Below are positions 1 through 47,960 of a stretch of DNA of 47,960 bases, piece by piece (positions within the stretch are counted from its first letter, which is position 1; the number at the start of each line of letters is the position of its first letter). The notes beneath the pieces were generated by a model. That model saw nothing but the letters and a program-made list of their open reading frames with translations, was not told where the DNA came from and made no database searches. The DNA is from Robiginitomaculum sp. (GTDB lineage Bacteria > Pseudomonadota > Alphaproteobacteria > Caulobacterales > Maricaulaceae), in assembly GCA_021776595.1 (NCBI GenBank), contig JAJFFP010000061.1, positions 1-47,960 of the forward strand. The letters are read 5' to 3'. The position numbers were made by a program, and so were the translations under genes.

Positions 1-476
1 GCCAGAAAAACCGGTTTTTTACGGGCCGCCACCGCGCCAATAAATTGCGGCCAGCCCAGATCACCGGAGCCGATTTTATAGGCATTGACCACCGGATCCA
101 TCAGATCAATAACGGCCTCGTCATAAGGCGTGGTCATATAGTCAATGCCCGCCTCCCTGCACGCCTGCACCAGTGTATCGGTCCAGTCGCGCGGGGTCTG
201 GTATTGCTCGAACACTTCAAACACCGATTGCTTCCATGCCGCCTGATGAGCGCTTTGACCACCCAGCTTTGAAAACCCTTCATCCGAAACAATGTCTTTG
301 GCCAAAAAATGTTGGAACTTGGCGCAGTTCGCCCCGGCCTTAGCCGCCAGATGGATAAGCGCCACCGCCCGATCCAGCTCACCATCATGGGATGAGGCAA
401 TATCGGCAATAAAATAAGTGGGCTGGTCCGGCGCAATGGTGCGCGCGCCAATGGTAATCTCTCTTGCCCAGTTCAT
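1..476 (-). CDS. NeuB/SpsE-family nonulosonic acid synthase, N-terminal part (cut by window edge)
   Basis: This open frame runs off the left edge, so only about the first 158 residues are visible. The protein begins MNWAREITIG and continues with FIADIASSHDGELDRAV, the start of the TIM-barrel domain of N-acetylneuraminate, legionaminate and pseudaminate synthases (NeuB, LegI, PseI, SpsE). Further family marks are AGANCAKFQHF and YKIGSGDL. Members condense phosphoenolpyruvate with an amino sugar in the cytoplasm to give a nine-carbon sugar acid. The ATG overlaps the stop of the upstream reductase gene by four bases (ATGA), so the two are translationally coupled. Flagellins lie close by, which suggests the sugar decorates flagella, but the exact substrate cannot be told from this fragment. 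The C-terminal SAF domain would lie outside the window. Confidence 0.85.
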   Translation of the reverse strand, partial: MNWAREITIGARTIAPDQPTYFIADIASSHDGELDRAVALIHLAAKAGANCAKFQHFLAKDIVSDEGFSKLGGQSAHQAAWKQSVFEVFEQYQTPRDWTDTLVQACREAGIDYMTTPYDEAVIDLMDPVVNAYKIGSGDLGWPQFIGAVAARKKPVFL

Positions 477-1333
477 GACCTTTGTCTCCACTGCGATGCC
501 AATGCCGCCGCCACCGCTTCCCGGTCTGGCAGGACATAGCCCAATACCTGTTCCGCTTTACCAACACCCAGCCCCAATGAGCGCGCCCGGCGCGGCTTTA
601 AGGTCGTTACCGAGCCATATTCAACCCGGTCCGGCTTTATGCCTGCCGCTTTGGCCAGTGCCATAATAAATTCAGCTTTTGAAGAAACCTCACTGGAGGC
701 CAGATTAAAAAGCCCGCTTGATTGACGTTTCAGAAGATCAAAAAGCGCCGCCGAGAAGTTTTGCACATCTAGCGTGGAGCCATAAAAATCATCAAACAAG
801 GTCATTGGTTTATAATTTTCCAGCCCATCCATGGCCCAGTGCGCAAATCCGCGCCCATCGGGATGAAACCCGGCAATGCAGGTGCGCAACACAAGCGCTT
901 TTGGCGCTTTCAGGGCCATTGCCTCAGCCGCATGTTTACTGCGGGCATAAGCATTGACCAACATCACCTTTGCGGCCTCATCATGTTTGGCATTGCCATC
1001 GCCATCAAAAAAATGATCGGTGGAGATATGTACCAATGGCTTGTCGTTGGCCCGGCTCCATGCCGCCAGCACATTTAGCGGCTCGGTATTGATTTTTTGT
1101 GCCAGCGCCGGATCTGCTTCACAGGCGGCCAGATCAACCAGCGCCGCCGCATTGATCACTACGTCCGGCTGTGTTTCGTCCAGCAAAGCCATAAGGGACG
1201 CATCATCACGTATATCAAGCCGATAATCACCGCCGCTTCGCGCCGCACTGATGGCCGTATATTTTCTTGTTATGGCTTCACTTATCAACGCCCGCCCCAA
1301 TAACCCGGTGCCGCCAATCACTAAAATACGCAT
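473..1333 (-). CDS. RmlD-like NAD(P)-dependent sugar-nucleotide reductase/epimerase
   Basis: This 286-residue short-chain dehydrogenase starts MRILVIGGTGLLGRAL, a Rossmann-fold GGTGLLG dinucleotide-binding loop. It has STDHFFDGD around the catalytic Ser/Thr region and YARSK as the Tyr-x3-Lys catalytic pair. Length and motifs match the RmlD (dTDP-4-dehydrorhamnose reductase) superfamily, but no other rhamnose genes are nearby. It lies between an SpsF-like nucleotidyltransferase and a NeuB-type synthase, overlapping the latter by four bases. The likely role is therefore a reduction or epimerisation step in making a surface or flagellar sugar. The exact substrate is unknown. The start is the first ATG, only 15 bases after the stop of the preceding gene. 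Confidence 0.8.
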   Translation of the reverse strand: MRILVIGGTGLLGRALISEAITRKYTAISAARSGGDYRLDIRDDASLMALLDETQPDVVINAAALVDLAACEADPALAQKINTEPLNVLAAWSRANDKPLVHISTDHFFDGDGNAKHDEAAKVMLVNAYARSKHAAEAMALKAPKALVLRTCIAGFHPDGRGFAHWAMDGLENYKPMTLFDDFYGSTLDVQNFSAALFDLLKRQSSGLFNLASSEVSSKAEFIMALAKAAGIKPDRVEYGSVTTLKPRRARSLGLGVGKAEQVLGYVLPDREAVAAALASQWRQRS

Positions 1334-1348
1334 TGGCAGCCCTGCCTT

Positions 1349-2134
1349 TTATGCCGCATCAGCAAGGGATACCGGTGCGGTTTGCAGGGGCGCGCGGGTA
1401 ACATCTTCCAAACGCGCTTCATCTATGTGCGCAGCATTGATGGCGGGCAAATCCGGGCGGCGCAGACAAAGCGCGGCCAGTTCCGCGGCGCTGGCGGTCT
1501 CCACCTCCGGTCCATAGGCATTTGCACAAGCCTGTAAAAAATCAAGATCGGCGGCATAATCAAGTGTCCAGCGCAAGCGCTCCAGGCCGCCGCCGGGGCC
1601 ACGCAAACAGGCTTTGCTCAGGCGTTTATGCCGGCGCAACCAGGGGGTGACATGCTCGCGTTCATAAGGGTCGCTGGCGGCGCGCTCTGCCTCGAACAAA
1701 AGGGACGCGGCAAAGGCGTCGCAATCCAGTCCATGAGGAAAACGCGGCGGCATATTATTGCAGGCGTAATCCACATCCGGGCCTTGCAACAATGATAAAA
1801 CCTGACCGCAGATATTCGGGTCAATGAAAGGGCAATCCGATGTCACTCGCATCACGATTTCCGCCCTGGCCTCTCGCGCGGCCCTGGCATAGCGCGCCAA
1901 CACATCACTTTGCGAGCCACGGCTGACCGGATAACCGGCTTCCAGTGCTGCATAGGCGATAATACCGTCGGCGCTGCCCTCTGGCACTGCGCATATGACA
2001 TTATCCACGCCCGGTATCTGCGCACAACGATCCAGACACCAGCTCAGCACAGATTTGCGCCCGATCCTTTTCAGGATTTTACCTGGCAGGCGCGAAGACC
2101 CCCAACGGGCCTGAACGATGACGGTGGTGCTCAT
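1349..2134 (-). CDS. SpsF-like cytidylyltransferase / acylneuraminate cytidylyltransferase-family protein
   Basis: This 261-residue protein opens with TVIVQARWGSSRLPGK, the nucleotide-binding signature of the SpsF/NeuA-type nucleotidyltransferases (QAR..S.RLPGK). RVTSDCPFIDP, the conserved metal- and sugar-binding segment of SpsF proteins, follows. Such enzymes activate sugars with CTP or are annotated as spore-coat polysaccharide biosynthesis proteins. It is the first gene of a three-gene leftward operon with the RmlD-like and NeuB-like genes, and it diverges from pseB across 84 bases that must hold both promoters. The C-terminal third is not recognisable as a named domain. The family is clear; the sugar is not. 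Confidence 0.8.
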   Translation of the reverse strand: MSTTVIVQARWGSSRLPGKILKRIGRKSVLSWCLDRCAQIPGVDNVICAVPEGSADGIIAYAALEAGYPVSRGSQSDVLARYARAAREARAEIVMRVTSDCPFIDPNICGQVLSLLQGPDVDYACNNMPPRFPHGLDCDAFAASLLFEAERAASDPYEREHVTPWLRRHKRLSKACLRGPGGGLERLRWTLDYAADLDFLQACANAYGPEVETASAAELAALCLRRPDLPAINAAHIDEARLEDVTRAPLQTAPVSLADAA

Positions 2135-2218
2135 GAACGCAGGATAATCGCCTCAGGCTAACGTCTGGTTAACCATAAAGTTGGACTTTGTATTCCAGTC
2201 ACACCGGGAAGAATCAAA

Positions 2219-3295
2219 ATGGCGCAAACCGCTCTGAAACCACAAAATTCACCAAAGTTTACTGCCATGCACCGCAGTTTTCGTGAGCCGCGCTATAATC
2301 TGGATGGCAAAACCGTAATGATTACCGGGGGCACCGGATCGTTCGGCAAGCGCCTGACCCGGACTATTTGTGATGAATTCAAGCCCGCCAAGCTGATCAT
2401 TTTTTCTCGTGATGAGCTGAAACAATATGAAATGGCACAGGCCTTTAACCCGGCCGAACACACATTTATGCGTTATTTTATTGGCGATGTGCGCGACCAG
2501 ACCCGGCTGGAACAGGCCATGCGCGGGGTCGATGTGGTGGTCCACGCCGCCGCCCTGAAGCATGTGCCAATCGCCGAATACAACCCGTTTGAATGTATCA
2601 AGACCAATGTTATGGGTGCTGAAAATGTGGTGCGCGCCGCCATCAATGCCGGGGTGAAAAGGGTTTGTGCCCTGTCCACTGACAAGGCCGCCAACCCGAT
2701 CAATCTTTACGGCGCATCCAAGCTGGCATCTGATAAAATATTTGCCGCTGCCAGTGCCATGGGCGGATCAGACGGGCCGGTATTTTCCATTGTGCGTTAT
2801 GGTAATGTGGACGGATCGCGCGGCGCTGTCGCCCCGTTTTTCAAAAAGCTGGTGGCAGAGGGCGCCAAGGAGTTACCCATAACCGATCCACGCATGACCC
2901 GGTTCTGGATCACCCTGCCCCAGGCGGTAGATTTTGTGCTCTCCTCGCTGGCCATGGCCCGTGGCGGCGAAACTTTTGTGCCTAAAATCCCTTCCATGAG
3001 CACGGTGGATATGGCCCATTCACTGGCGCCCGGCCTGCCCCACAAAATTATTGGTATTCGCCCCGGCGAAAAACTGCATGAAACCATGGTGCCGTTGGAC
3101 GATGCCCATTCAACACTGGAGCTAGAGGACCGCTTCATTATCCTGCCAAGCCACGATAACAGCCAGCGCCAGTATTATCTGGATACCAATGCCAAAGCGG
3201 TTGCCGTTGATTTTTCCTATGTTTCGGACTCCAATCCGGAACATCTTGATGCCCGTGGCCTGCAAGCGCTATTACTGGAAACCTATAAGGGCTAA
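2219..3295 (+). CDS. pseB: UDP-N-acetylglucosamine 4,6-dehydratase (inverting)
   Basis: This 358-residue short-chain dehydrogenase has a GGTGSFGKRL nucleotide loop (from about residue 37) and the family-diagnostic IIFSRDELKQYEMA. The inverting-dehydratase catalytic set is D155, K156 and Y164 (LSTDKAANPINLYGASK), with the same nine-residue spacing as in FlaA1/PseB enzymes. RYGNVDGSRGAVAPFF, KIPSM and RPGEKLHE are also typical. PseB makes UDP-2-acetamido-2,6-dideoxy-arabino-hexos-4-ulose, the first step toward pseudaminic acid for flagellin glycosylation. About 24 residues precede the usual start (NLDGKTVMITGG). The ATG at 2219 follows a GGGAAG-like ribosome site; an ATG at 2267 is an alternative. 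It is divergent from the SpsF/RmlD/NeuB operon. No PseC transaminase is in the window. Confidence 0.92.
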   Translation: MAQTALKPQNSPKFTAMHRSFREPRYNLDGKTVMITGGTGSFGKRLTRTICDEFKPAKLIIFSRDELKQYEMAQAFNPAEHTFMRYFIGDVRDQTRLEQAMRGVDVVVHAAALKHVPIAEYNPFECIKTNVMGAENVVRAAINAGVKRVCALSTDKAANPINLYGASKLASDKIFAAASAMGGSDGPVFSIVRYGNVDGSRGAVAPFFKKLVAEGAKELPITDPRMTRFWITLPQAVDFVLSSLAMARGGETFVPKIPSMSTVDMAHSLAPGLPHKIIGIRPGEKLHETMVPLDDAHSTLELEDRFIILPSHDNSQRQYYLDTNAKAVAVDFSYVSDSNPEHLDARGLQALLLETYKG

Positions 3296-3302
3296 AAGAG
3301 AA

Positions 3303-3887
3303 TTAAAGCATTTTCCTGCTAATGGTAAAGGCACCGTGCAGTTCCCCCGGCGCAAATCCAACAGCCTGATCATCCGGATATTTTTCCGCCAGCGCCTGCT
3401 TCACCGCTGGCGAAAGATTGCTGCCATGACAGGCAAGGCAAGTCTGCCCCACCGGAATAGCCTTCATATAGCGAAATGTCTTGCCACCACCCTGATTTGG
3501 GAAAAAGGCAAACCTTTCCAGGGTTTGTGGGTCGGCGCCCTTTTTCATGGCGGTCGAAAAGCCTTCCAATACGCTGCGCTCCCATGCGTCGGGCGCATTG
3601 GCGGGATTACGAAGTTTTAGTGCCGTGCGGCCGATTTGTATCCCGTCCGCTGAATACTGTTTTGCAATTGCCGGGGCGATATATTGACAGACCGGGATCG
3701 CCCCTTCTGGCCCCTCGGCCTTGATGGCGGCTACAAGCTGCGATTTCAGGGTCCTGGCAAAATTCTGACTGATCTGGCGCGCACTTTGCGCTTCCTGACG
3801 CAGGGCAGCCTGTTCTGCGGCATAGCCAACAGCCACGATCACAAAACCGATCAGAACCAGCAAAATAGCGGCCAGCATTACGCGCAT
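3303..3887 (-). CDS. Tll0287-like (DUF3365) haem-binding protein, membrane anchored
   Basis: This 194-residue protein has one N-terminal hydrophobic segment (residues about 4-22) followed by an exported domain. Near the C-terminus lies a c-type haem site, TCLACHGS (C150, C153, H154), inside the DUF3365/Tll0287-like fold (GPEGAIPVC..IAPAIAKQYS, LRNPANAPDAWE, KTFRYMKAIPVG). Family members are periplasmic haem sensors or redox proteins, often fused to kinases or cyclases; here the domain is alone. It lies between flagellin A and pseB and is convergent with pseB across seven bases. No partner signalling gene is visible, so its role is open. Confidence 0.82.
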   Translation of the reverse strand: MRVMLAAILLVLIGFVIVAVGYAAEQAALRQEAQSARQISQNFARTLKSQLVAAIKAEGPEGAIPVCQYIAPAIAKQYSADGIQIGRTALKLRNPANAPDAWERSVLEGFSTAMKKGADPQTLERFAFFPNQGGGKTFRYMKAIPVGQTCLACHGSNLSPAVKQALAEKYPDDQAVGFAPGELHGAFTISRKML

Positions 3888-3965
3888 GTCAACTCTCCCC
3901 TATAAAGGAAAAGTGTAGGCTTTAATCAGGAAAAGGAAACCCGTGCCGTCAGCGGGGGTCAGGCC

Positions 3966-4802
3966 CTAGCCGCCCTGAAACAGCGACAGGATGATTTGCG
4001 GCCTTGAATTGGCAATGCCCAGCGCCTGCACACCCAATTGCTGCTGCACCTGCAAGGCTTGCAAATTGGCACTTTCCACCGCCAGATCCGCATCCACCAG
4101 ATTACCAACCCCAACACTTAGTGAATCGGTTAATTTGGTCACAAACACACTATGCGCCTCGATTTTTCGCACATCCGACCCCAGATTGGCCAGCGCCTGA
4201 TTGACATTATCCAATGAGGTTTTCACCGCCGATACCGCCGCCTTGGCCAAGGTTACCGTGCCCAGACTGGCGCTGGCGGACAAAGTGATGATTGAGCCGC
4301 CAAAAGAAAAGTTTTGCGTCTTTAAGGTCAGGGTACGCGTGCCATCGGCATCGGCCAGAAAACCAATACCCGGTGAATTTGAACTATCAAGAATATTAGC
4401 ACCATCAAAGGCGGCATTAGACAAAATGGTCGAAATTTGTGAAATAACCGCTTTGAAATCCGCATCAAACGCCTTGCGGGTGAATGTATCAATCGAGGCC
4501 TCGGTTGCTGCCGTTGCCTTGGCCCGCAACTCAATCAGCAGGTCCGATACCGCCTCGCCAGCAGCCAGAGCGACATTACCAATGGATGCCGCCCGATCCA
4601 AAGAGGTGCCAACGGCATTATAGGCGCCAATATCAGAACGCAGACTTTGCGCCACCGCATAAACCGCCGCATTATCCTTGGCCCCTGCAACTTTTAGACC
4701 GGTATTGATGCGGCTTTGAACCTCATCCAGATTACCATTGATTTTGTTGAGCTGCTGTAAAGCGGCTAGGGCTGAGGTGTTGGTGTGAACACTAATGGTC
4801 AT
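3966..4802 (-). CDS. Flagellin A (divergent paralogue, FljJ-like candidate)
   Basis: This 278-residue flagellin opens MTISVHTNTSALAALQQLNK and ends with ESANLQALQVQQQLGVQALGIANSRPQIILSLF plus GG, the paired helical D0/D1 termini of flagellin. The central region is short, so the surface D2/D3 domains are absent or minimal. The ATG at 4802 is preferred because GGAG lies six bases upstream; the frame could extend to 4871. It is clearly more diverged than the other two flagellins (for example QSRINTGLKVAGAKDNAAVYAVAQ). In Caulobacter, divergent flagellins such as FljJ sit next to the hook, so a junction role is possible but inferred. It has its own sigma-54-type promoter at 4865-4879. Confidence 0.92.
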   Translation of the reverse strand: MTISVHTNTSALAALQQLNKINGNLDEVQSRINTGLKVAGAKDNAAVYAVAQSLRSDIGAYNAVGTSLDRAASIGNVALAAGEAVSDLLIELRAKATAATEASIDTFTRKAFDADFKAVISQISTILSNAAFDGANILDSSNSPGIGFLADADGTRTLTLKTQNFSFGGSIITLSASASLGTVTLAKAAVSAVKTSLDNVNQALANLGSDVRKIEAHSVFVTKLTDSLSVGVGNLVDADLAVESANLQALQVQQQLGVQALGIANSRPQIILSLFQGG

Positions 4803-4864
4803 CATTCGCTCCGACGCGCAAATTGTATATAGGCGATAAATTCCGCCCTTGCGCCCTATACAGA

Positions 4865-4879
4865 GCAACACTTATGCCA
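4865..4879 (-). promoter_or_regulatory. Sigma-54 (-24/-12) promoter for flagellin A
   Basis: On the minus strand this reads TGGCAT-N5-TTGC. Ten bases separate the invariant GG and GC, the defining spacing of RpoN promoters. It lies about 65 bases upstream of the flagellin A start codon. Late flagellar genes in alphaproteobacteria are commonly RpoN/FlbD dependent. The match is TGGCAT rather than TGGCAC, so it may be weaker than the other two. Confidence 0.7.
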
Positions 4880-5028
4880 ACCCTGATGGCATTTATATTG
4901 CATTATATTACAACAGGTTATGATTTATGTGATGAGTCCGGGCGGCAAGATTAACCATATTATATGGCCATGGCCTGCCGGTCGGCGGCTTTTGCCGGGT
5001 AGTGATTGTATCGACTTTAGCTGGCGTT

Positions 5029-5379
5029 TCAGGCCTTGGTGTCGATTACCAGTCCTTCGGCGGCGCGGGCATTGGCAATCGCGCGCAAAACTTCTTCGCG
5101 TGGATATTGCTTTATTACTTCGCCGGTTTCACGGTTTACACTTTTATAGATGAACCCACCGGACACTTCATCTATTTCAATGACCAGATGCGCATTGGCA
5201 GCCGAATCAGATGCTAATAGCGGTAAGTCAGGCTGCACATTTTGTCGTGCAGGCTTCTGCTCAACGGGCTCTTCGGCCTCGTTTTGTGACTTTGGTGATT
5301 CCGTGGCTGTGCCACCACCAGTGCCGGGTTTGGCAGGAGGCGGAACAAGAAACGCAATTTTTCGTATCTCATTTGCCAT
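5029..5379 (-). CDS. flaG: FlaG family flagellar protein
   Basis: This 116-residue protein has a low-complexity Pro/Glu/Ser-rich N-terminal half. Its C-terminal FlaG domain contains LVIEIDEVSGGFIYKSVNRETGEVI and then QYPREEVLRAIANARA, the usual beta hairpin with a final helix (IDE..G..VYK.VD..TGEVI.Q.P.EE). FlaG proteins influence filament length. The gene lies 140 bases downstream of flagellin B in the same direction, separated by a strong hairpin at 5470-5502, so it may be read through from the flagellin B promoter at lower level. No separate sigma-54 site was found directly upstream. Confidence 0.88.
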   Translation of the reverse strand: MANEIRKIAFLVPPPAKPGTGGGTATESPKSQNEAEEPVEQKPARQNVQPDLPLLASDSAANAHLVIEIDEVSGGFIYKSVNRETGEVIKQYPREEVLRAIANARAAEGLVIDTKA

Positions 5380-5469
5380 TTTTCATAACCGGTCTTGCCG
5401 GCCTCCTCGACAGACCTGGCCAATAACGTCTTACGCGTTTTGATCTTGGCCAGGCCGTTCGAAGGTGTT

Positions 5470-5502
5470 GCCAACGCGGGCGGACCCCGTGCCCGCATTG
5501 GC
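5470..5502 (-). other. Strong intercistronic hairpin between flagellin B and flaG
   Basis: The arms GCCAACGCGGGC and GCCCGCATTGGC can pair over 12 positions with one mismatch around a nine-base loop. On the transcribed strand no U-run follows, so it is not a standard intrinsic terminator. It could stabilise the flagellin mRNA 3' end or attenuate flaG. Confidence 0.55.
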
Positions 5503-5519
5503 TTCCCCTGTTGTTCAGA

Positions 5520-6344
5520 CTATCGGAAGAATCCGAGAATCGACTGTGGTGCCTGATTGGCGATGGAAAGAGCCTGAACGCCAAGCTGCTGCTTGACCTG
5601 CAAGGCCTGCAAGTTTGCACTTTCCTTGGCCAGGTCCGCATCGACAAGATTGCCGATAGAAGCGGTCAGGGCATCAGAAAGCTGAGTGACAAACTTGGAC
5701 TGAATTTCCAGAGCCTTGGACTTGGTGCCAAGACGAGCCAAAGCAGAACCAACATTGGTGATCGAAGCCTTGATCGCGGTAAGCGAAGCCTTGGCTTTGG
5801 TTACCGTGCTGGCATCATCTGTTGTGTTCAGCGTAACAATGCTGCCACTGAGTTTCAGGTTTTCATCCAATACAGTAATAGAGGCAGTGCCATCGGCATT
5901 TGCCAGAGCCTTGATCTCAGCCGTAGTGTTATTGATCAGGTTAGTGCCATTAAAGGTGGCGTTGGTCACAATCGTTGTGATCTGATCACGCAGAGCCTTG
6001 AAATCTTCATTCAAAGCGGTGCGAGAAGCACTATCCAGAGACGTATCCGTCGCGGCCAGCGCTTTTTCCTTCAGGTCAATCAGAAGATCGGAGATCGCCT
6101 GACCGGCAGCAGAAGCAACATCAACGGCAGAACCCACACGGCTCAGTGATTCCTTGACTACGTCAAAAGAACGCACATCACCACGTAGTTTTTGCGCGAT
6201 GGCGAATGCACCACCATTATCCTTGGCACTGGCTACTTTCAGGCCAGTGCTGATACGGTTTTGCACGCGAGAAAGCGAGCTATTGGTTTGGTTGAGGTTT
6301 TGCAGGGCAACGAGTGCACCAGCATTTGTATTTACAGAAGCCAT
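5520..6344 (-). CDS. Flagellin B
   Basis: This 274-residue flagellin starts MASVNTNAGALVALQNLNQT and ends IANQAPQSILGFFR. The conserved N-terminal helix (RVQNRISTGLKVASAKDNGGAFAIAQ) and C-terminal helix (GNLVDADLAKESANLQALQVKQQLG) flank a short central region. It is exported by the flagellar type III apparatus and polymerises into the filament. It is closely related to flagellin C. The last 115 coding bases covering the C-terminal D0 helix are identical to those of flagellin C, while the rest has diverged. It has a sigma-54-type promoter at 6423-6437. Ser/Thr residues in the central part (NTTAEIKALANADGTAS, NTTDDAST) would suit O-linked glycosylation by the adjoining sugar genes, which is inference. 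Confidence 0.95.
   Translation of the reverse strand: MASVNTNAGALVALQNLNQTNSSLSRVQNRISTGLKVASAKDNGGAFAIAQKLRGDVRSFDVVKESLSRVGSAVDVASAAGQAISDLLIDLKEKALAATDTSLDSASRTALNEDFKALRDQITTIVTNATFNGTNLINNTTAEIKALANADGTASITVLDENLKLSGSIVTLNTTDDASTVTKAKASLTAIKASITNVGSALARLGTKSKALEIQSKFVTQLSDALTASIGNLVDADLAKESANLQALQVKQQLGVQALSIANQAPQSILGFFR
5544..5658 (-). repeat. 115-base identical flagellin 3' tract, copy 1 (flagellin B)
   Basis: This segment is base-for-base identical to 6681-6795 in flagellin C, over the codons of the C-terminal helix from about NLVDADLAKES to QAP. Sequence on both sides differs at many synonymous sites. This is the pattern expected of gene conversion or a recent local duplication. 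Confidence 0.9.
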
Positions 6345-6422
6345 TTCTTGGATTCCTTTCCATTCTGGTTATGAAGCCAGCGCATTTTGCGCAGCCAGGG
6401 TCTTTGACCCGCAAATTCATCT

Positions 6423-6437
6423 GCAAGGCCTGCGCCA
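6423..6437 (-). promoter_or_regulatory. Sigma-54 (-24/-12) promoter for flagellin B
   Basis: The minus strand reads TGGCGC-N5-TTGC with the ten-base GG-to-GC spacing of RpoN promoters, about 80 bases upstream of the flagellin B start. The remaining space between flagellin C and flagellin B (6345-6656) holds only this site, the flagellin C terminator and AT-rich sequence. Confidence 0.72.
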
Positions 6438-6612
6438 GTTGGAAAGTGATAAGGGAGGTTTTTGCCTAGCGTGTATGAAATACAAGGCGTTACGATGATA
6501 AATCAAGCACTTGCGCCATTCTGGTACGGCAATTTTTGCCGCTTATCGCTGATATGGCCCGGCATAATCTGCCGAAACGGAATATTCTGACTAGTGTTAT
6601 GGTAAATAAAGA

Positions 6613-6642
6613 GAAAAAATGGGGCCGCGAAAACGCGGCCCC
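6613..6642 (-). terminator. Rho-independent terminator of flagellin C
   Basis: A perfect nine-pair stem GGGGCCGCG/CGCGGCCCC with a four-base loop (6621-6642) is followed on the minus strand by ATTTTTT. It sits 15 bases beyond the flagellin C stop codon, so flagellin C and flagellin B are separate transcripts. Confidence 0.92.
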
Positions 6643-6656
6643 TGAATTTCGACGAC

Positions 6657-7484
6657 CTATTGGAAAAAGCTCAATATGGTCTGTGGTGCCTGATTGGCGA
6701 TGGAAAGAGCCTGAACGCCAAGCTGCTGCTTGACCTGCAAGGCCTGCAAGTTTGCACTTTCCTTGGCCAGGTCCGCATCGACAAGATTGCCGATACTGGC
6801 CGTGACCGCATCAGAGAGTTTGCTTAAAAACTTTGACTGAATTTCAAGCGCTCTTGATTTGGTGCCAAGCCGGGCCAGCGCCGAGTTCACATTGGTCGAG
6901 GAAGCCCCAACCAGCGTCAAAGCGGCCTTGGCCTTGGTAATCGTGCTGACTTCTGTTGTGGTGGCAACGGTTACAATAGAGCCACCCAACTGCAAGGCTT
7001 CGTCCAGAACGGTAATCACCTTGCTGCCATCAGCATTGGCTAGCGCCGACACCGAAGCTGTGGAATTGTTGATCAGATTGGTGCCATTAAAACTGGCATT
7101 ATCAACAATGGTTTTGATCTGATCGCGCAAGGCCTTGAAATCTTCATTCAACGCCGTGCGTGAAGTGCTATCCAGCGACGTATCCGTTGCTGCCAGCGCT
7201 TTTTCTTTCAGATCAATGAGCAGGTCGGAAATGGCCTGCCCCGCCGCTGCCGATACATCCACAAGGGATTTTACACGGCTTAGCGACTGATCCACGACAT
7301 CAAGGCTTCGCACATCAGCACGCAGTTTCTGGGCAATGGCAAATACGCCGCCATTGTCCTTGGCATTCGCCACCTTCAAACCTGTGCTGATTCTGTTTTG
7401 CACTCTGCTAAGCTGTCCGTTCGTCGCATTCAAGTTTTGTAGCGCCACCAGGGCACTACTGTTGGTATTGACTGAAATAGTCAT
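6657..7484 (-). CDS. Flagellin C
   Basis: This 275-residue flagellin starts MTISVNTNSSALVALQNLNA and ends IANQAPQTILSFFQ. It has the same short-centre architecture and D0/D1 helices as flagellin B. The ATG at 7484 is chosen because AAGGA lies seven bases upstream; the frame extends to 7571 but that extension would overlap the sigma-54 promoter at 7556-7570 and so cannot be coding. It is the first flagellin after flaF in this leftward cluster and has the best-matching sigma-54 promoter, so it may be the main filament subunit. It ends in its own terminator at 6613-6642. Confidence 0.95.
   Translation of the reverse strand: MTISVNTNSSALVALQNLNATNGQLSRVQNRISTGLKVANAKDNGGVFAIAQKLRADVRSLDVVDQSLSRVKSLVDVSAAAGQAISDLLIDLKEKALAATDTSLDSTSRTALNEDFKALRDQIKTIVDNASFNGTNLINNSTASVSALANADGSKVITVLDEALQLGGSIVTVATTTEVSTITKAKAALTLVGASSTNVNSALARLGTKSRALEIQSKFLSKLSDAVTASIGNLVDADLAKESANLQALQVKQQLGVQALSIANQAPQTILSFFQ
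6681..6795 (-). repeat. 115-base identical flagellin 3' tract, copy 2 (flagellin C)
   Basis: This is the partner of 5544-5658: identical over 115 bases and then abruptly divergent on either side (G versus C at the first mismatch on the right). It encodes the conserved C-terminal flagellin helix. Confidence 0.9.
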
Positions 7485-7555
7485 ATTGGGTCCTTCCATT
7501 CTGTAAGGGGAACAGCCGTTTTGGCTGATAGACATTCTTGTCCATCCTTGGCCTC

Positions 7556-7570
7556 GCAAGCGATGTGCCA
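7556..7570 (-). promoter_or_regulatory. Sigma-54 (-24/-12) promoter for flagellin C
   Basis: The minus strand reads TGGCAC-ATCGC-TTGC, an exact match to the RpoN consensus (TGGCAC-N5-TTGC). Transcription would begin near base 7544, giving an mRNA leader of about 60 bases. FlbT, encoded just upstream, is known in Caulobacter to bind flagellin mRNA leaders. Confidence 0.85.
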
Positions 7571-7740
7571 ACAGATCACCAAATTATGACATTGTATTTT
7601 ATTGTTTTAATTGACTTATTTTTGTTGCGTCTCTGCTTTTAGCAGACATATGCACCCCCCCGGCAGAATTCACAGGGCAGTACAGGAAGAACCCGGCAAG
7701 ACTTGCTCACCAGATTATATAACAAATGTAAGGCTTTTGT

Positions 7741-8154
7741 TTAGGCCTGCGCCGCCACTGCCGGGGCTTGGCCAGCCGCCGTGTCTGCGCTCGCGTTGTT
7801 TTGTGATTGCGGCACCAGGCCCTGCATGACGGTGCGGTTAATATCGATCAGGGGATCAATTTCTGCACCATCGCGAATGACCTGCACAGAATATTTCTCG
7901 ACAAACATAGCCAGTGAAATAATGCCGGCGCGCAGAGAGTCGCTCAAGCCATTACGATCATCGGCGCAATCCTGCGCCAAAGCTGCCCAGATACGCTTAT
8001 TCCAGTCGATTACCGAGGAGAGCGCGCCCAGATTGCTCCGGTCGTAAGCCTTAACCTCGTGCAAAGCCCGAACCACCATGCCAAACAGACGGTATTCCGT
8101 CTCTCTGGGGTTTTCAGCCCGTGCGGACGCCTGCTGATACGCTGTCAGTGACAT
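7741..8154 (-). CDS. flaF: Flagellin biosynthesis regulator FlaF
   Basis: The start at 8154 gives MSLTAYQQASARAENPRETEYRLF, the typical FlaF opening. The body (LHEVKAYDRSNLGALSSVIDWNKRIWAALAQDC, then GLSDSLRAGIISLAMFVEKYSVQVIRDG) matches the all-helical FlaF domain to about residue 115. The tail is Ala/Gln-rich. An ATG at 8175 is possible, but GGGAAGG is well placed for 8154. FlaF promotes flagellin synthesis and secretion as the counterpart of FlbT. The gene overlaps flbT by 41 bases, so the two are co-transcribed and probably co-translated. Confidence 0.93.
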   Translation of the reverse strand: MSLTAYQQASARAENPRETEYRLFGMVVRALHEVKAYDRSNLGALSSVIDWNKRIWAALAQDCADDRNGLSDSLRAGIISLAMFVEKYSVQVIRDGAEIDPLIDINRTVMQGLVPQSQNNASADTAAGQAPAVAAQA

Positions 8155-8539
8155 GCGCCAACCTTCCCTCTTCATATTTCATGAGTTTCCGGCATTTATT
8201 TAGCGCCTTGTAAAACTCACCCGCCATTACATCCCGGCTTATGCCAACGCATTGAGACAGCATTTCAGGATTACGCACCGCGCTCATGAAGTCTGTCATA
8301 CGCAATACAAATTCTTCGTAATTCTCGTCGCTTTTGCCCGGGTCGAGATACATCAGCATGACGGGAAAATACACGCGCCTAGCCGGTGTGGTGACGTCGC
8401 TTTCCTGCATGATGTCTTTTTCGCGCAGGATCGCCGCATGGTTTTGTAATACCAGATTGGTTCTACGATCACCGTTTTCCAGAACTGCGCCATTAAGCAC
8501 AAAGCGCTCACCGGGTTTGAGTGATAATTTCAAGGGCAT
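8114..8539 (-). CDS. flbT: Flagellin mRNA repressor FlbT
   Basis: The start at 8539 (GGAG seven bases upstream) gives MPLKLSLKPGERFVLNGAV. NGDRRTNLVLQNHAAILREKDIM and RRVYFPVMLMYLD follow, all diagnostic of FlbT; the C-terminal part carries EFYKALNKCRKLMKYE. FlbT post-transcriptionally represses flagellin by acting on the 5' leader of flagellin mRNA, linking synthesis to hook completion. It is the first gene of the leftward flbT-flaF pair. The long overlap with flaF is unusual but both frames are well supported. Confidence 0.94.
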   Translation of the reverse strand: MPLKLSLKPGERFVLNGAVLENGDRRTNLVLQNHAAILREKDIMQESDVTTPARRVYFPVMLMYLDPGKSDENYEEFVLRMTDFMSAVRNPEMLSQCVGISRDVMAGEFYKALNKCRKLMKYEEGRLAHVTDSVSAGVRTG

Positions 8540-8745
8540 ACCCTGGCTCCAATCCACGCCTCGTCCCGTTGGCCAAAATGACCGGGATGAGGCCAGTATT
8601 AATGAAATAGCTAAAAGAACTCTAAATCGGATTGGTTAATGAAGCCCTGCAATACTGCACACCGTGTTAGGACAGCATTAATCGACACAGCGCAATCTGG
8701 CAGTCATCAAACTGGCCAAGAGGGCGAACCAGAAGGGGCGAAGCT

Positions 8746-10512
8746 GTGAGCACGGATATTCAATCCATTATCAAACAAAAGACGGACGAGGCCAAACGTG
8801 TGCCCAAAGGGGCCATTGGCGGGGCCTGCCTGCCTGAACTTGCCACAAATGGCAGTAATAAGACCGTAAACAAGATACTGCCGGTATTGCGCCGCGCCAA
8901 AAAAATGATTGATGCCGGGGATTACCCTAGCGGCGCAAAACTGGCCTTGCGTGCCATTAATATGGATGAGAACTGCGCCCTGGCGAATCATGTGATGGCC
9001 ATTGCCCTTGAAAAACTGGGGCATTTGTCCAAAGCACTGGAATTTTATGAACGCGCCTGGCGCCAGGACCCCAATGATGGCGAGGTTTACCAAAACCTGG
9101 CACTGGTGGCCTGGAAGCTGGACATGTTGCCGGCCGCCGAGAAATTTCTGCAATTATTTCTGGAAATATCGCCGGGCAATGTCAATGGCGTGATCAACCT
9201 TAGCGGTGTATTGCGTGATCAGGGGCGCTTTGAAGAAGCTGTCGAGCTGACCCGCGCAGCGATTTATACCCATCAGGACAATGCCATGTTATGGAATGCA
9301 CTGGCCACCGTCCTTCTGGAATCGGGTGATCCCTTTCAGGCCATGACCTTTTATGACGAGGCCTTGCGCCTTGACCCGGACAGTGCCCGCATCTGGCACA
9401 ATATGGCCTATGCAGCAGGTCTGGCGGGGGATCGCGAACTGGCCGCCAGCGCCGGGGAAAAAGCCCTCGCCATGAGCACGGTGCCAGAGGATCGCGCCAC
9501 TATAGAATACGGGCTTAGCCAGTCCTGTCTGGCGCTTGGCCAGTTGGAAAAGGGCTGGCGCGCCCACCTCTCCCGCTTTGATCCGGCCGGCCCCAGTAAC
9601 ATGCTCTACGCCATTGATGCACCGCGCTGGGATGGCGAGGAGGACCTCACCGGCAAACGGGTGCTGCTGATGGGCGAACAGGGGCTGGGCGATGAAGTTC
9701 TATACATGAATGCCGCGCAGGATTTTATGGATGCCATAGGCCCGAATGGCCGGGTGGATTTTGCCGTTGAGCGCCGCCTGATTGGTGTGGTGCAGCGCAC
9801 CTATTCACCAAGAAAGATAATGCGGCATTTCAATGTAAACCGTGAAGGCCGCCAGATCCGCGTGATCCCGGATGTCAAAGACTGGAGTGCATATGATTAT
9901 TATGTGCCGCTGGGCAATGCCGTGGCGGCGCAGCGCAAATCGCTGGAGGATTTTCCGGACCATAAGGGCTATCTGGTTCCCGACCCCGAAAAAGTCAAAA
10001 CCATGGAAAAGGCCGTTGCCGCTCTGCCTGCCGGGCCAAAGATTGGCCTGTGCTGGAAATCCATGGTGATGAATGCCAACCGCGCCAAATATTTCAGCCC
10101 GTTTGATGCCTGGAAGCCGGTCTTGCAAACCCCCGGCGCCGTTTTTGTCAGCATGCAATATGGGGATTGTGCCGAGGAAATCGCGCAAGCGCAAAAAGAT
10201 CTGGGCGTCACCATTCATGAACTGCCCGGCCTTGATCTTAAAGAGGATCTGGACGGGGTAGCCGCTGCCGGACTGGCGCTTGATTTGACCATTGGCCCGA
10301 TGAATGCCTCAACCAATCTGGCCGCCGCTCATGGGGGGATTGTCTGGTTTCTGGCCAGCCCTGATCACTGGCCCCTGCATTCCACCGGCACCATCCCCTG
10401 GTATCCAACCTCCCGTGTATTCTCGCCAGAACAGTTCGGTAAATGGGATGAAACCATGCAACGTGTGGCCAAAACCCTGGGCGATGTGGTCGGCCAGCGC
10501 AAAGTGGCTTAA
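8746..10512 (+). CDS. TPR protein with glycosyltransferase-like C-terminal half (FlbA-like flagellin modification candidate)
   Basis: This is a 588-residue protein. After a basic N-terminal region, residues about 45-300 hold tandem tetratricopeptide repeats (ALANHVMAIALEKLGHLSKA, EVYQNLALVAWKLDM, AMLWNALATVLLESGD, ARIWHNMAYAAGLAGD). The C-terminal half (GKRVLLMGEQGLGDEVLYM, then GPKIGLCWKS, then GAVFVSMQYGD and LDLTIGPMNASTNLAAAHG) resembles the GT9/GT41-like fold of TPR-linked sugar transferases. In Caulobacter a TPR protein, FlbA, lies beside flaF/flbT and affects flagellin modification; position and architecture fit that. It transcribes away from flbT. It is the best candidate for attaching the sugar made by the NeuB/PseB cluster to flagellin, though transferase activity is inferred. 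Confidence 0.75.
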   Translation: MSTDIQSIIKQKTDEAKRVPKGAIGGACLPELATNGSNKTVNKILPVLRRAKKMIDAGDYPSGAKLALRAINMDENCALANHVMAIALEKLGHLSKALEFYERAWRQDPNDGEVYQNLALVAWKLDMLPAAEKFLQLFLEISPGNVNGVINLSGVLRDQGRFEEAVELTRAAIYTHQDNAMLWNALATVLLESGDPFQAMTFYDEALRLDPDSARIWHNMAYAAGLAGDRELAASAGEKALAMSTVPEDRATIEYGLSQSCLALGQLEKGWRAHLSRFDPAGPSNMLYAIDAPRWDGEEDLTGKRVLLMGEQGLGDEVLYMNAAQDFMDAIGPNGRVDFAVERRLIGVVQRTYSPRKIMRHFNVNREGRQIRVIPDVKDWSAYDYYVPLGNAVAAQRKSLEDFPDHKGYLVPDPEKVKTMEKAVAALPAGPKIGLCWKSMVMNANRAKYFSPFDAWKPVLQTPGAVFVSMQYGDCAEEIAQAQKDLGVTIHELPGLDLKEDLDGVAAAGLALDLTIGPMNASTNLAAAHGGIVWFLASPDHWPLHSTGTIPWYPTSRVFSPEQFGKWDETMQRVAKTLGDVVGQRKVA

Positions 10513-10577
10513 ACACAATTCGCCCTTGCCCGGAGGCGATCAGGGCGATACCTCTTTGGCAAAAGAGGGAATGAAAC

Positions 10578-11420
10578 ATGCGTTTTGAAGGCACGGAAAA
10601 TTACGTTTCCACTGATGATTTATCCATTGCGGTTAATGCCGCCATCACCCTGGAGCGGCCATTACTGATCAAGGGGGAGCCTGGCACCGGCAAAACCATG
10701 CTGGCCATTGAGGTCGCCAAAGCGCTGGATTCACCACTGATAGAATGGCACGTGAAATCCACCACCAAGGCCCATCAGGGGCTTTATGAGTATGACGCCG
10801 TGGCCCGCCTGCGCGATAGCCAGCTTGGCGATCCAAAGGTTGAGGATGTCAAAAACTATATCCGCAAGGGCAAATTGTGGGAGGCGTTTACCTCGCAAAA
10901 ACGCCCGGTTTTGCTGATCGATGAAGTGGACAAGGCCGACATAGAATTTCCCAACGATTTGCTGCAAGAGCTGGATCGTATGGAGTTTCATGTCTATGAA
11001 ACCGGGCAAATGATCCGCGCCGAAACCCGCCCGATTATCATCATCACCTCCAATAATGAAAAAGAACTACCTGACGCATTTTTGCGCCGCTGCTTCTTTC
11101 ACTTCATCCGCTTTCCCGATGACGCCACCATGCAGGCGATTGTCGATGTGCATTTTCCCGGTATCAAAAAACGTCTGGTCGCCGAAGCCCTGAAGATTTT
11201 CTATGACATTCGCAAGGCACCGGGTTTGAAGAAAAAGCCCTCGACCTCTGAATTGCTGGACTGGCTGAAACTGCTCATGGCCGAGGACATTGACGCCATG
11301 ACCCTGCGGGAACGCGATCCACGCAAACTGATCCCGCCGCTGCATGGTGCACTCCTTAAAAACGAACAGGATGTGCAACTCTTTGAACGCCTGGCCTTTA
11401 TGGCACGGCGGGAAGAGTAG
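10578..11420 (+). CDS. MoxR-family AAA+ ATPase
   Basis: This 280-residue ATPase has Walker A GEPGTGKTM (about residue 34), IEWHVKSTTKAHQGLYEYD, Walker B PVLLIDEVDKAD, sensor 1 IIITSNNEKELPDAFLRRCFF and the C-terminal signature KKPSTSELLDWLKLLMAEDI. MoxR ATPases act with von Willebrand factor A proteins to insert cofactors or remodel complexes. This subfamily is normally followed directly by a CoxE-like VWA gene. None is present here: the next 1.2 kb is an AT-rich island. The start ATG has GAGGGA upstream, and the gene follows the TPR gene by 65 bases. Confidence 0.92.
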   Translation: MRFEGTENYVSTDDLSIAVNAAITLERPLLIKGEPGTGKTMLAIEVAKALDSPLIEWHVKSTTKAHQGLYEYDAVARLRDSQLGDPKVEDVKNYIRKGKLWEAFTSQKRPVLLIDEVDKADIEFPNDLLQELDRMEFHVYETGQMIRAETRPIIIITSNNEKELPDAFLRRCFFHFIRFPDDATMQAIVDVHFPGIKKRLVAEALKIFYDIRKAPGLKKKPSTSELLDWLKLLMAEDIDAMTLRERDPRKLIPPLHGALLKNEQDVQLFERLAFMARREE

Positions 11421-11423
11421 GAA

Positions 11424-12038
11424 ATGACTTTCGGTCCCTGGCAATTTGGCACGACCGAAGCGATAGCACTTATTCAGATTGCTGCTGTCTTACTTATTGC
11501 TTGGTAGGCAAAAGAAACCGCCAATCACTGGATCAAAAAAAGAGCAACAATACGCAAATCCGAAGTTGCTGAAAACTGCCTAGCACTCATGTATGAGGCT
11601 GATGATGTGTTCAGAGACATACGGTCTGGATATTATCCTATTCCAGAAGGTAAATCTCAGCTAACCGGTGCTGCAAAAGCAAAAGCTGATTACAAGCGTG
11701 GTATAGAACGGATTGAAGAGCACAGACCTTACTTTGATAAAGTCATTTCTATTCAACCAATCGCCAAAGCCCTACTGGGCGACAAGGTTTTAGAAAAGTT
11801 GAAAGACATATTACAACTTCGCATGGAAATAATCACCGCTTTTGCAGGACGCCTTAATTATAACGTTTCGAATGAAAAAGGAGAAAGTGATCAAACAGAT
11901 AACCAACAGCCCAGAAACGAATTATGGGACATTGCCCACGGCGCTTTCGACGACAAAGACGAATTTTACCAGCAATACAAAGCTGCCCTGAACAGCCTTG
12001 AAGATAAACTCCTACCCTTGATTAGGGGCGAAGCATAG
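11424..12038 (+). pseudogene. Membrane-anchored hypothetical protein interrupted by one in-frame amber codon
   Basis: An ATG at 11424, three bases after the MoxR stop and preceded by AGGAA, begins MTFGPWQFGTTEAIALIQIA, then a hydrophobic AVLLIAW segment, then TAG at 11505-11507. The same frame continues without another stop to 12038 (AKETANHWIKKRATIRKSE, CLALMYEADDVFRDIRSGYY, then a charged helical domain). An internal ATG at 11589 gives a 149-residue remainder. The layout is one N-terminal membrane helix plus a cytoplasmic helical domain of about 170 residues, a design seen in many small proteins of unknown function. The region is visibly richer in A+T than its neighbours. It could be a fresh pseudogene, a sequencing error or a readthrough gene. 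I do not recognise a named family. Confidence 0.6.
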
Positions 12039-12045
12039 ATTGCCT

Positions 12046-12179
12046 ATCCTTCGAGGCTTCGCTGGAGCTACGCACCTCAGGATGAGGTGTTTTTTTATCA
12101 AACTTGTTTTTTAGCCCTTTGCCATACTTATTAACTTTAACGCCTCATCCTGAGGTGGCGCGAAGCGCCCTCGAAGGAT
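12046..12179. repeat. REPIN-like inverted repeat pair 1
   Basis: The left arm (12046-12087) begins ATCCTTCGAGG and ends ACCTCAGGATGAGG. The right arm (12143-12179) is its inverse, CCTCATCCTGAGGT to CCTCGAAGGAT. The two arms are separated by 55 bases of AT-rich spacer. Each arm also contains its own short palindrome (CTCAGGATGAG and, in the right arm, GGCGCGAAGCGCC). Two inverted short palindromes with a spacer is the layout of REPIN elements. The right arm ends 19 bases before the GIY-YIG gene. Confidence 0.85.
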
Positions 12180-12198
12180 TGTCACAGGGAAACACTCC

Positions 12199-12501
12199 AT
12201 GACCGCATGGGCTTATATGCTGCGATGCTCTGATGGGTCATACTATGTTGGTTCGCATCGCGGCGAATATGTCGAGCAAAGGGTGCGCGAACACCAATCG
12301 GGTTATGGCAGCACATATACCAAACGGAGGCTACCAGTGGAACTGGTCTGGTCGCAAAGCTTTGAGCGCATTACCGACGCGATCGCCGCTGAACGCCAAC
12401 TCAAGGGCTGGAGCCGGAAGAAAAAAGAAGCATTGATAATTGGTGATTGGGACGATTTAAAAACACTCTCAAAAAGGCGTGGCGGAACCCCACGATGTTA
12501 A
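12199..12501 (+). CDS. Small GIY-YIG nuclease-family protein
   Basis: This 100-residue protein is essentially one GIY-YIG domain. WAYMLRCSDGSYYVGS supplies the YxL...YVG strands, VREHQSG the conserved Arg, and AIAAERQLKGWSRKKK the catalytic Glu helix typical of the YhbQ/UPF0213 group. Members are small nucleases or nuclease-like proteins of uncertain cellular task. The gene sits exactly between two REPIN-like repeat pairs (12046-12179 and 12504-12610); its stop codon is two bases from the second. This placement resembles transposase-like genes that mobilise flanking REP sequences, although those known enzymes (RAYTs) are tyrosine HUH proteins, not GIY-YIG. Function in repeat mobility is a hypothesis. 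Confidence 0.9.
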   Translation: MTAWAYMLRCSDGSYYVGSHRGEYVEQRVREHQSGYGSTYTKRRLPVELVWSQSFERITDAIAAERQLKGWSRKKKEALIIGDWDDLKTLSKRRGGTPRC

Positions 12502-12503
12502 AT

Positions 12504-12610
12504 ATCCTTCGAGGCTACCCCAGGATCAAATCCGGGGTACGCACCTCAGGATGAGGAGATTTATATTCAATTCATACCTCACTCTGAGGTGGCGCGAAGC
12601 GCCCTCGAAT
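12504..12610. repeat. REPIN-like inverted repeat pair 2
   Basis: The left arm (12504-12556) again starts ATCCTTCGAGG and ends ACCTCAGGATGAGG. The right arm (12577-12610) reads CCTCACTCTGAGGT, then GGCGCGAAGCGCC, then CTCGAAT. It is slightly degenerate compared with pair 1. The left arm also carries an inner hairpin at 12516-12539 (TACCCC and GGAT pairing with ATCC and GGGGTA). Same orientation and spacing logic as pair 1, so the two pairs bracket the GIY-YIG gene. Confidence 0.85.
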
Positions 12611-12627
12611 GGCCACAAAGAACACCC

Positions 12628-13263
12628 CTAATCCTTCTCCATCGCATCAATGATCCAGTCCTCGGCCATGGCCGCGATTTCCCAGTCCAGATAGTCCTCG
12701 TCAGATAATAATTCGCTGAAATAGGTGTCCACTTTAAGTGGGCAATCTACACCATAGGCATTAAAGCGCGTGGCATAGGGTGTGGCGAAGGCATCGGCGA
12801 TCGACCATTCATTAAAAAGGAAAGGCCCGCCATGAGAACTAAGGCAGTCCTCAAAGAGCGCTTGCAGCCGCATTGCATCTCGCATGGCGGCAGCGGGCAA
12901 AGCCGAAGTAGTGCGCCGGCGTAAATTCATCGGCGCTGCGGTGCGAAAATTTCCAAAATCATCCTGCATCTGTTGGCATAATGCCTTGGCCTGGGCGCTA
13001 TCCGCCGGGTCTTTTGGCCATAAATTAGGCACACATTTGGCGGCCCATTCGCTGATCGCCAGACTGTCCGGGATCATCTCTTCTTTCACCTGTAAAACCG
13101 GCACGGTGCCGGCGGGCGACAAGGCCAGTAACTTTTCCTTACTGCCCGGCACGTAAAGTTGAATGAGCTCTTCTTCAAATGACAAGCCAGATTTTTTAAG
13201 CACCAGCCAGGGTCGCATTGACCATGAAGAATAGTTTTTATTGCCAATATAAAGTTTCAGCAT
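12628..13263 (-). CDS. Glutathione S-transferase family protein
   Basis: This is a 211-residue soluble protein. The N-terminal thioredoxin-like domain (MLKLYIGNKNYSSWSMRPWL, then SPAGTVPVLQV and the DSLAISEW glutathione-binding turn) is followed by an all-helical domain (FLFNEWSIADAFATPYATRF contains the N-capping SxxD motif). The catalytic residue is probably a Ser in NYSSWSMRPW. The subfamily resembles bacterial GSTs annotated as YfcF/maleylacetoacetate isomerase-like, but the substrate cannot be assigned. The gene ends 18 bases from the repeat island and lies six bases after the sensor kinase stop, so it is probably co-transcribed with it. Confidence 0.9.
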   Translation of the reverse strand: MLKLYIGNKNYSSWSMRPWLVLKKSGLSFEEELIQLYVPGSKEKLLALSPAGTVPVLQVKEEMIPDSLAISEWAAKCVPNLWPKDPADSAQAKALCQQMQDDFGNFRTAAPMNLRRRTTSALPAAAMRDAMRLQALFEDCLSSHGGPFLFNEWSIADAFATPYATRFNAYGVDCPLKVDTYFSELLSDEDYLDWEIAAMAEDWIIDAMEKD

Positions 13264-13269
13264 CGTGGC

Positions 13270-14988
13270 TTAACCAGCGGCTATTTTTTTGGCGCTATTG
13301 CTGATTTCCTCACTGGCGGTTTGCGCCCGGCGAATATGATCGCGCACATCAAGATGCGCCAATTCCCCCAGCCCCAGTGCGCCGCCGTCCAGCACCGGTA
13401 AACGCACACAAACCGTGGTGCCAGCCCCCAACTTGCTTTGCACCTGCATACTGCCCAGATGTAGTTCGGCCAGTGATTTCACCAGCGCCATGCCAAGACC
13501 AGTGCCACGCGCATTGGTGGTCTGGGCGCTGGCGGCTTGTTGATAGGGATTGCCGATTTTGGCCGCATCTTCGGGCGACATACCGACCCCGTCATCACAA
13601 ACCGCGATCAGCACATCTTCGTTCTGGATGCTTAGCTTCACCGTTATCGTGCCGCCAGCCGGGGTAAATTTGATGGCATTGGAAAGCAAGTTAAACAGAA
13701 TTTGCCGCATGGCCTTGCGGTCGGCCAGTACCGGCACCACCGTATTTGGCAATCGGGTTTTCAGGGTAACGCCTGCCTCTTCTGCCCCCAGTTGCATCAG
13801 TTTGACGCTGGCAGAAACCAGGTCGCGGGCATCAAAACCGGTTTTGTTCAACGTGTAATGATCGGCCTCGATCTTGGACATGTCCAGCACATCCCCAACC
13901 AGATCAAGCAAATGGCGACCGCTATCATAAATCAGGTCGGCATATTCGGCATATTTGGCGGGTAACGGCCCAAACAGCCGCGCTTTCATCATATCGGAAA
14001 ACCCGATTATGGCGTTTAACGGTGTGCGTAGCTCATGACTGATCCCGGCCAGAAACTGTGATCTTTCGCGCGCCGCATCCAGCGCCGCATCTCGTTCGGC
14101 CACCAGGCGTTCCTCACGGGCCGCCCGTTCGGTAATATCATGAAGATAGACCATTAAGGCGCGCTCTGCGTCACGGACTAAACGCAACTCGAAGCGTTGT
14201 GGCTTTTTTTGTTCTGCCGCGATAATTTCCACTTCAACATCTTCGCTCTGACCGGAGCGCAATACCCGCTCTGCGGCGGCAGCAAACCGGGCGCGGTGCG
14301 CTGGTTTTAAGGCGCTACCCAACCGTCTGGCCCCGCCTAGAATACGCCGCGCTTCGGGTGAAGCAGCCAGATTGCGCCCACGCGCATCCATGCACACCAC
14401 CGGATCGAGCGCAAAACGCAGCAGACGCAAACGCGATGAATGCGTATCCCAACCACCCTGGCGGTGCACCACCAGCGCGCTGGAAGAGGCAATCAGGGTA
14501 AGAATGATACTAAACGGGCCGACCAGCCCGGTGGCATCGGCATTACCAATGCCAGAGGGAAGCAAACCACCAGCCTGCATCGCCACCAGCAGGGCCACCG
14601 CAAACATGGAAAGCGCCGTGGCCTCCATAGTCAGACGTGCCCGGCCAATGCCATAAGCTGACACTATGGGAAGCACAAACAACACCACAAACGGGGTTGC
14701 CATACTACCGGCAGAAGCCACCGCCAGACCAGCCAGTGCCGTCCAGCCCAGCACCACCAGTGCCTGCGCCCAGTCTTCACGTAAAAACGGGCTGACCAGC
14801 AACCCCAATATAGCTGGTAAACTGGCCAAAAGAGCAATGCTTAAAATGGCGGGACGGACCAATGCCGAACTGAGAAACAGGGTCATGGTCGCGCAGACCA
14901 GAACCCCGCCAATCCACAATAAAGGCATGATCAGGGCAGTACCTGGAATACGATGGGGTTTGGCCCCAAGAATCGATTCTTTTATCAT
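13270..14988 (-). CDS. Sensor histidine kinase, six-TM, PAS plus HisKA/HATPase (DivJ/PleC-like)
   Basis: This is a 572-residue membrane kinase. Residues 1-175 contain six hydrophobic segments; about 190-300 form a PAS-like domain (LDPVVCMDARGRNLAASPEAR). The H-box is FLAGISHELRTPLNAIIGF, the N-box ILFNLLSNAIKFTPAGGT, and the G-boxes CDDGVGMS and GTGLGMALVKSLAE. The stretch DLIYDSGRHLLDLVGDVLDMSKIEAD is typical of the PleC/DivJ group that controls DivK in the alphaproteobacterial cell cycle. Six N-terminal membrane helices recall DivJ, but no DivK or PleD is nearby, so orthology is tentative. The upstream region (14989-15234) has a CGTTAA-N6-TTAACG palindrome. Confidence 0.9.
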   Translation of the reverse strand: MIKESILGAKPHRIPGTALIMPLLWIGGVLVCATMTLFLSSALVRPAILSIALLASLPAILGLLVSPFLREDWAQALVVLGWTALAGLAVASAGSMATPFVVLFVLPIVSAYGIGRARLTMEATALSMFAVALLVAMQAGGLLPSGIGNADATGLVGPFSIILTLIASSSALVVHRQGGWDTHSSRLRLLRFALDPVVCMDARGRNLAASPEARRILGGARRLGSALKPAHRARFAAAAERVLRSGQSEDVEVEIIAAEQKKPQRFELRLVRDAERALMVYLHDITERAAREERLVAERDAALDAARERSQFLAGISHELRTPLNAIIGFSDMMKARLFGPLPAKYAEYADLIYDSGRHLLDLVGDVLDMSKIEADHYTLNKTGFDARDLVSASVKLMQLGAEEAGVTLKTRLPNTVVPVLADRKAMRQILFNLLSNAIKFTPAGGTITVKLSIQNEDVLIAVCDDGVGMSPEDAAKIGNPYQQAASAQTTNARGTGLGMALVKSLAELHLGSMQVQSKLGAGTTVCVRLPVLDGGALGLGELAHLDVRDHIRRAQTASEEISNSAKKIAAG

Positions 14989-15091
14989 GGGCCAATTGTT
15001 TGCCTATTGCGTTAACAAATGCTGAATCGACCGGGCCTGTATCGAACGTCAAAACCCGTCTATCAAATTGATATTGTTTAGATATTCTGGA

Positions 15092-15109
15092 CGTTAAGAT
15101 TTATTAACG
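15092..15109. promoter_or_regulatory. CGTTAA-N6-TTAACG palindrome between divergent genes
   Basis: A perfect six-base inverted repeat with six-base spacing lies in the 255-base gap between the divergent sensor kinase and secreted-protein genes. The half-sites recall CtrA boxes (TTAA-N7-TTAA) but the spacing is one base short and the symmetry is inverted. A similar site is at 30520-30535. Possible operator; the regulator is unknown. Confidence 0.4.
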
Positions 15110-15243
15110 CGACAGGCTTTGACCACGGTTTTCGAGCCTGCGCATTTGGCGATCGTCAATTTCTGCTCTAGTATGCTGGCAAGGCAATTGCATTTAATTG
15201 GCCCTGTGCTGCAATATGGCACATAATCTGGAACGTGTTGAAT

Positions 15244-16374
15244 ATGCTGGGCTTGCGGTATTTATTGGGTATTTGCTTACTTCTGATGGCCTTTGCAGGC
15301 CACATGGCCATGGCGGCACAAGATAAAACCCCGCCATCGGCCTTGTCGGACGAAACCGGCACATCTGGTGATACCACACAAAGCACACTTCACCTGATGC
15401 AAGTTGCACCGCTACCCAAAACCTGGCCAAGTCTGGTGATTACCGCCGGTTCCTATGCCCGTTATCTGGAGATCGTGCAGGAGGCTAAAAATACGCCGCC
15501 GACCTCGGCAGATGACTTGGAACACCTGATGCGGGATATTGCCAGTTTTGATGGTGCCAAACTGTCACGTGGTTTTCATGCCCATGCGGTCTTGCAGGCC
15601 ATGCAGACACCGGCTTTTTATACAGGTGTTCAAAAATGGGGCCGCCTTTATGACCGCAAGCAAATTATGGCCAACCTGCGTATGAACCCGGCTTATGTGG
15701 AACAAATGCCGGGTTATATCCAGGCGCGCGGACATGTTCTGCATGGAATAGAAGATCAAGGTAAGGCTGTGATGCAGGCTGGCGGCGTTTATAAAGACCT
15801 GGCCTATACATTGCAAAAAAAGAAGTGGGCTTTAAGGGTGCGCGGCGGCAAGGCCCTGCGTCTGGCCTCCCTGCGCAATGCCCATCTGGAGGGGATTGGC
15901 ATTCCGGGCCCCTTGCTGCAATCGCTTATGCGCGCCTATGCCCCGCCGCCTGCCATAACACCAATGATGAACACGGCGACAACGATGCCCGCAACGCTCG
16001 CCGCCTTGCGCCCTGAAAATTATACTTTGCAAAAATTGCCCCATGATAATGCAGCCCGTGCGGTCAGTTATCCCACGGTAAAACCGATGATTTTTGTAAA
16101 TCCTGCCCGCGCCGGAGAGTTACAGGATATTCTGGCCAGAGCCGCCTTGCAGATTCTGGACCACAATACCCCCTACCCCAGCGCCCTGCCGCCTCGCAAT
16201 ACGCCCGATACGCTGGCTGAATGTGTGGACTGGGCCAGGATGCACCTGAACCAGTGCGTAGCGGCCACGCGATTTATCTATGAGGACAGCTTTTGCATAG
16301 CCAAGCATCAACTTGGGGATTCCGGGCGGTGCATCGCCGCTTTTTTGGGCGGCGCGCCGGTGGCAACACACTAG
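15244..16374 (+). CDS. Secreted protein of unknown function with C-terminal cysteine pairs
   Basis: I do not recognise this family. The 376-residue product has a clear signal peptide (LRYLLGICLLLMAFAGHMAMA, probable cleavage before AQDK), so it is periplasmic or secreted. The body is mostly helical with long Ala/Leu-rich stretches and has no obvious enzyme motif. The last 60 residues hold four cysteines as CVDWARMHLNQC (C-x10-C) and CIAKHQLGDSGRC (C-x11-C), suggesting two disulfides. Start is uncertain: GTG at 15235 and TTG at 15238 are in frame, with GGAA at 15230-15233. It is divergent from the sensor kinase and may share control with it. Confidence 0.72.
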   Translation: MLGLRYLLGICLLLMAFAGHMAMAAQDKTPPSALSDETGTSGDTTQSTLHLMQVAPLPKTWPSLVITAGSYARYLEIVQEAKNTPPTSADDLEHLMRDIASFDGAKLSRGFHAHAVLQAMQTPAFYTGVQKWGRLYDRKQIMANLRMNPAYVEQMPGYIQARGHVLHGIEDQGKAVMQAGGVYKDLAYTLQKKKWALRVRGGKALRLASLRNAHLEGIGIPGPLLQSLMRAYAPPPAITPMMNTATTMPATLAALRPENYTLQKLPHDNAARAVSYPTVKPMIFVNPARAGELQDILARAALQILDHNTPYPSALPPRNTPDTLAECVDWARMHLNQCVAATRFIYEDSFCIAKHQLGDSGRCIAAFLGGAPVATH

Positions 16375-16558
16375 AATGATGGAAAAGTCGTGAAAATTTT
16401 AATTAAATATGCGCGATATTTTAGCCAACATTATGTCAAATCCGCGCCGCGAACTAACGGCATTTTAACGGCGTTACCAGGCTTTGCTTGCGAAAAGGGC
16501 CGGTTTACGCATACTTGGGCCATACACCGCATAATTGGTGATTGGAACGGGGAATAAA

Positions 16559-16840
16559 GTGGGTTTCATCTTAAAGTCCATATTCTGGGTTGGTATTGTT
16601 TGTCTTTTTCTGCCGCGTGACCCCTCGGCAGTAAAAGCACCCAAAGCGCTGGCGCAAATCTCGGCCACCTCCGTCATTGATATGGCCGCAGCCGGGGCCG
16701 GGTTTTGCCAGAAACAGCCTGAAATTTGCGAATCCGCCCTAAAAACCGGTGCCGCCAGTCGCGACATACTCAATCTGGCGGCTGCCACCCTTTCTGCCAC
16801 CATGGCGGATACACAAAAGACCAAACCAAAGGCAAACTGA
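16559..16840 (+). CDS. DUF5330 family small exported protein
   Basis: This 93-residue protein has an N-terminal hydrophobic segment (FILKSIFWVGIVCLFLPRD) and a short tail containing ATSVIDMAAAGAGFCQKQPEICESALK. This matches DUF5330, a small alphaproteobacterial family of unknown role with a conserved FC...P..C pair. The GTG at 16559 is preferred because GGGGA lies just upstream at proper spacing; TTG and GTG codons at 16535 and 16538 are in frame alternatives. The gene immediately precedes sufE in the same direction. Confidence 0.78.
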   Translation: MGFILKSIFWVGIVCLFLPRDPSAVKAPKALAQISATSVIDMAAAGAGFCQKQPEICESALKTGAASRDILNLAAATLSATMADTQKTKPKAN

Positions 16841-16912
16841 GCACTCAGGCTTGCCAGTGTGCGCGCAGGTGACTATGTGCCAGTTCATAAAGCGGTTTGC
16901 ACCCCGAACCCA

Positions 16913-17347
16913 ATGGATCTGGTAAACATGGAAGACCCTCGCGCACGCGCCCTTATTGAAGAGTTTGAATTCCTGGACAATTGGGAAGAGCGCTACACCC
17001 ATGTTATCGAGCTTGGCAAGGCGCTGGAACCGTTAAGCCCCAACGAACATGTGGATGGCAACAAGGTCAAAGGCTGTGTCAGTCAGGTCTGGCTGGTCAG
17101 TGAAACCCGGCCCGGCACCCCGGCACGCCTGCATTTTCACGCTGATAGCGATGCACACATTGTGCGCGGGCTGGCGGCTTTACTTATACGGTTAATTTCG
17201 GATCGCCCGGCAGATGAAATTCTGGCACTGGACATAAAGGGCGTATTTGAAGAAATTGGGTTGGCCGAAAACTTGTCGGCCCAGCGCTCTAACGGTCTTG
17301 CTGCCATGATCGCGCGCATCCGCACCGTGGCCGAAGCCGCACAATAA
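16913..17347 (+). CDS. sufE: SufE-family cysteine desulfuration protein
   Basis: This 144-residue protein has EEFEFLDNWEERYTHVIELGKALEP and then NKVKGCVSQVWL, in which C55 is the persulfide-accepting cysteine. LIRLISDRPADEILALDI follows. This is the SufE/YgdK fold that takes sulfur from SufS for Fe-S cluster assembly in the cytoplasm. No suf operon is nearby; a stand-alone sufE is common in alphaproteobacteria. The start at 16913 or 16928 is likely; the frame is open from a GTG at 16859 but that extension (RAGDYVPVHK) is not conserved-looking. Confidence 0.9.
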   Translation: MDLVNMEDPRARALIEEFEFLDNWEERYTHVIELGKALEPLSPNEHVDGNKVKGCVSQVWLVSETRPGTPARLHFHADSDAHIVRGLAALLIRLISDRPADEILALDIKGVFEEIGLAENLSAQRSNGLAAMIARIRTVAEAAQ

Positions 17348-17447
17348 ACGCCCCATGCTCACTCTCGCCCCCAGCCTCACGTCAATGTGTATTGATTGCT
17401 CATGCTGCTGAGAGTTAATCTAATACCCTGTTAACTGGAGGGGTATT

Positions 17448-17897
17448 ATGAAAAACATTCGCTGGGCGCTGGCTATTTTAGTGGCTGCTTTTTTTATATT
17501 TATGGGTTCACAAAAATTTGGTGTGCACAATCCCGTGTTTCAGTACCTGGCCACGCAATCAGGTATTGGCCTGTTTGAACCCACCGTTCGTATGGCCACG
17601 GGTCTTGCTGAAATCCTGGCCGCTTTATTGATTGTGCTGCCGCAAACCCGGCGTTACGGCGCATTGCTGGCACTGGCGGTGCTAGGCGGCGCGCTTGCCT
17701 TTCACCTTTCTCCCTGGCTTGGCATAAACGCGCCGATGGCCTTTAGCGACACCTGCATGGCCGCACAAAATTGCGACTATGGCGATATGGGCAGCTATGC
17801 CAAAAGCCCGATGTTGTTTGTGATGGCGCTGAGTTTCTTTCTGATCACGCTGGGGCTCTTTTTGGTTGAACGCAGCGCCGGTAAAAAGCCGTCATAG
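17448..17897 (+). CDS. DoxX/MauE-like four-helix membrane protein
   Basis: This 149-residue protein has four predicted membrane segments (about residues 5-20, 45-65, 70-88 and 117-140). QKFG in the first helix region and GLAEILAALLIVLPQTRRYG in the second fit DoxX-like or MauE-like inner-membrane proteins. The loop DTCMAAQNCDYGDMGSY contains two cysteines that may form a periplasmic disulfide. A strong GGAGGGG site precedes the ATG. It is a single gene with no partner visible; its activity is unknown. Confidence 0.72.
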   Translation: MKNIRWALAILVAAFFIFMGSQKFGVHNPVFQYLATQSGIGLFEPTVRMATGLAEILAALLIVLPQTRRYGALLALAVLGGALAFHLSPWLGINAPMAFSDTCMAAQNCDYGDMGSYAKSPMLFVMALSFFLITLGLFLVERSAGKKPS

Positions 17898-17972
17898 CAC
17901 CTATGATCCGGCCTTTGACCAAAGATTAACCCTGAAATGCTTGACTGGGCCTGAATTTTCAAGGCCCGGACC

Positions 17973-19202
17973 ATGCCCCTGATTAACGCTATAGAAGCTG
18001 ATGCCACTTTGCCCGATACAGCCGGGAAAACCCGCACCATACTGGCGCGGCGGCTGGCTGATATTGTCTGCCTGCCTGCTTCGCGTATTACGCCGGTGGA
18101 GCGGCATATGTCAGGTGATTTACTGGTTGGCATTTTGGCGCAAAGTCCGCTGGAGCTGCGCATACGTTGTGCCCGCCGCGTCGCTCCCCTGACCGATGTT
18201 GCCCCCGGCCTGATGCGGTTTTTGATACGCGATGAAATAGAAGTGGCGCGTCTGGTGCTGGAAGAAAGCGAGGCGCTTAGCGATTTCCAACTGGTCAATG
18301 CGGCAAGAGCCACCACACTTGAGCACCGTTTGGTGATTGCCAGGCGGCGGGGGTTGAGTGAGCTGGTTTGTGAAACCCTTCTGGCACCGGGTGAGCCGGA
18401 AGTTACCGCCAGAGTGCTTAAAAACCGCACCGCTGAACTTTCCCAGGACGGGCTTGACCGTGCCATTGAACTCAGCCGCAGCCATACTGAGCTTTGCACT
18501 GATTTACTGAAACGCCCGGAACTGCGCCCGTCACAAGGGCTGACGCTGTTCTGGTGGGCCGCCCCGGCGGAACGCATGAAGGTGCTGGGTCGCTTTGCCG
18601 TGGGCCGCGAGATTATGCAAGATGCGGCCGGTGATCTGTTTGCCATGATGGCCGATGAGGATTGGCAGGACCCGCTGGTGCGCAAGGCCATGCAGTTTAT
18701 CGAGCGTCGCCAGCGCAACCGCGCCGCGATTGATAAAAGCCCGTATTCCAGTCTGGAAAATGCCATTGATACGGCGCTGGAGATCGGCATGGACGCTACG
18801 CTGGCCGAAGAAATTTCTTATCTTAGTGGCATCAAACCGGTTACAGGGGCCCAGATATTAAGTGACATTAAGGGTGAACCACTGGCCGTATTGTGCAAAT
18901 CCACCGGCTTGAAACGCGATTATCTGATCAAGCTGTGGCACGCTTTGAAGCGCCCAATAGGAACCGCCGAAGCGCCTGACCCAACCATGCTGGCTACCAT
19001 TCGCTGTTTTGACAGCCTGTCCTCGAACAAGGCGCAAACCGTTCTGCGCTATTGGAACTGGGCGCTGAGTTCCGCGTTAAGCAAAGATCAGCTTGCCGAA
19101 ATCAGAGCCCCCGGCGATTTGGCATTAAACCAGGAAATGTCCACCCCGGAACGCACCGCCGCCCTGGTCTATGGCCACTGGAATTCACAAGACCAAGCCT
19201 GA
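17973..19202 (+). CDS. DUF2336 domain-containing protein
   Basis: This 409-residue soluble protein has the DUF2336 layout. LRIRCARRVAPLTDVAPGLMR, IEVARLVLEESEALSDFQLV and HRLVIARRRGLSELVCETLL are HEAT-like helical pairs repeated through residues about 40-250. DUF2336 proteins are abundant in alphaproteobacteria; their role is not established, though HEAT-like repeats imply protein binding. There is no membrane segment. The gene stands between a DoxX-like gene and the FMN riboswitch and appears to be transcribed alone. Confidence 0.85.
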   Translation: MPLINAIEADATLPDTAGKTRTILARRLADIVCLPASRITPVERHMSGDLLVGILAQSPLELRIRCARRVAPLTDVAPGLMRFLIRDEIEVARLVLEESEALSDFQLVNAARATTLEHRLVIARRRGLSELVCETLLAPGEPEVTARVLKNRTAELSQDGLDRAIELSRSHTELCTDLLKRPELRPSQGLTLFWWAAPAERMKVLGRFAVGREIMQDAAGDLFAMMADEDWQDPLVRKAMQFIERRQRNRAAIDKSPYSSLENAIDTALEIGMDATLAEEISYLSGIKPVTGAQILSDIKGEPLAVLCKSTGLKRDYLIKLWHALKRPIGTAEAPDPTMLATIRCFDSLSSNKAQTVLRYWNWALSSALSKDQLAEIRAPGDLALNQEMSTPERTAALVYGHWNSQDQA

Positions 19203-19279
19203 AGATAACCTTGTCATATCTATGGTTGCCAACACTATGGGCTCCGAATTAGGCTTTAGGCGTGGATAATCCACAACAC

Positions 19280-19440
19280 AGGTTTTCGGGGCGGGGTGAA
19301 AGTCCCCACCGGCGGTAATGTATGACCAAATTGGTTATAATGAGCCCGCGAGCCGGTCTTTACTCACTCGTGATGTAAAGACCGGCAGATTCCGGTGAGA
19401 GCCCGGAGCCGACGGTTATAGTCCGGATGGTAGAAAACCT
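19280..19440 (+). promoter_or_regulatory. FMN riboswitch (RFN element)
   Basis: The closing helix P1 is a perfect eight-pair stem AGGTTTTC/GAAAACCT. Inside are the RFN hallmarks in order: GGGGCGGGGTGAAAGTCCCC, ACCGGCGGTAATG, GCCCGCGAGC, a variable helix with a perfect 12-pair stem (GCCGGTCTTTAC/GTAAAGACCGGC), GATTCCGGTGAGAGCCCGG, and GCCGACGGTTATAGTCCGGATGG. This is a complete aptamer for flavin mononucleotide. The next gene downstream is a TonB-dependent receptor, so expression should fall when FMN is plentiful. No intrinsic terminator follows, so control is more probably at translation. Confidence 0.97.
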
Positions 19441-19521
19441 AACAGGCGGGCAGGCCCCGCACGCTTTGCTGTGCCAGCAGGCATGGTGGCGTGTGTGCGT
19501 CGTGCATCCTTGCCTGTTAAA

Positions 19522-19552
19522 CGCCCCAAAACCAGTGCAATTGGCGATGGGG
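19522..19552 (+). promoter_or_regulatory. Candidate ribosome-site sequestering hairpin after the FMN aptamer
   Basis: CCCC at 19524-19527 can pair with GGGG at 19549-19552, which is the Shine-Dalgarno sequence six bases before the receptor ATG; the adjoining CGCC/GGCG can pair alternatively. Upstream, AACAGGC (19441-19447), immediately after the aptamer, can pair with GCCTGTT (19512-19518). These pairings could form the translational expression platform. Which fold is ligand-bound cannot be told by eye. Confidence 0.45.
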
Positions 19553-19558
19553 TTTATC

Positions 19559-21787
19559 ATGAACCGACACAACATCTATCTTTTTGCGCGGGCGAAATTA
19601 TCGCGTCATCTGCTCATGTCTACCGGCAGCATCTGGCTGGCTTTATTGGTGCCTTCGGCATCGGCGAAGGATGATGTAGCGGGCGAAATTATCATCACGG
19701 CGACCCGGCGTGCAGAAAATTTTCAGGAGGTTCCGCTTTCCCTGACGGTCTTTACCGCTTCGCAATTAGAGCAATACAGACCCGTTGTGCTGGAAGATAT
19801 AAGCCGCCATGTGCCCAATTTATGGATGCCCCCATCGACCGAAGCCGGGCAGAGTTTTATGACCATACGCGGGGTCAGTGCGGGCATTACCCGCAGCGCC
19901 GGGCGTTCGGTCGGGGTATATGTTGATGGCGTTTATCTGAGCGCCGATAGCGCCATCAACATGGCCATGCTGGATATTGAGCGCATTGAAATTCTAAAAG
20001 GACCACAAGGCACATTATTTGGCCGCGATACACTTGGTGGCACCATCAACATCATCACGCGCAAACCATCCCTGATCCCCCGGTCCAGTTTGAAAATTGA
20101 TGTGGGAAATTATGGCCTGACTGAATTTACGGGGCGCGCCAGCCTGCCATTGGTGGCGAATACATTGTATCTGGGTCTTACCGTCAATAAACGTGATACT
20201 GCCGGATATATCCATAACGCCTTTACCGGGCGCAAGGCCGGTGCAGAAAACCATTTCAATTTTAAGTCACAGCTTTTTTACACACCCAATGGAAAATTTG
20301 ATGCGCGGCTGGTGTTTAATACCGGGCGCGTCCGTGACCGTCCTAATACCCAGGGCGAGGCCGTAACCAATCCTGGTTCGGACACCATACCCTACACCAT
20401 CAATCTGGATCAGGATGAATTCCAAAATCAGGACCGCCAAAGCCTGTCTTTTAGCGCCAATTACACCCTTGATAATGGCAGCACAATCAACTGGATCAGT
20501 GGCCGGGCGCATGTGGATGACTTTTACATTCAAGATGGTGACCGCCTGCCCGATGCCATCACCGTGGCGCAATTTGATGGCGGGGCAGAAGAGTTTTCAC
20601 AGGAGATACGTTATGTCTCCCGGCCAAATAATCGCTTTGACTATCTGGCCGGGGCTTATTTTCTTGAAGAAAAGCGCCAATTTAACCCCACTTTTCCGCT
20701 CATGGGCACGACCTTTCTGGAACGTGTGCTGGGCATTCCACCGGTTTTTCATCCGGCCAACACACTGGATGGCCAAAATGTGACCACCCGCTCAAAAAGC
20801 CTGGCCGCCTACGCCCATGGTAATTTTTATCTGACCAGCCGCTTTTCAGTTTTCGGCGGTTTGCGATATACCACAGAGCGCAAAACAGTAGATTATAACA
20901 GCTTTGGTGAGGTGTTTGAGGTTTTTGGCCTGCCACCGCTTAGCGCCATATCTACTATAAAAAGCCACCCGCTTTCATGGATGACGGGTGCGCGTTACCG
21001 TTTTACCGATCAGATCAACGGCTATGCCAGTATCAGCCGGGGTTATCGCAGCCCGGCGATTAAAGATGATTTTGTTTCCGCCGCTGACCTGGCAGCGGGC
21101 AGCGGCTTTTTTACCCGACCTGAATTTTTGACCAATTATGAAACCGGTATCAAGACCGCGTTTTTCAACCATAAACTCAGGGCTAATCTTTCCATATTTT
21201 ATATGGACTATACCGATATTCAGGCGTCGGTCTCCCGCCCGCCATTTTTATTTTTACGCAGCCTGACCAATGCTGCCAAAGCCCATATCACCGGCTTTGA
21301 AGCCGATGTGTCTGCCAGAATTTCCCCGGCACTGAAGCTCTCGGCTTCCACCGGTTATGTTCGTTCGCGCTATGATCGTTTTATACCATCCCCCGGCACG
21401 GACCTTTCAGGCACCAGCTTTGGCAATGCGCCGGTCTGGACCATTTCCAGTGCCATTGATTATGCCCAACCCCTGCCCGGCGGCCAAACCCTTAATGCGC
21501 ACCTGGATTATACCAACCGCACCGCACCCCATAAACTGGCACCGGGCGAGCCAGCCTTTGTTGGTGATTATGGCATCTTTAATGGCGCCATCAGCTATGG
21601 CGAGCCAAATACCAAATGGAAAATCGCCTTGTGGGTGAAGAACATTGGCAATGTTCAATTACCAATGGCAACCAAGCTCTGGGGCGCGGGTCTGGGTCCC
21701 TTGATTGAAAACCAGACGGTGCGTTATGAACCGCCGCGCAGGTTTGGAATTTCCCTGACATATCAATGGGCAGATCAGGCCGGTTAG
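19559..21787 (+). CDS. TonB-dependent outer-membrane receptor under FMN riboswitch control (putative flavin receptor)
   Basis: This is a 742-residue receptor. The signal peptide (LMSTGSIWLALLVPSASA) is followed by EIIITATRR as a TonB-box-like start. The plug domain contains VPLSLTVFTASQLEQY, SFMTIRGVS, VGVYVDGVYL and IERIEILKGPQGTLFGRDTLGGTINIIT. The rest is a beta barrel with repeated aromatic-ended strands up to PPRRFGISLTYQW. The ATG at 19559 with GGGG six bases upstream is chosen; the frame is open back to an ATG at 19427, but that codon lies inside the riboswitch core. Because FMN controls the gene, the cargo is probably riboflavin or a flavin. No inner-membrane riboflavin transporter is adjacent. 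Energy could come from the TonB/ExbBD locus at 36-42 kb. Confidence 0.9.
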   Translation: MNRHNIYLFARAKLSRHLLMSTGSIWLALLVPSASAKDDVAGEIIITATRRAENFQEVPLSLTVFTASQLEQYRPVVLEDISRHVPNLWMPPSTEAGQSFMTIRGVSAGITRSAGRSVGVYVDGVYLSADSAINMAMLDIERIEILKGPQGTLFGRDTLGGTINIITRKPSLIPRSSLKIDVGNYGLTEFTGRASLPLVANTLYLGLTVNKRDTAGYIHNAFTGRKAGAENHFNFKSQLFYTPNGKFDARLVFNTGRVRDRPNTQGEAVTNPGSDTIPYTINLDQDEFQNQDRQSLSFSANYTLDNGSTINWISGRAHVDDFYIQDGDRLPDAITVAQFDGGAEEFSQEIRYVSRPNNRFDYLAGAYFLEEKRQFNPTFPLMGTTFLERVLGIPPVFHPANTLDGQNVTTRSKSLAAYAHGNFYLTSRFSVFGGLRYTTERKTVDYNSFGEVFEVFGLPPLSAISTIKSHPLSWMTGARYRFTDQINGYASISRGYRSPAIKDDFVSAADLAAGSGFFTRPEFLTNYETGIKTAFFNHKLRANLSIFYMDYTDIQASVSRPPFLFLRSLTNAAKAHITGFEADVSARISPALKLSASTGYVRSRYDRFIPSPGTDLSGTSFGNAPVWTISSAIDYAQPLPGGQTLNAHLDYTNRTAPHKLAPGEPAFVGDYGIFNGAISYGEPNTKWKIALWVKNIGNVQLPMATKLWGAGLGPLIENQTVRYEPPRRFGISLTYQWADQAG

Positions 21788-21876
21788 TGGTGTTTATATC
21801 CGGTATGAGTGGAATTCGCAAAAGTCACAGGATTGGACTCGCCAAGGGAATTATTCAAGGCTAGAAAAGAAGCAAC

Positions 21877-22419
21877 GTGAACGTCAGTAACGAATCGCGA
21901 ATTGGGGTTTTTATGGGGTATGCCTTATCCTTGACGACAGCGATGGCTGTATTATGGCTGGTGCTTTCCGGCCATTATGACAGCACTTTGTTGCTTGGCC
22001 TTGGGGCGGGTTCTGCTGTCTTTGCCTCGTTCATGGCCTGGCGCTTGCATATTCTTGATGTGGAAACCTCCCCCTATCACCGGCTTTGGCGCTTTGTGCT
22101 TTATTGGCCCTGGCTGTTGATGGAAGTGATCAAGACCAATATCACCGTAATCCGCACAATATTAAGCCCGGATATGGTGCTGACCCCGCGTATGGTTCGG
22201 GTCAAGACTTTGCCGGATACCGATATGGGGCGCGCCCTTTTTGCCAATTCCATCACACTGACACCGGGCACGGTTAGTGTGGATCTGGATAGTGACGAGA
22301 TTATTGTTCACGCCCTGCTCAAGGAAATGACCGACAAGGCCGGATTTGCCGACATGGCGGCACGGTCAGCCAGAGCCAGCGGTGAAAAGCCCGCTGACAA
22401 AGCCGGAGGGATGAAATGA
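21877..22419 (+). CDS. mrpE: Mrp/Mnh antiporter subunit E
   Basis: This 180-residue protein has two N-terminal membrane helices (SLTTAMAVLWLVLSG and TLLLGLGAGSAVFASFMAW). The MrpE signature is RLWRFVLYWPWLLMEVIKTN, then LTPRMVRVKTLPDTDMGRALFANSITLTPGTVSVD. It is part of a multisubunit Na+(K+)/H+ antiporter in the inner membrane. The GTG at 21877 gives the longest product; an ATG at 21913 with GGGG upstream gives a start closer to the family norm. It is the first gene of a nine-gene operon and overlaps mrpF by ATGA. Confidence 0.9.
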   Translation: MNVSNESRIGVFMGYALSLTTAMAVLWLVLSGHYDSTLLLGLGAGSAVFASFMAWRLHILDVETSPYHRLWRFVLYWPWLLMEVIKTNITVIRTILSPDMVLTPRMVRVKTLPDTDMGRALFANSITLTPGTVSVDLDSDEIIVHALLKEMTDKAGFADMAARSARASGEKPADKAGGMK

Positions 22420-22709
22420 TCTTTACCGCTGCCTTATTACTCATGGCGGGCATGACGTTGATGTTGGTGCGCCTGTTACGCGGGCCGGAATTGTATGACC
22501 GGGTGCTGGCAGTTAATTCATTTGGCACTAAAACTGTGTTGTTTCTTTGCGTATTTGCCTTTTTAATTGGGCGACCCGATGCGGTGGATATTGCCCTGCT
22601 TTATGCCCTGATGAATTTTATTGCCACCATCGCGATTTTGAAATTCTTCCGTTATCGCACTCTTGATATTGCGCTTTCTAAAATGCAGCGGCGCGGTGAT
22701 CACACATGA
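22416..22709 (+). CDS. mrpF: Mrp/Mnh antiporter subunit F
   Basis: This 97-residue protein has three membrane helices. MLVRLLRGPELYDRVLAVNSFGTKTV is the MrpF core (RGP...DRV.A.D..G), and DAVDIALLYALMNFIATIAILKF forms the third helix. It overlaps mrpE at its start and mrpG at its stop by four bases each, with GGAGGG as ribosome site. It is a structural subunit of the antiporter membrane arm. Confidence 0.93.
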   Translation: MIFTAALLLMAGMTLMLVRLLRGPELYDRVLAVNSFGTKTVLFLCVFAFLIGRPDAVDIALLYALMNFIATIAILKFFRYRTLDIALSKMQRRGDHT

Positions 22710-23074
22710 GCGAGTTTTTACAGGCACTAGATATTATCCGCCCCTATGTTGCCGGTGCAGTGTTGATTTTGGGGGCCGTCATCGTATTTCTGGGGGCTAG
22801 TGGTGTGCTCAGATTGCCGGATTTTTATTCCCGGCTGCATGCGGCTGGTGTTACCGATACACTTGGGACCCTGCTTGTCCTTCTGGGGCTGATCCTGTTT
22901 TCGGGTTTTACCCTGCTTAGCGCCAAGCTGGCGCTGGTGGGCATGTTTTTATTACTGACCAGCCCGACCGCCACCCATGCCGTTGCCAATGCAGCGCACA
23001 AGTCTGGTCTGAAGCCATTGCTGGGCACCTGGCGCAGCCAGCCGCCAAAAGATGAACCCGGTAACAACACATGA
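22706..23074 (+). CDS. mrpG: Mrp/Mnh antiporter subunit G
   Basis: This 122-residue protein has three membrane helices and the MrpG (PhaG_MnhG_YufB) motif GVLRLPDFYSRLHAAGVTDTLGTLLVLLGLIL, with LLLTSPTATHAVANAAHKSG at the end. The short hydrophilic tail is Lys/Pro rich. It overlaps both neighbours by four bases, so it is translated as part of the polycistron. Confidence 0.94.
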   Translation: MSEFLQALDIIRPYVAGAVLILGAVIVFLGASGVLRLPDFYSRLHAAGVTDTLGTLLVLLGLILFSGFTLLSAKLALVGMFLLLTSPTATHAVANAAHKSGLKPLLGTWRSQPPKDEPGNNT

Positions 23075-24132
23075 GCACTGATTTTCTGACCCCGCTTGAT
23101 GCCTTCACCATCATTGATCTGGTTTTTATGACCATGCTGGTGGTGGTCGGTATTGCCATTGTGCGCCTCAAAGACCTTTTTGCTGTGGTCATGCTGTCGG
23201 GTGTCTATTCGCTGGTGGCGGCGGCCTGGTTTGTCTCGCTGGACGCGGTGGACGTTGCCTTTACCGAAGCTGCGGTTGGGGCCGGTATTTCCACCGTATT
23301 AATGCTGGGGGCCATGTTGCTGACCGCGCGCGAGGCTGCGCCCACCAAGCCGATCAGGCATTGGGTTGCCCTTCTGGTAGTGTGTGCCACCGGCGCAGCG
23401 CTACTATATGCCACCGTGGATATGCCATCCTTTGGTGACCCTCTATCCGCACCGAATGCCTATGTTGGGCTGGAATACCTAAAACGCACTGGCGCTGATA
23501 CCGGTGTGCCCAATGTAGTCAGTGCGGTGCTGGCCAGCTATCGGGGTTATGATACATTTGGCGAAACCACCGTTATTCTGACCGCCGGGCTGGGCGTGAT
23601 TCTGATTTTGGGTATGGGCAGTCCCCTGCGCAAAAAGAAAAAACCGGCACCGGCAAAAACCAAAACCAACACCAATAAAGATGAAATCATCGGCGCACAT
23701 CACGTGGTTTTACGGGTGGTATCCAAAATGATGATTCCGATCATCATTATATACGCCGCTTATGTGCAGTTTCATGGTGATTTCGGACCGGGCGGCGGCT
23801 TTCAGGCCGGTTTGATTATAGCCTCTGCCATCATTCTCTATGCCCTTATTTTCGGCGTCGAAGCCGCCAAGGAAGCCGTGCCGCCATCACTGGTGCGCCT
23901 TGGGGCCGCTCTGGGGGTTCTGATTTATGGCGGCGTTGGCGTGATTAACCTGCTGCTTGGCGGCAAGTTTCTTGAATACAACGTGCTGAACCCTACCCAT
24001 CCTGCCCATGGGCAGGAGCTCGGCATTATGTTTGTCGAAATCGGCGTTTTGGTAACCGTGGCTTCGGTGATGCTGATTATATTTTATGGGTTCACCTCCC
24101 GTCAGCCCGACATTAGCGACAAGGACTGGTAG
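23071..24132 (+). CDS. Fused MrpA-C (DUF4040)/MrpB antiporter subunit
   Basis: This 353-residue protein joins two modules. Residues about 1-195 resemble the MbhD/DUF4040 and MbhE segments that form the C-terminal part of MrpA (VRLKDLFAVVMLSGVYSLVAAAWFVSLDAVDVAFTEAAVGAGIST, then YRGYDTFGETTVIL). A charged linker of repeated Lys/Pro/Ala/Thr (about 190-210) leads to a MrpB domain (VVLRVVSKMMIPIIIIYAAYVQFHGDFGPGGGFQAG and GVINLLLGG). It therefore supplies the piece that is missing because no full-length MrpA is encoded. The stop is one base before the mrpC ATG. Confidence 0.88.
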   Translation: MSTDFLTPLDAFTIIDLVFMTMLVVVGIAIVRLKDLFAVVMLSGVYSLVAAAWFVSLDAVDVAFTEAAVGAGISTVLMLGAMLLTAREAAPTKPIRHWVALLVVCATGAALLYATVDMPSFGDPLSAPNAYVGLEYLKRTGADTGVPNVVSAVLASYRGYDTFGETTVILTAGLGVILILGMGSPLRKKKKPAPAKTKTNTNKDEIIGAHHVVLRVVSKMMIPIIIIYAAYVQFHGDFGPGGGFQAGLIIASAIILYALIFGVEAAKEAVPPSLVRLGAALGVLIYGGVGVINLLLGGKFLEYNVLNPTHPAHGQELGIMFVEIGVLVTVASVMLIIFYGFTSRQPDISDKDW

Positions 24133-24133
24133 T

Positions 24134-24643
24134 ATGGAATCCCTCATCGCTTTTTGGCATTACCTGACCGGCCACTTTAATTATATTGTCGTTATCGTGT
24201 TGATGATGACCGGGCTTTATGTGGTCATCTCCACCGGCAATCTGGTCAAAAAGCTGGTTGGCCTTGGGGTTTTTCAAACCGCCGTGTTTCAACTTTATAT
24301 CACTATGGGCAAGGTATCTGGTGGTCAGCCGCCGATACTGGCAAATGTTCATGAAAATGCGGCCACGATAGCAGAGCATGGTGAAACCGCCGCAGAGCAC
24401 AGTCAAAACCTGGCAAATGGTGCCGTTTCCATGGCCCAAACCATGGATGATGTTCTGGTGGATGGTGTTCTTTATTCCAACCCCCTGCCCCATGTGTTGA
24501 TCCTGACCGCTATCGTTGTCGGCGTGGCCACCCTGGCCGTTGGTCTGGCACTGGTGGTGCGCATCCGTGAAGCCTATGGCGTGATCGAGGAAGATGAATT
24601 GCAAGAAGCCGACTTTCATAATGCTACGGGCGCAAACGCATGA
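24134..24643 (+). CDS. mrpC: Mrp/Mnh antiporter subunit C (NuoK-like)
   Basis: This 169-residue protein has three helices of NuoK/MrpC type: FNYIVVIVLMMTGLYVVISTG, NLVKKLVGLGVFQTAVFQLYITMG, and VLILTAIVVGVATLAVGLALVVRI followed by YGVIEEDEL. The segment between helices 2 and 3 (about residues 62-115) is unusually long and polar, with an Ala/Glu/His/Asn-rich stretch (ENAATIAEHGETAAEHSQN) not typical of the 110-115-residue MrpC proteins. The ATG at 24134 is chosen over upstream in-frame codons inside the previous gene. Confidence 0.9.
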   Translation: MESLIAFWHYLTGHFNYIVVIVLMMTGLYVVISTGNLVKKLVGLGVFQTAVFQLYITMGKVSGGQPPILANVHENAATIAEHGETAAEHSQNLANGAVSMAQTMDDVLVDGVLYSNPLPHVLILTAIVVGVATLAVGLALVVRIREAYGVIEEDELQEADFHNATGANA

Positions 24644-26190
24644 TGGCGCTGGCGGGAATTGACTGGAATACCATTTTACCGGCTTGGATGATCGCTCATG
24701 CCGCCGCGCTTCTGGTGATAACGCCATTACTTAGCGGGCCGATTGCCCTGGTGCTCTCGCGCGGGCGTCTCGCCTGGGCCTGGGCGCTTGGGATTAGCGC
24801 CATTACCTTTGTTTTGGCGCTTATTCTTTATGGTCAGGTGCTGGATCATGGCAGTGTGGAATATGTGTTCGGCAATTGGGCACCGCCTTTGGGCATTACC
24901 TATAATATTGACGCCCTGAACATACTGATCCTGTTGATCGTGGCAGGTATGGGCTTTCTTTCGCTTTTATATGGCCTGCCCAGCATTATGCGCGAGATTG
25001 CGCCAAAGGATCAGGCCGCCTTTTTTGCCACCTACATGATTTGCCTTGCCGGTCTGATGGGCGTTGCCATAACCGGGGACGCGTTCAACGTCTTTGTGTT
25101 TTTGGAAATCTCCTCCATCTCCACTTATATTCTGGTTGCTATGGGTGCAGGCAATGACCGCCGGGCACTGACCGCCAGTTTTCAATATCTGATCCTTGGC
25201 ACCATTGGGGCCACCTTTTTTGTCATCGGTGTGGGCCTGCTGTACATGGCAACCGGCACACTCAACATGGCCGATATTACGGCGCAATTGCAAGTCCACG
25301 GCGACAGCCGTGTGGTACGTGCCGCCTTTGCCTTTATCATCATCGGGCTGGGGCTGAAAACCGCCATGTTTCCGCTACACACCTGGTTGCCTGGGGCTTA
25401 TACTTATTCCCCCACCATGGTCGGGGTGTTTTTGGCTTCTACCGCCACCAAGGTGGCGTTTTACGCCATGGTGCGTTTCATACTGGGTGTATTTTCACCG
25501 GCTGCCCCTTTTGATGGTGCCTTGCTTGAGCTGGTCCTGGCACCGATGGCGGTTGCGGCCATGATCATCTGTTCGGTGCAGGCGCTATATCAGACAGATT
25601 TGCGCAAACTGCTGGCCTATTCATCGGTGGCACAGCTTGGCTACATGTTGCTTGGGCTTTCCATGGGCACCGCCGCCGGCGTGTCTGCCGGTCTGCTGCA
25701 TCTCTTTAATCACGCATTGATGAAAGGGGCCCTCTTTATGGGCGTTGGAATATTTGTCCTGAGCTACGGGGTGCGACACGTCAAGGATTTACGCGGGCTT
25801 GGCAAGGCCATGCCACTGGCAGCTGCCGCCTTTACGGTTGCCGGCCTTAGCCTGATCGGCGTTCCATTGACCGCCGGGTTTGTCAGCAAATTTTATCTGA
25901 TCACCGCCGCGCTTGATCGTGGCTGGTGGTGGGCGGTCGTCGCCATTCTCATTTCCTCGGTTCTGGCGATTTTCTATGTGGGACGCATGTTGGAAGCCAT
26001 GTATCTGCGCGAAGCGGTAAAGCCTGCTCCTCGGTCCAAAAAAGCTGCCGGAAACAAACCTCCAGTGATCGCACTCGTGCCTTTGCTTATTCTGGGGGTG
26101 GCCAATATATGGTTCTTCTTTGACGCCAGCATGCCCAAAGCGCTCACTGACGCAGCCGCATCTGCCCTATTTGGCGGAGGCACCCCATGA
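24640..26190 (+). CDS. mrpD: Mrp antiporter NuoN/M-like proton-conducting subunit 1 (MrpD)
   Basis: This 516-residue polytopic protein has about 14 membrane helices. It carries the proton-channel residues of the NuoL/M/N and MrpA/D family: the helix-5 Glu in FNVFVFLEISSISTYILVA, the Lys in LGLKTAMFPLHTWLP, the following His and Pro, and the helix-8 Lys in STATKVAFYAMV. LRKLLAYSSVAQLGYMLLG and LFNHALMKGALFM are also conserved. It conducts protons in exchange for cations. It overlaps mrpC and the next channel gene by four bases each. Confidence 0.92.
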   Translation: MMALAGIDWNTILPAWMIAHAAALLVITPLLSGPIALVLSRGRLAWAWALGISAITFVLALILYGQVLDHGSVEYVFGNWAPPLGITYNIDALNILILLIVAGMGFLSLLYGLPSIMREIAPKDQAAFFATYMICLAGLMGVAITGDAFNVFVFLEISSISTYILVAMGAGNDRRALTASFQYLILGTIGATFFVIGVGLLYMATGTLNMADITAQLQVHGDSRVVRAAFAFIIIGLGLKTAMFPLHTWLPGAYTYSPTMVGVFLASTATKVAFYAMVRFILGVFSPAAPFDGALLELVLAPMAVAAMIICSVQALYQTDLRKLLAYSSVAQLGYMLLGLSMGTAAGVSAGLLHLFNHALMKGALFMGVGIFVLSYGVRHVKDLRGLGKAMPLAAAAFTVAGLSLIGVPLTAGFVSKFYLITAALDRGWWWAVVAILISSVLAIFYVGRMLEAMYLREAVKPAPRSKKAAGNKPPVIALVPLLILGVANIWFFFDASMPKALTDAAASALFGGGTP

Positions 26191-27674
26191 GCGCGCTACT
26201 GCACTGGACCCCGGAACTGGGTTTAATTCTGTTGCTGGCCATACCGCTTACCGGATCAATAGGTGTGCTTGCTTTCTCACGCTGGCCAAACCTGCGTGAA
26301 GCGGTGACTCTGCTGACCGGCATTGTTCTGCTGGCCAATGTGACGGCACTGGTTATGGCGGTCGATACGGGGGCGCGCCCAACCATCAATCTGATGAATG
26401 TTGCCAGCGGGCTGACACTGAATTTTACGCTTGAGCCTTTGGGGGCTGTTTTCGCGGCGCTTGCCAGTGCTTTGTGGTTGATAAATTCGCTTTATTCCAT
26501 CGGTTATATGCGTGGTAATAAGGCCAGGGATCAGACGCGGTTTTATCTTTGTTTTACCATTGCTATCGCGGCGGCCATGGGGGTGGCGGCTTCGGGTAAT
26601 ATGCTTACCTTGTTTATTTTTTACGAAGCCCTGACCCTTTCAACCTACCCGCTGGTTACGCATAATGGCGATGAGAAAGCCCGCCGGGGTGGCCGCATTT
26701 ATCTCACCATTTTGATGGGAACCTCAATTGGTTTATTTCTACCGGCGGTGATTGCCACCCAGGTTCTGGCAGGCTCTACCGACTTTTCGCCAGGCGGTCT
26801 GCTGGCCGGTAATGTTAACCCGGTCATTGGCAGTATATTGCTGCTTCTTTATGCCTTTGGCATTGGTAAAGCAGCCCTGATGCCGGTGCATAACTGGTTG
26901 CCCAATGCCATGGTGGCCCCCACCCCGGTCAGTGCCTTTTTGCACGCTGTTGCCGTGGTCAAGGCCGGGGTTTTCACCATGCTGAAAATGTCCGTTTATA
27001 TTTTCGGGCTGGACTTTATGCGCACACTGCCTGCCGCGCACTGGCTGGCCTGGATTGCCGCGATTTCCATAGTTCTGGCATCCCTGATAGCACTGGCCAA
27101 AGATAATCTGAAAGAACGGCTGGCCTATTCCACCATTAGCCAGCTTTCCTACATCACCCTGGGTGCCATGATTGCCACACCAATGGCGGCCCTTGGCGCA
27201 GCCTTGCACATCATCATGCACGCCTGGGGTAAAATAACGCTCTTTATGTGTGCAGGCGCTATTTATACCGCGCGGCATATCACCGAGGTTAGCGGGCTAA
27301 AGGGCCTTGGCAAATCCATGCCCTGGGTTTTTGGGGCGTTTTTTATTGGTGCCTTTTCCATTATCGGCCTGCCACCACTGGCCGGGGCCTGGCCCAAGCT
27401 CCTGCTGATGATGGGGGCGACCGATCCGGCCAACCGGGTATTCATCGGGGCCCTGGTGATATCCTCATTGCTGAACGTGGCCTATTTGTTGCCAGTGCCG
27501 ATCATGGCCTTTTTTGGCAAGCCACCACCCACGAGAGGCAAGGTGCCCACCGCACCCCGCCTAACCGTTCTGCCACCTGTAATAACCGCCATTGGCACCA
27601 TTGTATTATTCTTTGCCGTTGGCCCCATACTGGACTTCTTACGACCCGTATTTGAAAGCGGAGGCATATCATGA
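26187..27674 (+). CDS. Mrp antiporter NuoM-like proton-conducting subunit 2
   Basis: This 495-residue paralogue of the preceding gene has about 14 helices. The family residues are kept: Glu in MLTLFIFYEALTLSTYPLV, Lys in GIGKAALMPVHNWLP, His and Lys in FLHAVAVVKAGVFTML, and LKERLAYSTISQLSYITLG and HIIMHAWGKITLFM. It is thus predicted to be an active channel rather than a structural copy. It sits between MrpD-1 and a small membrane protein, overlapping both. Confidence 0.9.
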   Translation: MSALLHWTPELGLILLLAIPLTGSIGVLAFSRWPNLREAVTLLTGIVLLANVTALVMAVDTGARPTINLMNVASGLTLNFTLEPLGAVFAALASALWLINSLYSIGYMRGNKARDQTRFYLCFTIAIAAAMGVAASGNMLTLFIFYEALTLSTYPLVTHNGDEKARRGGRIYLTILMGTSIGLFLPAVIATQVLAGSTDFSPGGLLAGNVNPVIGSILLLLYAFGIGKAALMPVHNWLPNAMVAPTPVSAFLHAVAVVKAGVFTMLKMSVYIFGLDFMRTLPAAHWLAWIAAISIVLASLIALAKDNLKERLAYSTISQLSYITLGAMIATPMAALGAALHIIMHAWGKITLFMCAGAIYTARHITEVSGLKGLGKSMPWVFGAFFIGAFSIIGLPPLAGAWPKLLLMMGATDPANRVFIGALVISSLLNVAYLLPVPIMAFFGKPPPTRGKVPTAPRLTVLPPVITAIGTIVLFFAVGPILDFLRPVFESGGIS

Positions 27675-28000
27675 GCACCGCCAAAAAACCTGCGCGCAAG
27701 CCTGCGGCAGGCAAGACCAAAGATGATGATATTCATCCCGTTGCACGACCGTTTATGTGGCTGCTGGATGAAAGGGTGCGAAACGGCTTTATGTATTTTA
27801 TCGGCTTTGCCACCCTCATTAGTATCGCGGCCGATTTTTTTATCAAACGCCACGGTCATTTTCATTTTGAGGAATATAAGGGCTTTTTTGCCTTCTTTGG
27901 CTTTGCCTCCTTTGCCTTTGTGGTGCTGATGGGTTGGCCCTTGCGTCGCCTGACCGGTAGATCAGAAGAGTATTACCCGGAGAGCACCGAGGATGACTGA
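27671..28000 (+). CDS. Small two-helix membrane protein within the Mrp operon
   Basis: This 109-residue protein has a Lys/Ala/Pro-rich N-terminus, two membrane helices (GFMYFIGFATLISIAADFF and GFFAFFGFASFAFVVLMGW) and a His-rich turn (KRHGHFHFEEYKG) between them, ending in an acidic tail. I do not know a named domain for it. It overlaps the upstream channel gene by four bases and the next one by eight, so it is almost certainly an accessory part of the complex. Confidence 0.78.
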   Translation: MSTAKKPARKPAAGKTKDDDIHPVARPFMWLLDERVRNGFMYFIGFATLISIAADFFIKRHGHFHFEEYKGFFAFFGFASFAFVVLMGWPLRRLTGRSEEYYPESTEDD

Positions 28001-29717
28001 GCTATTGACCATGCCCATCAACCCGGCCTGGGCCATTTTACTGGGTGGTTTAATGATCGCGGCGCTGCCCTGGCACAATGCCCGCAAGGCGGTGATGCTG
28101 ATCGCCCCGGCAGTGGCACTGTATTTCTGGTTAAAAATGAATGCCTATGGGGATTTTTCACACCTGAGCATAGATACGCTGGGAGCCACGCTGACGACGT
28201 TTCGCTTTGACGGATTAAGCCGCATCTGGGGCCTGATTTTCATCATTGCGACCTTTTTGAACGCGATTTATGCGCTGCATGAACGGGATCGCCTGCAAGA
28301 TAGTATGAGTGTGCTTTACGGCGGTGCGGCCATGGCTGCCGTCTTTGCCGGTGACCTCATCACACTTTTTATTTTCTGGGAAATCACCGCGCTGACTTCT
28401 GTGTTTTTGATTTTCAGAACCGGGACAGCGGCGGCCCGTAATGCCGGTCTGCGTTATCTGGTGATGCACATTGGTTCTGGCGTTTTATTGTTGGCCGGCG
28501 CCGTATTGTTACATGCGCAAACCGGCTCCTGGGCGTTCGAACACATAGGCCTGGAAGCCGGGTTGGCCGGATGGCTAATCCTGATCGGCTTTGGCATAAA
28601 GGCGGCATTCCCCCTGCTGCATAGCTGGCTTCAGGATGCTTATCCCAAAGCCACCATTACCGGCACGGTGGTCTTGTCTGCCTTTACCACAAAAATGGCT
28701 ATTTATGCGCTGGCGCGCGGTTATGCGGGAACGGAAATACTGATCTATATCGGTGTGGTCATGGCCCTGTTCCCGGTATTTTTTGCGGTGATCGAAAACG
28801 ATTTGCGCCGGGTTTTGTCTTTCTCCATCAACAACCAGCTTGGCTTTATGGTGGTTGGCATCGGCGTTGGCACCACCCTTGGCATTAATGGTGCGGCGGC
28901 CCACGCCTTTGCCGATGTGTTATTCAAGGGCCTTCTCTTCATGAGCATGGGGGCGGTTTTGTTGCGCACGGGCACAGTAAAGGCCTCTGAACTTGGCGGC
29001 TTGTTCCGCTCCATGCCCATAACCGCTTTTTTCTGCCTGATCGGTGCCGGGTCTATTTCAGCCTTCCCCTTCCTCTCGGCCTTTGTCACCAAAGCACTGA
29101 TTCTGGCAGCGGTCGCCGATGAAGGGCACTGGATCGTCTGGCTGTTCCTGGTGTTTGCCAGCGCTGGCGTTCTGGAACATGCGGGGATTAAAATTCCCTA
29201 CTTTTCATTCTTCGCCCACGATAGCGGACGACGGGTCAAGGAAGCCCCGTGGAATATGCTGCTTGCCATGGGCATTGCCGCCTTTTTAAGCGTATTTATT
29301 GGCGTAAACCATCGCTGGCTTTATGCCTTGCTGCCCTATGCCAATGATTACGAACCATATTCACTGGGGCATATTGTCGGGCAAATGCAATTACTGCTGG
29401 CGGCGATTTTTGCCTTCGCGCTTCTCATGCGCCTTGGCTGGTATCCATCAGAAAAACGTATGACCATACTCGATATAGACTGGTTCTGGCGCAAGCCTGG
29501 CAAGGCGCTTGGCAAATGGGTTTATGCCATCATCGCGCGGCTTTGGGCCTATTCAAAACAAGGGTTAGACAAAAGCCTGACTGGTTTGTCCTCCATGCTC
29601 GCCACCATGCTCAGCCCGGATGGTAATTTCAGCCGCACCATTCCAACCGGTGCCTTGGCTGTATGGGCTGCTGCCTTGTTAACCCTGGCACTGCTTGGCG
29701 TTTACATGGCCGGCTAA
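27993..29717 (+). CDS. Mrp antiporter NuoL/MrpA-like proton-conducting subunit 3
   Basis: This is a 574-residue polytopic protein with channel residues intact: Glu in LITLFIFWEITALTSVFLI, Lys in IGFGIKAAFPLLHSWLQDAYP, Lys in LSAFTTKMAIYALA, and LRRVLSFSINNQLGFMVVG and HAFADVLFKGLLFM. The C-terminal 100 residues form an added amphipathic region and a last helix (ALAVWAAALLTLALLGVYM), reminiscent of the NuoL tail but shorter. It is the last gene of the operon; an AT-rich gap to mucR follows with no clear terminator. Confidence 0.9.
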   Translation: MTELLTMPINPAWAILLGGLMIAALPWHNARKAVMLIAPAVALYFWLKMNAYGDFSHLSIDTLGATLTTFRFDGLSRIWGLIFIIATFLNAIYALHERDRLQDSMSVLYGGAAMAAVFAGDLITLFIFWEITALTSVFLIFRTGTAAARNAGLRYLVMHIGSGVLLLAGAVLLHAQTGSWAFEHIGLEAGLAGWLILIGFGIKAAFPLLHSWLQDAYPKATITGTVVLSAFTTKMAIYALARGYAGTEILIYIGVVMALFPVFFAVIENDLRRVLSFSINNQLGFMVVGIGVGTTLGINGAAAHAFADVLFKGLLFMSMGAVLLRTGTVKASELGGLFRSMPITAFFCLIGAGSISAFPFLSAFVTKALILAAVADEGHWIVWLFLVFASAGVLEHAGIKIPYFSFFAHDSGRRVKEAPWNMLLAMGIAAFLSVFIGVNHRWLYALLPYANDYEPYSLGHIVGQMQLLLAAIFAFALLMRLGWYPSEKRMTILDIDWFWRKPGKALGKWVYAIIARLWAYSKQGLDKSLTGLSSMLATMLSPDGNFSRTIPTGALAVWAAALLTLALLGVYMAG

Positions 29718-29946
29718 GGTCATCGATACAGGGTCAGGAACCTGATTTCAGTTTCACGTCATATTTCCATCAAACCATACTCTAAGTAAGGTTTACAAAG
29801 CCTGTGAATTTGTCTCAGCTTTGCTTTGTTGAGATAAACTATCGACACCTTGCTTAGTTTATAATTTGAATCATTTATTCAGCATTTGCATTTCAGTAAA
29901 ACATAATATACAAAAGTGAACACGTTTAGTTTTTATAGGGAATCTC

Positions 29947-30357
29947 ATGACTGATCAGTCTGCAATCACGGAAATGGCTGTTGATATTGTTACTGCCTAT
30001 GTTGGCAATAATTCAGTATCGGCAACAGAACTACCCGAAATAATCAGCAATGTTTACGGCGCGCTCAGTGCAGCAGATAGCGCCGGCAACGCCCCTCCAC
30101 AGCCGCCACAAAAACCGGCGGTGTCTGCGCGCAAGTCCATAACGCCTGATTATATTATCTGTCTTGAAGATGGTGGAAAATATAAATCGCTCAAAAGGCA
30201 CCTTCGCGCTAAATACGACATGTCCCCGGATGAGTATCGTAATAAATGGAGTTTGCCATCGGATTATCCAATGGTGGCACCAAATTATGCCGAAGCACGC
30301 TCTAAACTGGCCAAAGAAATGGGTCTTGGCCGGGGGAGACGCGGCAGAGGTCGGTAA
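29947..30357 (+). CDS. MucR/Ros family transcriptional regulator
   Basis: This 136-residue protein has an N-terminal oligomerisation helix (MAVDIVTAYVGNNSVSATELPEII), a Pro/Gln-rich linker, and a Ros-type zinc-finger-like DNA-binding domain: ITPDYIICLEDGGKYKSLKRHL, then MSPDEYRNKWSLPSDYPMVAPNYAEARSKLAKEMGLG. The usual ligand set is Cys, Cys/Asp, His, His; here the final position is Lys (HLRAKY), so zinc binding is doubtful, though MucR proteins that fold without zinc are known. MucR proteins silence AT-rich genes and often regulate motility and exopolysaccharide. The 229-base AT-rich leader may hold its own autoregulatory sites. Confidence 0.93.
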   Translation: MTDQSAITEMAVDIVTAYVGNNSVSATELPEIISNVYGALSAADSAGNAPPQPPQKPAVSARKSITPDYIICLEDGGKYKSLKRHLRAKYDMSPDEYRNKWSLPSDYPMVAPNYAEARSKLAKEMGLGRGRRGRGR

Positions 30358-30396
30358 ACGTCAGTTGTTTGGCATTTATTAACAGTTTATTTCTTC

Positions 30397-30426
30397 AAAG
30401 CCCGGATCGCTCCGGGCTTTGTTTTT
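30397..30426 (+). terminator. Rho-independent terminator of mucR
   Basis: A perfect ten-pair stem AAAGCCCGGA/TCCGGGCTTT with a four-base loop (30397-30420) is followed by GTTTTT, 40 bases past the mucR stop. Confidence 0.93.
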
Positions 30427-30487
30427 ATTAGCTTTTGTTCAACAGAATCATACGCCCTGGCTTATACGGATTCCCCGAAAGAAAAAA

Positions 30488-30535
30488 AGAGTCAAGGGAC
30501 TCTTGCGCCGATTCATAAAGTTAATGGATATTAAC
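30488..30535. promoter_or_regulatory. Tandem palindromes upstream of the PAS_5 gene
   Basis: AGAGTC-AAGG-GACTCT (30488-30503) and GTTAA-N6-TTAAC (30520-30535) lie 47-95 bases upstream of the PAS_5 start. The second shares its half-sites and spacing with the palindrome at 15092-15109. Either may be an operator. Confidence 0.4.
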
Positions 30536-30581
30536 AAAACGAATCACTTTTACCGTAACGGGTACAACGAGGGGGTTGGAC

Positions 30582-31112
30582 ATGGGTGAATACGAAAAAC
30601 CGTTCAAACAGGAGCTGGTTTTTGATGAACAGCGCAATCTCTATGATTATTGGCGCAGCAAATGTCGCCCCGGTATTTTACCCAACCGCAACGATGTTCA
30701 CCCAAGGGACATTATCCGGTATTTGCCATTCATTACCCTGACCGATGTCATTGGGGATGAAATACGCCCGGACTTTCGTGTCCGGCTAGCCGGCACCGGC
30801 TTGCGAACCGTACTAGATAAAGAGATCACCGGTCACCGCCTTAGCGAACTTCCCTTTGGCAATGCCCTGCCTTTATGGCGCAATGTCCACGAACGCATTG
30901 TTTCAGAACGAAAACCTCTATGCGGCGCAACCCCTTTCATCTGGGCGGGCTGTGCACCAAACAAGGTCGCCGCATTGGCACAATATTGGGTAAAATTTCC
31001 ACTTGCGGATAAAAACGGGACGGTTTCCAGTATTTTTGCTTATGATATTTTCATGCCTCTGGCCGACTTATCCCCGGAATTAAATCTGCAATTCAACACA
31101 AACCGACCTTAA
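30582..31112 (+). CDS. PAS_5 domain protein
   Basis: This 176-residue soluble protein consists of a single PAS_5-type domain: LYDYWRSKCRPGILPNRNDV, IIRYLPFITLTDVI, DFRVRLAGTGLRTVLDKEITGHRL, then YWVKFPLADKNGTVSSIFAYDIF. PAS_5 proteins are common in alphaproteobacteria and their ligand and output are unknown; no kinase or regulator domain is attached. The ATG at 30582 follows GAGGGGG at good spacing; a TTG at 30576 is less likely. It lies between mucR and the DnaA-like gene. Confidence 0.87.
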   Translation: MGEYEKPFKQELVFDEQRNLYDYWRSKCRPGILPNRNDVHPRDIIRYLPFITLTDVIGDEIRPDFRVRLAGTGLRTVLDKEITGHRLSELPFGNALPLWRNVHERIVSERKPLCGATPFIWAGCAPNKVAALAQYWVKFPLADKNGTVSSIFAYDIFMPLADLSPELNLQFNTNRP

Positions 31113-31231
31113 AATTCATTACTTTTCCGCCGTTGTTACATCTTTACACGATCGCATAATAGGAATATAATCCTACAACTTGGAATAGCAATTATCCTGC
31201 ATCCTCGTATCAATTTGCGTTGGAGGATAAG

Positions 31232-31585
31232 ATGAACCCGCAATATTATCGGCGCCGTGAGCAAGATGAAGCACAGGCAAGATTAACCAGAACGCTGGTG
31301 GCCTATGCCTTTGGCGTTCCGGAAAAAGATATGGATGCCTTGACGCGGCGCACGGCGCGTGTGGCCTTTGGCCGCCAGGTGGCCATGTACCTTGCCCACA
31401 TATCTTTTGAGCTTAGTCTAAGTCGCGTGGCCATAGCTTTTGGGCGGGATCGCACCACCGTATCCCACGCCTGCCATCTGGTTGAAGACCGCCGGGATGA
31501 TGCGGCATTTGATGCACAACTGGAAGAGCTGGAAAGTATGCTGCGCGCGGCACCGGCGCCTAACCTTGCTTTGCCTGGGGTGTAA
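31232..31585 (+). CDS. Orphan DnaA domain IV (DNA-binding) protein
   Basis: This 117-residue protein comprises mostly the DnaA C-terminal helix-turn-helix: ARVAFGRQVAMYLAHISFELSLSRVAIAFGRDRTTVSHACHLVEDRRDD, with the DnaA signature loop FGRDRTTVSHAC. The AAA+ ATPase domains of DnaA are absent, so it can probably bind DnaA boxes but not assemble an initiator. The ATG at 31232 has GGAGG five bases upstream. A DUF6456 gene follows after five bases, and such pairs recur in alphaproteobacteria, suggesting one unit. It may tune DnaA-controlled genes, which is inference. Confidence 0.9.
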   Translation: MNPQYYRRREQDEAQARLTRTLVAYAFGVPEKDMDALTRRTARVAFGRQVAMYLAHISFELSLSRVAIAFGRDRTTVSHACHLVEDRRDDAAFDAQLEELESMLRAAPAPNLALPGV

Positions 31586-31590
31586 CGGTG

Positions 31591-32340
31591 ATGGGACAGA
31601 GGCTTGAGAAAAAATTGCGGCGAATATTACCACGCTTGCTGGACCATAATCTGATTCTTAGCCAACAACACGATGGTTCATACCTAGCCAGTCTGCAGGG
31701 AAGGAACTGTGCCCGATTAAATGCTGCGGAAGCTAAACAAGCCTGCGCCATGGGGATTTTCCAAAGAGCACCGGATCATAATTTGTGCCCAACAGATGAC
31801 GCTTCGAGTTGGCTGAAACGACAATGCGCCGCCATGCCTGAAACCGCCTTTTCGGAACAACATCGAGATATGCGCAGGATCAGCGTAATTGATAGCGAAG
31901 GCCGTTTACATCAAGTTCAAAAAAATATGGCAGAATCTCCGCTTGCCTGGTTATATACGCACAAGGACACGCACAATCTCCCCTTTCTGAGCGCCACCGA
32001 ATTTGCCGCCGGGGAGCGCTTCCGCGAAGACTATGCACACTCATCCTTATCACAAAAACTTTGCGCCGACTGGGAGGCACCGGCCCCCGGACATACCGCC
32101 AGAGGGCCACGTAATGCTGTGCTGGATGCTACCGATAACGCCCTGGCCGCCAAAGACCGTTTCATGGAGGCGCTAAATGCACTTGGCCCTGGCCTTGATG
32201 ACCTGATCTTTAGCCTTTGCATCCGCGAATCCAGTTTGGAGGCGATAGAGAATGCAAAAAAATGGCCAAAACGGACGGCGAAGGTGGTTGTAAAACTGGC
32301 GCTGGACCGCCTCGCCCACCATTATGGCTTGCTGCGTTAA
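31591..32340 (+). CDS. DUF6456 domain-containing protein
   Basis: This 249-residue protein has a C-terminal DUF6456 domain (residues about 130-249): NLPFLSATEFAAGERFREDYAHSSLSQKL, LDATDNALAAKDRFMEALNALGPGLDDLIFSLCIRESSLEAIE, KWPKRTAKVVVKLALDRLAHHYG. The end resembles a helix-turn-helix. The N-terminal half is Cys-containing and less conserved. Its function is not known. It is coupled to the DnaA domain IV protein upstream. A GTG at 31588 is in frame directly before the ATG. Confidence 0.87.
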   Translation: MGQRLEKKLRRILPRLLDHNLILSQQHDGSYLASLQGRNCARLNAAEAKQACAMGIFQRAPDHNLCPTDDASSWLKRQCAAMPETAFSEQHRDMRRISVIDSEGRLHQVQKNMAESPLAWLYTHKDTHNLPFLSATEFAAGERFREDYAHSSLSQKLCADWEAPAPGHTARGPRNAVLDATDNALAAKDRFMEALNALGPGLDDLIFSLCIRESSLEAIENAKKWPKRTAKVVVKLALDRLAHHYGLLR

Positions 32341-32392
32341 ACGATCGTCTTTATCACAGGGCTTTATTGCCTGCCCAATTTCGGAGTATGCC

Positions 32393-32758
32393 ATGCCAGA
32401 TGCCAAACTTACGCCTGAACAAAAGAAAATTGCAATCTCCTGCGCCACGGAAGCACCCTTTAGCGGCCCCTGGCTGAATGAAAAACGCGCCGGCACCTAT
32501 ACCTGCATTGCCTGTGATGCACCGCTATTTTCTTCCAGGAACAAGTATGATTCAGGCTCCGGCTGGCCGTCTTTTTCTGACTGCCTGTCCCCCACGGCAT
32601 TGGGTAAAAAAACAGACCATGGCCTTGGTATGGCCCGCACCGAAATACATTGCGCCGATTGCGGTGCGCATATGGGCCATGTCTTTGAAGATGGCCCCGC
32701 CCCAACCGGGCTACGCTATTGCGTTAACGGCACCGTATTAAACTTCAAACCAGAATAG
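32393..32758 (+). CDS. msrB: Peptide-methionine (R)-S-oxide reductase
   Basis: This 121-residue enzyme has two zinc-binding CxxC pairs (CIAC, CADC), SGWPSF, HMGHVFEDGP and the catalytic C110 in LRYCVNGTVLNF. MsrB reduces methionine-R-sulfoxide in proteins using thioredoxin. The recycling cysteine near SGWPSFSDC is a candidate. The ATG at 32393 has GGAG upstream; the frame opens earlier at 32324 but the added residues are not family-like. It stands alone between DUF6456 and oligopeptidase genes. Confidence 0.95.
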   Translation: MPDAKLTPEQKKIAISCATEAPFSGPWLNEKRAGTYTCIACDAPLFSSRNKYDSGSGWPSFSDCLSPTALGKKTDHGLGMARTEIHCADCGAHMGHVFEDGPAPTGLRYCVNGTVLNFKPE

Positions 32759-32802
32759 TTCATGCACTAAACCTGCCATATTACTAACGTAAAGTATCAA
32801 AC

Positions 32803-34920
32803 ATGCCCCCAACACCTTCCATTTTTGATCGCTCAATTAAAGCCCCGATTGCAAAAAAACAAACGCAAACCTTATCATATGGCAATCGTAAAATCGTTGA
32901 TGATTATGCCTGGTTGCGGGCCAAAAACTGGCGCGAGGTTATGCAACACCCAAACGCCCTGCCTGAAGATATTAAAGAGTATCTGGAAGCGGAAAATGCG
33001 TATTGCGATGCAGCTCTGTCAGACACCAACGCTTTGCAAGAAAGCCTGATCCGTGAGATGCGAGGCCGGATATGCGAAACGGATCAGACCGTGCCTGTTG
33101 AAGATGGCCAATACGCCTATTCAACATTCTATCGAACGGGGAGCGAACACCCGGTCTATGCCCGACAAAAAATTAATCACGATAAAACGCTTGACGATAA
33201 AGTTGAAGAAATTCTGGATGCCAACACGCTGGCCAGTGAGTGTCACTATTTCGATCTTGGTGCGGTTTCCCATAGCCCGGATCATGGTTTGCTCGCTTAT
33301 GCCATAGATCGCCAGGGCAGTGAATTTTATGAAATTGCGTTTAAGGACCTGCGCACAAACAAGGACTTGCCGGATCGCCTGATGAGCGCTTCTGATGACA
33401 TATGGTGGTGTGCAGATGGGGCGGCGCTTCTTTGGATCTGGCGCGATAATAATAACCGCCCAAAAGAGGTGCGCCTGCACAAAATGGGGCAAAACCCCGA
33501 TAATGACCTTCTTATCTATCGCGAGGAGGATGAGGGCTTTTTCCTTAACCTGGACGTGACCAGTGACCGTAATTTTCTTCTGATTGAATCCAATAATCAC
33601 AGCACCAGTGAAGTGCGGGTTCTTGACGCGCATGCGCCGCAACAACCGCCGCGCCTGATCGCCCCAAGATGTACCGGAACGGAATATCATGTGGATCATG
33701 CGGCTGGGCAGTTTTATATCCTGACCAATGTGGATGGGGCGGAGGATTTCAAAATCATTACCACGCCAGATCGCTCACCAGCGCCCGTAAACTGGCAGGA
33801 TTATATCCCCTGCAAACCCGGTATTCGGGTTTTACAGCAAAGATTGTTTCAAGATTATCACGTCCGGCTGGAGCGTGAAAATGCGCTACCCCGGATCATC
33901 GTGCGTGACCGGCGATCTGGTCATGAACACCCAATTACCATGCACGATAAGGCCTATGACCTTGCACTGGAAGGCCTGCTGGATTTTGATACCACCCGAT
34001 TACGGTTCTGCACTTCATCCATGGCTAATCCAGAACAGGTATTTGATTATGATATGCGCACAAGCGGCCAGGTTTTACGTAAAACCCAGGACATCCCCAC
34101 TGGCCATGACCCGGACCGATATTGCACCGGGCGGCTGATGGCCATATCCCATGATGGCGAAGAAGTGCCGGTCAGTCTGGTTTATAAAAAAGGACTAAAA
34201 CTTGATGGTTCGGCACCTTTGCTGCTCTATGGTTATGGTGCCTATGGCATTACCGTAGAGGCTGCATTTTCCACGCGGCGGCTTTCCTTACTGGATCGCG
34301 GGTTCGTCTATGCCATTGCCCATATTCGTGGCAGCGAGGCAAAGGGACATGCCTGGTATAAAGCCGCCATCGGGTCAAAAAAACCAAATACCTTCCATGA
34401 TTACATCGCCGTGGCCAACACCCTGATCGATCACGGTTATACGGCAGAACGACGTATCATTGCCATGGGTGGTTCTGCTGGTGGTTTACTGGTTGGAGCG
34501 GTTATGAACATGGCGCCAGAGCTTTTTGGAGGTGCCATTGCCGCCGTGCCTTTTGTGGATGTGCTGAACACCATGTGTGATGCAAGCCTGCCGCTGACCC
34601 CACCAGAATGGCCCGAATGGGGCAACCCGCTTAAAGATGATGCGGCGTTTGGAACCATCGCCGATTACAGCCCTTATGAGAATGTCGATCAACGGCCATA
34701 CCCGCCTGTTCTGGCGACCGCTGGCCTGACAGATCCACGCGTGACCTATTGGGAACCGGCAAAATGGGTGGCAAAGCTGAGGGAAAAGGCTCCCTCATCC
34801 GGCCCTTATTTACTGAAAACGGAAATGCAGGCAGGCCATGCCGGCATGTCTGGACGCTTTGAAGGGTTAAAAACCAGTGCGCTGGAATATGCCTTTGCCA
34901 TCAAGGTCGCTGGTTTGTAA
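32803..34920 (+). CDS. ptrB: Oligopeptidase B (prolyl oligopeptidase family S9A)
   Basis: This 705-residue enzyme has an N-terminal seven-bladed propeller (residues about 75-420) and a C-terminal alpha/beta hydrolase. The catalytic triad is S558 in GGSAGGLL, D644 in LTDPRVTYWEP and H679 in QAGHAGMSGRF; the spacing matches the E. coli enzyme. PLLLYGYGAYG and FVYAIAHIRGSEAKGHAWY are also typical. Oligopeptidase B cleaves short peptides after Lys/Arg, and the cytoplasmic location fits the lack of a signal peptide. It is convergent with the TPR gene, from which it is separated by the terminator at 34950-34976. Confidence 0.95.
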   Translation: MPPTPSIFDRSIKAPIAKKQTQTLSYGNRKIVDDYAWLRAKNWREVMQHPNALPEDIKEYLEAENAYCDAALSDTNALQESLIREMRGRICETDQTVPVEDGQYAYSTFYRTGSEHPVYARQKINHDKTLDDKVEEILDANTLASECHYFDLGAVSHSPDHGLLAYAIDRQGSEFYEIAFKDLRTNKDLPDRLMSASDDIWWCADGAALLWIWRDNNNRPKEVRLHKMGQNPDNDLLIYREEDEGFFLNLDVTSDRNFLLIESNNHSTSEVRVLDAHAPQQPPRLIAPRCTGTEYHVDHAAGQFYILTNVDGAEDFKIITTPDRSPAPVNWQDYIPCKPGIRVLQQRLFQDYHVRLERENALPRIIVRDRRSGHEHPITMHDKAYDLALEGLLDFDTTRLRFCTSSMANPEQVFDYDMRTSGQVLRKTQDIPTGHDPDRYCTGRLMAISHDGEEVPVSLVYKKGLKLDGSAPLLLYGYGAYGITVEAAFSTRRLSLLDRGFVYAIAHIRGSEAKGHAWYKAAIGSKKPNTFHDYIAVANTLIDHGYTAERRIIAMGGSAGGLLVGAVMNMAPELFGGAIAAVPFVDVLNTMCDASLPLTPPEWPEWGNPLKDDAAFGTIADYSPYENVDQRPYPPVLATAGLTDPRVTYWEPAKWVAKLREKAPSSGPYLLKTEMQAGHAGMSGRFEGLKTSALEYAFAIKVAGL

Positions 34921-34949
34921 CAAAACAGGTTTCAACATATATGCGTCAT

Positions 34950-34976
34950 AAAAAACCCCCGGTCCATGACCGGGGG
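34950..34976 (-). terminator. Rho-independent terminator of the leftward TPR/TonB transcript
   Basis: A perfect nine-pair stem CCCCCGGTC/GACCGGGGG with a CAT loop (34956-34976) is followed on the minus strand by TTTTTT (34950-34955). It lies about 30 bases beyond the stop at 35005. Confidence 0.92.
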
Positions 34977-35004
34977 GGTAGAGTTGTAGAGAAAATTAAC
35001 TGGC

Positions 35005-36468
35005 TCAGGATTTACGCTTTTCTTTTGCTTTTTTAACGCGGTCTTCTTCTTGCGCCAGAATGGTTTTACATTCGTCAGAGATTTCCCCTACACCTTCCAG
35101 GAATTCAGCACCCATACGTTTTTTACGGTCTGCCTGGTTTTTACACTCATCCAGTTTGACCTGAAATTTGAAGGCCGCCTGTTTACGATCTACTTCAAAC
35201 TGACCATTGATAAAACGTACCCAGCCATTAGCCGTTTTACGCGAATAAGGATATTGCGCTGCTTTTTTGAATTCCTTAATGGCTTGGACCGGGCGGTTGC
35301 GCTCATAAAGTGAATTGGCAATCAGAATATAGGCATTGCCAGGTTTTTTGATGCCTTTTTCCAGCGCTTTACGAAAAGCCTTCTCGGCCTTGTCATATTG
35401 TTCTTCTGAATAATAGGCTTCACCCAGGCGTTCATATAAACTACCGGTGGATGCAATATTTGCCGCCGCCGTCAAAACCGGGATCGCACGATCATATTCA
35501 CGGGCCTGGCGCCACATATTGGCCAGTAGTTCCAAATTCTTTCTGGACTTGGAGACCCGACCTGCATTCATTTCACGCTCAAGGATAGAAGCTCCACGAA
35601 ATGGAACTTCATAATAGCTGTAATACTGCGCCAGTGCCAGAAGCTCACGCTCACTTTTAAGCATGCCATTAAGATACATGATTTTGTTCACTTCAAAGGC
35701 TTCACGCGATTTATTGGCTTGCTGTTTCAGCGATGCGATGGCTTTCCAGACTTTTTTGTCATCCGGCCAGATAGAAACTTCCTGTTCAAGCAATTTGGCC
35801 TGTTTCCCCGGCATTTTCAATTCATGATAAATGTAGTTCAGAATATCAAAATGCTTCTTTTTCTTTGGGTTAGCTGTGCGAAATGCTGCTTCAGCATGGG
35901 GTAGTGCCTTGCGATATTCATCGGCCTGAAGCCAGGACTGCGCAATCATCAGATGAATTTTGTCATTGGCTTTACCGCCATTGCGCAACCATTTTTCAAG
36001 AATGGTCGCCCCTTTTACGTATTGTTCCTCGGCAATATAAAGCTGGCCGATATTGGGGGTCAGGCTGTCAATCTCGCCCTGATTTAGAGCCCCTGTATTG
36101 ATAGAGGCCTCCCAATCGCGGATTGTGCCCATATTATTGCCCGTGCCATATTGGGCCTGACCACGTATCTGATAGCTGATAGCGCGCTCATAAGGCGACA
36201 GCTTTGGTTTAGTAAGCAATTTTGTCAGCACCGAGATCGTGGTAGCATAATCAGGAGGTTCGGCAGAAAGGGCCTCTTGCGCCTTGATTATGGCTTCACC
36301 GGCCATTGTGCTTAGCACACGACCTTTGGTTTTTTGCTCATCATCCTTGTTGCGACGCTGCGCATCGGCAGGTCCGGCAGCGAAAACGACGGCAATCAAG
36401 ACAGCAAACACCATCAGACCTAGCTGGTGTATCCACCTGCTCTCGTCATTTAATCTCGTTCCAAACAT
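35005..36468 (-). CDS. TPR protein of the TonB/ExbBD energy-transduction locus
   Basis: This 487-residue exported protein has a signal peptide (LGLMVFAVLIAVVFAAGPADA) and tetratricopeptide repeats across residues about 60-400 (AISYQIRGQAQYGTGNNMGT, GQLYIAEEQYVKGATILEKW, LYERLGEAYYSEEQYDKAEKAFRKALEKG, AYILIANSLYERNRPVQAIKEF). The C-terminus is Lys-rich. TPR proteins of this kind end TonB-ExbB-ExbD-DUF3450 gene clusters in several proteobacteria; they are periplasmic and may link TonB to receptors, a role not proved. A terminator follows its stop. Confidence 0.87.
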   Translation of the reverse strand: MFGTRLNDESRWIHQLGLMVFAVLIAVVFAAGPADAQRRNKDDEQKTKGRVLSTMAGEAIIKAQEALSAEPPDYATTISVLTKLLTKPKLSPYERAISYQIRGQAQYGTGNNMGTIRDWEASINTGALNQGEIDSLTPNIGQLYIAEEQYVKGATILEKWLRNGGKANDKIHLMIAQSWLQADEYRKALPHAEAAFRTANPKKKKHFDILNYIYHELKMPGKQAKLLEQEVSIWPDDKKVWKAIASLKQQANKSREAFEVNKIMYLNGMLKSERELLALAQYYSYYEVPFRGASILEREMNAGRVSKSRKNLELLANMWRQAREYDRAIPVLTAAANIASTGSLYERLGEAYYSEEQYDKAEKAFRKALEKGIKKPGNAYILIANSLYERNRPVQAIKEFKKAAQYPYSRKTANGWVRFINGQFEVDRKQAAFKFQVKLDECKNQADRKKRMGAEFLEGVGEISDECKTILAQEEDRVKKAKEKRKS

Positions 36469-36539
36469 GCCTTCTTCTCCTTGCAGCTAACCTAAATCAT
36501 AGCTATTTTCGCTCAGCAGCAAAGCTGCGTTTTTTTGCC

Positions 36540-37142
36540 CTAGTCTGCCAACTGGAATTTAAATGGTGTCACCACTCCGCGCCGTGCCACGGCCTTACCA
36601 TCAACAATTTTAGGATTGTATTTCCATTTCTCAATGGCCCGCGTTGCCGCACGAACAAACATGGATGATGAGCAGGTGACACGCACATTATATGGCTTGC
36701 CGGTTGCGCTCACATCAAACTGGCCTTCGCAAGTGCCTTCACGGCCCTGCTCTGCTGCGCGGGGCGGATAGATGGGTTCAATACGAACCAGTGGTTGTGC
36801 ATCACGATCAGAGACCTGAAAGTTGATATTGCCACGGTTTAGTGAAGGGGGTTCAAAATCCGGAATAGAGCCGGAAACAGAGGCAATGCCTTCATTTGGT
36901 TGAACCGCTTTTTGTTTTTCAATGGCTGGCGGCGGGGGTGGTGGTTTTACGTCCTTGGTCCGCTCCGGCTTGACATCGCGTTGCCGCACTTCAAGCTCTT
37001 GTACTTTTGGATTAATATCGAACCGTACAGATTCTTCTTTATCGGCTAGTTTGAAGTCACCCGAAATGAAGAACCGCATCAGCAAAAAAAGCAGAATCGT
37101 AATAACTGCAGCAATTGGCAAGCTGAGAATAAAACGAGGCAT
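36540..37142 (-). CDS. TonB family protein 1
   Basis: This 200-residue protein has one N-terminal membrane anchor (FILSLPIAAVITILLFLLMRFF), a short Pro-rich region (KPPPPPPA) and a TonB C-terminal domain (PLVRIEPIYPPRAAEQGREGTCEGQFDVSATG, then ATRAIEKWKYNPKIVDGKAVARRGVVTPFKFQL). The Pro region is short compared with E. coli TonB. Two cysteines in the CTD (GTCEGQF and RVTCSSS) are shared with the second TonB and could form a disulfide. The ATG at 37142 has AGGAG six bases upstream. It is paralogous to TonB 2. Confidence 0.92.
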   Translation of the reverse strand: MPRFILSLPIAAVITILLFLLMRFFISGDFKLADKEESVRFDINPKVQELEVRQRDVKPERTKDVKPPPPPPAIEKQKAVQPNEGIASVSGSIPDFEPPSLNRGNINFQVSDRDAQPLVRIEPIYPPRAAEQGREGTCEGQFDVSATGKPYNVRVTCSSSMFVRAATRAIEKWKYNPKIVDGKAVARRGVVTPFKFQLAD

Positions 37143-37225
37143 CAAATACTCCTGTTGCAATCATGCCAACCAAAATACATTGGTGATCCAAACCTGCAGG
37201 CTGATATTCCCGCTTCCCCTGAATC

Positions 37226-37241
37226 ACCGATTTTGATCGGT
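37226..37241. promoter_or_regulatory. ACCGAT-TTTG-ATCGGT palindrome upstream of tonB 1
   Basis: A perfect six-base inverted repeat lies about 85 bases ahead of the tonB 1 start in the 295-base gap after tonB 2, and a further half-site ACCGAT is 17 bases away (37257). It could be an operator; no known regulator is assigned. The rest of the gap shows nothing recognisable. Confidence 0.35.
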
Positions 37242-37437
37242 ATTTTCCTTTACTTTACCGATTAGAATTCGCCGCGAACAGTCTTTTTTCAGCCCATATG
37301 TGCGAATCTTTGGCAATCAACCCGTGTTGCACACCTTGGCACAACAATGAGGCGATTTTGCGACATGCGCAACAACCCCTGGTGGTGCCCACTTCATACA
37401 CACGAAAAGACTGTGAACCGCTTACCACAGAGGGGGC

Positions 37438-38070
37438 TTACATCTTGAACAGAACAGGCGTCTCTACACCACGCCGAATGACGGCTTTGCCATCCACAAT
37501 CTTGGGAATATATCTCCATTTGCCAATGGCCTGGACAACAACGCCAGTAAACACTGATGAAGAACAAACAACATTGATATTCATGGGCACTCCCCTTGGG
37601 TTGACATCAAACCTTGCTTTACAGCGCCCCCCAAGGCCACGTGATAATGCCCGTGCGGGATGCACCGGCTCAATGCGCACAATCGGCTGAACATCACGAT
37701 CCATCGGCGTGAAAACATTAACAGCCTTTGCGGGTTCAGGCGGGGTAATATCCGGCAGACCAAAGGGCGCAATAGCTTCATCCGGCAGGATGGAACTTTG
37801 CTGTGCTAGGCGCGGGGGTGGTGGAGGCAGTTCCACTTTTGTCGTTCTATCCGGAAGTGTTTTTCTCTTCAGGGGCGGCAGCTCCTTCACCTCAGGATGT
37901 ATTGATGGTATGGTCATATCAACGACCGGTGCCGGGGTGAACGCCGTAGTGATCAAAGTCTTCATCAGTAAAAAAAGCGCGAACGTTACCATCGCCGCCA
38001 AAGGTAGCGTAGAAACAAACCGCCATGATGGATTAAGGCCTGAGCCATAATGCTGAAAAGTGGTTGTCAT
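37438..38070 (-). CDS. TonB family protein 2
   Basis: This 210-residue paralogue of TonB 1 has a membrane anchor (LPLAAMVTFALFLLMKTLI), a short Pro-rich stretch (VELPPPPPRL) and a TonB CTD (PIVRIEPVHPARALSRGLGGRCKARFDVNPRG, then VVQAIGKWRYIPKIVDGKAVIRRGVETPVLF). Both CTD cysteines are retained. The ATG at 38070 has GGGAGG five bases upstream. It lies 101 bases downstream of the ExbB-ExbD fusion gene in the same direction and probably works with it. Confidence 0.92.
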   Translation of the reverse strand: MTTTFQHYGSGLNPSWRFVSTLPLAAMVTFALFLLMKTLITTAFTPAPVVDMTIPSIHPEVKELPPLKRKTLPDRTTKVELPPPPPRLAQQSSILPDEAIAPFGLPDITPPEPAKAVNVFTPMDRDVQPIVRIEPVHPARALSRGLGGRCKARFDVNPRGVPMNINVVCSSSVFTGVVVQAIGKWRYIPKIVDGKAVIRRGVETPVLFKM

Positions 38071-38171
38071 ATTTGCCTCCCGCTTTTTCTGCATCAGGCG
38101 CGAACGCACATCGCAGATTATCGGGAACGAGCCTCACGCAACCATAAGGCGTATTTAAGGCAAGACCTTGC

Positions 38172-39119
38172 CTAATTGGTGCCTTCTCGCTGGATTGACC
38201 AGGCGCCACCGGCTCCTTCTACCTGCTCCACAATCCGAACAACTACCCCATGTGATGCGTCATCATCCGGGTTGATCAACACACCGGAACGGGTGTGCTC
38301 CGCGCGCAGACTGGAAATTTTGGCACCCACACGCTCAATATCTGTCAATTGTCGGTTGATATAGACCAGATTGCGATCCGTCACCTGCACCAAAATCAAC
38401 GGGTCAGGGTTTTGCTCCGCTGTTTCTTTATCGCGCGGCTGCGGAATGAGGCTGATGGTTTTTTCCTGAACAAACACAGCCGTAGCTATAAAAAAGATCA
38501 ACATGATAAATACAATATCCAGCATGGGCGTCATATCCACCTGAGCATCACCCTGGTTTTGACGACCTCGCTTTCCCTGAAGATCAGACCAGCCCGGCTC
38601 TAGCGCATTGGCAAGTCTGGTAATCACAAGACGGGAATGGCGCTCAAGACGGCGGGCGATGATCAGGCCTGAAATGGCCGCTACCATGCCTGCCATGGTG
38701 GTGATGGTGGCTCTGGAAACCCCGGCTGACATAGCCCGAATATCGGACGAACCGGTGGAGGCCATAACATCAAACACACTAATCATGCCGGTAACGGTAC
38801 CCAACAGCCCAAGCAGCGGTGATATGGCTACCAGTATGAGGATAAGGGCAATGTTTTGTTCGGCGCTTTGTCGGTTCTGTGAAATTAACTGAGTTCTTAT
38901 CTTCTGAGCATACCAACTAATATGGTCCTCCCGACTCTGCCATAACTGCCTAGTTTTCCTGGCCTCGTTTTTTTGTGAAAAAAAGAAATAGGCCATACGC
39001 TCAACAATGAGTGCCCACATCAAAAAGGTGGTGAACAGGATAATCGTCAGGACCGGACCGCCCATCTCCAGAAATGCCTGCAAATCCTGCACGGCTCTAA
39101 ATGGATTTAACGCCTTCAC
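38172..39119 (-). CDS. Single-chain ExbB-ExbD fusion protein
   Basis: This is a 315-residue protein that carries a complete ExbB/TolQ module (residues about 1-178: FLEMGGPVLTIILFTTFLMW, then AISPLLGLLGTVTGMISVFD and MSAGVSRATITTMAGMVAAISGLI), a linker of about 20 polar residues, and a full ExbD module (VDMTPMLDIVFIMLIFFIATAVF, with the proton-binding Asp, then a periplasmic domain to ASHGVVVRIVEQVEG). Each half matches the separate exbB at 40159 and exbD at 39739 closely, and the summed length equals theirs. ExbB ends and ExbD begins in the cytoplasm, so the fusion is topologically possible. It would force 1:1 stoichiometry, whereas known complexes are 5:2. The start is a GTG with GGGGG upstream. 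Confidence 0.93.
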   Translation of the reverse strand: MKALNPFRAVQDLQAFLEMGGPVLTIILFTTFLMWALIVERMAYFFFSQKNEARKTRQLWQSREDHISWYAQKIRTQLISQNRQSAEQNIALILILVAISPLLGLLGTVTGMISVFDVMASTGSSDIRAMSAGVSRATITTMAGMVAAISGLIIARRLERHSRLVITRLANALEPGWSDLQGKRGRQNQGDAQVDMTPMLDIVFIMLIFFIATAVFVQEKTISLIPQPRDKETAEQNPDPLILVQVTDRNLVYINRQLTDIERVGAKISSLRAEHTRSGVLINPDDDASHGVVVRIVEQVEGAGGAWSIQREGTN

Positions 39120-39221
39120 AACCGCCCCCGCTATGGTTCAACAGGAATTGCAAACAATATAGGCGTAAAAATATCAATCAGAGATCGCTGCGACTATCCG
39201 TCGCTAGGCCCTAACCTGAGC

Positions 39222-39259
39222 CATAAAGAAAACGGCCACCCCCGTAAAAGGGATGGCCG
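39222..39259 (-). terminator. Rho-independent terminator after the core exb operon
   Basis: The stem CGGCCATCCC/GGGGGTGGCCG with minor bulges (39233-39259) is followed on the minus strand by TTTTCTTT. It lies 30 bases past the exbD-2 stop, so DUF3450-exbB-exbB-exbD-exbD form one transcript and the fusion/tonB part another. Confidence 0.8.
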
Positions 39260-39289
39260 CTGATCTGCAATATTGTGACGATCCGGAAA

Positions 39290-39691
39290 TTAACGTTTCT
39301 CGATGGAAACTTTCACTGGAATACCCAGAGCAAGGAAAATATCCTGAATATCCAGAACCGTGCCAATTTTGGCCAATTGATCACCCTGAATAACGCCTTC
39401 GGCTTTGGGATTTTCCGCTTTCATTTTTTCAAGCGCGGCGCTCACCCCGACTTTGGGTACAATTTTCTTGTTGATCCAGATCTGGTTCTGGTTATCTACC
39501 GCCACCATGATGGAGGGTTTTTCCGGGGATACTTCCGGACCCCACAAGGGTTTATTCACATCAACCCCAGGCTCTTTGACGAAAACGGCCGTAACGATAA
39601 AGAAGATAAGCAGAATAAACACAACGTCCAGCATGGGCGTCATATCCATTTCCACATCGTCTGCCTTACTTACTCCGCGTGATCTTGCCAT
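39290..39691 (-). CDS. ExbD/TolR family protein 2
   Basis: This 133-residue protein has a basic N-terminus (MARSRGVSKADDVEMDM), one membrane helix with the conserved Asp (TPMLDVVFILLIFFIVTAVF) and a periplasmic domain rich in Lys/Glu (IWINKKIVPKVGVSAALEKMKAEN). The ATG at 39691 with GGAG upstream is used rather than 39718. It is more diverged from the fusion's ExbD half than exbD-1 is. It is the last gene before the terminator. Confidence 0.93.
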   Translation of the reverse strand: MARSRGVSKADDVEMDMTPMLDVVFILLIFFIVTAVFVKEPGVDVNKPLWGPEVSPEKPSIMVAVDNQNQIWINKKIVPKVGVSAALEKMKAENPKAEGVIQGDQLAKIGTVLDIQDIFLALGIPVKVSIEKR

Positions 39692-39738
39692 CACTACACT
39701 CCGCTTAACTCGTTTCAATGCGGCTCAAAGAGCCTGTT

Positions 39739-40149
39739 TTAGGCACCGTCTGCCTGACGCTGAATCATGGTCGGCGCACCGGTATTCTTGGCGGCGTCAA
39801 ATACGGTAATCACCACCCCGTGGCTGGCTTCGTCATCTGGTACTATCAGGATGGCACTGTCGCCCTTGTCAGCACGAAAACGCTCAATGGCCGGGCCAAC
39901 ACGGCGCAGGTCCGTTAGCTGATCATTTACAAAGATCACATCCCGGTCGTTGATTTGAATCAAAATCACCGGATTGGATTTTTCAGGTTCGTTGTCAGAA
40001 GGCGGTGGCGGCACCAGACTAACGGAGCGCTCCTGCACAAAGACTGCGGTGACGATGAAAAAGATCAGGAGGATAAAGACAATATCCAGCATCGGAGTCA
40101 TATCGACTTCGACTTCTTCCTGTTCGCGATGGCGTCCACCTCTACGCAT
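39739..40149 (-). CDS. ExbD/TolR family protein 1
   Basis: This 136-residue protein has a charged N-terminus, a membrane helix with the proton-carrying Asp (VDMTPMLDIVFILLIFFIVTAVF) and a periplasmic domain (VILIQINDRDVIFVNDQLTDLRRVG, PDDEASHGVVITVFDAAK). It lies nine bases after the exbB stop. Its sequence is the closest relative in the window to the ExbD half of the fusion. It is part of the proton channel that powers TonB. Confidence 0.94.
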   Translation of the reverse strand: MRRGGRHREQEEVEVDMTPMLDIVFILLIFFIVTAVFVQERSVSLVPPPPSDNEPEKSNPVILIQINDRDVIFVNDQLTDLRRVGPAIERFRADKGDSAILIVPDDEASHGVVITVFDAAKNTGAPTMIQRQADGA

Positions 40150-40158
40150 AAGCCGGCC

Positions 40159-40692
40159 CTACCCTAAGTCCATGGCGTCAGCGACGGATTGTGTAGCCCG
40201 CAGGCCCCGCCGCTCAAGCCGGTTTGAAAAAATCAGCCCGGAAAGCGCTGCTACCATGCCTGCCATGGTCGGAATGGTGGCTTTGGATACCCCCGCCGAC
40301 ATGGCCCGCACATTGGACGAACCGGTGGCCGCCATGACATCAAAAACCTCGATCATACCGGTCACCGTGCCCAGAAGACCCAGCAAGGGTGCAATCGCAA
40401 CCAGGGTTTTGATCAGCCTGATATTCTGTTCGGTTTTTTGCCGAACCTCAGAGATCAATTGCTCGCGAATGGCATGGGCATACCAGGACTTATGATCGTC
40501 CCGTGCCGCCCACTTATTCACAGCCTTTTTCACAATACGACCATGAGCAAACTGGTAATAGGCCATTCTTTCGATAATAAACGCCCACATAAAGAAGGTG
40601 GCGACCATGATCAGCAGGAGAACATTCCCGCCCATCTCCAGAAACTGCTGGAGATTATCCAAAGCCGTCCCAGGGTTTAGCCAGACTGGCAT
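40159..40692 (-). CDS. MotA/TolQ/ExbB proton channel protein (short)
   Basis: This 177-residue protein has three membrane helices: NVLLLIMVATFFMWAFIIERM, then the conserved IAPLLGLLGTVTGMIEVFDVM, and ATIPTMAGMVAALSGLIFSNRLE. The cytoplasmic loop (FAHGRIVKKAVNKWAARDDHKSWYAHAIREQL) is typical of ExbB2-like proteins. AAGGA lies upstream of the ATG. It forms a unit with exbD-1 downstream, and this pair is the likely source of the fusion gene. Confidence 0.95.
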   Translation of the reverse strand: MPVWLNPGTALDNLQQFLEMGGNVLLLIMVATFFMWAFIIERMAYYQFAHGRIVKKAVNKWAARDDHKSWYAHAIREQLISEVRQKTEQNIRLIKTLVAIAPLLGLLGTVTGMIEVFDVMAATGSSNVRAMSAGVSKATIPTMAGMVAALSGLIFSNRLERRGLRATQSVADAMDLG

Positions 40693-40738
40693 GATATGTT
40701 CCTTCTCAGCCTAAGAGTTACCGCAATCATGCGACGAC

Positions 40739-42112
40739 TTATTTGGACCGGGCTTCAGCATTTGCTGCAACCATACCAGCGGCCTGTTCTTCCAAAACCT
40801 GTTGCAAAGACCGGCTCGCGGACGAGCAGAAGCTGTGCAACAGCAGAAGGGGAATAGCTGACAACAGACCCAGAACCGTGGTCACCAGAGCAAAAGAGAT
40901 ACCATCAGCCATCAATTGCGGATCACCGGCACCAAACAGGGTAATCGCCTGGAAGGTTTTGATCATACCAATAACCGTGCCCAACAGGCCCATAAGTGGT
41001 GAAACGGCCGCCAACACCTTAATCAGGCTCAGGCCAAACTCAAGTTTGCCGGTCTCTTTGAGGATAGCATCATCAAGTTTCAGCTCAATGGTTTCTATAT
41101 CCTTGTCCTTGGCACTTTCATAAGCAGCCATGATACGGCCAAGCGGATTGCCCTTGCCAGGTTTCGAGCGACGCATCTGTGCGCGCACTGCCATGGACGT
41201 CATGAACAGGGCAAACAGACGCCACACACCGATAAAGATACCAATGGCGGCCATGACACTCACCGCATAACCAATATTACCACCAGCGTGATAGCGCTCC
41301 ATAATGGTCGGGGTGCGAACCACCAGACCAAGCAGAACACCACGGGTTGGGTCAACCGGGCCTTTTACGATTTTATCCGGGCTGGCATTACTGACATTAC
41401 GAGCCAGGCCGCGCAAACGACCGGAAGGCTGGCGGGCCAGCATACCCAGTTCACCATCTTCCACTTTAAGGAAGCGGGCATCTTTGGCCAACCATGAGGT
41501 AAACGGTCCAACACGGGTAACATCAACAGGTCCACCATCATTCACATCAGGAATTGAACCACTATAGGTAACTACTTCGCCCTGGGCCTTGGCTTCTTGC
41601 AAGATGGTTTTGTAAATGTTTTCCAACTCGGAAACTTCAGGCAGTTTGGAACTGTTGGCAACTTCACCAAGTTCATCACCACGATTTGGGTATTGGCCTG
41701 AAATGAAAGACACATCAACAATGGCCTTGATTTCACCGGCTGCCTGACGGGCAGCACCAAACAATTCACCAAAAGAGCCTTGTGCCACACGAAGGTCTTC
41801 GTCGAGCTTCAGGACCAGGGCTTTATTGGCATCCAGCTTGGAATTATTGCGAGACTCTTCTGCGCGTAATGCCCGTAGTTCGGACTTTGCCTTATTGAGC
41901 AAACGCTGTTGCTGGGCTTTCTTTTGAATAAACTCCTGCACCCGGCGTTGTGCCTCGGCATTTGCCTCACGGCTGTCGCGGCCAACACGGGCGATCAGTT
42001 CATCAATGGACTTGACCGGCGTCGCTTGTGCGAACGCTGGTGCAGTGGGAACGATCAGGGTTGCTGCGCTTAACGCGACGGCACCCAGAAGCGATTTCAT
42101 ATTGAATTTCAT
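40739..42112 (-). CDS. MotA/TolQ/ExbB proton channel protein with long periplasmic N-terminal extension
   Basis: This is a 457-residue protein. A signal peptide (LLGAVALSAATLIVPTAPAFA) is followed by a 230-residue periplasmic coiled-coil region (RRVQEFIQKKAQQQRLLNKAKSELRALRAEESRNNSKLDANKAL). The ExbB channel domain starts at about residue 260 (GGNIGYAVSVMAAIGIFIGVW, AAVSPLMGLLGTVIGMIKTFQAI, LVTTVLGLLSAIPLLLLHSF). Such extended ExbB proteins co-occur with DUF3450 proteins, which are also coiled coils and could contact this extension. ATG codons at 42112 and 42100 are both possible. Confidence 0.92.
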   Translation of the reverse strand: MKFNMKSLLGAVALSAATLIVPTAPAFAQATPVKSIDELIARVGRDSREANAEAQRRVQEFIQKKAQQQRLLNKAKSELRALRAEESRNNSKLDANKALVLKLDEDLRVAQGSFGELFGAARQAAGEIKAIVDVSFISGQYPNRGDELGEVANSSKLPEVSELENIYKTILQEAKAQGEVVTYSGSIPDVNDGGPVDVTRVGPFTSWLAKDARFLKVEDGELGMLARQPSGRLRGLARNVSNASPDKIVKGPVDPTRGVLLGLVVRTPTIMERYHAGGNIGYAVSVMAAIGIFIGVWRLFALFMTSMAVRAQMRRSKPGKGNPLGRIMAAYESAKDKDIETIELKLDDAILKETGKLEFGLSLIKVLAAVSPLMGLLGTVIGMIKTFQAITLFGAGDPQLMADGISFALVTTVLGLLSAIPLLLLHSFCSSASRSLQQVLEEQAAGMVAANAEARSK

Positions 42113-42134
42113 TGCTTTTCTCGCCTCTCTAGCC

Positions 42135-42905
42135 TTATTGCACTTTTGTTGCGCCAGGCAACGGTGCGGGGAATACTTCAGGGGTTTTCTGCTCAAGGGC
42201 AATCCGCGTAGCAGACTGAACATCCAGCTTAAAGCTGTCAGGCAAGTCTTCGTAAGCCCCCTTGGCTTTATTATAAATGTGCATTTTGTGCTGACCATCG
42301 GTATAGACCAGCGCCACACGGCCTACACGCAGGAATTCAACCTTGCGAGGTTCACCATCTACCAGCACGTTTTCAGTGTAAGAAGTGGTCTGGTTGCCGT
42401 AAGAAAGTTCGATCTGATAGGCATTCATGATCTGCCGGTAAAGCTCAGCCGGAGACTGGTTGGGATCACCAGCCAGTTCTTTCAGTTTAGTGATACGCGC
42501 GTCACGCTCTTCCATCTGAAATGGCACGTCACTGGCAACAAAAGCCTCAAGTGACCCGATCATACGCAGCATCATCGGCAGCAATTGCGCCTGGATGTCA
42601 CCAACGCGATCGATTTGACTGCGTAAAGACTCAACTTCATTTTGCTGCGATTTAAGGAAAATCTTCTGCTGCTCAACATTTAGTGCAACGGTATCTTTCT
42701 CCTGCAGCGCCGCGCGATACTCTCGCACCACATCACCAACCTGATCATCAATGCGATCTATGCGCGCTTGCGCCGCCGCACCGGAGGCGGTTGAACGCTC
42801 TGCCGTTTTAATCGCAGATGAAAGCTGCGCTTGAGCCGCACCACCAAATGCTGCGACTGCCAGAGCCGCGACACTGATCCGCGTCATTAATTTCAACTTC
42901 GTCAT
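42135..42905 (-). CDS. DUF3450 family periplasmic coiled-coil protein
   Basis: This 256-residue protein has a signal peptide (MTRISVAALAVAAFGGAAQA) and then a long coiled coil (RIDRIDDQVGDVVREYRAALQEKDTVALNVEQQK). The DUF3450 core (VPFQMEERDARITKLKELAGDPNQSPAELYRQIMNAYQIELSYG and FLRVGRVALVYTDGQ) follows. It is the first gene of the TonB/ExbBD locus. Members are exported and always linked to extended ExbB; they probably belong to the complex, but their mechanism is unknown. The ATG at 42905 (GGAG seven bases upstream) is chosen over 42917. Confidence 0.93.
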   Translation of the reverse strand: MTKLKLMTRISVAALAVAAFGGAAQAQLSSAIKTAERSTASGAAAQARIDRIDDQVGDVVREYRAALQEKDTVALNVEQQKIFLKSQQNEVESLRSQIDRVGDIQAQLLPMMLRMIGSLEAFVASDVPFQMEERDARITKLKELAGDPNQSPAELYRQIMNAYQIELSYGNQTTSYTENVLVDGEPRKVEFLRVGRVALVYTDGQHKMHIYNKAKGAYEDLPDSFKLDVQSATRIALEQKTPEVFPAPLPGATKVQ

Positions 42906-43278
42906 ACCATGCTCCACAAAAGGACCCTGCCGCGACCAGACGAAACAGGCGCGCCGAAAAATCTAAAAAAAAATGCCTGACAAAACTGTCAACCACCCCG
43001 CAAATCACGCATAAGCGCATATCGCCGTTTGGCGAAAAGTTGGAAGAGTTCGCGCTGTATCACACAGCGGCTCCCCCTTCAGCCTGCAGCGGTTACTCCG
43101 CCGTCTCTGGCAATGCGGCGGTTGTTCCACCGACGTATCCGGCACGGTATAAAAACCTTTTCATGCCCCTATTGTCGCAAACGCTAACACTGATCTGTGT
43201 CAGCAATCAATACTGTGTATGCAAGAATTTCACATGTTGGCCAGGCAATGTCCAAAAAATCGCTTGTTAAGGGAAATA
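42906..43278. other. Intergenic region upstream of the exb locus
   Basis: These 373 bases separate DUF3450 from tRNA-Gln. The stretch must contain the promoter of the exb operon. A short TCGCC-GTT-TGGCGA hairpin lies near 43022-43036. No clear ORF, RNA gene or known operator was seen. Confidence 0.5.
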
Positions 43279-43353
<75 letters not shown>

Positions 43354-43514
43354 ACTTATTTCCGGGACCAGCCCGGCGGAGGTGGGGTAATAACGCCTCG
43401 ATCTGGCAATTGCAACGCTTTGTCTGCGCTCTTTTATGCCAGAACTGCACTCACCACCAAGAAGTCTTGTCAAACATTACCGGATACAAGATTGTATGAT
43501 TACTGTAATGCACA

Positions 43515-44705
43515 CTAACGCCTGGCGATCACTCGCCCGGCAGCAACACCACTGGCCCAGGCCCATTGAAAATTATGACCGCCCAAATGCCCGGTCACAT
43601 CCACAACTTCCCCTATAAAATAAAGGTCGGGAACTTTTTTCACTGCCATGCTTTTCGACGAAAGCGCCCCGGTATCCACACCGCCACGGGTTACTTCTGC
43701 AGTGCGAAATCCTTCACTTCCCGCAGGCAACACCTCCCAGTTATGAACACGTTTTGCCAAAATCTGCATGGCGGCATCACCCATATCCGCCAGTCGTATG
43801 AACGATGATTCTTTTGCAATTTGTTGCGCCAGACGCTGCGGCAGGATGCTCGCCAGCAACCCGGCCGGGCTTAGCTTCGGCTTTTGGTTGCGCCCGCTCT
43901 GAAGCAAGGTCGGCAGGTCTTTGGTCGGCGCAAGGTTTATGGTGATGGATTGTCCCGGCATCAGGTAAGAAGAAATTTGCAGAATTGCCGGGCCAGACAA
44001 TCCCCTATGGGTAAACAACATGTCTTCATTAAAGGTAATACTCCCGGCTTTTACCCTTACCGGCAGTGCAACGCCCGCCAGCTCGCGCATTGATTCTTTT
44101 ATCTCTCCATTAAACGTCAGCGGCACCAGCGCCGCTTGTGGCGTTATGATTTTTAGCCCGAATTGTTCAGCCAGTTGATAGCCATATCCACTGGCCCCCA
44201 TTTTCGGGATTGACGGGCCGCCACAGGCCACCACCAGCGACTTTGCACTAAAATCGCCTTTTGATGTCTGGATCGAGAACCATTCTCCGTCTTTTTGCAC
44301 ACGCTTTATTTCTGTGTCGAGCAATATGTCATTGCCCGCCTGCTCACAGGCCTCACTCAACATCTTCACAATCTGTGTCGAGCGGCCATCACAGAATAGC
44401 TGCCCCAGTTTCTTTTCATGCCAGGCAATACCATGCGCATCCACAAGACCAATAAAGTCCTGGGGTGAATACCCGGCAAGGGCGGACTTGCAAAAATGCG
44501 GATTGCCGGAAATGAAATTTTCCGGTCCGCAATACAAATTGGTGAAATTGCAGCGCCCGCCGCCGGAAATGCGAATCTTCTCGCCCACAGCCCTGGCATG
44601 ATCGACGATCAGAACTTTTTGCCCGGTCGCCCCCGCCACTGCACCGCACATCATCCCTGCCGCCCCGGCCCCGATCACAATAACGTCAACTGTCCGGGTG
44701 TTCAT
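43515..44705 (-). CDS. HI0933-family (YhiN) FAD-dependent oxidoreductase
   Basis: This 396-residue flavoprotein has the N-terminal FAD-binding motif VIVIGAGAAGMMCGAVAGATGQKVLIVDH and the HI0933 signature EKIRISGGGRCNFTN. LVVACGGPSIPKMGASGYGY and the end GEVVDVTGHLGGHNFQWAWASG also match. The family is widespread and annotated as NAD(P)/FAD-dependent oxidoreductase or aminoacetone oxidase; the physiological substrate is unclear. The frame is open to 44867, but that would run through tRNA-Pro; the ATG at 44705 with GGA upstream is the real start. Confidence 0.94.
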   Translation of the reverse strand: MNTRTVDVIVIGAGAAGMMCGAVAGATGQKVLIVDHARAVGEKIRISGGGRCNFTNLYCGPENFISGNPHFCKSALAGYSPQDFIGLVDAHGIAWHEKKLGQLFCDGRSTQIVKMLSEACEQAGNDILLDTEIKRVQKDGEWFSIQTSKGDFSAKSLVVACGGPSIPKMGASGYGYQLAEQFGLKIITPQAALVPLTFNGEIKESMRELAGVALPVRVKAGSITFNEDMLFTHRGLSGPAILQISSYLMPGQSITINLAPTKDLPTLLQSGRNQKPKLSPAGLLASILPQRLAQQIAKESSFIRLADMGDAAMQILAKRVHNWEVLPAGSEGFRTAEVTRGGVDTGALSSKSMAVKKVPDLYFIGEVVDVTGHLGGHNFQWAWASGVAAGRVIARR

Positions 44706-44807
44706 ACGCTTCCGCCTGCTTCTGATTTGGCTGCATATCATCAGCATACGCCAGATGAAAAGCCTGCTTGCCACCCGGCCAGCCAAACGATATATACCGC
44801 ACTTCGT

Positions 44808-44885
44808 CGGAGTATAGCTCAGCCTGGTTAGAGTACCGTCTTCGGAAGGCGGGGGTCGCAAGTTCAAATCTTGCTACTCCGACCA
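44808..44885 (+). tRNA. tRNA-Pro (anticodon CGG)
   Basis: The cloverleaf has acceptor CGGAGTA/TACTCCG, D arm GCTC/GAGT, anticodon stem CCGTC/GGCGG around the loop TTCGGAA (anticodon CGG), and T arm GCAAG-TTCAAAT-CTTGC. The discriminator A and CCA are encoded. C1 at the 5' end is usual for tRNA-Pro. It is divergent from the HI0933 gene. Confidence 0.95.
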
Positions 44886-45044
44886 TTTATAAATTCCCGC
44901 TTTTTTATAACCCACCAGGATAAACGCCCGTTTGCGCCGCTGTATTCGCTGGACCTGCCTTATATTGTTTTTCGATAAAGTCCTGTTATATTCATAGTTC
45001 ACGTATCTCACTTTTTGATGCTTTGCGTTTATTTTGAGGAAGTT

Positions 45045-46835
45045 ATGAAACAGTTTTTCCTGACCATGGCCGGTGTATTTGCCGCTTTTTTCCTGTTGCT
45101 GTTAATTCCAGTAGTAATGCTGATTGCGGTTGGTCTTTTTGCCGGCGGTTCACAAAAAGCCGTGACCGCCTCGGCCAGCAGTAAAGCGAAAAACATTATA
45201 TTGCGTGTTGATTTACGCGTTCCCATGCTCGACCAGCCCCGAAACAGCATTCTTGGCGGCGGGCGTCCATCCCTGGTGGGACTGGTGCAAACACTGCAAA
45301 AGGCCGAAAAAGACAAGCGGGTCAAAGGTCTTTTTATCCGCGCCAACTCTTTTGGCATGGCCCCGGCACAAGCCGAAGAATTTCGCGATGCCCTGAAACG
45401 CTTTCGCGACTCAGGAAAATTTGTCATCGCCCATGCCCAGGGCTTTGAAGGCACATCCGTTACATCCTATTTGTCGGTCAGTGCGGCAGATGAGATATGG
45501 TTACAAAAATCATCTGGATTTGCCACCTCCGGGGTGGGCAGTGAAGTTGAGTTTTTTGGCGGCGTTATGGAAAAAGTCCATGCCAAGCCTGAATTTGAAC
45601 AATTCTATGAATTCAAAAACGCCGCGAACACTTATACGCAAAAAACCTTCACCCCGGCGCACCGCCAAAGCGTGATGTCCTATCTTGGCTCTATCTATGA
45701 TTCCGCCATTAGCGAAATCAGTGAGGATCGGGGACAGGATGCGCCAATAATGCGTAGTCTGATTGAAAGCGGTCCCTATAGCGCCGAAGAAGCCTTGGAA
45801 AAGGGACTGGTTGACCATCTTGGACAGGTCATTGAGGCCCGTGAAGCCGCGATGGAAAAAGCCGGTAAAGGCGCCATCGTCGAAATAACGAATTACGCGC
45901 GACAGAAATCCAGGCTCAAATCGCTGGCTGGCAAGCACCCGGTTATCGCGCTCATTGAGGGACAGGGCGAAATTGTAACCGGCAAAAACGATGATAACCC
46001 GTTCAGCAACTCGGTTTCCATTGCCTCTGACACCATGGCACAAACCATCATGAAAGCCGCCAACGCCAAAAACGTGAAAGCCATTGTGCTGCGTATTGAT
46101 TCGCCCGGTGGCTCTGCCATTGCCTCGGACCAGATATGGTATGCGGTTGAACGCGCCAAAAAAGCAGGCAAAGTCGTGGTGGTCAGCATGGGTCAACTGG
46201 CCGCATCGGGTGGATATTATTACGCCGCCGGTGCCGATTACATTTTTGCCCAGCCAACTACCCTGACCGGTTCCATCGGGGTTTTGGGCGGGAAAATCGT
46301 GCTTGATGATACATTTGATATGGTTGGCTATAATATAGAGCCTGTGGCGGTTGGCGGTGAGTTTACCCTGGCCTATTCGTCCGTGCAGAGCTTCACGCCG
46401 GGACAAAGAAAAGCCTTTCACAATGCCATGGCCCGAACCTATGAAGACTTCACTTCCATCGTGGCCAAAGGGCGTAAAATGCCACTGGAAACGGTGTTGG
46501 AGATAGCCAAAGGCCGCGTCTGGACCGGCGAGCAGGCCCTGAAAAATGGTCTGGTGGATCAAATCGGCGGGCTGCGCGACGCCATTGCCAAGGCCCGCGA
46601 ACTGGCCGGTCTGGCCGAGGATGCCAAGGTCAAGCTACAGCGTTTCCCCACGCCGGAGCCACCACTGCAACAATTAAAGCGCTATTTTGGTATTTCATCT
46701 GAAACCGCTGAGGCCGTGGCCTCCCTGCAGGCAATCATGGAATCGCCGCAGATGAAAGCCTTGCTGAAAGCCAATAACGCCGTGCAAGCCAAGCCAATAA
46801 CGCTAAAAGCCGATCTGCCTGAATTCGCGGACTAG
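45045..46835 (+). CDS. sppA: Signal peptide peptidase SppA, 67 kDa type
   Basis: This 596-residue serine protease has one N-terminal membrane anchor (FFLTMAGVFAAFFLLLLIPVVMLIAV). Two tandem ClpP-like domains follow. The catalytic dyad is the Lys of the first half (K191, YEFKNAANTYTQ) and the Ser of the second (S388, GQLAASGGYYYAAGADYIFAQ, then TLTGSIGVLGG). Spacing matches E. coli SppA. It degrades cleaved signal peptides in the inner membrane. The ATG at 45045 has GAGGA upstream. It converges on alanine dehydrogenase with overlapping stop codons (CTAG, 46832-46835). Confidence 0.95.
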   Translation: MKQFFLTMAGVFAAFFLLLLIPVVMLIAVGLFAGGSQKAVTASASSKAKNIILRVDLRVPMLDQPRNSILGGGRPSLVGLVQTLQKAEKDKRVKGLFIRANSFGMAPAQAEEFRDALKRFRDSGKFVIAHAQGFEGTSVTSYLSVSAADEIWLQKSSGFATSGVGSEVEFFGGVMEKVHAKPEFEQFYEFKNAANTYTQKTFTPAHRQSVMSYLGSIYDSAISEISEDRGQDAPIMRSLIESGPYSAEEALEKGLVDHLGQVIEAREAAMEKAGKGAIVEITNYARQKSRLKSLAGKHPVIALIEGQGEIVTGKNDDNPFSNSVSIASDTMAQTIMKAANAKNVKAIVLRIDSPGGSAIASDQIWYAVERAKKAGKVVVVSMGQLAASGGYYYAAGADYIFAQPTTLTGSIGVLGGKIVLDDTFDMVGYNIEPVAVGGEFTLAYSSVQSFTPGQRKAFHNAMARTYEDFTSIVAKGRKMPLETVLEIAKGRVWTGEQALKNGLVDQIGGLRDAIAKARELAGLAEDAKVKLQRFPTPEPPLQQLKRYFGISSETAEAVASLQAIMESPQMKALLKANNAVQAKPITLKADLPEFAD

Positions 46836-47947
46836 GTGTTTAGCCAGTCCGGCAGGACAAACGGCAGGGCAAGATCGCGGGCCACAGCCTCGTGGGTGAT
46901 CTTGCCATTTGCCACATTAAGGCCAAGGGCAAAACCCGGATCCGCCTTTAGGGCTTCGCGAACCCCCATGCCCGCCAGACGCTTCATATAAGGCAGGGTT
47001 GATTTTACCAGCGCGAAGGTCGAGGTGCGGGCCACCGCACCTGGCATATTGGCCACGCAATAGTGCACCACGCCATCGACCACAAAAGTCGGATCGCTAT
47101 GGGTGGTGGCATGGGAAGTTTCAAAACAGCCCCCCTGATCAATAGCTATATCGACCAGCACCGCGCCAGGCTTCATGGTTTTGACCATTTGCGCACTGAC
47201 CAGTTTTGGAGCGGCGGCGCCTGGCACCAGCACCGCGCCTATTACCAGATCCGCCTCGACACAGGCCTTGGCCACCGCCTGTTTGGTGGAATAGATGGTT
47301 TTGATCCGCCCGCCATAAAGTGCATCCAGCGCATTTAAGCGATCATCGGAAATATCAAATATACTAACATCGGCGCGCAGCCCCATGGCCATTTGCGCCG
47401 CATTGGTGCCCGCAACGCCACCGCCAAGAATCACCACTTTGGCGGGGGCCACCCCTGGCACACCACCCAGCAACATGCCGCGACCACCGGCCTCACGCTC
47501 AAGACAATGTGCACCCACATGCACACTCATACGCCCGGCAACTTCACTCATCGGCTGCAAAAGGGGCAAACCGCCGCGCGGACCGACAATGGTTTCATAG
47601 GCAATACTGGTTGCCCCCGATGCCATCAGGCCTTCGGCCTGTGGCTTGTCTGCGGCCAGATGCAGATAGGTAAACAAGCTCTGGTCTTCACGCAACTTCG
47701 CATATTCAACGGGCTGTGGCTCCTTGACCTTGACGATCATATCGGCAAACGCAAACACCTCGTCCGCATCCGCCCCGATAGCGCAACCGGCGGCCTCATA
47801 ATCCGCATCGGTAAAACCAACACCCTCACCACCATGGCTCTGCACCATCACCTGATGCCCGTCTTGCACCAGTTCGGCCGCCGCATCCGGGGTCAGGCTG
47901 ATCCGGTATTCATGAATTTTGATTTCCTTGGGTATGCCAATGCGCAT
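46832..47947 (-). CDS. ald: Alanine dehydrogenase
   Basis: This 371-residue enzyme starts MRIGIPKEIKIHEYRISLTP. Substrate-domain motifs include FTYLHLAADKP (catalytic His) and SIAYETI. The NAD-binding loop is VVILGGGVAGTNAAQMAMG, and VLVDIAIDQGGCFETSH and VANMPGAVARTST follow. It converts L-alanine to pyruvate with NAD+. The ATG at 47947 gives the standard length and follows AGGTGGA; an in-frame GTG at 47956 is possible. The stop overlaps that of sppA on the opposite strand. Confidence 0.96.
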   Translation of the reverse strand: MRIGIPKEIKIHEYRISLTPDAAAELVQDGHQVMVQSHGGEGVGFTDADYEAAGCAIGADADEVFAFADMIVKVKEPQPVEYAKLREDQSLFTYLHLAADKPQAEGLMASGATSIAYETIVGPRGGLPLLQPMSEVAGRMSVHVGAHCLEREAGGRGMLLGGVPGVAPAKVVILGGGVAGTNAAQMAMGLRADVSIFDISDDRLNALDALYGGRIKTIYSTKQAVAKACVEADLVIGAVLVPGAAAPKLVSAQMVKTMKPGAVLVDIAIDQGGCFETSHATTHSDPTFVVDGVVHYCVANMPGAVARTSTFALVKSTLPYMKRLAGMGVREALKADPGFALGLNVANGKITHEAVARDLALPFVLPDWLNT

Positions 47948-47960
47948 TTTATCCACCTTG

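Follow-up and report, generated by a model that had tools for sequence, protein, structure and literature searches.

An open reading frame joining ExbB and ExbD modules in a TonB2-type operon of Robiginitomaculum

Can the ring subunit and the axle subunit of a Ton motor be one polypeptide? The question is raised by a stretch of 47,960 nucleotides (hereafter the window) in which one open reading frame encodes an ExbB module followed by an ExbD module. An earlier note on this DNA had proposed a single-chain fusion with a polar linker in a TonB energising system, in which a covalent 1:1 link would force a different assembly, mixed rings with a free ExbB or cleavage. That reading is partly supported by the analysis reported here. 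The note was silent on the full set of free genes that accompanies the fusion and makes it an additional copy, on the extra TonB and on the patchiness of the fusion within one genus.

The fused frame and its operon

The 315-residue frame on the minus strand (38172-39119) contains no internal stop. One chain matched the Pfam family MotA_ExbB at residues 63-169 (E 5.9e-22, 78.2 bits versus a cut-off of 22.9) and ExbD at residues 189-305 (E 3.8e-25, 88.9 bits versus a cut-off of 25.4), so that it passes the curated profile cut-offs of both PF01618 (MotA/TolQ/ExbB) and PF02472 (ExbD/TolR). T108 and T141 fall in the pairwise alignment columns of Escherichia coli ExbB T148 and T181, while D201 is, by motif, what we take to be the equivalent of E. 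coli ExbD D25; all three residues are invariant in a 41-row alignment. Between LEP and VDMTPM lies a linker of 18 residues, 83% of which are polar, charged or glycine. Both modules with their key residues in a single frame, and the polar linker between them, are thus as the earlier note described them. Against the NCBIfam equivalog models for ExbB, TolQ, ExbD and TolR the fusion scored below all cut-offs (best scores: TolQ, 43 versus 221 bits; TolR, 41.6 versus 127.3; exbB2, 39.2 versus 135.35), as did the free ExbB and ExbD copies, and a PHROGs search returned no match.

We used AlphaFold2 to generate a single-chain model of the fusion (mean pLDDT 75, pTM 0.48), which contains helices at residues 22-61, 90-122, 127-172 and 197-218 and a folded periplasmic domain, with pLDDT below 50 at residues 179-181, 183-194, 218-237 and 313-315; given the pTM of 0.48, the relative placement of the two modules in it is untrustworthy. 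The top Foldseek match was E. coli ExbB (5sv0_G, E 3e-5, TM-score by target 0.47), with the query covered over the ExbB part only, and ExbD periplasmic domains were also matched (8vgd_B, TM-score by target 0.83, E 0.003). As modelled, both modules resemble the solved ExbB and ExbD folds.

Table 1 Features of the operon and of the fusion gene, in positions of the window
Feature	Position	Strand	Remarks
DUF3450 protein (TtpB-like)	42135..42917	-	Profile match
TtpC-like MotA_ExbB protein	40739..42319	-	Longest frame; start probably near 42112, judged from relatives of 451-469 aa
Free ExbB	40159..40692	-	Profile match
Free ExbD	39739..40149	-	Profile match
Second ExbD	39290..39718	-	Start probably 39691 (133 aa, as in several relatives)
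Terminator-like hairpin, second ExbD to fusion	39231..39261	-	13 pairs; consensus match only
ExbB-ExbD fusion gene	38172..39119	-	315 aa, GTG start
ExbB module	38604..39119	-	Residues 1-172; T108, T141; model helices 6-20, 22-61, 69-87, 90-122, 127-172
LEP and linker	38541..38603	-	Residues 173-193; letters variable among the four fusions, model confidence low
ExbD module	38175..38540	-	Residues 194-315; TM helix 197-218 with D201, periplasmic domain
Extra TonB gene (TonB')	37438..38109	-	TonB_C match; directly downstream of fusion
Operon TonB	36540..37160	-	Profile match, locus comparison
TPR protein	35005..36468	-	Likened to Vibrio TtpD by position only

On the minus strand, the genes run DUF3450, TtpC-like, ExbB, ExbD, second ExbD, fusion, TonB', TonB and TPR (Table 1). 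The free ExbB to which the earlier note pointed, at 40159-40692, is a real gene with a Pfam match. Judged by gene order, the locus is a TonB2-type Ton operon with additions: DUF3450, TtpC-like, ExbB, ExbD, TonB and a last gene (the TPR protein here) recall the Vibrio order ttpB2-ttpC2-exbB2-exbD2-tonB2-ttpD2 given in excerpts of PMC6957404, whereas the second ExbD, the fusion, the extra TonB and the alphaproteobacterial relatives set it apart.

We compared 21 loci including the window, drawn from 17 of the 18 genus genomes and 4 genomes of other genera; G011, whose contig is 4 kb, was excluded. In 4 of the loci, the fusion and an extra TonB stand between the second ExbD and TonB. All four retain the free ExbB, the free ExbD and the second ExbD, and in each the extra TonB follows the fusion. 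An extra TonB occupies the same place without a fusion in G017, a second TonB lies downstream of the TPR gene in G013 and G008, and a further TonB-like gene is found nearby in G029 and G025. The second ExbD (39290-39718) follows exbB-exbD across the genus and in the other family members compared, and therefore gives these operons two different axle proteins even where the fusion is absent.

In the genome itself, the ExbD family matched four times and the MotA_ExbB family five times, each of them three times within this operon. Those outside it are one of each on contig C9, presumably TolR and TolQ, and one MotA_ExbB match on contig C23, which we take to be flagellar MotA. Plug-domain and TonB_C matches numbered 18 and 5, respectively, the Plug-domain matches giving context for a putative role of the system in TonB-dependent uptake. 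Elsewhere in the window lie tRNA-Gln (43279-43353) and tRNA-Pro (44808-44885), and some of the ORFs listed across them are likely spurious.

Conservation and origin of the fusion

Of the 18 genus genomes, four carry the fused frame, all of them at one locus (G000, G001, G003 and G009). L035, a Robiginitomaculum sp. MAG and the closest named relative, shares its fused frame with G009, and the two were counted as one genome; Robiginitomaculum is placed in the Maricaulales (Alphaproteobacteria). These carriers are four related water bacteria. Among 61 genomes of the genus, family and order, an uninterrupted fused frame occurred in 4, all from the genus, and a family set of 137 genomes returned the same 4. 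The four proteins share 60-70% identity pairwise and align end to end, with their start codons (GTG, TTG, TTG and ATG) in one column. A missed stop or a frameshift between the modules, on which the earlier note had staked its reading, is ruled out by the same open frame in the three other genomes, and an assembly error is excluded because the frame recurs at one locus in four genomes whose proteins differ to this extent.

Pairwise dN/dS across the four fusions was 0.07-0.21, figures that are rough because dS is saturated. Mismatch rates at codon positions 1/2/3 were 0.29/0.20/0.59 in the ExbB part, 0.08/0.02/0.50 in the ExbD helix, 0.28/0.18/0.60 in the ExbD periplasmic part and 0.52/0.47/0.63 in the tail and linker. 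Judged from these substitution patterns, the fusion is kept by purifying selection in the four genomes, while in the linker the letters appear nearly free and the frame is open in all four; around it, only LEP and the VDMTPM start of the helix are common to the four. Modules, key residues, locus, conservation and selection together support the claim that ExbB and ExbD are truly joined in one chain here, as part of a system that energises Ton.

Separate production of ExbD from an internal start is unlikely as a rule, because the candidate codons are not shared by the four fusions. Near the ExbD helix, the window offers only GTG 194, ATG 196 and ATG 199, and G001 and G009 have no ATG, GTG or TTG from LEP to M196. 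G003 is the exception, with two additional in-frame ATG codons in the linker (183 and 187) that could start a separate ExbD.

Examination of 153 loci and the window revealed no fusion besides the four. We also searched overlapping samples of wider taxa, in which the best few candidates per genome were scored and matches under a set E-value listed. Among the matches listed, a fused frame occurred only in G000 and G003 in the order sample (398 genomes), only in G000 in the class (385 genomes) and phylum (398 genomes) samples, and in none of those from the class of G754 (369 genomes). Long-frame matches in G644, G864, G1026 and G1059 proved on inspection to be separate genes. The same was true of the two one-piece plasmid matches inspected, from Tritonibacter (weak) and Pseudoalteromonas (strong), in a search that covered 30 of 64 records; three of the remaining one-piece matches were without annotation. 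No convincing fusion remnant was found in the gaps between the second ExbD and TonB of relatives, where the best tblastn match (E 0.061) paired the window's TonB' with the reverse strand of the G017 gap. Phrase searches of open-licence PMC text found no paper on a natural ring-axle fusion; excerpts of PMC12905483, PMC9389320, PMC6778125 and PMC12215075 carry no mention of one, and a word search of PMC13367063 turned up none.

On the basis of sequence comparison, the fusion is an additional exbB-exbD pair that has diverged from the intact free copies next to it. In the window, it shares 62% identity with the free pair in the ExbB halves and 50% in the ExbD halves. Identical positions number 28/47 in the TM1 region, 19/41 in the cytoplasmic loop, 58/72 in TM2-TM3, 5/33 in the tail and linker, 24/26 in the ExbD helix and 37/95 in the periplasmic part. 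All 37 free rows have a proline at position 140, next to T141, where all four fusions have a threonine.

In many relatives, exbB and exbD lie in one frame with a stop between them. For 37 free pairs chosen for this shared frame, with a junction measurable in 35, the motifs of TM3 and of the ExbD helix lay 51-59 residues apart (35/37), compared with 52-53 in the four fusions, and the column of the ExbD start methionine held M in 34/37 free rows and 0/4 fusions. The fusion would have arisen when an in-frame exbB-exbD pair was duplicated and the copy then lost its exbB stop and its exbD start and little else; the shared frame and the near-equal junction length are the grounds on which such a loss explains it.

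In a tree of joined ExbB and ExbD sequences, all fusions fall into a single clade (100/100) next to the 16 free genus pairs used (95/97), the depth of the clade being uncertain because of long branches. On the tree of the other operon genes, the fusion carriers are scattered and 4 changes are needed, a pattern that would fit a single gain followed by several losses, or transfer between members of the genus. Duplication within the subclade that bears the fusion (p-AU 0.039) and the G000 and G003 pairing expected from the operon tree (p-AU 0.042) were each weakly rejected; as both rejections are weak, cassette transfer between species may have taken place.

The extra TonB has a history of its own. 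Upstream of TonB' in G009, 137 bases show 88% identity to the stretch before TonB, and the tree pairs the two TonB proteins (93/79); as far as these similarities tell, TonB' (L131:5121-5789) arose by recent tandem copying of the TonB of this genome together with its upstream stretch. A second TonB recurs in this neighbourhood but TonB' is not one lineage, which weakens the case for a fixed partnership with the fusion.

The stretch upstream of TonB is alike in much of the genus and also matches the sequence between TonB' and TonB in the fusion genomes. A block of ~25 bases before TonB (37161-37437) is almost unchanged in many genus members, with or without the fusion, and is found in the same gap in L132, L133, L139, L140 and L143; it may be a promoter or a regulator site. 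The leaders of the four fusions (window 39120-39230, L129, L130 and L131) share a short candidate block around GTCGCA, which reads GCCGCA in G009; the comparison covers these four sequences only. The hairpin between the second ExbD and the fusion is weak evidence alone, because the terminator scan found 14 sites where 10.8 were expected. A fold scan detected hairpins with T-rich tails soon after the second ExbD in G003, G009 and several relatives lacking the fusion, and no convincing hairpin at that place in G001. A consensus promoter scan found 9 sites against 8.3 expected, none above chance.

Assembly and movement of a tethered motor

In E. coli, five ExbB subunits enclose two ExbD helices packed tightly in the pore (PMC6778125), and a form with six ExbB and three ExbD has been reported (PMC5903867). 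According to excerpts of PMC6778125 and PMC12215075, the ExbD N-terminus is cytoplasmic and sits in the cytoplasmic cavity of ExbB, in agreement with the topology argument of the earlier note. The fusion resembles this 5:2 motor in its modules, its pore threonines and the aspartate of the ExbD helix; it differs in being one chain rather than separate chains and in its third helix. E. coli TM3 is kinked at P190 (excerpts of PMC12215075). The P190 column holds S150 in the fusion and position 140 is threonine, so that the fused TM3 lacks both prolines. With MotAB, TolQR, GldLM and ZorAB, the fusion shares PF01618, a one-helix partner and a presumed proton-driven movement (in part from PMC12905483 and PMC9389320). 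In those systems ring and axle are separate chains, whereas the fusion is one open frame in all four genomes.

Because the ExbD N-terminus sits in the ExbB cavity, the linker must enter it. An extended chain spans ~3.5 angstrom per residue. By this geometry, the 24 residues between the model helices at 172 and 197 could reach at most ~80 angstrom, which would be enough for the pore and perhaps one turn and not for continuous rotation.

We consider it an even call that the fusion is an auxiliary subunit, made whole, that forms mixed rings with free ExbB and a limited-turn motor for TonB'. The intact chain, its assembly, its partner and its movement are all matters that we infer. The junction would lie in the cytoplasm, one or two fused copies would join free ExbB in an otherwise ordinary ring, and the tethered ExbD helices would fill the two-helix pore. 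The resulting variant motor, whose expression would be separate, at least in part, from that of the main operon, would drive the neighbouring TonB'. With the linker in the cytoplasmic cavity, it could rock or make roughly one turn, without continuous rotation of ring against axle. Mixed rings are favoured because the linker is too short for continuous rotation and rotation is the preferred Ton model. The fusion is close to its own free pair in TM2-TM3 (58/72) and in the ExbD helix (24/26), and a free ExbB and an extra TonB stand in all four fusion loci. Several observations count against this reading. The loop (19/41) and periplasmic part (37/95) have diverged, which may mean that the fusion does not mix with free ExbB, and proline 140 is lost in every fusion. 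The TonB' of G009 was recently copied from the TonB of the same genome, the fusion is absent from 14 of 18 genus genomes, the G003 linker codons could start a separate ExbD, and the fusion scores below the NCBIfam equivalog cut-offs, although the free copies do so too.

Cleavage is an unlikely alternative, in which a protease would cut the disordered linker in the cytoplasm to give ordinary ExbB and ExbD, the fusion serving only to couple their synthesis. The linker looks exposed to cutting, with pLDDT below 50 at residues 183-194 and letters barely conserved, and cleavage would release ring from axle; against this, the four linkers share no conserved motif resembling a cut site and a 5:2 ring does not need equal synthesis.

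It is quite improbable that five fused chains build a homomeric ring whose pore takes up two ExbD helices while three are displaced, or that the fused chains build a ring of another size. The 62% identity between the fused ExbB half and free ExbB is what a self-assembling paralogue might show, and the six-ExbB, three-ExbD form reported for E. coli (PMC5903867) speaks for this reading as well. Since five ExbB surround two ExbD helices, however, three helices would be too many: two are already tight in the pentamer pore (excerpts of PMC6778125), the surplus three, each with a buried aspartate, would presumably be costly, and free ExbB is kept in all four fusion loci.

We think it about as improbable that the fused subunit acts as a brake, tying ring to axle within a free-ExbB ring so that it stops or limits the motor and regulates rather than energises it. 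A tether would block the ring rotation preferred in excerpts of PMC12905483, and the four fusions keep the pore residues while losing proline 140, but a pure brake would not need the invariant T108, T141 and D201, and in all four loci the gene after the fusion is an extra TonB. Sequencing or assembly error, or a decaying pseudogene, has a negligible chance of explaining the frame: the genome is a draft of 95 contigs and one wrong base could fuse the stop-separated, in-frame genes of many relatives, but the recurrence of the frame under purifying selection at 60-70% identity refutes this for the genus, and the adjoining free pair on the same contig has its stop.

Bearing on the rotary model

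The tether, which the earlier note weighed for stoichiometry, matters no less for the rotary mechanism. A 2026 review prefers rotation of the ring around the axle, and excerpts of it state that no in vitro activity test validates the precise mechanism for either Ton or Tol-Pal (PMC12905483). A covalent tether between ring and axle conflicts with continuous rotation, which makes the fusion a natural test of the rotary model. Tentatively, and as a possibility that we would put well short of even, the uncut fusion is a working subunit, its ring and axle tied by ~20 residues, that serves its own TonB and cannot turn continuously: it would make a Ton motor that rocks or turns to a limited extent, or would act in mixed rings as a built-in limiter of turning. 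Were this reading true, Ton energy transfer would need no continuous rotation.

If the fusion works uncut, continuous rotation is not required; if cutting or dilution with free ExbB is needed, rotation would be supported and the number of tethered subunits tolerated per ring would be revealed. In the usual view of Ton, Tol and stator motors, a ring of five subunits turns around an axle of two helices, and a tether kept by selection would make that mechanism testable.
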